From positions 1 to 29,862 of IMG/VR virus record IMGVR_UViG_3300028287_000021: a stretch of 29,862 nucleotides of DNA; one strand, written 5' to 3'. Below are positions 1-29,862 of the stretch, piece by piece. Below the pieces are notes generated by a model, which was not told where the DNA came from, made no database searches, and was given only the letters and a program-made list of their open reading frames with translations. The translations under genes were made by a program, and so were the position numbers. Each line of letters begins with the position of its first letter. Position 1 is the stretch's first letter. The stretch comes from a virus.

Positions 1-261
1 TTGGGGATTGCTATAGGTAAAGGGCTGATCGGAGTTATCAAAATAAGTTACATCTGCCTCCACCCATCTTGTATTACTATTATAATCATCGTTAAAAGAA
101 ACCGTTAAATAATCCCTTATTAACTCACCAATCTCTAAAGTTATATTAGAATGGGTATCTATTCTACTTTTGTTAATCTGATACTGCGGAGTGTCAGGTT
201 TGTTTGTTTGTAATATCCCCTCGTAAATATAAAGGGAAAGTTCTATTCTTTTTAATGCCAT
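1..261 (-). CDS. Tail structural protein, N-terminal fragment (cut by window edge)
   Basis: The ATG at 261 opens a frame that stays open to base 1, giving 87 visible residues beginning MALKRIELSLYIYEG, so the C-terminus lies outside the window. It starts 3 bases after the stop of the repeat-rich tail protein and continues the tail operon. There is no signal peptide or membrane segment; the composition (many T, N, D, Y and short beta-like stretches) suits a virion protein. I know similar N-termini from tail genes of flavobacterial phages, but no enzymatic domain is visible. Joining base 1 directly to base 29862 would end this frame after two further codons, so it does not simply read into the hub gene at the other end of the window. 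Confidence 0.7.
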   Translation of the reverse strand, partial: MALKRIELSLYIYEGILQTNKPDTPQYQINKSRIDTHSNITLEIGELIRDYLTVSFNDDYNSNTRWVEADVTYFDNSDQPFTYSNPQ

Positions 262-264
262 AAC

Positions 265-1740
265 TTATAATATTATTGATCCTGTTCCACTACCACCACT
301 TTTACAAGTGTATAGTTCTACTGATAAAACTATTCCTGTTGTGTCTATTTGTATTACATAAAACGGGCCTACTCCTACACCAACAGCAGAAGCTACATAA
401 CCTGCTAAAACTCCATAATACAAACCTCTTCCGTCAAAAGCTGTTCCGTTTCTACAAATTTTACTACCCATTAAGCCTGTAGTTGTAGTTGCTGTTGAGT
501 TTGTTAAAACTGATGTTGAATAAGTTGTATCACAAAAATCTCCGGGTGACTGTTTTCCTGTGCTAATATAAAATTCATTTAAACCACAATCGCCTACAGT
601 AGCAGGTTGGATTATAGTTTTTGGACAAGGACTAGGTAAATTGCTTCCTGCATTATTATATCCATCTGGTATTTCAATTGTAAAGTTCACTACCCTTGAG
701 GTGTCAGCATCTACAGGATCAAATCCTATAGGACTGAAGCTAACAATAGTTCCTTCTGCAGTTGATCCTTTATTAATTGATCCATTTTTAGCAATTGTTT
801 GACCTGTTAACCCTGCTTTTGTACAACTAAAATCTTCTAATACATTTTGTGCAGGTTGTGAAAATAATTTATCACAAGTAATTGTTGCTGATGCATTGGG
901 ATACCCTGCAGGTACTGTAATGCTAAATGTTAATGTAACACCTCTAGCACTTCCTGTAGTATTTGCTGTTGTAGAAGGGTAAGGCGTTTGTATTGTTCCC
1001 GTAGTTGTTGGAAGTGTTAAAGTACCATCAGCAGCAATACCCCCACCAGTTAAAGGAGAAGTATCACAATCGTAATTAGGTGCTCCCGCAGGTAAGCTAA
1101 TTGTAACAGATATTGGCTGTACTGCTTCACAAGTTGAGGGATAATTGGCATCCCTACCTATTGCATAAATAGTAACTGATCCTCCTAATGTATTAGAACT
1201 AATAATTAAATCAGATCCTGATATACTTGTAGTAACTAAAGTTGGATTAGAATTGCTTACAGCATATGTTGTTTCGTTGTTAAAATAGGTACTAAGATCA
1301 ATTGTTGTAGAATTACCACCTGTATCTAAAGCTACTGCAGATATTGATCCTGAAGTAGTAGGACCACCAGTACAAACAGTAGGCTCTACTACACTAGAGG
1401 AAGTACCGGGCTGTATAGCTGTTAATTCACAGTCTTTATAAACACTATCCGTATTACTAAATCCAGCTGGTATTCTTGTTCTTGCTGTTATTGTTCTTAC
1501 TGTATCTGTAGTTACTGTAGCATATTTATCATTAGCAAAACCTGAATCAGTACTTGTTAAAGATTCAAAATTACCAAACGCTGGGTTTGGGCTTGTTATT
1601 ATGCCTTGATTATCTACAGCAAAACCACTATTGTCAAGACCATTAGGAAAAGCAGTGGTGCAAGTAAACTCTGGAACTGGAACAGTTGGAGCCGTTAGGT
1701 TTAAATAAAATGGGCTTCGTACGTTTATTTTTGTGCTCAT
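265..1740 (-). CDS. Repeat-containing virion surface or tail protein
   Basis: 491 aa, low in charge and rich in T, S, G and N. Three divergent repeats of roughly 75-90 residues stand out at about 25-111, 223-297 and 304-379. Each starts with F/Y-x-C, contains a Gly-rich turn (LTGG, LTGQ), then a beta stretch ending IPAG(F/Y)xN, VPAGYPN or IPDGYNN, and closes with a Cys followed by a short tail ending in QP. A fourth, more Ig-like segment (about 122-215) sits between the first and second repeats. The C-terminal 100 residues differ and contain two Cys. The pattern suggests a beta-sandwich appendage exposed on the virion, perhaps a tail decoration or receptor-contact protein. It overlaps the preceding tail-completion gene by 4 bases (ATGA type). 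Exact role is unknown. Confidence 0.8.
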   Translation of the reverse strand: MSTKINVRSPFYLNLTAPTVPVPEFTCTTAFPNGLDNSGFAVDNQGIITSPNPAFGNFESLTSTDSGFANDKYATVTTDTVRTITARTRIPAGFSNTDSVYKDCELTAIQPGTSSSVVEPTVCTGGPTTSGSISAVALDTGGNSTTIDLSTYFNNETTYAVSNSNPTLVTTSISGSDLIISSNTLGGSVTIYAIGRDANYPSTCEAVQPISVTISLPAGAPNYDCDTSPLTGGGIAADGTLTLPTTTGTIQTPYPSTTANTTGSARGVTLTFSITVPAGYPNASATITCDKLFSQPAQNVLEDFSCTKAGLTGQTIAKNGSINKGSTAEGTIVSFSPIGFDPVDADTSRVVNFTIEIPDGYNNAGSNLPSPCPKTIIQPATVGDCGLNEFYISTGKQSPGDFCDTTYSTSVLTNSTATTTTGLMGSKICRNGTAFDGRGLYYGVLAGYVASAVGVGVGPFYVIQIDTTGIVLSVELYTCKSGGSGTGSIIL

Positions 1741-2282
1741 GTTTTATCTTGTTTTAATGTATATTCAAAAAAGCTTTCCACATCTAAGCCATAAGCTTTT
1801 TCCAGCTCAGCAGGTAATTTAGCGTACGCTTGTTCAAATGGTTTAGTAAAAAATAAACTAGGTTTAATTCCTTTATTCCATATAGACCTTGAAATTAAAT
1901 AAGCTGTAGATTGGTATGATAAAAATTTACCAGTCTTTTTATTTCTAAACTGAAACCTTTTTGACTCCACCCATTTTCTAATCCCATTACTTAACCCACC
2001 TTTTTTACCTTTACCTGATCCAAATTTTGCTAAAGTTCCATATCTGCCTATTTCGGGGTAAGTTGATGTTTTACCCTTCACACCTCTATCTTGGTAATAC
2101 CCATAATCCTCCATTTCAAATTCAACAAAGATACTATTAGGCATTTCCTTTACGGTACCTTTTAAGCTATTATAAAGATCACTTGTGTTGTTTTTACCTT
2201 GCTTGGTAAGTCTACTTCTGGATTGCTGTATTACAAATCTTTTAAAAGCTTCTAATGCTTTCTCTGTTTCTTTTAATCGCAT
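1737..2282 (-). CDS. Tail completion / HK97 gp10-like protein
   Basis: The chosen start is the ATG at 2282 (MRLKETEKALEAF), giving 181 aa; an ORF extension to 2327 would lie wholly inside the preceding gene. The start overlaps the upstream stop by 10 bases. The central segment has the DYGYYQDRGVKG motif followed by a Gly/Lys-rich loop and IRKWVESK, the pattern of phage tail-completion proteins of the HK97 gp10 type, in which a small alpha/beta protein sits at the head-tail or tail-terminus joint. Position between the chaperone/terminator genes and the tail surface protein supports a tail-assembly job. Family assignment is from motif resemblance only. Confidence 0.65.
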   Translation of the reverse strand: MRLKETEKALEAFKRFVIQQSRSRLTKQGKNNTSDLYNSLKGTVKEMPNSIFVEFEMEDYGYYQDRGVKGKTSTYPEIGRYGTLAKFGSGKGKKGGLSNGIRKWVESKRFQFRNKKTGKFLSYQSTAYLISRSIWNKGIKPSLFFTKPFEQAYAKLPAELEKAYGLDVESFFEYTLKQDKT

Positions 2283-2731
2283 ATAGTCATATCGTTTTGT
2301 ACTAATACATCTAATGTTGCCACCCATCCAGCTAACTTATTTTCAAATCTATCAACAAATGGTTCACAAGAAACTTCCCCTTCTACCTGATATAAATTGC
2401 TATAGAGATCGCCTCTTTGTAATTTATTTACTATTCTAGTAATTAAAGCTATCTGGGTGTTAAATACATCCTGCTCATTATCATTCCCTATAAATATATC
2501 CGTAGTTTGTTTTTTAGACATGTCAACTATATCCATTGCTAGAATGCTTATGTTATACCTTAATGTTTTAGTACCTACACTTGTGCTATTAACTATTATA
2601 TGTGCTAAAGGGAATATGCTTTGTTTACTAAGATCAATATCATCTAAAGAACCAAATGTAACTGTATTGACAAATGGCTCATCTATTAAAGATGACTTTA
2701 GTTGCTCTGTTAAATTATAGAATCCTTTCAT
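2273..2731 (-). CDS. Putative tail terminator-like protein
   Basis: 152 aa starting MKGFYNLTEQLKSSL, soluble, no membrane segment. The ATG overlaps, as ATGA, the stop of the frame-shifted extension of the upstream chaperone gene, so its translation is probably coupled to that frame. Size, alpha/beta composition and place right after the tail chaperone genes fit a tail terminator or minor tail protein (gpU-like role). I see no motif that proves this; another connector role is possible. Confidence 0.6.
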   Translation of the reverse strand: MKGFYNLTEQLKSSLIDEPFVNTVTFGSLDDIDLSKQSIFPLAHIIVNSTSVGTKTLRYNISILAMDIVDMSKKQTTDIFIGNDNEQDVFNTQIALITRIVNKLQRGDLYSNLYQVEGEVSCEPFVDRFENKLAGWVATLDVLVQNDMTICD

Positions 2732-2982
2732 TTATTTTTAATTAGCATTTTTTCTAATTCACTTTTTTCTTTTTCAAATGACAAATACATAAGACACTCA
2801 TTCACATTCATTTTGGTTATTTCATTGAATTTGGTAATATCTCCCTTACTAAGTCCATAGATTGATTGATACCAAGACCATTTTTCTCCAAAATTTCTTT
2901 CTGCTGAGTAGTCAAGTTGTTTTTCGCTTCCTTCTCTAAATAATTCAGGGTAGCTGTCAATAGTTCGCTGCTTAAATTGTAA
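2728..2982 (-). CDS. Tail assembly chaperone, -1 frameshift extension (GT-like)
   Basis: Shifting back one base on the T12 run at 2981-2992 opens a frame of 84 codons, beginning LQFKQRTIDSYPELF and ending KMLIKNK, closed by a TGA that shares ATGA with the next gene. The central part reads FGEKWSWYQSIYGLSKGDIT, then NECLMYLSFEKEK. A W-W-Y core followed by a hydrophobic CLxYLSF helix is what I expect of the second domain of tail assembly chaperones. The fused product would be about 247 aa (163 zero-frame residues plus 84). No good ATG opens the segment; only a 27-codon internal ORF starting MNVNECLMY exists. The long open frame where chance stops would be frequent in AT-rich DNA argues that it is translated. 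Confidence 0.7.
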   Translation of the reverse strand, partial: LQFKQRTIDSYPELFREGSEKQLDYSAERNFGEKWSWYQSIYGLSKGDITKFNEITKMNVNECLMYLSFEKEKSELEKMLIKNK

Positions 2983-3470
2983 AAAAAAAAAATGGAACCA
3001 AATACAACATCTAAAGGCATATGTTTCAGAACATCAGAATACTTTGTACCGTCATAATCCTCTATATTATATAAGTCCCCTCTGCTATTTTTTATTGGTC
3101 TATACAAAACGCTCATTGCTTTATGCATATTATCCCAATCACCAAAGTATGTATCCAGATCTATATATTCACCTAATGTCATGTTATCTAAATCAGGTAT
3201 AAAACCAAAATTGGTATCGCCTATTTTAAATTTATCTATTAGCTTAGTCTTCTTACTAAACACATGATTAAGTTTCTGTGTTATAGTTTGAACGCTTGAA
3301 TATTTAATTTTAGCAATATCTTTTAAATCTAGGTTGCAGAAGATCTCTATCATCTTTTGCATTAAAAAACTACTACCTTCGTTTTCCTTTGTGTTTAGTT
3401 TAATAAATCTTTGGTATTGATCCAAGTTTATTTCATCTAAGGATTCTGGAACTAATATCTCTATATTCAT
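2817..3470 (-). CDS. Tail assembly chaperone, zero-frame product (G-like)
   Basis: 217 aa from the ATG at 3470 (MNIEILVPESLDEIN); a longer ORF start at 3521 would run through the terminator hairpin upstream and is rejected. The acidic N-terminal domain followed by DQYQRFIKL and a helical region is typical of tail assembly chaperones of flavobacterial phages, which bind the tape measure during tail assembly. At residues 161-163 three Phe codons form a T12 run where a -1 shift leads to a second frame. After the run the zero frame continues with a plausible helical end (LLTATLNYLEKEAK and so on) and stops at TAA. Both products therefore share residues 1-163 and differ in the C-terminus. Confidence 0.75.
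   Translation of the reverse strand: MNIEILVPESLDEINLDQYQRFIKLNTKENEGSSFLMQKMIEIFCNLDLKDIAKIKYSSVQTITQKLNHVFSKKTKLIDKFKIGDTNFGFIPDLDNMTLGEYIDLDTYFGDWDNMHKAMSVLYRPIKNSRGDLYNIEDYDGTKYSDVLKHMPLDVVFGSIFFFYNLSSELLTATLNYLEKEAKNNLTTQQKEILEKNGLGINQSMDLVREILPNSMK
2981..2992 (-). promoter_or_regulatory. Slippery T12 run, candidate programmed -1 frameshift site
   Basis: On the coding strand ATT TTT TTT TTT TAC contains 12 consecutive T. Both P- and A-site tRNAs can re-pair after a -1 slip. The zero frame continues 54 codons to TAA at 2817; the -1 frame continues 84 codons to TGA at 2728. Location inside a tail chaperone gene matches the conserved place of frameshifts in tailed phages. Transcriptional slippage on the homopolymer would give the same products. 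Confidence 0.65.
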
Positions 3471-3502
3471 ATATCTATAATAAAAATAACCATTATATGT
3501 AT

Positions 3503-3531
3503 AAAAAGGAAAAGGCAGCATCCCTGCTACC
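3503..3531 (-). terminator. Rho-independent terminator before the tail chaperone gene
   Basis: On the minus strand a 7-bp stem GGTAGCA / TGCTGCC with a GGGA loop (3514-3531) is followed by TTTTCCTTTTT. It lies between the 77-aa gene and the chaperone gene and may end or attenuate the packaging transcript. Confidence 0.7.
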
Positions 3532-3565
3532 TAATTCCCCAACTACTCAAAATGAAATTTTAATA

Positions 3566-3799
3566 CTAATTAACTATATGGTGCTCATGTAAATATCTAT
3601 ATACTTTTTCTAAAGCTTTTTCTAGTTCTATAGAGTTTTGATTATATAATTCTTTACCTTTTATGTAATTATAATCTATGGATGCTATTAGCATAACTTT
3701 AGGAGGTTTTTTATGATTACCACTGCCCTGAGGTTTCTGAATAACTTTAATATTATTATCCCAGCATTGTTGTAATATTTTATGGTATTCTAAATCCAC
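3566..3799 (-). CDS. Conserved-looking small protein, function unknown
   Basis: 77 aa. The only usable start in frame is GTG at 3799, which lies inside the end of the preceding gene, so translation is probably coupled. The protein is soluble and basic in the middle (GNHKKPPK), then has a strand VMLIASIDYNYIKGKELY and a helical C-terminus. No motif I recognise. The gene is followed by a terminator at 3503-3531. Confidence 0.55.
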   Translation of the reverse strand: MDLEYHKILQQCWDNNIKVIQKPQGSGNHKKPPKVMLIASIDYNYIKGKELYNQNSIELEKALEKVYRYLHEHHIVN

Positions 3800-3936
3800 C
3801 CTAGATCATATCTTAAATATAATAAAAAATACAATGATGCATACATAAAAGTAAGGCTTAATGCATTAAATAAGATTCCTAGTGCTATATTTTTAAACGT
3901 AAATATTTGCTTTAGTATTTCTTTGTTTTGACTCAT
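3790..3936 (-). CDS. Small single-pass membrane protein
   Basis: 48 aa from the ATG at 3936 (MSQNKEILKQIF). A longer version to 3999 is open, but its extra residues run through a terminator hairpin (3957-3980), so the internal ATG is preferred. A hydrophobic segment from about residue 15 to 42 (NIALGILFNALSLTFMYASL) forms one or two membrane helices. It sits between the terminase and tail genes; function unknown. Confidence 0.5.
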   Translation of the reverse strand: MSQNKEILKQIFTFKNIALGILFNALSLTFMYASLYFLLYLRYDLGWI

Positions 3937-3956
3937 AATATAATTATTGGTTATAC

Positions 3957-3980
3957 AAAAAAGGGAGTTGCCTCCCCTTT
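3957..3980 (-). terminator. Rho-independent terminator after the 65-aa gene
   Basis: Minus-strand stem GGGAG / CTCCC with a GCAA tetraloop (3963-3976), extended by A-T pairs and followed by six T. It begins a few bases after the stop at 3986. Confidence 0.65.
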
Positions 3981-3985
3981 GTTTT

Positions 3986-4183
3986 TTAATTATCCCCATG
4001 GATGGAAATTAATTTAGTCTGCAAACTTATTAATTCTTTTATTCTGGTACTTGCTTGATCTGCTATAGTTACCGATCCGTAAACCATAGTGTCATCTTTT
4101 AATTCTTTAGTTGCATAAATTATTTGTGTTTGCGTGTAATCAAGTAACTCAAATAATTCTTTTTTTGTAATTGCATTTTCCAT
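3986..4183 (-). CDS. Small soluble protein, function unknown
   Basis: 65 aa (MENAITKKELFELLDYTQTQ), mostly helical, no Cys, no membrane segment. It is preceded by an 84-base non-coding stretch carrying the conserved AT-rich motif (4221-4238) and followed by a terminator, so it may form a short transcription unit of its own just after the large terminase gene. No family recognised. Confidence 0.6.
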   Translation of the reverse strand: MENAITKKELFELLDYTQTQIIYATKELKDDTMVYGSVTIADQASTRIKELISLQTKLISIHGDN

Positions 4184-4220
4184 TTTAATAATTGTTTTGT
4201 TGTTATTTTACAGTGCTAAT

Positions 4221-4238
4221 ATATAAACAAATTATTAA
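4221..4238 (-). promoter_or_regulatory. Conserved intergenic motif, copy A
   Basis: Plus-strand ATATAAACAAATTATTAA. It shares 15 of 18 positions with copies at 10324-10341 and 14331-14348. It lies 38 bases upstream of the start at 4183 in the gap after the terminase gene. Read on the minus strand it contains TTTGTTTATAT; a promoter or regulator-binding site is likely, but no exact TAnnTTTG box is present here. Confidence 0.4.
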
Positions 4239-4267
4239 CTAACTACATTTAAACAAAACTTTAACGT

Positions 4268-5440
4268 TTAATAAATATGGTATTCCCCTTTATGTGGATT
4301 CTCTAAGATAGAGCTTAATATATATCTAGCAGCATCAATGCAGTGATCACCACTAGTTGGATTTGGTTTCTGTAATGTATTACCTTGTTTGTCCTGCATC
4401 CAAATATAACCATTCAATTCTTTTATTAGATTTTTACTACGTTGCGTTACGTATATCCTATTTTGATTTATAAGGTTTATACCATACACTATCGAATCCC
4501 TACCTTTACTAACGGGATATATTAAATGTCCATAGCTTAATAATTCTGCTATTGACTTTGGTTCAGCACTATCCGCATAAATAATTTCCCTTACCTGATT
4601 GTTATTTAAAAATTGACTAATATCACTATTTAGCATTCCCTTTTTATTTAGTACCTCATCAAATATATAAGAATTGTTGTATTTATATAAAGCAACTAAA
4701 GTACTTGGATCTACGCTATAGCCAAAATCCATACCGTATCCTAATAATCTTGCTTCCATAGGTACATCATTGATTTCCATCCAGTCAGGAATACACGCAC
4801 CCTCTAAACTACCTTGCTCCCCTAATCCATAAACTTTCCACCAGTTAGACCAATATGTAGATGTCTTAGCTTTCTCCCTAGCTTTTTCTATTTCTTTTAC
4901 GATGGATTCAGGTAATGCATTATTGTCTTTATATGTTAGAGTAATATAGTCTGTATCAGGTTGCCCTATTAATTCTTTATCCACCCAAAATAAACTAGAT
5001 GGATTGTAATCCAACCATATAGATCCGCTAGTTCTTGTAGCTAATTGTGTGTAAGCATCAAATGGTACATTGTTGCACTCATTAATATATAGATCAGTCC
5101 TTCTTGCCCCTCTAAGTTTATCAGGTTGATCCGTGGAAAAAAACTCTATATAACTTCCGTTTGTAAAATTGTATTTTAAAGTACTTTTATTATACTGTGA
5201 ATCATTATATCTATTAAGACCGTTTAGGATGCTTAAGAAATCTTTTAAAGCACCTCTACGTAGATGCGGGACAGATTCAGATACTACACTAATCTCCCTG
5301 TCTTTATTTTTAATTGCATAATCAATTAATAAGCATAAGATAGATACAGTTTTAGAAGCTGACGTGCCTCCTTTAACTATTCTTACCCTGCTTTGTAAAT
5401 CTTTTAGCCTATGAAATGCTATAGTTTTTTTTACTCGCAT
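4268..5440 (-). CDS. terL: Terminase large subunit
   Basis: 390 aa. ATPase and nuclease of the DNA-packaging motor that cuts and pumps DNA into the prohead. Walker A-like GGTSASKT at 24-31, Walker B LYINE at 117-121 with the catalytic Glu at 121, and a coupling-type segment around 140-150. The RNase H-like nuclease domain shows GMDFGYSVDPS (Asp238), IIYADSAEPKS (Asp290) and DHCIDAARY (Asp365/369), the expected acidic triad. This is the PBSX/Terminase_3 type, at slightly less than usual length but with all motifs present. It follows the small terminase with a 30-base gap. Confidence 0.95.
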   Translation of the reverse strand: MRVKKTIAFHRLKDLQSRVRIVKGGTSASKTVSILCLLIDYAIKNKDREISVVSESVPHLRRGALKDFLSILNGLNRYNDSQYNKSTLKYNFTNGSYIEFFSTDQPDKLRGARRTDLYINECNNVPFDAYTQLATRTSGSIWLDYNPSSLFWVDKELIGQPDTDYITLTYKDNNALPESIVKEIEKAREKAKTSTYWSNWWKVYGLGEQGSLEGACIPDWMEINDVPMEARLLGYGMDFGYSVDPSTLVALYKYNNSYIFDEVLNKKGMLNSDISQFLNNNQVREIIYADSAEPKSIAELLSYGHLIYPVSKGRDSIVYGINLINQNRIYVTQRSKNLIKELNGYIWMQDKQGNTLQKPNPTSGDHCIDAARYILSSILENPHKGEYHIY

Positions 5441-5470
5441 ATAGGAAAAGGTATAGGGTTTTGGTTATCC

Positions 5471-5713
5471 CTAATCTTCCATAAACAACGGTAGATCCTC
5501 GTTGATAGTAATATCTTTAGTCTCTCTTGGTTTACCTGCATAATAATTATAAAAAAGTTGCACGTATTTAAAATCAGCATTTTTCAATCCTTTCTGTAAT
5601 GCCTCAAAGGCTAAAGGCTCTAATGGTGTTAGCTTTTCTATTAACTCTATTTCTTCTGCTTTGGATTTCCTTCCAGCAGTCTTATGACCTCCATTATTTT
5701 TTCTGCCATCCAT
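5471..5713 (-). CDS. Putative terminase small subunit
   Basis: 80 aa, starting MDGRKNNGGHKTAGRKSKAEE. A basic N-terminus is followed by a helical region with LTPLEPLAFEALQKGLKN and YVQLFYNYYAGKPRETKDI, a pattern I know from short terminase small subunits or packaging DNA-binding proteins of flavobacterial phages. Position directly upstream of the large terminase supports a role in recognising phage DNA. It is shorter than classical small terminases, so assignment rests mostly on context. The 55-base gap upstream holds AT-rich DNA with a TATAAT-like sequence and a looser copy of the intergenic motif. Confidence 0.7.
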   Translation of the reverse strand: MDGRKNNGGHKTAGRKSKAEEIELIEKLTPLEPLAFEALQKGLKNADFKYVQLFYNYYAGKPRETKDITINEDLPLFMED

Positions 5714-5768
5714 GATTAAAAAAGTTTATTAATAATTATACAATAGTATAAAAACAAATCTGTTAATA

Positions 5769-6203
5769 TTATGCGTACTTATTACACTCCTTCAACATTT
5801 CCTCTGCTAATATCAGCCTATCGGATAAATCTTTATTCATATCAACCAAATTAAGATTCTCTTCTTTGACTCTTAAGTACTTATCCATAAATACCTCGTT
5901 AGATTCATTAGCAAGATCCTGCTCATCTAAAAGAGTTTGTATTTTAGTTTTTAATCTTATATAATTTGATCTTAAACCTACATTTTGGCTTGACCAGTTA
6001 TCAAAATTCTGCAATCCCCATAAAACGGTAGTATGATCTTTGCCAACTGATTTACCTATTTGGGATAATGTGCTAAACGTATATTCCTTACATAGTTTAT
6101 AATATAAAGCTCTAGCCTCTACTATCTCCCTTTGTCTTCTTTTAGTATTAATATCTACTTTAGTACTTGATGTTACTAATTTCTCAATCGTTTCTATTTC
6201 CAT
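5769..6203 (-). CDS. Stand-alone DnaA domain IV-like DNA-binding protein
   Basis: 144 aa. Residues about 20-70 match the DNA-binding domain IV of the replication initiator DnaA: KRRQREIVEARALYYKLCKEYT, then LSQIGKSVGKDHTTVLWGLQNF with the signature DHTTV that contacts the DnaA box. The AAA+ ATPase domain of DnaA is absent; instead residues 85-144 look like a coiled coil rich in E, L and N. It may bind DnaA-box-like sites in host or phage DNA to direct replication, act as a regulator, or help packaging because it lies next to the terminase genes. It overlaps the preceding small gene by 20 bases. Domain identification is strong; role is inference. Confidence 0.8.
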   Translation of the reverse strand: MEIETIEKLVTSSTKVDINTKRRQREIVEARALYYKLCKEYTFSTLSQIGKSVGKDHTTVLWGLQNFDNWSSQNVGLRSNYIRLKTKIQTLLDEQDLANESNEVFMDKYLRVKEENLNLVDMNKDLSDRLILAEEMLKECNKYA

Positions 6204-6423
6204 CTTTTATTATTAATTTTATTTCTTTTAATGTTAAAAAATTACTTTCCTCTATTGCTTTAAGTATTCCTGCACAAGCTTCATACACCTCATCCTTTTC
6301 ATATATCTTTACAATTCTTTCCAGCTCATCCACAGAAACACCTTTGGAGATATCCAGTAAAGCTAATTTATAATATTCATCTATTAATTCTTTAACTAAG
6401 TGTTCCGGTGATGACATACTCAT
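6184..6423 (-). CDS. Small helical protein, function unknown
   Basis: 79 aa if started at 6423; a second ATG two codons later (MSSPEHLVKEL) is equally possible. The start overlaps the nuclease gene upstream by about 30 bases and its end overlaps the DnaA-like gene by 20, so the three are probably translated together. Predicted all-helical, acidic, with KIYEKDEVYEACAGILKAIEE in the middle. No domain recognised. Confidence 0.6.
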   Translation of the reverse strand: MSMSSPEHLVKELIDEYYKLALLDISKGVSVDELERIVKIYEKDEVYEACAGILKAIEESNFLTLKEIKLIIKDGNRND

Positions 6424-7429
6424 TTATTTGTTCGGAACGGTCAACAAAATATTTTTGGAATATTCTAAGACCGTACTCCACTTTATCTCTTCCAGAATTG
6501 TAAAAGCTTTCCTCCACATCCCATATTCCTAGATCACCTGATTTTTTATCTATTACAAAAAATTTAAAATCTTTATAATCTACCTTAAATAAATTACAAT
6601 AGATATAGACTTGAACATCATAGCCATATTTTTTAGATGCCCACTCGAATCCTTTTATATCAGAAGTAGTCTTCAAATCAGCTATATAATCAAAACCTAA
6701 TATATCAGCTTTGCCTCTAAAAGGGAAGCCATTTAATACGTCAAATGCTGGTACTTCAAACTTTGCTCCGCGAGTATATTCTTGCCATATATCATTTTGA
6801 AGTAAAGCATCCACCGTATACATAGCACGATCATATTCTTTCCTAGTATATACAAATTGAGCACTTCCTACCTCTTCTACCTTTTCTTTATACTTTTTAG
6901 TCACCGCTGATTGTACCTCCACAACATGGCATAATGAATCTATTTTATCCGGTTCTAATGCTGCTAAGTGTATTAGTCTGCCTATTTTAAATGCGCTACT
7001 ATCAGAATGGAAGTTCAGAGATCTAGCATAGCTTTTTGGTGAATCCAGTAAATATTTAATAGCTGAACTGCTTAAAGCATACTTACCAAGCTCACCGTAA
7101 TAAAAGCTATCATCATACATCTTACTAATTAATTCCTCCTTATTCCATACCTTTCCATTTAGAAGTTTAATCCTTTCTATCCTTTCTTTACTTTTTGTAT
7201 ATATGGATCTCATTTCAGATATAGGTATAAAACATGAATCAGGACCTTTAACAGAAGGTACTAGGTTTAATCTTAACGCCTCCAACTCCTGCTGGGTTTC
7301 GAATTTGTATTCTTTGTCGTTAATCACTATATTAACACCACCGCCTTTTAAAGCCCAATCCATGAATTCAATAGTTGGTGTTTTGAATGTTACATGTTTC
7401 CATTCTGGTTTCTTAATTACATCTATCAT
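6392..7429 (-). CDS. RecE/exonuclease VIII-like PD-(D/E)XK nuclease
   Basis: 345 aa. Residues about 115-345 show the PD-(D/E)XK exonuclease pattern of RecE-type enzymes: LSSSAIKYLLDSPKSY, a conserved His in RLIHLAAL (154), Asp in FRGKADIL (242), DLK at 251-253 and Gln273 in VQVYIY. Such enzymes resect double-stranded ends to give 3' single strands for an annealing protein; the ERF protein at 13693-14220 is the likely partner. The N-terminal 110 residues are an extra region of unknown role. The ATG overlaps the MazG-like stop as TAATG. Confidence 0.85.
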   Translation of the reverse strand: MIDVIKKPEWKHVTFKTPTIEFMDWALKGGGVNIVINDKEYKFETQQELEALRLNLVPSVKGPDSCFIPISEMRSIYTKSKERIERIKLLNGKVWNKEELISKMYDDSFYYGELGKYALSSSAIKYLLDSPKSYARSLNFHSDSSAFKIGRLIHLAALEPDKIDSLCHVVEVQSAVTKKYKEKVEEVGSAQFVYTRKEYDRAMYTVDALLQNDIWQEYTRGAKFEVPAFDVLNGFPFRGKADILGFDYIADLKTTSDIKGFEWASKKYGYDVQVYIYCNLFKVDYKDFKFFVIDKKSGDLGIWDVEESFYNSGRDKVEYGLRIFQKYFVDRSEQINEYVITGTLS

Positions 7430-7731
7430 TATTTATCCTTTACAAAAGTCCCATTTATCATTTTACCTGTTCTACCCGATATTTCAGAGTAAGCCCCTTC
7501 AATACAGGATTCTATTTTAGTACCGCATAAATGAGCCAAGTTGGTTAATACAACAACACAATCACCAATAGCATCTTCTATATCCAATCTATCCTTTTCT
7601 AGTATAGCTTTAGATAACTCCCCAGCTTCCTCCATTAGTTTTAGGTACTGCGTTTTGGGATCACCTTTTTCATAGATCCCTCTTTCCTTTGCCCAATCTC
7701 TTATTGGTTCTAATTCATTGTTTAAAAGCAT
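7429..7731 (-). CDS. MazG-like nucleotide pyrophosphohydrolase
   Basis: 100 aa. Contains the all-alpha NTP pyrophosphatase signature KLMEEAGELSKAIL (EExxE) followed by DIEDAIGDCVVVLTNLA (ExxD-like metal ligands), the single-domain MazG-like form. These enzymes hydrolyse (d)NTPs to monophosphates, and T4 uses a dCTPase of this fold to supply dCMP to its hydroxymethylase. It overlaps the end of the asparagine-synthetase-like gene by 17 bases. The substrate cannot be read from the sequence; dCTP is an attractive inference from the neighbours. Confidence 0.85.
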   Translation of the reverse strand: MLLNNELEPIRDWAKERGIYEKGDPKTQYLKLMEEAGELSKAILEKDRLDIEDAIGDCVVVLTNLAHLCGTKIESCIEGAYSEISGRTGKMINGTFVKDK

Positions 7732-9010
7732 AATTAAAGTATTTATTTGCGTTAGATTTATTCTCTTCTTTACTACCTATAGGTCTTAACGGTTTTTTAT
7801 CCGCGTCCACAAAAGGTATTTTATCCTTGTATATTTCTTTTAATATATTTTTACTAATCCTTTCACTTCTTTTCATTGTTAAGCATTTTTTAATTATTGG
7901 AGTTGATAAAAAAGGATTCCTACATTCTACAGTATTAGCCATAGAGCATCTATCTATTCTAACATGATGGTAATAAGGTAGCTCCTTAAAAACATCATAA
8001 TGGAATGTATCCTTTTTAATAGCCCTGGTGTATCCACCAAAAAGCTCATCACTACCATCCCCCGTTAGAACTGTATTTAAATTTAGCTCCTTGCATTTTT
8101 TAAATAAAAGATACTGAGGGATAACACTACCTAAATCGTAGCTATGTTCGTACATTCTAAAAACCGCCACCTTTTCCTTTTCCGTAATATCATTGCTAAT
8201 AAATATGGGATCTATACCAAAATACTTAGCCATTTTTTTACATTGATCCGTTTCCCCATTTTCTATTGATATAGGTGTGAATTCTATTCCATTTTTAATT
8301 AAATGGTAAGCTATTATAGATGAATCCAAACCACCAGAAAAAAGTAATCCAACTTTATTATATTTAGTTAATGATCTAGTTTTAACGGAATCATCTATTA
8401 ATTCATAAAGATTACCCTTATTAGATGGATCTTTTAAATAAGAATTTATATTATATATATTGCTAGACTTAAAAGCCATTTTAGAATTATATAGGTAAGT
8501 ATAAAAATCACCTGGAATACATCTTTGCACTCGGTGAAATTTAGTATTGGATGTCCCAAATTTAGGATCGGACATTATAATAGGGTTACCCAATAAAGGT
8601 TTTATTTCCGAGCATATTCCATTTTCATTATGGTAAAGTTGTTTTTTACCTAATGGATCAGTAAACATCTTAACTGATTTTTCCGTTACATAACACACAG
8701 CCCAAAAACCATCCCAATTTTTATATTCCGATTTAAATCTTTTGGATATAAAATTATCCTTAAACAAATCCCTTAAGTAATCCAAATCGCTACTGTATTT
8801 ACCAAAATCATTGTAATTAAATATTTCGCCATTAAAAAATATAAAACCATTTTTAACCTTTAAAGGCTGAACTAAATTAGTTTTATTACTGGACAGTGGT
8901 AGAGATGAGAAATGATATTTCCAACCATAAGCATCTCCCTTAAAATGCTGTACACCCCTATGACTGATTCCATTTGGTTTTTCTTTTTTAGTTATTTGTA
9001 TTCCGCACAT
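7715..9010 (-). CDS. Asparagine synthetase-like class II glutamine amidotransferase
   Basis: The start is set at the ATG at 9010 because the product must begin MCGI so that Cys2 becomes the N-terminal nucleophile; this gives 431 aa. The N-terminal Ntn glutaminase domain shows MCGI, SHRG, NGEIFN (60-65) and Asp75. The C-terminal synthetase domain has the PP-loop SGGLDSS (225-231), GDGSDELFGGY (317-327) and RCSMANTVECRNPFL. It is much shorter than bacterial AsnB (about 550 aa). The Arg that binds glutamine in the AsnB motif HERLSIVD appears replaced by Ser in FSSLPLSS. The gene overlaps the thymidylate-synthase-like gene by 23 bases. It may make asparagine, or amidate another substrate such as a modified base. 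Confidence 0.85.
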   Translation of the reverse strand: MCGIQITKKEKPNGISHRGVQHFKGDAYGWKYHFSSLPLSSNKTNLVQPLKVKNGFIFFNGEIFNYNDFGKYSSDLDYLRDLFKDNFISKRFKSEYKNWDGFWAVCYVTEKSVKMFTDPLGKKQLYHNENGICSEIKPLLGNPIIMSDPKFGTSNTKFHRVQRCIPGDFYTYLYNSKMAFKSSNIYNINSYLKDPSNKGNLYELIDDSVKTRSLTKYNKVGLLFSGGLDSSIIAYHLIKNGIEFTPISIENGETDQCKKMAKYFGIDPIFISNDITEKEKVAVFRMYEHSYDLGSVIPQYLLFKKCKELNLNTVLTGDGSDELFGGYTRAIKKDTFHYDVFKELPYYHHVRIDRCSMANTVECRNPFLSTPIIKKCLTMKRSERISKNILKEIYKDKIPFVDADKKPLRPIGSKEENKSNANKYFNYAFKQ

Positions 9011-9707
9011 ATTTTTTAATATAATATAAATCACTTTTAAAACAATGAAGACTTCCTATCCACATCATTAACTCACCCGATTCCATTCCTGATTTTTCAG
9101 CTACGTGCTGTAGTAATCTGTAGGTCATATATATATCATTCCTTAAATGCCTAACAGCGTCACAGCTACGAATATGATACGTGCAATTTAATTTTCCATT
9201 TTCCTTATAGAACCAATAACCTAAAGTGCACGGAACTCTTACATTATTATTACTTTGGTCCTCAGGATGCCAAACGGAAAGATATGCTTGTCTAGTATCA
9301 TTGTTACTTTTAAGCCTTTCTATTATATCATTTAAATCACCATACTTATATCTTAAACCCTCCAAATCACTACACCAATATCTTTCCATGTAGTTATGGC
9401 TAAACTTACCATCTTTTCTAAATAATTCATCATTATCAAATTTATCATAATAAGGCCAATTCCTATATTCCTTACCAGGATTAATTGGCTTACCCCCTAT
9501 TCTTTCTTGAAAATGATCCTCTGCCCATGGAATATTAGGATCCGTGTCTTCTTTTATATTATCTGAAAAACCTAAATTAACATATATATTTGTCACTTCT
9601 ACAAGTGGATTAGATTTATCTATTTCAATAGACTGCCAATTAGAGTTTTTGCTATCCGTATGATAGCTATATAGTTTGCTATAAAGTTGTTTTATTGTTT
9701 CCTTCAT
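8988..9707 (-). CDS. Thymidylate synthase family, probable dCMP hydroxymethylase
   Basis: 239 aa, close to the 246 aa of T4 gp42. Key features are DTRQ (Arg139), the catalytic Cys160 in RVPCTLGYWF, the phosphate-binding RSCD (180-183) and GSLH (218-221). Eleven residues after the Arg of RSCD, where thymidylate synthase has Asn177 that selects uracil, this protein has Asp191 (LRND). T4 dCMP hydroxymethylase has RSND...FRND and GSLH in the same places, and an Asn-to-Asp change is known to switch the family to dCMP. The likely reaction is folate-dependent formation of 5-hydroxymethyl-dCMP; 5-methyl-dCMP is the alternative. The neighbours are MazG-like and amidotransferase genes. Confidence 0.8.
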   Translation of the reverse strand: MKETIKQLYSKLYSYHTDSKNSNWQSIEIDKSNPLVEVTNIYVNLGFSDNIKEDTDPNIPWAEDHFQERIGGKPINPGKEYRNWPYYDKFDNDELFRKDGKFSHNYMERYWCSDLEGLRYKYGDLNDIIERLKSNNDTRQAYLSVWHPEDQSNNNVRVPCTLGYWFYKENGKLNCTYHIRSCDAVRHLRNDIYMTYRLLQHVAEKSGMESGELMMWIGSLHCFKSDLYYIKKYVRNTNN

Positions 9708-9996
9708 TTTCTATTATATCATTTTGTTCTGCTTTTATTCCTTCTTTATAATTATTTAATGCACCTATGTAAGCTACAGCATCCAATAAATTATCTTGTT
9801 TATGCGACCAGCTTTCCCTTGCCAGTTTTAATGCAATTTGCATATTATATAGATCCGTAATAGTTATTTCCTTAGAAGACATAATTGAAGCAATAGCTGC
9901 AGCTCTTCTGTTGCACTCACTAAAAGGCCCATACATTCTTTCTTTTTCTTCTGATCTTTTATTTACAATATTATTTGCTTCCTCCAGAATATTCAT
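9679..9996 (-). CDS. DUF6378-like protein
   Basis: 105 aa. The sequence RMYGPFSECNRRAAAIAS, then LYNMQIALKLARESWSHKQDNLLDAVAYIGAL, fits the small all-helical family known as DUF6378, frequent in phages next to nucleotide-metabolism genes; its function is not established. Its start overlaps the preceding stop as ATGA and its end overlaps the dCMP-hydroxymethylase-like gene by 29 bases, so it belongs to the nucleotide cassette. Confidence 0.7.
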   Translation of the reverse strand: MNILEEANNIVNKRSEEKERMYGPFSECNRRAAAIASIMSSKEITITDLYNMQIALKLARESWSHKQDNLLDAVAYIGALNNYKEGIKAEQNDIIENEGNNKTTL

Positions 9997-10181
9997 ATAC
10001 CAAAATTGTTTTTTCTAATTAACTGGGCAGCAGTTTTATTAAATTGTTTAACTCTTTGCCTATATATAGGATCGGTGCAATATTTTCTCATAGCAATAGA
10101 TCTTGTGCACTTGCCATATTTCTTTTCAAAATCATCCAACTGCTTAATTTTATCGCTTACCATTTTATCCGTTATCTCCAT
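9993..10181 (-). CDS. Small basic protein, function unknown
   Basis: 62 aa, MEITDKMVSDKIKQLDDFEKK, rich in K and R, helical. It has two Cys, no membrane segment and no recognisable motif; the basic C-terminal half (YRQRVKQFNKTAAQLIRK) could bind nucleic acid. It is coupled to the genes on both sides by overlaps of 10 and 4 bases. Confidence 0.6.
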   Translation of the reverse strand: MEITDKMVSDKIKQLDDFEKKYGKCTRSIAMRKYCTDPIYRQRVKQFNKTAAQLIRKNNFGI

Positions 10182-10303
10182 GCTCTGCTTTGTAATTCCT
10201 CATTGCATCTTTGGCGGAACGTTTCTAAATAATCTGTGTTGTTTACAATTTCCTGTAATTCCTTAATACTATAGGATCTATAAAATAATTCTTCGTATGT
10301 CAT
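10172..10303 (-). CDS. Mini-gene, 43 aa, function unknown
   Basis: The ATG at 10303 opens MTYEELFYRSYSIKELQE and ends LQSRAWR, overlapping the next gene by 10 bases. It is supported by tight overlap, the conserved intergenic motif 21 bases upstream and a protein-like composition. It may be the first gene of the nucleotide cassette transcript (10303 to 5769). Confidence 0.55.
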   Translation of the reverse strand: MTYEELFYRSYSIKELQEIVNNTDYLETFRQRCNEELQSRAWR

Positions 10304-10323
10304 ATCGTTTTTATTTATTACAA

Positions 10324-10341
10324 ATATAAACAATTATTTAA
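10324..10341 (-). promoter_or_regulatory. Conserved intergenic motif, copy B, with TAnnTTTG box
   Basis: Plus-strand ATATAAACAATTATTTAA. On the minus strand the adjoining sequence gives TATATTTG (10321-10328), an exact match to the Bacteroidota -7 box TAnnTTTG, 18 bases before the ATG at 10303. I see no good TTTG at -33 at the usual spacing, so promoter activity is uncertain. Confidence 0.4.
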
Positions 10342-10462
10342 CATCACTACTACCATCAAACACTTTTTTTTCTAATTTTTCTACTTTACCCAAAGCTACC
10401 ATTAATACTTGCTGACAAAGCTTAAGGTCGTGCTGCATTTTTACCAGAGTACTTTCTTTCAT
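10334..10462 (-). CDS. Mini-gene, 42 aa, coiled-coil-like
   Basis: The ATG at 10462 overlaps, as ATGA, the stop of the MazG-like gene. The product MKESTLVKMQHDLKLCQQ continues with a leucine-rich amphipathic helix and ends in an acidic tail. Its stop overlaps intergenic motif copy B. Function unknown; support is the tight coupling. Confidence 0.5.
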   Translation of the reverse strand: MKESTLVKMQHDLKLCQQVLMVALGKVEKLEKKVFDGSSDVK

Positions 10463-10728
10463 TTCTGATCTTTTATTTTTTGTATATATAAACACGCATC
10501 CATTAACTCTTCCTGTAGGTGATTTAAAAAAGAATAAAAATCATCAGGGCTATCATACAAGGTGGTACCATATTTTATAATACCATCTCTAGAACGCGAA
10601 TGGAATTTATTAACAACCCTTTGTACTATAGGATCTTTAGGTATGTTGTTATAGGAATACCCTGTAGCATCCGTAGACCATTTGCCATCTTCCATCATTT
10701 CATTATATTTTTTTATACTATCTCCCAT
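10459..10728 (-). CDS. MazG-like small protein
   Basis: 89 aa. The C-terminal half, VNKFHSRSRDGIIKYGTTL followed by FYSFLNHLQEELMDACLYIQKI, has the EExxDA helix of MazG-like nucleotide pyrophosphohydrolase folds as seen in many phage proteins annotated that way. Only one of the two usual metal-binding helices is obvious, so activity is uncertain. It heads, with a 59-base AT-rich gap before it, the stretch of nucleotide genes. Confidence 0.6.
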   Translation of the reverse strand: MGDSIKKYNEMMEDGKWSTDATGYSYNNIPKDPIVQRVVNKFHSRSRDGIIKYGTTLYDSPDDFYSFLNHLQEELMDACLYIQKIKDQK

Positions 10729-10787
10729 ATATGTATACTTTTATTACCCATTCAAAAAACCTAAATACCAAATAACCTATTATTAAA

Positions 10788-11093
10788 TTACCCATATAAA
10801 GATTTATATTTATTTATTTCACTTTCCAAATCCTCTATTTTTTCCTCCGCTTTTCTTGCACGTATAATTGCCCTTAGCTTTTCGGATCTATATTCTTCCA
10901 ATGACTGCTCAAATAATCTTTCATTGCAAATTAAATTATTCACATAAAGAGCAACTTGTTGCCAAGAAAAATACATTTTCTTTAGCGGTTCATTATCCGG
11001 TTTTGCTTTCTTTGATTTTATAATATATTCCCCTACTAAATTAAAATCAGAGTAATATTCAATCTCCTTTAAATTGTTTATTTTTTTATTCAT
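10788..11093 (-). CDS. Coiled-coil protein, function unknown
   Basis: 101 aa. The N-terminal half is mixed (YYSDFNLVGEYIIKSKKAKP); residues about 55-100 form a charged coiled coil (RARKAEEKIEDLESEINKY). It overlaps the preceding gene by 8 bases and is followed by a 59-base gap. No family recognised. Confidence 0.6.
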   Translation of the reverse strand: MNKKINNLKEIEYYSDFNLVGEYIIKSKKAKPDNEPLKKMYFSWQQVALYVNNLICNERLFEQSLEEYRSEKLRAIIRARKAEEKIEDLESEINKYKSLYG

Positions 11094-11499
11094 ATTCTTC
11101 TATCAATCTTTTTAGTTTAGAATAAACACCATTAACAAAACAACTGCTACAGCTGGATGTTTCTTTCTTTTCATTAAAAACTCTATTATATATATCTATT
11201 AATTCTTTTTGTGTTGTAGTATCAATTACAGTTTTATTTAATTGAAAATATCCCTTTAAATAAATATATTCATCCTCAGTAAAACATTTTGGCTTGTAAT
11301 ACGGAAATAGATAGTTTAATTTATCCTTCCTTTCCTCACAACCACAATCCTCACCTGCTAAAAACTTTACAGCTTTTTTTATACCCGTTGCTTTAGTAAT
11401 TTTCTCTACCGTATCCCCAACGCCTTTGGAATCGTTTTTATACCTTTTTTTCCAGTCCTTATAAGCTTTGGATCTTTTATCCCCCTTAAATTCTTCCAT
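11086..11499 (-). CDS. Cys-motif protein conserved in flavobacterial phages
   Basis: 137 aa. Contains DTVEKITKATGIKKAVKFL, then GEDCGCEERKDKLNYLFPYYKPKC, then CSSC near 117-120. The Cys pairs CxC, C and CxxC suggest a metal or redox site. I recall the GEDCGCxERK block from flavobacterial phage and prophage proteins of unknown role. It starts 6 bases after the sigma-like gene ends, so the two are likely cotranslated. Confidence 0.65.
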   Translation of the reverse strand: MEEFKGDKRSKAYKDWKKRYKNDSKGVGDTVEKITKATGIKKAVKFLAGEDCGCEERKDKLNYLFPYYKPKCFTEDEYIYLKGYFQLNKTVIDTTTQKELIDIYNRVFNEKKETSSCSSCFVNGVYSKLKRLIEEYE

Positions 11500-11504
11500 A
11501 ATTT

Positions 11505-12056
11505 TTAATTTATTTGTTCGTAATCATTATTAATGTAATTATCCCATTCATCTTGGTATTCATTCTTTATCCTATCTTTCATATTTTTTAAGCTATTAAA
11601 TATAGACACCCAGCTAATCTTAGTTTCCGCTGCTATACCCCTAATGCTTAATCCCGAATCCCTATATATTTTAAATAATTTTCTATTATACCAATCCCAG
11701 AGTTCAATTTCATCATCTATTAATAAACATATTTTATTAAAAGCTATTTGCTCATCCATTTTACTATCGTCTGGAATTTGGATGTAAAACTCCTCATTAT
11801 CGATACTAACTTTATTAATCTTTTTCTTAGAATTATAATACTGATAATAAACACTCCGAAGAGTAAAAAAAACATAACCCCTGCTAACAATTCCATTTTT
11901 TATAATTTTTTTTTCAGATCCATATTTAAATAAAACAAGGTACATCTCCTGTACAATATCTTCATAATAATGCCTTTCACCAAAGCTTTTTACGATCTTA
12001 ATCCATTCACTATGCTGCTCAGCTACTTTAGCTAGCCATCTTGTTTTTTCGTCCAT
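11505..12056 (-). CDS. Sigma-70-like transcription factor
   Basis: 183 aa from the ATG at 12056 (MDEKTRWLAKV); a longer start at 12089 would deepen the overlap with the upstream gene and has no support. Residues about 25-80 resemble sigma region 2 (HYYEDIVQEMYLVLFKY, then RGYVFFTLRSVYYQYYNSKKK), and about 125-170 a region 4-like helix-turn-helix (LFKIYRDSGLSIRGIAAETKISW). It would redirect host RNA polymerase, perhaps to late promoters. Divergence is high, so promoter recognition cannot be predicted. It overlaps the membrane protein gene by 25 bases. Confidence 0.7.
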   Translation of the reverse strand: MDEKTRWLAKVAEQHSEWIKIVKSFGERHYYEDIVQEMYLVLFKYGSEKKIIKNGIVSRGYVFFTLRSVYYQYYNSKKKINKVSIDNEEFYIQIPDDSKMDEQIAFNKICLLIDDEIELWDWYNRKLFKIYRDSGLSIRGIAAETKISWVSIFNSLKNMKDRIKNEYQDEWDNYINNDYEQIN

Positions 12057-12247
12057 ATAACAGTAATACTTATTATCCCAATGCAACATTGCAATGTGAT
12101 TTCTGTTGAATCCTCGTATCTGTCTTTGTTATATAATGCGCCAATTATAAATCCAAAAATAGGACTTAAAATAATATCCGCTTTTTTTATTTGGCCTATT
12201 ATTAAAAAAGCTGTAGCTATGATAAGTAATGTAATTATTATAATCAA
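12032..12247 (-). CDS. Small membrane protein
   Basis: 71 aa with two to three hydrophobic helices (residues 2-18, about 25-40 and 52-66) and a short basic end. No ATG is available; the probable start is a TTG that overlaps the helicase stop (TTGA), so it would depend on coupled translation. Inner-membrane location is likely, function unknown. Confidence 0.45.
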   Translation of the reverse strand: MIIIITLLIIATAFLIIGQIKKADIILSPIFGFIIGALYNKDRYEDSTEITLQCCIGIISITVIWTKKQDG

Positions 12248-13152
12248 AATGCTAGTTCCTTTTTTGGTTTGTCTAATAAAATATCCTGCTGCATATATTC
12301 AAAACCGGTATTATTTATTTTCATTTTTAACCTAATAGGCTCTTCATGCGGTGTTGGTCTGCCACCAGTTTCATTTTCCTTTACTTTTAAAACATATAAA
12401 TTGGAGTACATCCATTCTGTTGAATGGCTAGTGTATCTATGTATGCATATAACATCATCCGCCCTGTTACCCCATTTACCACCACCTTCAACATCAGCCA
12501 TTGATAAAGGTCGGGATAAGTTTCCATAATCATGGTTAGGTGGGTGGGTTCTTCTTAAAGCCTCAGTAACACCATGGGCATTTAAAAATACAGTAACATT
12601 ATTATTTTTAGCAAACATTCTAAACTCACTAGCAACTTGGTAATCATATTCATGCCCCCCAACAGCTTTTAACAAAGTATAATCCTTGGATAAACTATTA
12701 TACGGATCCACAAGTAGTCCATGATAATTCCAAGCATCTTTAATAGATTGTGCCTCTTTGATTAATTCTTTGTAGTTATATAGATCATCCACATCTATTA
12801 TTTTAAAATGCTTATCACACCAAGAGACTGATTCCGCTATTTTATCATCGGATGCTTTTTGTATAGGCAATCCCATTTTAAATTCTATTATTTTTCTAAC
12901 TATACTTTGTGGCGTATTCTCGCTTGACCATATTAAAAATCTTAAATTATGCTTAATAGCCCAAACAACAAATAAATAACATATTACCGTTGTTTTACCA
13001 GTATTCGCATGGCCTATTAAAAGATTAAAATTACCTTGCTTATATCTTAAGTATTCATCAATACCGGGTATACCAATACCCAGACCCTCCTTTATCCTTC
13101 CGTATTTAACATCCAAGATCTTTTTCTTTATTCCCTCGCTTTTTGCTATCAT
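12244..13152 (-). CDS. DnaB-like / RecA-fold replicative helicase
   Basis: 302 aa. One RecA-fold ATPase domain: Walker A GHANTGKT at 47-54, the helicase motif FLIWSSENTPQSIVRKI near 85-105, Walker B YHGLLVDPYNSL near 145, then NAHG and RADDVICIHRY. This matches the C-terminal domain of DnaB-type helicases, without the N-terminal primase-binding domain. It would unwind the phage fork; no primase or polymerase is visible, so the phage may use host enzymes. Its ATG overlaps the 49-aa gene stop as ATGA. Confidence 0.85.
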   Translation of the reverse strand: MIAKSEGIKKKILDVKYGRIKEGLGIGIPGIDEYLRYKQGNFNLLIGHANTGKTTVICYLFVVWAIKHNLRFLIWSSENTPQSIVRKIIEFKMGLPIQKASDDKIAESVSWCDKHFKIIDVDDLYNYKELIKEAQSIKDAWNYHGLLVDPYNSLSKDYTLLKAVGGHEYDYQVASEFRMFAKNNNVTVFLNAHGVTEALRRTHPPNHDYGNLSRPLSMADVEGGGKWGNRADDVICIHRYTSHSTEWMYSNLYVLKVKENETGGRPTPHEEPIRLKMKINNTGFEYMQQDILLDKPKKELAF

Positions 13153-13298
13153 ATTGTTTGTGTTGTTTTTGCGTATTTGCTTTCTACCTTTTTGCTTTGA
13201 TCATTTCTTAATGGTTCTACATAAAAACCTACTATTGGATTAACTAGATAATTCCAAAAATCCAAAGGCATCTGCTCGCCTTCTTTTAACTTTCTCAT
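13149..13298 (-). CDS. Mini-gene, 49 aa, helicase-coupled
   Basis: The ATG at 13298 gives MRKLKEGEQMPLDFWNYL and ends KTTQTI; its stop overlaps the helicase ATG (ATGA). The protein is basic and soluble. It lies directly after a terminator, so it may open a new transcript or rely on read-through. A helicase accessory role is only suggested by position. Confidence 0.55.
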   Translation of the reverse strand: MRKLKEGEQMPLDFWNYLVNPIVGFYVEPLRNDQSKKVESKYAKTTQTI

Positions 13299-13311
13299 AT
13301 ATATATATAAA

Positions 13312-13345
13312 AAAAGGGAGCATTAAACCCCCTTTTCTTTTTTTT
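13312..13345 (-). terminator. Hairpin terminator after the SSB gene
   Basis: AAAAGGG (13312-13318) pairs with CCCTTTT (13330-13336) across an 11-base loop, flanked by an A run on one side and a T run on the other, so it can act in either direction. It starts right after the stop of the SSB-like gene. Confidence 0.6.
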
Positions 13346-13348
13346 AAT

Positions 13349-13690
13349 TTAAAATTCTAATAAATCATCCTCTTGTCTTGATGGATTTTGATGGGAGTTG
13401 GTTACTTCATCTTCTTTATTTATTATTTTCCATCCGTTAATTGAATTAAAATATTTGGTTTCACCTTGCGGGTTTACCCATTCCCTACCTCTTAGATTTA
13501 AAGATACAACAACATCATCACCTGCTTTATGCTTAGATAAAGAATCTATAGAATTATTTATAAACTCAACACAAATTGTTTGTGGGTAATCTGAAGATCT
13601 ATCTGTTTCTAGAATTAGATTAGCTTTTTTTAATTTATCATTAACCTGTATAGGTTTTTCAATTGATTTTACGCGTCCTGATATTTCCAT
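13349..13690 (-). CDS. DUF3127-type single-stranded DNA-binding protein
   Basis: 113 aa. MEISGRVKSIEKPIQV, LNLRGREWVNPQGETKYFNSINGWKI are the hallmarks of the small OB-fold family DUF3127 common in Bacteroidota. The tail ends RQEDDLLEF, an acidic tip with terminal Phe like that of bacterial SSB, which recruits partner proteins. It starts 2 bases after the ERF gene ends, consistent with a recombination module of annealase plus SSB. Confidence 0.85.
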   Translation of the reverse strand: MEISGRVKSIEKPIQVNDKLKKANLILETDRSSDYPQTICVEFINNSIDSLSKHKAGDDVVVSLNLRGREWVNPQGETKYFNSINGWKIINKEDEVTNSHQNPSRQEDDLLEF

Positions 13691-13692
13691 TT

Positions 13693-14220
13693 TTATTTAT
13701 TTAATAATTGTTCTACTTCTTTACTTAATTTGTATTTATTTTTCACATTCTCAATACTTCCACCTTTTTGTATATAATCACTGGCTTTTTTAAAAGCTTC
13801 AGAATCTTTAGCTAACTCAGATTTTTGCTTTACAGTTTTTTTAACAACTGCATTCAAACCACTTGCGCCATTTGCATCATCATCCTCAGCCTGTAATGCT
13901 AACAATCCGGTTAGGGTATATCTTCTATAATATGTTATAGCTGAACCTAATTTTTGTGGATCATTGATTTCCGGTAATTGCAAAGCGGATATTACACCAC
14001 CCGTTCCATCTACACATATTATTTTGCTATAAACCATATTCTCTTCTATAGGTTGCAACAACAACAATCTATGTTTTTTTAATAGAGGGTGTAGTTGCTT
14101 AATCAAAGAGTTAATATCAAAATACTTAGATTTATAAAAAGGATTAGTAGCATCTTTACTAATAGATCCTATCTCTTGCTGCAGATTAAACAGCTTCTCA
14201 TTAATCTCCATTTTTTTCAT
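13693..14220 (-). CDS. erf: ERF-family single-strand annealing protein
   Basis: 175 aa. The ERF signature GSAITYYRRYTLTGLLALQAEDDDAN lies at about 93-118, preceded by NPFYKSKYFDINSLIKQL. ERF proteins form rings that anneal complementary single strands, used for phage recombination and genome circularisation. Two starts are possible (14220, MKKMEINEK, or 14211, MEINEK). The C-terminal 50 residues are Lys-rich and variable. Neighbours are an SSB and NinG; the matching exonuclease is the RecE-like protein at 6392-7429. Confidence 0.9.
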   Translation of the reverse strand: MKKMEINEKLFNLQQEIGSISKDATNPFYKSKYFDINSLIKQLHPLLKKHRLLLLQPIEENMVYSKIICVDGTGGVISALQLPEINDPQKLGSAITYYRRYTLTGLLALQAEDDDANGASGLNAVVKKTVKQKSELAKDSEAFKKASDYIQKGGSIENVKNKYKLSKEVEQLLNK

Positions 14221-14308
14221 AACTTAAAATCAATTGTTCTTTTAATTGTTTGTTTTCGTGTTTTAATTCCTGCAATTCCCAATGCAGTTCTTCATTTGTT
14301 TTATTCAT
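14201..14308 (-). CDS. Mini-gene, 35 aa, coiled-coil leader of the ERF unit
   Basis: The ATG at 14308 encodes MNKTNEELHWELQELKHEN, an amphipathic helix, and ends 20 bases inside the ERF gene. Its start is 20 bases after a good promoter candidate. It may be a real coiled-coil peptide or a leader that couples translation to ERF. Confidence 0.45.
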   Translation of the reverse strand: MNKTNEELHWELQELKHENKQLKEQLILSYEKNGD

Positions 14309-14327
14309 AATAAATATTTTAATTAAA

Positions 14328-14360
14328 CAAATATAAACAAATTTTTAAACAAACCACAAA
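14328..14360 (-). promoter_or_regulatory. Candidate Bacteroidota-type promoter, with intergenic motif copy C
   Basis: On the minus strand TTTG (14357-14360), 21 bases, then TATATTTG (14328-14335), matching TTTG-N19-21-TAnnTTTG. Between them lies the 18-base motif ATATAAACAAATTTTTAA (plus strand 14331-14348). It would drive the mini-gene, ERF and SSB genes. Confidence 0.5.
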
Positions 14361-14388
14361 AAAAAAGGGCAAGATATGAATCCTACCC
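14357..14388 (-). terminator. Rho-independent terminator after ninG
   Basis: The minus-strand stem GGGTAGGAT / ATCTTGCCC (9 pairs including two G-T) has a TCAT loop (14367-14388) and is followed by ten T. It begins 22 bases after the ninG stop; its T run overlaps the -33 box of the next promoter. Confidence 0.75.
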
Positions 14389-14410
14389 AATTTTCAAACA
14401 AAACAAAGGA

Positions 14411-14809
14411 TTAAAGAAACTCTTTTAGCTCTTCGCTATATTTTTTTATTAGATCCTGCAATTCGTCGCTTGTAAATTTAATAATTTCTTGGCTTTTAAT
14501 AAACAATTCTTCTGATAAACTTTTACCCAAAAAAACAGAATACTTATACTGTTGACCCCATTGGAACACATTACATCCAACACACTGCGGATGAACATTT
14601 CTTATATCCCATCTCGTAGAATAATGCCGTCTACTCATAAAATGCCCTGCTTGGATGCCATCGTTTTTCCAATATCCTTTCTTTCCACATGTAACACAAG
14701 TGCAAATTCCTTTATCATCTGAATTAGATAACCTAACATATTCACTAAAAACCACATCTAGCTTTTTAACTAGTTTGCTTCTTGTTGGTTTTTTAGAATT
14801 TTTAGGCAT
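14411..14809 (-). CDS. ninG: NinG-like recombination nuclease
   Basis: 132 aa from the ATG at 14809 (MPKNSKKPTRSK); a TTG 15 bases earlier is less likely. It matches lambda NinG (Rap), a Holliday-junction resolving endonuclease: basic N-terminus, zinc-type Cys pairs CTCVTC (36-41) and CVGC (76-79), QAGHFMSRR and STRWDIRNVHPQC, then a helical C-terminus. It is expected to resolve recombination intermediates produced with ERF. It starts 4 bases after the preceding stop and is followed by a terminator. Confidence 0.9.
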   Translation of the reverse strand: MPKNSKKPTRSKLVKKLDVVFSEYVRLSNSDDKGICTCVTCGKKGYWKNDGIQAGHFMSRRHYSTRWDIRNVHPQCVGCNVFQWGQQYKYSVFLGKSLSEELFIKSQEIIKFTSDELQDLIKKYSEELKEFL

Positions 14810-14813
14810 CGTT

Positions 14814-15056
14814 TTACGAATCAAGATGGTTTAATAATAGTTTACCATCATTTTCATTAAAACCTTTTATTAATTTATAAAGATATTTACTATCCGATTT
14901 AACCTTATTTGTTTCAGCTTTAGTGCTATCTATACCTAAGTTAGTATAAGATATAGCATCCAATTCTAAAATACTATCTGTTCTGTCTTTAACAGATAAT
15001 TGAAAATCTTTAGCAATTTTTTCTGCTAAATTTCTAATAGTTAAATCTTCTGACAT
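14814..15056 (-). CDS. Small protein at the head of the recombination unit, unknown
   Basis: 80 aa, MSEDLTIRNLAEKIAKDFQL, soluble, balanced charge, mostly helical, no Cys. It is the first gene after a promoter candidate and directly precedes ninG. No family recognised; an early regulator or recombination accessory factor is possible. Confidence 0.6.
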   Translation of the reverse strand: MSEDLTIRNLAEKIAKDFQLSVKDRTDSILELDAISYTNLGIDSTKAETNKVKSDSKYLYKLIKGFNENDGKLLLNHLDS

Positions 15057-15099
15057 TTTTTAATTTATATTATAATTGATTAATTAACCACTAACCCAC

Positions 15100-15131
15100 C
15101 AAATTTACACGCTTTTTTTTTAAAATGTAAA
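15100..15131 (-). promoter_or_regulatory. Candidate Bacteroidota-type promoter
   Basis: In a 105-base non-coding gap the minus strand reads TTTA (15128-15131), 20 bases, then TAAATTTG (15100-15107), an exact TAnnTTTG -7 box with a one-mismatch -33 box. The start codon at 15056 is about 44 bases downstream. It separates the lysis genes from the recombination genes. Confidence 0.5.
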
Positions 15132-15161
15132 CTTTTTATGATTAAATATATTAACAAGTTA

Positions 15162-15293
15162 CTATTTACCTTGCCCTTTATATGTTTTTTTATAAAGCTT
15201 ACTAGATTTCAGTTTAGATGTTTTTGATTTTGAGTGTATCCCTTTACGCTTAACGCTTTTCTTTTTATAAGAATATATTATTTGCTTTGCCAT
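15162..15293 (-). CDS. Small highly basic protein
   Basis: 43 aa (MAKQIIYSYKKKSVKRKG), about 40 percent Lys/Arg and ending KTYKGQGK. Its ATG overlaps the holin stop as TAATG. The run KRKGIHSKSKTSKLKSSKLY resembles small basic proteins I know from flavobacterial phages; a nucleic-acid or capsid role is possible but unproven. Confidence 0.6.
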   Translation of the reverse strand: MAKQIIYSYKKKSVKRKGIHSKSKTSKLKSSKLYKKTYKGQGK

Positions 15294-15709
15294 TACCTAT
15301 GTTTGTTGTTGCCAAATACTTTTTCAACCCCTCTGGAGCCAAAATAACCACCTATAACGATCGATAATAATCCCGTAATGCTATCCAACGGGTAACCTAA
15401 ATACCATCCAGCTACGTAGCTTATAGTCAGAAAAACTAGAGTCAATGGTCTTACATTAGAAGCTAACCAAGAACCACTTCTAGCATCAGCAACCCATCTT
15501 TTGGTTGTACCATCTATTTCTGCCCTTTCTAATTCTAATTTTTTAAGTGCATAGGATTTATCCTCCTCAGACATTTCTGAGCCCCCTATAATAGCCTGTA
15601 TAACACTTCCTGCTAAGCTATCTCCTGCTACTGCACCAACTATATCTGGTATTTTATTTAAAAGAAATTTACCTACTTGGGTATCTTTAAATTTTTTCTT
15701 TTCAGGCAT
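15293..15709 (-). CDS. Three-helix holin-like membrane protein
   Basis: 138 aa. An amphipathic N-terminal region (IPDIVGAVAGDSLAGSVIQAIIGG) is followed by a soluble helix with DARSGSWLASNVRPLTLVFL, then two membrane helices at about 90-125. This is the layout of the phage holin family with three transmembrane helices, with NVRPLTL as typical junction. It would form the inner-membrane lesion that lets the endolysin out. It follows the endolysin gene by 18 bases. Confidence 0.7.
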   Translation of the reverse strand: MPEKKKFKDTQVGKFLLNKIPDIVGAVAGDSLAGSVIQAIIGGSEMSEEDKSYALKKLELERAEIDGTTKRWVADARSGSWLASNVRPLTLVFLTISYVAGWYLGYPLDSITGLLSIVIGGYFGSRGVEKVFGNNKHR

Positions 15710-15727
15710 AAAGTTGTTCCTACGGTA

Positions 15728-16084
15728 TTAGTATGTCCAAACTGAATTTGGTTTAGAAATATCGGTGTCGCAGTGAATAAAGTTTTTTGCAACTCCAATT
15801 CTGCTAAATCCTGCTCTAATAAGTGCGTTAAGTATAATGTATCTTTCGTTTCCACTACCAACTGCGATATCTGCTGCAACCCCAATGAGGTGGCTTGAAT
15901 TTGGCACGCCTCCGACTGATTTATTGTGATCTTCTGTTCTGTAACCACTTGTAATTTTAAATGGTATTGCTGCGAGTTCCCTAGCGTGTTCGAGTTTATA
16001 AAGAAAGTTAATATCCATATTTTTCCCAGAATTGGGTAAACTAGGACAGTCAAACTCTGATAGGGAAAAGAATTTAAGGTTCAT
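15728..16084 (-). CDS. Endolysin, peptidase M15 family
   Basis: 118 aa, a single M15A-type zinc peptidase domain. The metal ligands are His65 and Asp72 in SSHLIGVAAD and His104 in FIHCD, with ITSGYRTEDHN earlier. M15 enzymes cleave D-Ala-containing peptide bonds of peptidoglycan. There is no signal peptide, consistent with release through a holin. Its ATG overlaps the stop of the upstream membrane-protein gene (ATGA). Confidence 0.9.
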   Translation of the reverse strand: MNLKFFSLSEFDCPSLPNSGKNMDINFLYKLEHARELAAIPFKITSGYRTEDHNKSVGGVPNSSHLIGVAADIAVGSGNERYIILNALIRAGFSRIGVAKNFIHCDTDISKPNSVWTY

Positions 16085-16239
16085 ACAAATATGCTATAAA
16101 TTAATTTCCAAAGAATAAAGAACAGTACAAAACCTACAAAGATAACCTTACCTTTCTCAAATATACTGTCGCTATTCCATCCATTAAATACCCATTTAAT
16201 AACTTCTGCTTTTGCTATATCGTAATACTTTTTTATCAT
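16081..16239 (-). CDS. Small single-pass membrane protein in the lysis cluster
   Basis: 52 aa from the ATG at 16239, MIKKYYDIAKAEVIKW, with a membrane helix at about 32-52 reading VIFVGFVLFFILWKLIYSIFV. Tight coupling to the endolysin suggests a lysis accessory (holin, antiholin or spanin part). Confidence 0.6.
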   Translation of the reverse strand: MIKKYYDIAKAEVIKWVFNGWNSDSIFEKGKVIFVGFVLFFILWKLIYSIFV

Positions 16240-16242
16240 AAT

Positions 16243-16647
16243 TTATTTTTTAGGTGGGTAATTCTTATCGTCAAAATCCATAGCAGCTTTAAGGATTATT
16301 TTATCCATCATATTATCTTGGTTTTGTAGCATCTCTTTTTGTAAGTTAATTACCATTTCTTCAAGATTGTCTTTAGCAGCTACTAGCATTTCTATTTGTT
16401 GGTCTTTCTTCTCTAAACTTTGTTTAAGAGAGTTTATGTCGTCAGGTTTAGATCCTGTAATTGTGGCTACAGTTATGCCGATAGAGGCTGAGATCGTTCC
16501 TATTAACATCATTACAACCTCCTTATTCGTATCTAGTACAGGAAACTGTATTAAAGCTATAATTAAACCAATAACAAAAAGGAATATCAGTAATGAACCT
16601 ACATAACTTCTTATTTCTCTCGCTACTCCATTTTTAGGTAATTGCAT
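16243..16647 (-). CDS. Two-helix membrane protein with coiled coil (holin or spanin candidate)
   Basis: 134 aa. Two membrane helices at about 15-37 (VGSLLIFLFVIGLIIALI) and 44-64, then a charged coiled coil from about 70 to 115 (LKQSLEKKDQQIEMLVAAKD). Such proteins in phage lysis cassettes act as holins or i-spanin-like factors; no lipoprotein partner (lipobox) is seen. It starts directly after the 46-aa gene ends. Confidence 0.65.
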   Translation of the reverse strand: MQLPKNGVAREIRSYVGSLLIFLFVIGLIIALIQFPVLDTNKEVVMMLIGTISASIGITVATITGSKPDDINSLKQSLEKKDQQIEMLVAAKDNLEEMVINLQKEMLQNQDNMMDKIILKAAMDFDDKNYPPKK

Positions 16648-16788
16648 TTACTTTACTTTTTTAATTATGCTTATAATCGTGTATCCGATCGCTAGACAAA
16701 GTGAAATTGTTTGAAGATATGGGTTAGCTTCGCTCAGGCTTAATCCAAGCGCAAATAAATTCGTAACTGCAATCTTCAAATCTTCCAC
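16648..16788 (-). CDS. Small membrane protein, holin-like, GTG start
   Basis: 46 aa from GTG at 16788 (VEDLKIAVTNLFALGLSLSE), with one helix TISLCLAIGYTIISII and a basic end KKVK. The arrangement (short soluble N-terminus, SLSEAN turn, single helix, Lys tail) matches tiny holin-like proteins I know from flavobacterial phages. It ends immediately before the next ATG. Confidence 0.6.
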   Translation of the reverse strand: MEDLKIAVTNLFALGLSLSEANPYLQTISLCLAIGYTIISIIKKVK

Positions 16789-16794
16789 AATAAC

Positions 16795-17196
16795 TTAGCC
16801 ATCTAATAAATCTGTTAAACCTTCTATTGTTTTGATGTCACTATATATTTGAGCATACAAATTAGTTCCGTGGTCGTAATTTGGCAACTGTCTTACTTCG
16901 CTAAATAAGAAATTTTCTTGATTTTGTGCTTTAGCAAGTTTTGTATCATAAGCAGCATATCTATAATGAATAACATTATCTTTTGAAATGTTTTGTGACG
17001 AATCAACATTATAATAATGAAAGTTGTCAATCTGTTTTACGGATAAATATATATTATTATAATCCGTTCTGCTTTCTACCCTTACAGGAATTTCAAAAGT
17101 TTCGACGTTTCCATCTACATCAGTAATTGTTTCTGTTGTAGTATCCGTTTCGTGATCTGTATACTCTATGTGAGTGCAATTTCCTGTTAAAGCCAT
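16795..17196 (-). CDS. Virion-associated or fibre accessory protein, unknown
   Basis: 133 aa, MALTGNCTHIEYTDHETDT, acidic, beta-rich N-terminus with a stretch of Thr/Asp/Glu, then NIYLSVKQIDNFHYYN and a helical end. It sits between the fibre genes and the lysis genes. It resembles short tail-adjacent proteins of flavobacterial phages whose function is unknown. The 56 bases upstream are AT-rich with a poly-T run and no clear signal. Confidence 0.55.
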   Translation of the reverse strand: MALTGNCTHIEYTDHETDTTTETITDVDGNVETFEIPVRVESRTDYNNIYLSVKQIDNFHYYNVDSSQNISKDNVIHYRYAAYDTKLAKAQNQENFLFSEVRQLPNYDHGTNLYAQIYSDIKTIEGLTDLLDG

Positions 17197-17252
17197 TTTT
17201 TATCCATTTTATTGTTAATTAACATATTAATTTTTTTTTTTAATAATACAAT

Positions 17253-18065
17253 CTAACAAACACAAGTAAGGGTAGCATAATGGTCATTGTATGTACTGTA
17301 TCCACTAGCGCTCAACCTTCCGTTTACAGTTCTGGTGCCGTTACATCCTGGGCTGCTAAAATATATTACACCACTTATCGAAAAACTTTTTGAGCCTGTA
17401 CCGGTTAAATTATACCCCCCAACACCATTCGAAGTTTGTCCTGGTATGAAAATCGACGCACTGACCGTTGTAGAACCTGTTTTGTTCATACTATTCCTAC
17501 CCCACCTAGCAAAAGTACTTCCTTCACTATAGCCGCAATTATTTGTTCCAGAAGATGGTGCAGCGTTGCTTATTCTACTTCCAAGACTACTAAATAGTGA
17601 TGCAACTGTAGGTTGTGAAGTTGTGACGGTTATCATTGAACCGATTGTTGTTCCTGCTGAGTTTGTCGCAAAGGGAAAATAACGATACGTTGTCGAAGAA
17701 CTTAATCCAGTAAAATTCCTGGTGAATGATCCTGTTGTTCCTGAAACTGTGTATTTGGTGTTATTAGTTGCCGTTGTCGATGTGCCAAAGTAAAACCCTC
17801 TTTCTGTAATAGTTCCCCCACCATCGCTTGTAACATTCCCTCTTGCAGTCATTGAACTACTTGTAATTGAAATTGCTGAACTTGATGTCACACTAGGTGC
17901 TACTGCATCTACATAACCATAAAACTCCTCCATTCCGTTAGGAGCAGTAAACCCTGCTGATGCAGATAAACCATTTAATGATACATCTGTTCCTGTACCT
18001 GTTCCATTAATTTCTAGGTTAATGTCTGCATTTAGTCTTAATTGACCACTACTTGGAACTGCCAT
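17253..18065 (-). CDS. Tail fibre with FN3-like domain
   Basis: 270 aa. The N-terminus MAVPSSGQLRLNADINLEIN followed by NGMEEFYGY is typical of flavobacterial phage fibre proteins and probably attaches to the tail. Residues about 53-150 form an FN3-like domain (SVTSSSAISITSSSMTARG, ERGFYFGTS, LSSSTTYRYFPFATN). The C-terminal 120 residues are Gly/Ser/Asn-rich with four Cys, a plausible receptor-contact tip. It lies 3 bases after the S74 fibre gene. Confidence 0.75.
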   Translation of the reverse strand: MAVPSSGQLRLNADINLEINGTGTGTDVSLNGLSASAGFTAPNGMEEFYGYVDAVAPSVTSSSAISITSSSMTARGNVTSDGGGTITERGFYFGTSTTATNNTKYTVSGTTGSFTRNFTGLSSSTTYRYFPFATNSAGTTIGSMITVTTSQPTVASLFSSLGSRISNAAPSSGTNNCGYSEGSTFARWGRNSMNKTGSTTVSASIFIPGQTSNGVGGYNLTGTGSKSFSISGVIYFSSPGCNGTRTVNGRLSASGYSTYNDHYATLTCVC

Positions 18066-18068
18066 AAT

Positions 18069-18953
18069 TTATTTTTTTAAATCTTCAACTTGTTTTGATA
18101 AATCTTTAACCGCTTCAATTAAAACACCAATAAGACCATCGTAATTAACTGTAAGTCTTTTTTCGTCACCTTCTAATGGCTGAACTTCTTTTACTAAGTC
18201 AGGAAATACTTTTTGTACATCTTGAGCAATAACACCAACGCTAGATTTTCCGTTAGCCTTCCAATCATAAGTAACTCCATTTAGCTTACTTACAGCTTCT
18301 AATGGATTTTCTATTTTCTTAATATTTTCTTTTAATCTTTCATCCGAAAAGGCTGTACTTGCTGCTACTACATCTCCTGCAACTTGTAGGTCAAAAGACG
18401 AATCTAATCTCATTTTTTCAGCATTACCTATAAATGAGCTTATTTGATTATCAGTAGCAAAAGAAATATAGTCATCACTTGCACCTCTACCAATTTTTAA
18501 ACCTGTATTATGGATTGATGTTACAGTTGTTAAGTCAGCATCCAAATCAAATTCTAAAGTATTAAGTGTAATTCCATCACCTGCTGTGTAAGTATTACCT
18601 GCTGAACCCCAAGAAAAAGTACCATCGCCATCGGACAAAAGTGCTTGACCTGCTGTTCCATTTCCTGTTACTTTTAGATTGTCAGCATCTACTACATCAC
18701 TTGCAATAGTTAATGCAGTCGCACCTGTTACCTCGCCTGTATGCGTTGCATTAGGTTCCGAGTTAGTTACTGTAACATTTCCTGTCGCCTGATCTACAGA
18801 GATACCTGTACCTGCTATAATACTACCTACATCACCGGCATCGTCTGTGTATAGTTCTGTAAAATTACTATTAACCTTATCAAAGGCCGTTCTCAAGGGA
18901 TCGCCACTACCATCGTTAGCGGTGCTTCCTATGTTTATTATCTGTTTAGCCAT
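18069..18953 (-). CDS. Tail fibre with C-terminal S74 intramolecular chaperone
   Basis: 294 aa. The N-terminal motif INIGSTANDGSGDPLRTAF and VNSNFTELY is common at the start of phage fibres. A Gly/Thr-rich beta shaft follows to about 200. The C-terminus is a peptidase S74 (endosialidase-type) chaperone: SDERLKENIKKIE (Ser203 next to the expected self-cleavage point), YDWKANGKSSVGVIAQDVQ, then a coiled coil SKQVEDLKK. The domain trimerises the fibre and cleaves itself off. Confidence 0.9.
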   Translation of the reverse strand: MAKQIINIGSTANDGSGDPLRTAFDKVNSNFTELYTDDAGDVGSIIAGTGISVDQATGNVTVTNSEPNATHTGEVTGATALTIASDVVDADNLKVTGNGTAGQALLSDGDGTFSWGSAGNTYTAGDGITLNTLEFDLDADLTTVTSIHNTGLKIGRGASDDYISFATDNQISSFIGNAEKMRLDSSFDLQVAGDVVAASTAFSDERLKENIKKIENPLEAVSKLNGVTYDWKANGKSSVGVIAQDVQKVFPDLVKEVQPLEGDEKRLTVNYDGLIGVLIEAVKDLSKQVEDLKK

Positions 18954-18963
18954 TATTTATTAT

Positions 18964-19131
18964 TTAAAATTTTGTTGCGTCTGCTTTTATTATTGTTGTA
19001 TCAGCTAATATTAATGTGGTATCCGATGTTAATAAAGAACCATCCGCGTCAAAAGGATAGACTATACCCCAACCATTTGCTTCATTAGTATTACCAAACC
19101 AACTTAATGGATATATAGATCCCCAACTCAT
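18964..19131 (-). CDS. Mini-gene, 55 aa, virion-cluster protein
   Basis: The ATG at 19131 gives MSWGSIYPLSWFGNTNEANG and ends ADATKF. Aromatic and Gly-rich, with FDADGS and repeated LADTT. I recognise the SWGSIYP...WFGN form from small genes of flavobacterial phages lying before fibre genes; function is unknown. Its ATG overlaps the stop of the 35-aa gene. Confidence 0.65.
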   Translation of the reverse strand: MSWGSIYPLSWFGNTNEANGWGIVYPFDADGSLLTSDTTLILADTTIIKADATKF

Positions 19132-19235
19132 TTCGCTTTATTTATAGTATTACAATTATTTTTTTTGCTTTTTGTTATATAAGTAAAATACTGCTTCAAC
19201 TTATTAACGTTATCCTGTTTTGGTTTATATTTCAT
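19128..19235 (-). CDS. Mini-gene, 35 aa, coupled on both sides
   Basis: The ATG at 19235 lies in the ATGA stop of the connector gene, and its own TGA lies in the ATGA start of the 55-aa gene. The product MKYKPKQDNVNKLKQYFTYI is Lys/Asn-rich and very basic. The perfect fit between two overlaps is the main support; it may serve to carry ribosomes across. Confidence 0.5.
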   Translation of the reverse strand: MKYKPKQDNVNKLKQYFTYITKSKKNNCNTINKAK

Positions 19236-19735
19236 AACACCCAGCCTTCAAAACTTGCATCCTTATCAGGATATACATCTGAATTGTTATTGGTGTAATA
19301 TTCAGGAAATTTACTAGAAGCGTTGTAGCTCATATAATCAATGAATCTATCTGTATAATACTGCGCTGTATCCCTTTCCTTCTCTATTAGAAAATCAACT
19401 TCCTCTTTCGATACATTTTCAGCATTTTCTGAACTATGTTTAAATACGCCTTTGTTTGCTACAGTGTAAGCTGCAAAGGGTAAATATTCTACCATAGACC
19501 AATGTATGAGCATAGGTTTTACATGATCCGTTACTAAATCTAAATAATCCCCCGTTAAATTGGATGCTAATATATCTGCTTGTAGTTTATTATATAGGTC
19601 TGTGCCTATGTAATTTTGGATATGTATATCCTGAGCAATTTTAACATATTGTATAAATTTATCAGTATCAACATTCCCATTAACAGCTGTAAATTTTACT
19701 ACATCTTTTCTTGTTACAAATAATGCTTGTGCCAT
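19232..19735 (-). CDS. Head-tail connector, DUF6712-like
   Basis: 167 aa. ALFVTRKDVVKFTAVNGNVD, IQYVKIAQDIHIQNYIGTDLYNKL and VKPMLIHWSMVEYLPFAAYT are typical of the DUF6712 family of small virion proteins in Bacteroidota phages, which by their all-helical form and place after the portal probably act as head-completion connectors. It starts 3 bases after the portal gene ends. Confidence 0.75.
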   Translation of the reverse strand: MAQALFVTRKDVVKFTAVNGNVDTDKFIQYVKIAQDIHIQNYIGTDLYNKLQADILASNLTGDYLDLVTDHVKPMLIHWSMVEYLPFAAYTVANKGVFKHSSENAENVSKEEVDFLIEKERDTAQYYTDRFIDYMSYNASSKFPEYYTNNNSDVYPDKDASFEGWVL

Positions 19736-19738
19736 TTT

Positions 19739-21484
19739 TTATCTATTTATAAATCCTTCTTTAGGCATATCTTTAGGACGCTTTGCTACCTTAGAATCAT
19801 TTACCTCCGGTTTAAAACCTTCTTTTTTTGCTTTGTTTACACTTATTTCCGCATTTGGATTTGTTGCATCTGGTTTAACACCCTTAGCCATATACGTTTT
19901 ACGCATCCAAAAATGGTGGCACGATCCCCCACCTTTATAGAGCCATATATCGTAAGTTGAATTAGATCCCTTAGGTCCCCAACCTGCATTTACAGCTTTT
20001 GTGCTCATTTGCATTATATCCTCTTTTCTGTATATTTTTTTATCCTTAATCATTTTTTGGCAAAAGCTTCTACTTACATTTTTACCTTCCTTCATCGTTT
20101 CTTTTAAAGGGGAATATTGGTAGCGAACTTTAAATTTCATATCATCCGACTCACCATCCTGACTACTTTTTGCATTAGGCCTTGCAGTTCCAGTAGAAGC
20201 TAGCCCAATCATTTTATCCAATGCTTCCTCCTGATCGTAATCAACCTGCCTTTCATCTACTAATTCCCAGTTTTCTAAATCCTCTTCCTCTCCAAAGTCA
20301 GATAGTAGATCAAACATTTTTTCGTCTGTTTGTGGTTTTACCTCCGAAAGCTTTACACCCGTCTCCTCCTCGCGTGCTTCATCTGTAATAGCATTGTCTG
20401 TTTCTATAAATGCTAAGGGCTGTAAAGTCTTAAAATAAAGCTTTAAAGAAATGCCGTTGACTGCCAAAATATCATCCATGCAGTCCGTTAATAAATCTTG
20501 GTAAGGTTTTATAGTAATGTTATCAAAAAGCAAAGCAGCGGTCTTTATTTCATCCGCATTCGATCCCAAACCATTGTTATCTGTTCTAATACCTAATAAT
20601 AATGGACTTGTTACTCTATGAGATACTATTAATTTAGCAGAACATTCACTTGCTAGATATTCATAATGAGCGGGGGCATCATTCAAGGGTATATCATCTA
20701 CTGTTGTTTTGCTTTCAGCATTATTGTTAAATGCAATAATCACCTTTTCTCCCCTTGCTCCGGTTAATTTATGCATTACATCGTTTTTCACTTGCAATTG
20801 CTTTTCCTTATCCGGCACGCCATTATTAAAGTTTACTACTTTAGTTCCACTAAAACCGTTTTGTACGTCATTAATTAAATAATCCGCAATCTCTGATTCG
20901 AGTTCAGCATACGCCAAACCACCTTGGTAATCCACTGGGCAATAGTAATCATATCCCGATACGTATTTTTTTACGATCTTAATTTCTGGCTCATTACCAT
21001 TACCACAACCAAATGCTGCTATACGCTGAGGTTTATCGCTTCTTTTTACTTCTTTCCAGTTGGGGTGGTAGTAATAAGCTTCTATCTTACCCTCCTCATT
21101 CATTTTTTCTGCGCGTAAAGTTTGGCGCGGAAAATGTTCAGCGCTTATAACTTTCCCTTTTTTATATAAAATCTGAAAAGATCCCTCTCCTAATAATTTA
21201 AGATCTAAAACAACTTTTCTTAAACAATTATCTCCTACGATAGATCGTAAGGAAGCATATTCATCTGGTTTTTTGCTACTATCCAAAGCATCTAAACCTT
21301 TACCATAAATCATATTGCTCACGCCATTAATAATGGAGTGGTTCGTAGCAGATTCAGTATATAGATTAATTAAATATGAATAGTAATCATTATCATCCCC
21401 GTATTCAACCCATTCACGATTTTTATCCTCGCTAATTTTAGGTCTGTTATAAGATGCTAAGTTAACTATATGTAGATTATCCAT
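19739..21484 (-). CDS. Portal protein with C-terminal extension
   Basis: 581 aa. The N-terminal about 430 residues have portal features: INLYTESATNHSIINGVSNM, LGEGSFQILYKKGKV and the conserved ARGEKVIIAFNNN...HYEYLASECSAKLIVSHRV...LLLGIRTD block. The portal ring joins head and tail and is the channel for DNA. From about 450 a second domain follows: RYQYSPL, VSRSFCQKMIKDKKIYRKEDI, VNAGWGPKGS and YKGGGSCHHFWMRKTY, a module I know from virion morphogenesis proteins of this phage group. The Cys-His-His cluster may bind metal. Its ATG overlaps the preceding stop (TAATG). Confidence 0.8.
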   Translation of the reverse strand: MDNLHIVNLASYNRPKISEDKNREWVEYGDDNDYYSYLINLYTESATNHSIINGVSNMIYGKGLDALDSSKKPDEYASLRSIVGDNCLRKVVLDLKLLGEGSFQILYKKGKVISAEHFPRQTLRAEKMNEEGKIEAYYYHPNWKEVKRSDKPQRIAAFGCGNGNEPEIKIVKKYVSGYDYYCPVDYQGGLAYAELESEIADYLINDVQNGFSGTKVVNFNNGVPDKEKQLQVKNDVMHKLTGARGEKVIIAFNNNAESKTTVDDIPLNDAPAHYEYLASECSAKLIVSHRVTSPLLLGIRTDNNGLGSNADEIKTAALLFDNITIKPYQDLLTDCMDDILAVNGISLKLYFKTLQPLAFIETDNAITDEAREEETGVKLSEVKPQTDEKMFDLLSDFGEEEDLENWELVDERQVDYDQEEALDKMIGLASTGTARPNAKSSQDGESDDMKFKVRYQYSPLKETMKEGKNVSRSFCQKMIKDKKIYRKEDIMQMSTKAVNAGWGPKGSNSTYDIWLYKGGGSCHHFWMRKTYMAKGVKPDATNPNAEISVNKAKKEGFKPEVNDSKVAKRPKDMPKEGFINR

Positions 21485-21825
21485 TAGAATGTAATAAATT
21501 CATTATCTGTATCATTTGATATATATTCACCTGTATTAACTGAATATTGTGGTAGGTCTGTTTCATTCGTGCAGAATATCTTATCCCTATAAACAATACT
21601 AGCTCCAGTTATTTCTATCGTGTAAAAAACATCCTGCTTTAAATTAAAAATGTCACTATATGAATTGTAATATAAGGCTTCCGCTATACTGGTTGTATCC
21701 TGATTATACACTTCAGTGTTAGTGGATTCATTAATTATTTTAACATTATAGGTACCACCAAGCGTAAATTGTCTTGGTATAAACTTTATTGTTTGCGCGG
21801 ATGAACTCTCCTGTAAAACTATCAT
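21484..21825 (-). CDS. Small virion protein upstream of portal
   Basis: 113 aa, beta-rich: KFIPRQFTLGGTYNVKIINE, then YYNSYSDIFNLKQDVFYTIEI and RDKIFCTNETDLPQYSVN. This form is common in flavobacterial phages between capsid and portal genes; role unknown, possibly a head decoration or connector. It follows a terminator and has an 82-base leader (21826-21907). Confidence 0.6.
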   Translation of the reverse strand: MIVLQESSSAQTIKFIPRQFTLGGTYNVKIINESTNTEVYNQDTTSIAEALYYNSYSDIFNLKQDVFYTIEITGASIVYRDKIFCTNETDLPQYSVNTGEYISNDTDNEFITF

Positions 21826-21860
21826 AATATAACAATAGTTATTTTTGTATTTTGTTAAAT

Positions 21861-21886
21861 AAAAAAGGGCAGCATATAGCCACCCT
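21861..21886 (-). terminator. Rho-independent terminator after the tail-tube-like gene
   Basis: The minus-strand stem AGGGTGGC / GCTGCCCT (8 pairs with two G-T) has a TATAT loop (21866-21886) and is followed by TTTTTT. It lies 20 bases after the stop at 21908. Confidence 0.75.
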
Positions 21887-21907
21887 CCTTATTAAATGAA
21901 ACTCGGT

Positions 21908-22465
21908 TTAAGAGTTTGTTCCCACTACAATACTTGGTGATGCTGAACTCATTGCATCAAATGGATAAGTTGCCGATGTTGGGTCGGTTGTGCTAATAAA
22001 ATTAGCTGGTTCAACCTCTTGTGCATTAAGTGTAAGCGTGTAACCTGAAAGATCAGCCATTGCTGCTCCAGTTACAACTGTACCTCCATTAAGGTCTGCT
22101 CCATGGGATAGTCCCATCATAAATACATTTCCATTGTAATCCTCCACTGCGACATGGGGTCTACCATAAGCCAGGAGTTTCAATTCCTTATTATCTTCTT
22201 TTGATAATTTCTTAAGTGTTAGGGAAAGTGTTTGATCAAAGAAAGTTGTTCCGTTTTCTCTTGAGGAAGTAATAGCTTGCTCGAAGCTACTATTACCTTT
22301 TAATTCATATTTGTAGGCATTAAAGGTCCCTGATAAATCTGTAATTTCGTCGTCAGTTTTAGTTACAGTACCAAGATCGCCAAAATCAACGAAATATACT
22401 GCTTTCAAACCTCCGATAGAATCTTTACAGGGCTCTTTTCGTCCCGCTGTTAAGTCACACGCCAT
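21908..22465 (-). CDS. Putative major tail tube protein
   Basis: 185 aa. MACDLTAGRKEPCKDSIGGLKAVYFV (shown in part: ACDLTAGRKEPCKDSIGG), then FDQTLSLTLKKLSKEDNKEL, HVAVEDYNGNVFMMGLSHGA and DLSGYTLTLNAQE. A beta-strand protein with LSGYTLTL near its end fits the fold and size of tail tube subunits, and its isolation between two terminators suits a highly expressed structural protein. Assignment is by form; a head protein is an alternative. Confidence 0.6.
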   Translation of the reverse strand: MACDLTAGRKEPCKDSIGGLKAVYFVDFGDLGTVTKTDDEITDLSGTFNAYKYELKGNSSFEQAITSSRENGTTFFDQTLSLTLKKLSKEDNKELKLLAYGRPHVAVEDYNGNVFMMGLSHGADLNGGTVVTGAAMADLSGYTLTLNAQEVEPANFISTTDPTSATYPFDAMSSASPSIVVGTNS

Positions 22466-22480
22466 GCTGTTTTTTTTATT

Positions 22481-22522
22481 AAAAAAAGGGTAGGCAGATC
22501 AATTACCACCTACCCCTTTTTA
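22481..22522 (-). terminator. Strong terminator after the major capsid gene
   Basis: The minus-strand stem GGGTAGG / CCTACCC (22488-22494 with 22509-22515), extended by a G-T and several A-T pairs, has a 14-base loop and is followed by TTTTTTT. It begins 17 bases after the capsid stop. Confidence 0.75.
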
Positions 22523-22538
22523 TTGGTTAATTATTTTA

Positions 22539-23483
22539 TTAGATTCCGTAAGAGACTATTTCGCTTACGATTCCGTACTGTACACCTGCTGTAAATCTCA
22601 TGACAACTCTCACGTTTTGAGAACCATCGATATCAGCCATATCAATCACTTTCACTTCATTCTGATCGGATAAAAGACCAGTACCAAAATAAAGATTAGA
22701 TTTTTCAGCAGCAATAGCAGTATTATCTGCCAATCCATTAGCTACAAAGATCTTAACTCCGTCGAACGTAAGTGACCCATTGTTCCACCATTGTGTTCCC
22801 ATTGCGTTTGTACCATTAGCACCTAATCCTGATGTTCCAAATCCTCCTAACGCTCTTACGTATGCTCTTGCAATGTTTTGAGAGACATATAGATTAATAT
22901 CTTCGGAACCATAAATGTTTGTAGGTATAGCATCTACAATAGAACCTAATTCAGTAATTACTGTAGAAGCAGCACCGATTGCTGAACTTCCCGCGATTTT
23001 ATTCCCTCCTGTATGTGCAGCATCTGCATCCAGTAAAGTAGTTAATCCATCAAACTGTCCACTGGTTGCTGTTGTACCTTCCCAAATAGACGTTTCTGTT
23101 CTTTGTGCTACTTTAGCAGCTACATGTGAAATTAAAAAATCACTAAATGAAGATGGTAGATTATCAAAAGCTGAATATCCCATTGAAATTGCCTCCCAAT
23201 CATTTTGGAAATCTTTTTTACATAATTGTAAGTTTACTTGCTGATATTCAGGTTGTAAAACTCTTTCATCTAATGTAAGTGTAGAAGTAGGATCAAAATC
23301 ACAAGATGCATCTTTTACGATATCATCTGTGGATACTGTTTTAAGTACTTCCTTAAATTTAATATTGGGCTTAACTGTAATCCCTCCATTTTCAATTGTT
23401 GAACCACTTAGCAGCGCAGCGGAGATATATTGTCCCGCAAACTCACCGGCATAAGTAGTTGTAATACTTGTTGTCGTTGGCAT
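22539..23483 (-). CDS. Major capsid protein
   Basis: 314 aa. MPTTTSITTTYAGEFAGQYI, DERVLQPEYQQVNLQLCKKDF, SDFLISHVAAKVAQRTETSIW, then NLYVSQNIARAYVRALGG and a C-terminal beta region ending VRVVMRFTAGVQYG. The size, the spine-helix-like segment and the place after a scaffold-like gene and protease and before a terminator identify the HK97-fold capsid subunit. The start MPTTT is 11 bases after the scaffold-like gene stop. Confidence 0.8.
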   Translation of the reverse strand: MPTTTSITTTYAGEFAGQYISAALLSGSTIENGGITVKPNIKFKEVLKTVSTDDIVKDASCDFDPTSTLTLDERVLQPEYQQVNLQLCKKDFQNDWEAISMGYSAFDNLPSSFSDFLISHVAAKVAQRTETSIWEGTTATSGQFDGLTTLLDADAAHTGGNKIAGSSAIGAASTVITELGSIVDAIPTNIYGSEDINLYVSQNIARAYVRALGGFGTSGLGANGTNAMGTQWWNNGSLTFDGVKIFVANGLADNTAIAAEKSNLYFGTGLLSDQNEVKVIDMADIDGSQNVRVVMRFTAGVQYGIVSEIVSYGI

Positions 23484-23494
23484 AATTTAATTGT

Positions 23495-24097
23495 TTATTT
23501 TTTAATATTAGAAATTCTTTGTAACACTCTATCAGCAGTAGTCATAGTTCTTTTTTGTGCAAATAGATTTAAATTTTTCTTGGTCTCAGTTTCTGGGTTA
23601 TGTGTTACTTTAGCAACCGGCTCTTCAACAGAACTTAATTCCTCTTTCACCTCATCAACTTTTTCTTCTAAAACATCTTCACTCATCTCCTCTTTTTCTT
23701 CTTCTTTTTTAGGACCAAGCATTGATTTGATTTCATCGATCATAGCTTTAACCTCCGCTAGATCTTCTTTAGTAGCATATTTCATTTCCTCTTTTTCTTC
23801 CTCAGCCGCTTCAACTTCTTCAGATTCCTCTTCTTTAACTTCTTCAGCTGCACCAATAGATGAAATTACTCCTTCTTCCTCTACCTTTAACATTTCACCA
23901 TCTTCAAGGGTATAATCCCCTATAGGTAAGGCTACCTTTTCATCTTCAGTAATAATAAAGACTTCATTACCTGCTTCAAAGTTTTCACTTTCAATAACAG
24001 TACCATTCTCCAAAGTAGCTTGCGCTAACGTAACTTCATTGGATGCTTCTACTCCAACAAGTTCTTTTACTTTATTTAACATTTCAGTTGCTTTCAT
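23495..24097 (-). CDS. Acidic scaffold-like protein before the capsid gene
   Basis: 200 aa. The N-terminal 80 residues are beta-rich (NEVTLAQATLENGTVIESEN, IGDYTLEDGEMLKVEEEG). Residues 82-165 are a run of Glu/Lys/Val with coiled-coil character, and the end is basic (QKRTMTTADRVLQRISNIKK). Acidic helical middle and basic end are usual in capsid scaffolding or assembly proteins, and it directly precedes the capsid gene. A decoration function is the alternative. Confidence 0.7.
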   Translation of the reverse strand: MKATEMLNKVKELVGVEASNEVTLAQATLENGTVIESENFEAGNEVFIITEDEKVALPIGDYTLEDGEMLKVEEEGVISSIGAAEEVKEEESEEVEAAEEEKEEMKYATKEDLAEVKAMIDEIKSMLGPKKEEEKEEMSEDVLEEKVDEVKEELSSVEEPVAKVTHNPETETKKNLNLFAQKRTMTTADRVLQRISNIKK

Positions 24098-24143
24098 ATG
24101 TATTACAATAATTTGTTTGTAAGGTTGTTATATTTTTAATAAA

Positions 24144-24512
24144 TTAGATAGAAAACATATTTGCTAAATTAGATACAGGAACTTTAGCTGCAACATCACT
24201 GATGCCATCAGTCCATTTATCTATCCAACTCGGTGGATCTTCTCCTATCACTTTATAAGCGGCAACAAGATCGGATGCTAATTTAAATGCTTCTTTCCTG
24301 TTTTGTGTTAACTTATCTTTTATTTTTTGATTCCGTCTATTAATTGTTTGGAATTCTTTTTCAACTTTTTGTGCATCTACTTTTGCTGAAGCATACATAT
24401 CTATAGATTCATTAAATAAGGTATCTAATTTACTTTTACTTAATTCTACTTTAACTATATCTTTATTGTTTTCAGCTAATTTTGTAAGTATTCTTTTAAC
24501 TTCTGGTTTCAT
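24144..24512 (-). CDS. Helical virion-cluster protein, unknown
   Basis: 122 aa, mainly helical and Lys-rich: KRILTKLAENNKDIVKVELS, then a coiled-coil segment (EFQTINRRNQKIKDKLTQNR) and a C-terminal helix WIDKWTDGISDVAAK. No motif recognised. Flanked by AT-rich gaps of 46 and 48 bases, each containing the same 16-base stretch just after a stop codon. Confidence 0.6.
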   Translation of the reverse strand: MKPEVKRILTKLAENNKDIVKVELSKSKLDTLFNESIDMYASAKVDAQKVEKEFQTINRRNQKIKDKLTQNRKEAFKLASDLVAAYKVIGEDPPSWIDKWTDGISDVAAKVPVSNLANMFSI

Positions 24513-24560
24513 TGAGTTATTTTTTTATTATAATTAATTTTTTAACGTTTTGTTATATTT

Positions 24561-24923
24561 TTAATTTGCTGCAATACATTCAGCGCAATCACTATACAAT
24601 GTAGCTGTATTTATATGTATACCTTCATGGTTTCTTTCTTCCAAAATAGTATGACAACCGGAATGTCCATTTTGTAGTACTATATAATATACAGCACCAA
24701 CTGTTAATGTCCCGTGGTAATGCACGTTATGCTCATGGGCATCAGAACAACCAGCTATTCTATATCCTTGAAAAGGTATTGGGTTGTGGGCTGTAATGTT
24801 TCCAATACCCTGTGCTTGTAAACTACCATCACAACATTTCCTTGAATAAGTTCTTCCATCATTACATAAACAACCCCTTCTGTCATTTTGTGGGCTTGGA
24901 TTTCTTTCTTTATAATCTCTCAT
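24561..24923 (-). CDS. Cys/His-rich virion-cluster protein
   Basis: 120 aa from the ATG at 24923, which overlaps the protease stop as TAATG; a start 18 bases earlier would lie inside that gene. NDRRGCLCNDGRTYSRKCCDG gives four Cys in a short stretch; CSDAHEHNVHYHG and GCHTILEERNHEGIH add His and Cys; CAEC lies near the end. It may bind metal or be cross-linked. The RRGCLC...CC start is known to me from flavobacterial phage proteins next to structural genes. Confidence 0.65.
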   Translation of the reverse strand: MRDYKERNPSPQNDRRGCLCNDGRTYSRKCCDGSLQAQGIGNITAHNPIPFQGYRIAGCSDAHEHNVHYHGTLTVGAVYYIVLQNGHSGCHTILEERNHEGIHINTATLYSDCAECIAAN

Positions 24924-25924
24924 TATTTTATAGGAACACAATTAGGAACTCTTTTACCATTTTTATCTATTTTAAATCCAATCATCTCATATCCATCCCA
25001 ACAAGGCTCTTTTAAAGAAGCTTCTAATAAATCCAGTTCCTTTAATTTAGAACCTGACCATCTTAATCCTGCCTTGCCTCCCCATAATAAATAAGAGATC
25101 GTTCCGCAAGCTTCAGTATCACCTTCTTTGTAATATTCACCTGCTCTAGATAGATAGCTAAACATCCTTTTAATAGTTTCCACTGTTATAGGTTCTTTTC
25201 TAGCTAATTGTTGCGCTCTTACTTTTCCAACCTGTGTCGCACATTTATTTTTTATTTTTTTATTTAGCTCTATACCTTTTTTAGCATTATTAGATACCGC
25301 ATCAGGATAATCGGAATAGGATTCTAGATTTTGCTCCTCTAAAATTTCTTTTAATTCCTCTAATAAATACTCATCTTCTATCTCGGATAAATTATTTGGC
25401 TCATTTGGTCTTTCTAATTTATCAGCAAAATAACCCTCTATTGAAAAACCCTTCAATTCCCCTTCTTTAACCTGTTTCCAAATATCCTCATTATTTACTT
25501 TCATAGAAACCATCCATGTACCAATCGGAACATTTAAATCATATGCTCTACTTTTATCTTGCTCGCTTTCTACAATCCAAGATTCTACCGCAGTTAATCC
25601 TTTTAAAGGTATTTGATGCTCCAATGTACTATTATTCTGGTTTCCTCTAATAAAAAATAATTCACTAGCTTTTCTTACGGTGTCTTTAGAAAAATAAATG
25701 TAATATTCCTGCTCGCCATTACGCCTATATATTGGTTTGTTAGGTATAAGCGCCGCTCCCATTAAAATACGTTTTTCTTTATCAACCTCAGCTAATTTAA
25801 ATTCTTGATTTTTTAATGCAACAAAATCAGACTCAATAGCCGGATGTTCTACTACACTAATTGCTTCTATCCCAGAAACTTCATCATTTTCATCTATAAA
25901 TAGTTCTACTATATCCATATCCAT
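24923..25924 (-). CDS. XkdF-like prohead serine protease with C-terminal modules
   Basis: 333 aa. The N-terminal half, FIDENDEVSGIEAISVVEHPAI, LMGAALIPNKPIYR, LEHQIPLKGLTAVESWIVES, GTWMVSMKV and LKGFSIEGYF, follows the XkdF/prohead-protease pattern (His in LEHQ and Ser in GFSIEG as catalytic candidates). The C-terminal half has PDAVSNNAKKGIELN...CATQVGKVRAQQLA...CGTISYLLWGGKAGLRW and a closing GYEMIGFKIDKNGKRVPNCV motif, both frequent in phage capsid-assembly proteins. It would cleave scaffold and capsid during maturation. It lies upstream of scaffold and capsid genes. Confidence 0.8.
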   Translation of the reverse strand: MDMDIVELFIDENDEVSGIEAISVVEHPAIESDFVALKNQEFKLAEVDKEKRILMGAALIPNKPIYRRNGEQEYYIYFSKDTVRKASELFFIRGNQNNSTLEHQIPLKGLTAVESWIVESEQDKSRAYDLNVPIGTWMVSMKVNNEDIWKQVKEGELKGFSIEGYFADKLERPNEPNNLSEIEDEYLLEELKEILEEQNLESYSDYPDAVSNNAKKGIELNKKIKNKCATQVGKVRAQQLARKEPITVETIKRMFSYLSRAGEYYKEGDTEACGTISYLLWGGKAGLRWSGSKLKELDLLEASLKEPCWDGYEMIGFKIDKNGKRVPNCVPIK

Positions 25925-25947
25925 ACAATAATTATTTTAGTTTTTTG

Positions 25948-27702
25948 TTACCCAATTGAAGCACCGTCTATTATATTTCTATCTAAGGATTGTGCTGTTG
26001 TTACTTCGTTAGAAACTACAAAAGCTTTAACAGGTTTCTGATCCCTATCCCCTATAGCCTGAGCTAATTGATTTTCAGGGGATGCTCCTACTACATTAAA
26101 AGAAGGCGGTTGTGGAGTTGTTGATCCAACAGAGGTAGAACCACCTGAAACGGATGGGCCTGTTGATTGTATCTTTTTAACATTTGCAATACCAGCCGCA
26201 ACTGCTGCCCCAGCGGCTACTGCCCCTAATGCTGGTCCAACTATTGGAATACCAGCTAATGATGCATAAGCTGCTGTTGCTCCTTTATATGTCTCTATGG
26301 TTGTTTGTGCTATTGCTGCTAATTTACCAGCTTTACTCTCTTCACCAAATATAGTAGCTAAATCAGCAAATGCATTAGAAGCTAAATCAAGTTTAGATTG
26401 TGCTGTTAATTCGTCTATCTCTTGCTGCTGATTTGCATTTTCTTGTTGGAAGGCTAATAGCTCGTTATTTGCATCAGCGTATGCCTGTGTGCCTTGTTTA
26501 TATAGATCTCTTTTTTTGGTTAATCTATCTGTTTCTATTTTATTTTCTTCTTCCGCTAATTCTTTAGCTGCTAACAGTTGCTGATAATCTCCTAGTATTC
26601 TGCTATTTATAAACTCTTGATTTGCAATCTGCCTTTCTGCTGTAGCGTCTATATTAGATTGCTCCAGCTCTAAAGCTTCCCTTTTAAGAGCATTAGCATT
26701 AGAATCCTGCTCTGACATAAATCCAGTAATAGTGGCGTCAATTGCTTTTTGCTCATTTAATGCTTCCTGTAGAGCTATAGCATTTGCATCTGAATCATTT
26801 TTATCAAACTGTGCTTGTGCAGCATCTACAATCGCCTTCGCGTTCGCTTTCATTAAACTTTGTTGCTCCAATAAAACAACCTTTAGTTTATCGTTAGCTT
26901 TTATTCTATCATTAATTGTATTAAACTCATTGTCCCTTAACTGCCTTTGCTGCTCTGCTTGTCTATCATAATCCTCTATTAGACCCTGGTTTAATGCGGC
27001 AGCTTTCTCTGATGCTTTATTTAATTCAACAATAGAGGAAGCTGATTCTAAAGTGGATTTGGCATATTCTAATATACCATCCGTAGCTTTGCTAACGGTA
27101 TCCGAAACTTTTTCTAATGTGTTATCTACACCGGTAAAAACGTCTATAGATTCTATTGCTGCTTCTTTTATTTTCAATTGCGCTTCTACAAATCTACCTT
27201 CAAACAATAAAGAGATAGCATCACCGACTAAGCCTAATGTTTCCCCTAATTGTACGAATCTATTTATAAGATTGTTGTATATAGCATTACCAAAATCTAA
27301 TATAGCTTGTACAGGATCATCAAATATTCCTTTAAAGTATTTTATAACCGTACCGACATTAGCATCTAGAAAATTAAAGAAATCATTAAATGCTAAGCTT
27401 AATGTTTCAAAAGTAATGCTAAAGAAATCAGCTACTTTTTGGTTTTCCTCAAATACTTGTTTCAATTGTGCAAAGGCTGCAACAGCTAATCCTATACCGG
27501 CAGCTTTTAATGCCCCACTAATTTTCCTAACACCTTTTGCTGCTAAATTTGATGATCCCTCTATGTTTTTAATACTTTTAGCTAGATCACCATTCGCTTT
27601 ATTAAGTTCCTTCTGTAATTTATCATACTCTTTTTGGAACTCGTTTAAATTCGCAACCGCTTCTTTGTACTTTAATTCTATTTCCGCCTGTACCTTTTGC
27701 AT
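25948..27702 (-). CDS. Tape measure protein
   Basis: 584 aa. The N-terminal coiled coil (about 1-60) is followed by hydrophobic helices (ALKAAGIGLAVAAFAQL), long helical repeats rich in Ala, Gln and Glu (about 240-440), and a hydrophobic C-terminal stretch IAQTTIETYKGATAAYASLA...GPALGAVAAGAAVAAG, the usual tape-measure plan. It sets tail length: at roughly 0.15 nm per residue about 85 nm (inference). Its ATG shares TAATG with the preceding 46-aa gene. No lysozyme or peptidase domain is seen. Confidence 0.9.
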   Translation of the reverse strand: MQKVQAEIELKYKEAVANLNEFQKEYDKLQKELNKANGDLAKSIKNIEGSSNLAAKGVRKISGALKAAGIGLAVAAFAQLKQVFEENQKVADFFSITFETLSLAFNDFFNFLDANVGTVIKYFKGIFDDPVQAILDFGNAIYNNLINRFVQLGETLGLVGDAISLLFEGRFVEAQLKIKEAAIESIDVFTGVDNTLEKVSDTVSKATDGILEYAKSTLESASSIVELNKASEKAAALNQGLIEDYDRQAEQQRQLRDNEFNTINDRIKANDKLKVVLLEQQSLMKANAKAIVDAAQAQFDKNDSDANAIALQEALNEQKAIDATITGFMSEQDSNANALKREALELEQSNIDATAERQIANQEFINSRILGDYQQLLAAKELAEEENKIETDRLTKKRDLYKQGTQAYADANNELLAFQQENANQQQEIDELTAQSKLDLASNAFADLATIFGEESKAGKLAAIAQTTIETYKGATAAYASLAGIPIVGPALGAVAAGAAVAAGIANVKKIQSTGPSVSGGSTSVGSTTPQPPSFNVVGASPENQLAQAIGDRDQKPVKAFVVSNEVTTAQSLDRNIIDGASIG

Positions 27703-27842
27703 TAATTAAAATTTTTGAATTGTTTATACGCTTCTTTTATAGACTCCGGGTATTTATTTTTACCCAAAGCAATATCTATATATTTTCCTTTAATCTTTTC
27801 TGCTTTAGAAAACTCTAATAAACTTATTATATTATCAATCAT
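27702..27842 (-). CDS. Small protein between hub and tape measure, 46 aa
   Basis: The ATG at 27842 lies 3 bases after the hub gene stop, and the TAA overlaps the tape measure ATG. The sequence MIDNIISLLEFSKAEKIKGK and then YIDIALGKNKYPESIKEAYK is soluble and amphipathic. I recall this form next to tape measure genes of flavobacterial phages; a tail-assembly accessory is likely by position. Confidence 0.65.
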   Translation of the reverse strand: MIDNIISLLEFSKAEKIKGKYIDIALGKNKYPESIKEAYKQFKNFN

Positions 27843-27845
27843 AAA

Positions 27846-29862
27846 TTATGGACATGTTGCTACCCTTACTACTTTACCTGTATATCTTTCCACCCTTACT
27901 GCCATATATGCCTCACCGTTTTCATTTAGTATTTTAAAATCAAAATAATTTAATGATGACCGCACAGCATAATAACCAACAAATTTAGGGAACGAAGCTA
28001 ATCCTCCTCCGTATATGGATGAATGTACACTACTTCCTGAATAATCTATTTTACCTGTTGTTCTAATAAAATCACCTACTTGCATATCCCTTGCTCCTCC
28101 TGTATGTTCAAAATACCAATTAGCAAATTGAGGGGTTGGATAACTAGCGCCACAATCTATATTTGGTGGTGTTCCGGGATCAACTCCTATACTTGTAAGC
28201 CATACCATAACATTACCAACTGGAACAGCCGATTGAACTGTTTGTGTGCTTTGTATTTCCGTTATTGCATCTGCAAAAGGGAATAATGAACTTGTATTTG
28301 TTCTTCCATAAAACTTATAAAATATAGTTGCTGGATGTGTTAAACTACCTACGCTTATAGAAGCATTAGGCGGAACGCTAAATTTATTCTGGCTATTAGT
28401 TATAAAAGGAACAACAGTAACTCCGTTAACGGCTTTTAAAACATCTATATCATTACTTATTAAATCAGATTCGTTAGTAGAATATACAAAACCGTATTCG
28501 TCAATTTGTGGTGTTGTTATTAATAAACCTAATTCAGATACAGCGGATTTTAAATATACCTCGTCTTCTGTATTAGAGCTACTAAACCCTATTTGTAATA
28601 AAGGGGGAGTAACATTAACCACCTCATTAACATAAACCGGTGTAGGATCATTTGCTGGGATGCTATTTGGTATTTCTGTAGTTATATCAGGAATATCAAA
28701 ACCATCAGTAGCACCATCTGAATCTGCTGTAAGATCAATGCTATCTACGAAAATATTTGTTAAATCTACAGTAATTTGTTGTCCTGCTACTGTAATTAAA
28801 GTTTCGTACTTAAGTTCTTCAAATATATTAGTTAATTCTAATGTTGATTTATTAGTAGAAAAATCTGTTACTATTTTATTGATCCTGTATATATCATCAA
28901 AAACTATAATTCTATCGGCTAAAGATAAATTATGCATCATCTCCATTGATAAATATGCTTTAAAAGTAGATAAACGCTTTCTGACATCCATCATATCTTT
29001 TACATAACCTTCATAGTATGTTTTAAACAAAGTCTTAGTTACAGGCTTTCTATTCCATTCGTCAAACTCTTGGTTGTAATTTAAACTTTGACCTTCTGAA
29101 ATACCAAAAAAAACATTCAATTGACTATTTAAAGGTAATTTTGCAGGACTTGCAATGCTAATTGTTTGATCGTCTAAACTTCTAACTTTTACAGCTGAAG
29201 CAATACCTGAAGCAGCATAAAAAATAAGTGGTTTAGTTAAATAGGGTGCTTGGTTTTCATTTACTGAATACCCATATTGAATATTGCTAATTTCGTTTAT
29301 TGTATTCCCATTTGCATCTGTTGTTGTCTGTACTACCCCTGCTGTAGTTCTATATAACCTTTCAAACTTCATATGTTCAAAAGGTATTTCTACGCTGTAA
29401 TTCTTTCCGTCAAACTTATCTCCATCTCTGTAAGATAAACTGCCCCAATCTTTAGATGCTAATTCTCTATGGTTATTAGCCAAAAATGTATCAGTTCCTT
29501 TATATTTAAAATCTATTTCTTTAAAGGGCAAAACTGAATCAATAACACTCTCGTTCTTATCCAAATTCTTAGTTATATCCCAAACCTTTGTACTACTGCT
29601 ATAAAAATCATCTAATGTCTGAACAATTATTTCATTATCTATATTTACATAAGCAGTCAAATTAAACATTTTAAATAGCCCTGTTAAAAAATCAATAATT
29701 TTCATCTTAGGTACAAGACTAGGTATGTTTACTACTTTGTTTGTGCTTAAAGATGCTGATCCTCTGTAAAGAATTTTATCCTTACCTGCAAATAAACCTT
29801 TCTTGTCATTTACAATTCCAACATCCACTGAGTAAGAGCTTGTGGATTCTGTTTCAATATAA
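27846..29862 (-). CDS. Tail hub / tail tip protein, 5' end cut by window edge
   Basis: 671 visible residues; the frame is open through base 29861, so the true start lies outside (a GTG at 29828 is internal). The N-terminal part, IPSLVPKMKIIDFLTGLFKM, NLTAYVNIDNEIIVQTLDDF, KVWDITKNLDKN and FKYKGTDTFLANNH, resembles hub or tail-tip proteins of flavobacterial siphoviruses. From about 370 the protein changes to Thr/Ser/Asp/Asn-rich, FN3- or Ig-like beta material that may be surface exposed. It is followed by the 46-aa gene and the tape measure. Confidence 0.7.
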   Translation of the reverse strand, partial: YIETESTSSYSVDVGIVNDKKGLFAGKDKILYRGSASLSTNKVVNIPSLVPKMKIIDFLTGLFKMFNLTAYVNIDNEIIVQTLDDFYSSSTKVWDITKNLDKNESVIDSVLPFKEIDFKYKGTDTFLANNHRELASKDWGSLSYRDGDKFDGKNYSVEIPFEHMKFERLYRTTAGVVQTTTDANGNTINEISNIQYGYSVNENQAPYLTKPLIFYAASGIASAVKVRSLDDQTISIASPAKLPLNSQLNVFFGISEGQSLNYNQEFDEWNRKPVTKTLFKTYYEGYVKDMMDVRKRLSTFKAYLSMEMMHNLSLADRIIVFDDIYRINKIVTDFSTNKSTLELTNIFEELKYETLITVAGQQITVDLTNIFVDSIDLTADSDGATDGFDIPDITTEIPNSIPANDPTPVYVNEVVNVTPPLLQIGFSSSNTEDEVYLKSAVSELGLLITTPQIDEYGFVYSTNESDLISNDIDVLKAVNGVTVVPFITNSQNKFSVPPNASISVGSLTHPATIFYKFYGRTNTSSLFPFADAITEIQSTQTVQSAVPVGNVMVWLTSIGVDPGTPPNIDCGASYPTPQFANWYFEHTGGARDMQVGDFIRTTGKIDYSGSSVHSSIYGGGLASFPKFVGYYAVRSSLNYFDFKILNENGEAYMAVRVERYTGKVVRVATCP

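Follow-up and report, generated by a model that had tools for sequence, protein, structure and literature searches.

The DNA analysed here, a 29,862-nt viral fragment from IMG/VR (29.9 kb; hereafter the window), comes from what is probably a marine flavobacterial virus. It carries, entirely on the minus strand, a cassette of five overlapping genes spanning positions 6392-9996, two of which encode a thymidylate synthase (TS) homologue and an asparagine-synthetase-like (AsnS-like) amidotransferase (Table 1). The overlap between these two genes, pointed out in the initial annotation, was evident from the coordinates of TS (8988-9707) and of the listed AsnS ORF (7715-9034). The latter reaches 9034 through a GTG start, and a conserved start encoding MCG at 9010 exposes Cys1 of the amidotransferase.

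Table 1. Genes of the cassette and a neighbouring gene in the window.
Feature	Position	Strand	Evidence
PDDEXK / exonuclease VIII-like protein	6392..7429	-	PF12684, phrog_412
MazG-type nucleotide pyrophosphohydrolase, 100 aa	7429..7731	-	PF03819, phrog_1992/715
AsnS-like amidotransferase, 431 aa from MCG	7715..9010	-	PF00733, AsnB alignment, AlphaFold model
TS homologue, Asp type, 239 aa	8988..9707	-	PF00303, phrog_160, residue alignment, fold search
DUF6378 protein, 105 aa	9679..9996	-	PF19905
89-aa protein, no family assigned	10459..10728	-	unnamed PHROGs only

The TS homologue matched PF00303 with 60.1 bits (cut-off 24.3) and phrog_160 with E = 1.1e-36, and it belongs to the TS superfamily with a catalytic cysteine, Cys160, that aligns with E. 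coli Cys146. Together with Cys160, the active site comprises Asp191, Tyr106, Trp84 and His221. Residue alignment bore out two earlier observations, namely that aspartate (Asp191) occupies the position of E. coli Asn177 and that the RND and GSLH motifs resemble those of T4 gp42; Asp191, which sits in an RSCD..RND motif, also aligned with T4 Asp179. With Asp instead of Asn at this position the protein departs from the canonical dUMP-type enzyme, and its score of 53.5 bits lies below the 108.35 required by the NCBIfam equivalog model TIGR03284. Several features of gp42 were present: Asp191, Cys160, Tyr106 and Trp84 correspond to Asp179, Cys148, Tyr96 and Trp82 of T4, and the TS C-terminal tail is missing, the protein stopping 18 residues beyond GSLH. 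The window enzyme differs from gp42 in belonging to another subfamily (phrog_160), in having Arg157, invariant in A2, where T4 has Asp145 near the pterin, and in the column of T4 Glu60, a residue involved in methylene-THF activation; by sequence alignment alone, Pro60 lies near this column, the loop differs and the nearest conserved acid is Glu63. Thr161 is the equivalent of E. coli position 147. From these residues we predict dCMP as the substrate of the TS homologue and C5 as the position that it modifies.

A fold search with the model of the TS homologue returned both TS and the FAD-dependent dCMP hydroxylase AfhB at Z scores of 17-18. The AfhB structures 9iqu and 9iqc (Z 17.5-17.6, rmsd 2.5-2.7 over 190-197 residues) were tied with TS and showed the highest identity among the top structural matches (21-22%), although overall sequence similarity to AfhB and to RB69-type enzymes is low. 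RB69-type members of the same superfamily produce 5-hydroxy-dCMP (PMC13390438), and an AED stretch is common to the RB69-type protein and the window TS.

The amidotransferase matched PF00733 with 98.4 bits. Alignment with E. coli AsnB showed an intact N-terminal glutamine amidotransferase domain (C1, HRG and FNGEIFN) and intact ATP-pyrophosphatase motifs (SGGLDSS and GDGSDE), and the AlphaFold model (pLDDT 90.8) matched the whole fold of AsnB (1ct9) with a Z score of 36 over 396 residues. The window protein differs from E. coli AsnB in being shorter, only 22% identical in the structural alignment and part of a phage-only clade apart from bacterial AsnB; its 132.1 bits are about half of the NCBIfam asparagine synthase cut-off (TIGR01536, 267.1). 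We rejected the idea of a host gene lately acquired, given this separate clade and best chromosomal matches of at most 30% identity (none of the fetched chromosomes exceeded that value) versus 35-97% in the listed viral loci. No match to AsnS was found among 50,697 catalogued phage records. The enzyme appeared in the title of the initial annotation and was absent from the mechanism proposed there.

We then compared the cassette across viruses. We counted 65 non-redundant AsnS loci whose flanks were long enough; in 43 of them an Asp-type TS lay within 6.5 kb of AsnS, in many gene orders. This tally comprises related sequences and loci fetched by means of the cassette genes. The remaining 22 loci form a single clade of large phages, and in three of its longer records (G002, G006 and G011) an Asp-type TS is encoded at a great distance from AsnS. 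The two genes adjoin or overlap in phages that otherwise differ in gene content, and this conserved gene neighbourhood shows that TS and AsnS are functionally linked. Aspartate was found at the Asn177 position in all of the more than 60 relatives examined in which the region was complete. Asp191 as a peculiarity of the window phage was accordingly rejected; because every relative examined has Asp, this residue marks a large phage family. In a selection experiment on environmental phages, cytosine-modified contigs were marked by a TS carrying Asp at position 177 together with an altered residue at 147 (PMC8670742).

Could the two proteins simply be a working thymidylate synthase and an asparagine synthetase, both acting as auxiliary metabolic genes? 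Both exceed their Pfam cut-offs, and in many catalogued phages an Asp-type TS shares an operon with genes for TMP kinase, dUTPase and dCMP deaminase, an arrangement that would also suit dTMP supply. Nevertheless, we regard this explanation as very improbable in view of the Asp in place of Asn177 in every member, the link between Asp177 and modified DNA reported earlier (PMC8670742), scores far under both NCBIfam cut-offs and the strong divergence of AsnS from all bacterial AsnB. Moreover, G006 holds a separate canonical TS with the FNIAS motif, so that the Asp-type enzyme is not the only TS of that phage.

DUF6378 follows the TS-AsnS pair closely. The gene in the window is genuine (PF19905, 41.2 bits against a cut-off of 27.1), as annotated initially, and a DUF6378 gene was found directly beside TS in 20 of 21 TS loci with AsnS and in one of 29 without it. 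Profile comparison (hhalign) gave no link to MazG, a result that is weak for such small profiles, and we did not retain DUF6378 as a MazG relative. This near confinement to AsnS-bearing loci bears on a second alternative, in which the TS product (5-hydroxymethyl-, 5-methyl- or, as with RB69 and AfhB, 5-hydroxycytosine) is the entire DNA change and AsnS amidates another substrate, for example a peptide or sugar acid on the surface of the virion or host. Among the relatives of AsnB are amidotransferases that work on exopolysaccharides and peptides, NCBIfam hits in this direction being weak, and AsnS itself could have a target other than DNA. Such a division of labour is also compatible with the structural tie between AfhB and TS and with the RB69-type chemistry described above. 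We consider it unlikely, however, since AsnS remains beside TS in strongly diverged TS lineages and in varied gene orders, since DUF6378 tracks the pair and since an asparagine-synthetase homologue with a precedent role, CmoY, works on DNA (PMC12783734).

Two MazG-like genes had been assigned to the region, and one of them withstood analysis. The gene at 7429 matched PF03819 with 28.6 bits (cut-off 22) and keeps the metal motif E34 E35 xx E38 ... D53 xxx D57, which is invariant in 10 cassette members; its product plausibly removes a competing dNTP, inferred to be dCTP. The gene at 10459 had no Pfam MazG match, hit unnamed PHROGs only and reached a probability of 0.4% in the hhalign comparison with the MazG profile, and we rejected it as a second MazG. 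It accompanies the cassette in the closest relatives only and probably lies outside it. The PDDEXK / exonuclease VIII-like gene (71.4 bits to PF12684) occurred in 12 loci, almost all of which belong to close relatives, and its product probably serves recombination and not modification.

Relatives of the cassette often add C5-methyltransferase (MTase)-like enzymes and, in many of them, C5- or N4/N6-MTase-like genes with altered catalytic motifs lie between TS and AsnS. A search begun independently from the C5-MTase-like family led to the same association, most of its IMG/VR loci also containing AsnS and an Asp-type TS. These findings recall Synechococcus phage S-B43, whose asparagine-synthetase homologue CmoY amidates 5-carboxymethylcytosine in DNA, as described in December 2025; a glutamine-hydrolysing ligase cluster was noted in that paper and not characterised (PMC12783734). 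A comparable route would have the C5-MTase-like enzyme carboxymethylate cytosine with Cx-SAM and AsnS convert it into 5-carbamoylmethylcytosine, leaving the TS homologue as a mere helper. The proximity of AsnS and C5-MTase-like genes in most loci agrees with this route, as does the Lys found in 33 of 33 cassette C5-MTase-like proteins at the position of CmoX Arg350 and HhaI Asn304, a Lys also present in M.MpeI N374K, an engineered variant able to use Cx-SAM (PMC12783734). On the other hand, motif IV of these proteins is mostly H(P/T)(E/D/K)C and not SPPC, motif VI lacks the Glu of ENV, no MTase-like gene was nearby in 16 of the 43 TS-linked AsnS loci, and the Cx-SAM synthase CmoA was found in none of 41 cassette records, the window included, in a search whose controls worked and in which many records were fragments. 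The window record yielded no member of either MTase-like family in a search run with alignments built from gene-bearing records and no same-run positive control. Because the window has no such gene, we set this route aside as the main explanation there. The cassette also includes a TS of a type that S-B43 lacks, and we hold the route to be highly doubtful.

The cassette and the CmoA-CmoX-CmoY system nevertheless have in common a base-handle enzyme combined with an ATP-dependent amide-forming enzyme of the asparagine synthetase family and, in many relatives, a C5-MTase-like partner whose site for the Cx-SAM carboxylate holds a basic residue. They differ in that the constant partner in the cassette is an Asp-type TS, which a profile search did not find in S-B43, in the lack of CmoA and in the MTase-like motifs; besides, CmoY has 271 aa and no glutamine amidotransferase domain, whereas the window AsnS carries its own. 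The environmental phages studied by MetaGPA likewise have an Asp177-type TS adjoining a decorating enzyme, accompanied by genes for dCMP deaminase and PRA-PH/MazG-like proteins, and there one TS-linked carbamoyltransferase was demonstrated to act on 5-hydroxymethylcytosine (PMC8670742). In the cassette, by contrast, the decorating candidate is AsnS-like. The single carbamoyltransferase relative that we found in IMG/VR lies beside a T4-like TS without AsnS, and a carbamoyltransferase was therefore discarded as the decorating enzyme. With T4 gp42 and its dCTPase gp56 the cassette shares the TS fold, the Cys/Asp/Tyr/Trp active site and a pyrophosphatase nearby; it differs from T4 in having AsnS and no glycosyltransferase. 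Neither a glycosyltransferase nor a dNMP kinase was detected in the scanned ORFs, and the earlier expectation that any decoration must be unlike that of T4 was borne out, the conserved decorating candidate being the AsnS-like amidotransferase.

Taken together, the description of the locus as a cytosine-modification cassette remains the best reading, given that Asp177 tracks cytosine-modified contigs (PMC8670742) and that the TS-AsnS pair is kept across unrelated phages, hydroxymethylation being the most likely of several candidate reactions. Judging from sequence and gene neighbourhood, we think it probable, with moderate confidence, that TS puts a C5 handle on dCMP and that AsnS then forms an amide or amine on this handle. 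Cytosine-modified phage DNA and amide formation are kinds of system already known, of which the TS-AsnS combination would be a variant; no description of this pairing was found in the literature searched, and an earlier mention may exist.

According to the mechanism that we propose, for which the first two steps derive from active-site residues and the published association, MazG, perhaps with DUF6378, would hydrolyse the competing dNTP; this is most likely dCTP, which would yield dCMP. The Asp-type TS would then modify C5 of dCMP. Its most probable product is 5-hydroxymethyl-dCMP, with the 5-hydroxy or 5-methyl form as alternatives, and the modified nucleotide would be phosphorylated and incorporated into phage DNA. 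In a third step, whose chemistry is deduced from the fold, AsnS would draw ammonia from glutamine and, acting on the nucleotide or on DNA, adenylate with ATP a carboxylate or related oxygen on the C5 substituent to give an amide or amine. Known AsnB-family enzymes use carboxylates, and hydroxymethylcytosine is without one; in many relatives the MTase-like enzymes encoded between TS and AsnS could provide a carboxylated intermediate, and the window fragment has none. The likely benefit would be evasion of host restriction. Extending this scheme to the whole family is more tentative, and we put it forward at somewhat below even chances: in a pathway widespread among phages, an Asp-type TS would attach a one-carbon handle to dCMP, and a glutamine-dependent AsnS-like enzyme, acting in many phages together with a C5-MTase-like enzyme of the Lys type or an N4/N6-MTase-like one, would turn it into an amide- or amine-bearing cytosine new to DNA.

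Phages evade restriction and CRISPR through base changes, and each new chemistry has yielded enzymes and sequencing tools. The cassette is found in many environmental phages and was not detected among the 50,697 catalogued records searched, which may explain why it has been overlooked, and it offers a concrete set of enzymes for expression and a clear test by mass spectrometry. If the proposal is true, the association of an amidotransferase with a TS-type handle enzyme would unite the hydroxymethyl-type handles known from T4 and MetaGPA with the amide formation carried out by CmoY in S-B43.

The window is a complete IMG/VR record of 29,862 bases (GC 32%), possibly a fragment, and essentially all of its large genes lie on the minus strand. 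Its terminase is ~50% identical to those of Flavobacterium psychrophilum phages, so this phage likely infects a member of the Bacteroidota, probably a flavobacterium from the sea. Five consecutive genes, with Pfam matches that exceed the cut-off, form the cassette, and adjoining genes share 1 to ~30 bases; the overlap of the thymidylate synthase (TS) homologue with the asparagine-synthetase-like gene (AsnS), described in the initial annotation, agrees with the coordinates.

Genes of the cassette in the window
Gene	Position	Strand	Transcription order
DUF6378	9679-9996	-	first
TS homologue	8988-9707	-	second
AsnS-like	7715-9010	-	third
MazG	7429-7731	-	fourth
PDDEXK exonuclease	6392-7429	-	last

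Two MazG-like genes had been proposed, and only the one inside the cassette is a MazG. The other (10459-10728) is not recognisable as such and encodes a small conserved protein (unnamed PHROG 32278) with 35 residues invariant across five close homologues. Near the terminase, positions 5769-6203 encode a stand-alone DnaA C-terminal (helix-turn-helix) domain protein, a type also present near the TS in loci L034, L035 and L032. At another locus, the MazG (L012:3876-4622) has an N-terminal extension (YYIYHIPSIRKIGCTNN...) resembling a GIY-YIG domain.

The window TS was assigned to phrog_160, with 966 catalogued phage relatives, every one below 60% identity. We aligned it with E. coli ThyA, T4 gp42 (letters checked, 100% match to M37159), an RB69-type enzyme and relatives. 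The window protein has the catalytic Cys160, together with Asp191, Tyr106 and Trp84 (T4 Asp179, Tyr96 and Trp82), carries Thr161 where E. coli has His147, and lacks the C-terminal tail. T4 Asp145 is replaced by Arg157, and the T4 Glu60 column falls near Pro60, the closest conserved acid being Glu63. Since Asp occupies the 191-equivalent position in all relatives with this region intact, it characterises the family as a whole. When phage DNA was selected for cytosine modification, the two positions that best told modified from unmodified contigs apart were 177 (Asp) and 147 (PMC8670742). The AlphaFold model (pLDDT 79.8) fits TS structures and the recent structures of AfhB, an FAD-dependent dCMP hydroxylase with a TS fold, equally (Z ~17.5). 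Taken together, the residues, the published selection and the fold matches make action on dCMP, as initially proposed, well supported; the product is most likely hydroxymethyl, with hydroxy or methyl possible. In the operon TMPK-dUTPase-X-TS-dCMP deaminase-PolA of the catalogued phages P744, Serbin, PMBT14 and FF47, a conserved ~270-aa protein (X) comes before the Asp-type TS. This protein (L250:4205-5038, L251:3171-3980, L252:3210-3998; one annotation reads 'pyrimidine hmase synthase') is a possible partner subunit of the TS.

The window AsnS keeps the amidotransferase Cys1, HRG and FNGEIFN motifs and the ATP-PPase motifs SGGLDSS and GDGSDE. Its model (pLDDT 90.8) aligned along its entire length with E. 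coli AsnB (Z 36, 396 residues), while its score reached half of the asparagine-synthase cut-off. It had no tblastn match among 50,697 phage records, of which only 14 matched a distant member of the clade, at 23-30% identity. IMG/VR holds 390 stretches encoding relatives, some of which may be distant proteins of the AsnB type; among the best 80, identity is 35-97%. Matches in the fetched bacterial chromosomes did not exceed 30% identity, and a tree set the phage proteins apart from bacterial AsnB (SH-aLRT 100). A larger tree with more divergent members supported this split at 98/95, the long-branch L285 falling outside. One relative that still adjoins a TS (L039:8654-9994) has lost Cys1 (MSG), reads SGGLSS for SGGLDSS and GYGSSS for GDGxDE, and is probably, judging from these motifs, a dead copy.

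The arrangement DUF6378-TS-AsnS-MazG, with overlapping genes, is shared by close relatives and by phages that do not match the window in their remaining genes. Among 50 TS loci with sufficient flank, DUF6378 was present in 20 of 21 with AsnS vs 1 of 29 lacking it (Fisher p=9e-12, inflated by relatedness). An Asp-type TS lay within 6.5 kb in 43 of 65 non-redundant AsnS loci (at least 3.5 kb of flank required on each side), which is not an unbiased frequency because TS, AsnS or C5-MTase-like sequences served as queries to collect the loci. Gene orders comprised TS-AsnS, AsnS-TS-dUTPase-dCMP deaminase, TS-C5MT-AsnS, N4MT-TS-AsnS and AsnS-C5MT-N4MT-TS, where C5MT and N4MT denote C5- and N4/N6-MTase-like genes.

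The remaining 22 AsnS loci form a single clade of large phages, where, in the loci read, AsnS lies directly downstream of a P-loop kinase-like gene. This gene (L124:7411-7980, L127:7454-7996) possibly encodes a modified-nucleotide or base kinase. Three longer records (G002, G006, G011) each encode an Asp-type TS ~67-114 kb from AsnS; the other records of the clade are fragments, so the lack of a TS in them says little. G006, a 230-kb phage with its Asp-type TS at 174 kb, also carries a separate canonical TS in two separated pieces (L233, L239, G006:C1:220086-222191), perhaps split by an intron.

In many loci a C5-MTase-like family adjoins TS and AsnS, and this query alone retrieved 39 loci, the majority with AsnS and an Asp-type TS. 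All 33 aligned proteins have Lys at the position of Arg350 in CmoX, the carboxymethyltransferase of Synechococcus phage S-B43, mostly with H(P/T)(E/D/K)C replacing SPPC and D(N/D)L replacing ENV. In L289:6807-8969 an intein-like insert (CIVSGDVPV... NCGNFS) follows right after the catalytic PEC. Other loci, including the close relatives L005 and L009, have beside TS an N4/N6-MTase-like family whose motif IV reads TPYP or FPYP. Neither family was found in the window record.

Precedents exist for a decorating enzyme beside an Asp-type TS (the MetaGPA carbamoyltransferase, PMC8670742) as well as for a phage base modified by an asparagine-synthetase homologue (CmoY, PMC12783734), and the window TS is of a known kind. 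In the literature searched, no description turned up of TS paired with a glutamine-dependent AsnS, of how widespread this pairing is, or of Lys-type partners from the C5-MTase-like family; we thus treat the cassette as a variant of known systems. CmoY amidates 5-carboxymethylcytosine in DNA with glycine, and another cluster of ligases, which carry a glutamine-hydrolysing domain, yielded no soluble protein (PMC12783734). The cassette AsnS family may belong to this other cluster. The main text of that study does not mention thymidylate synthase, and a profile search found no Asp-type TS in S-B43.

From gene order, residues, predicted folds, clade and co-occurrence, we infer a pathway in which MazG would lower the competing dNTP and TS would modify dCMP at C5. 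Known members of the AsnS family adenylate carboxylates. By analogy with these enzymes and with CmoY, the cassette AsnS would draw nitrogen from glutamine and, at the expense of ATP, form an amide or amine on the C5 substituent. The Cx-SAM synthase CmoA was not found in 41 cassette records; any route through Cx-SAM would thus depend on an enzyme of the host. In the window phage, the carboxylate may come from an MTase-like gene outside the fragment or from an amino-acid nucleophile added by TS, or AsnS may act on a non-carboxylate target.
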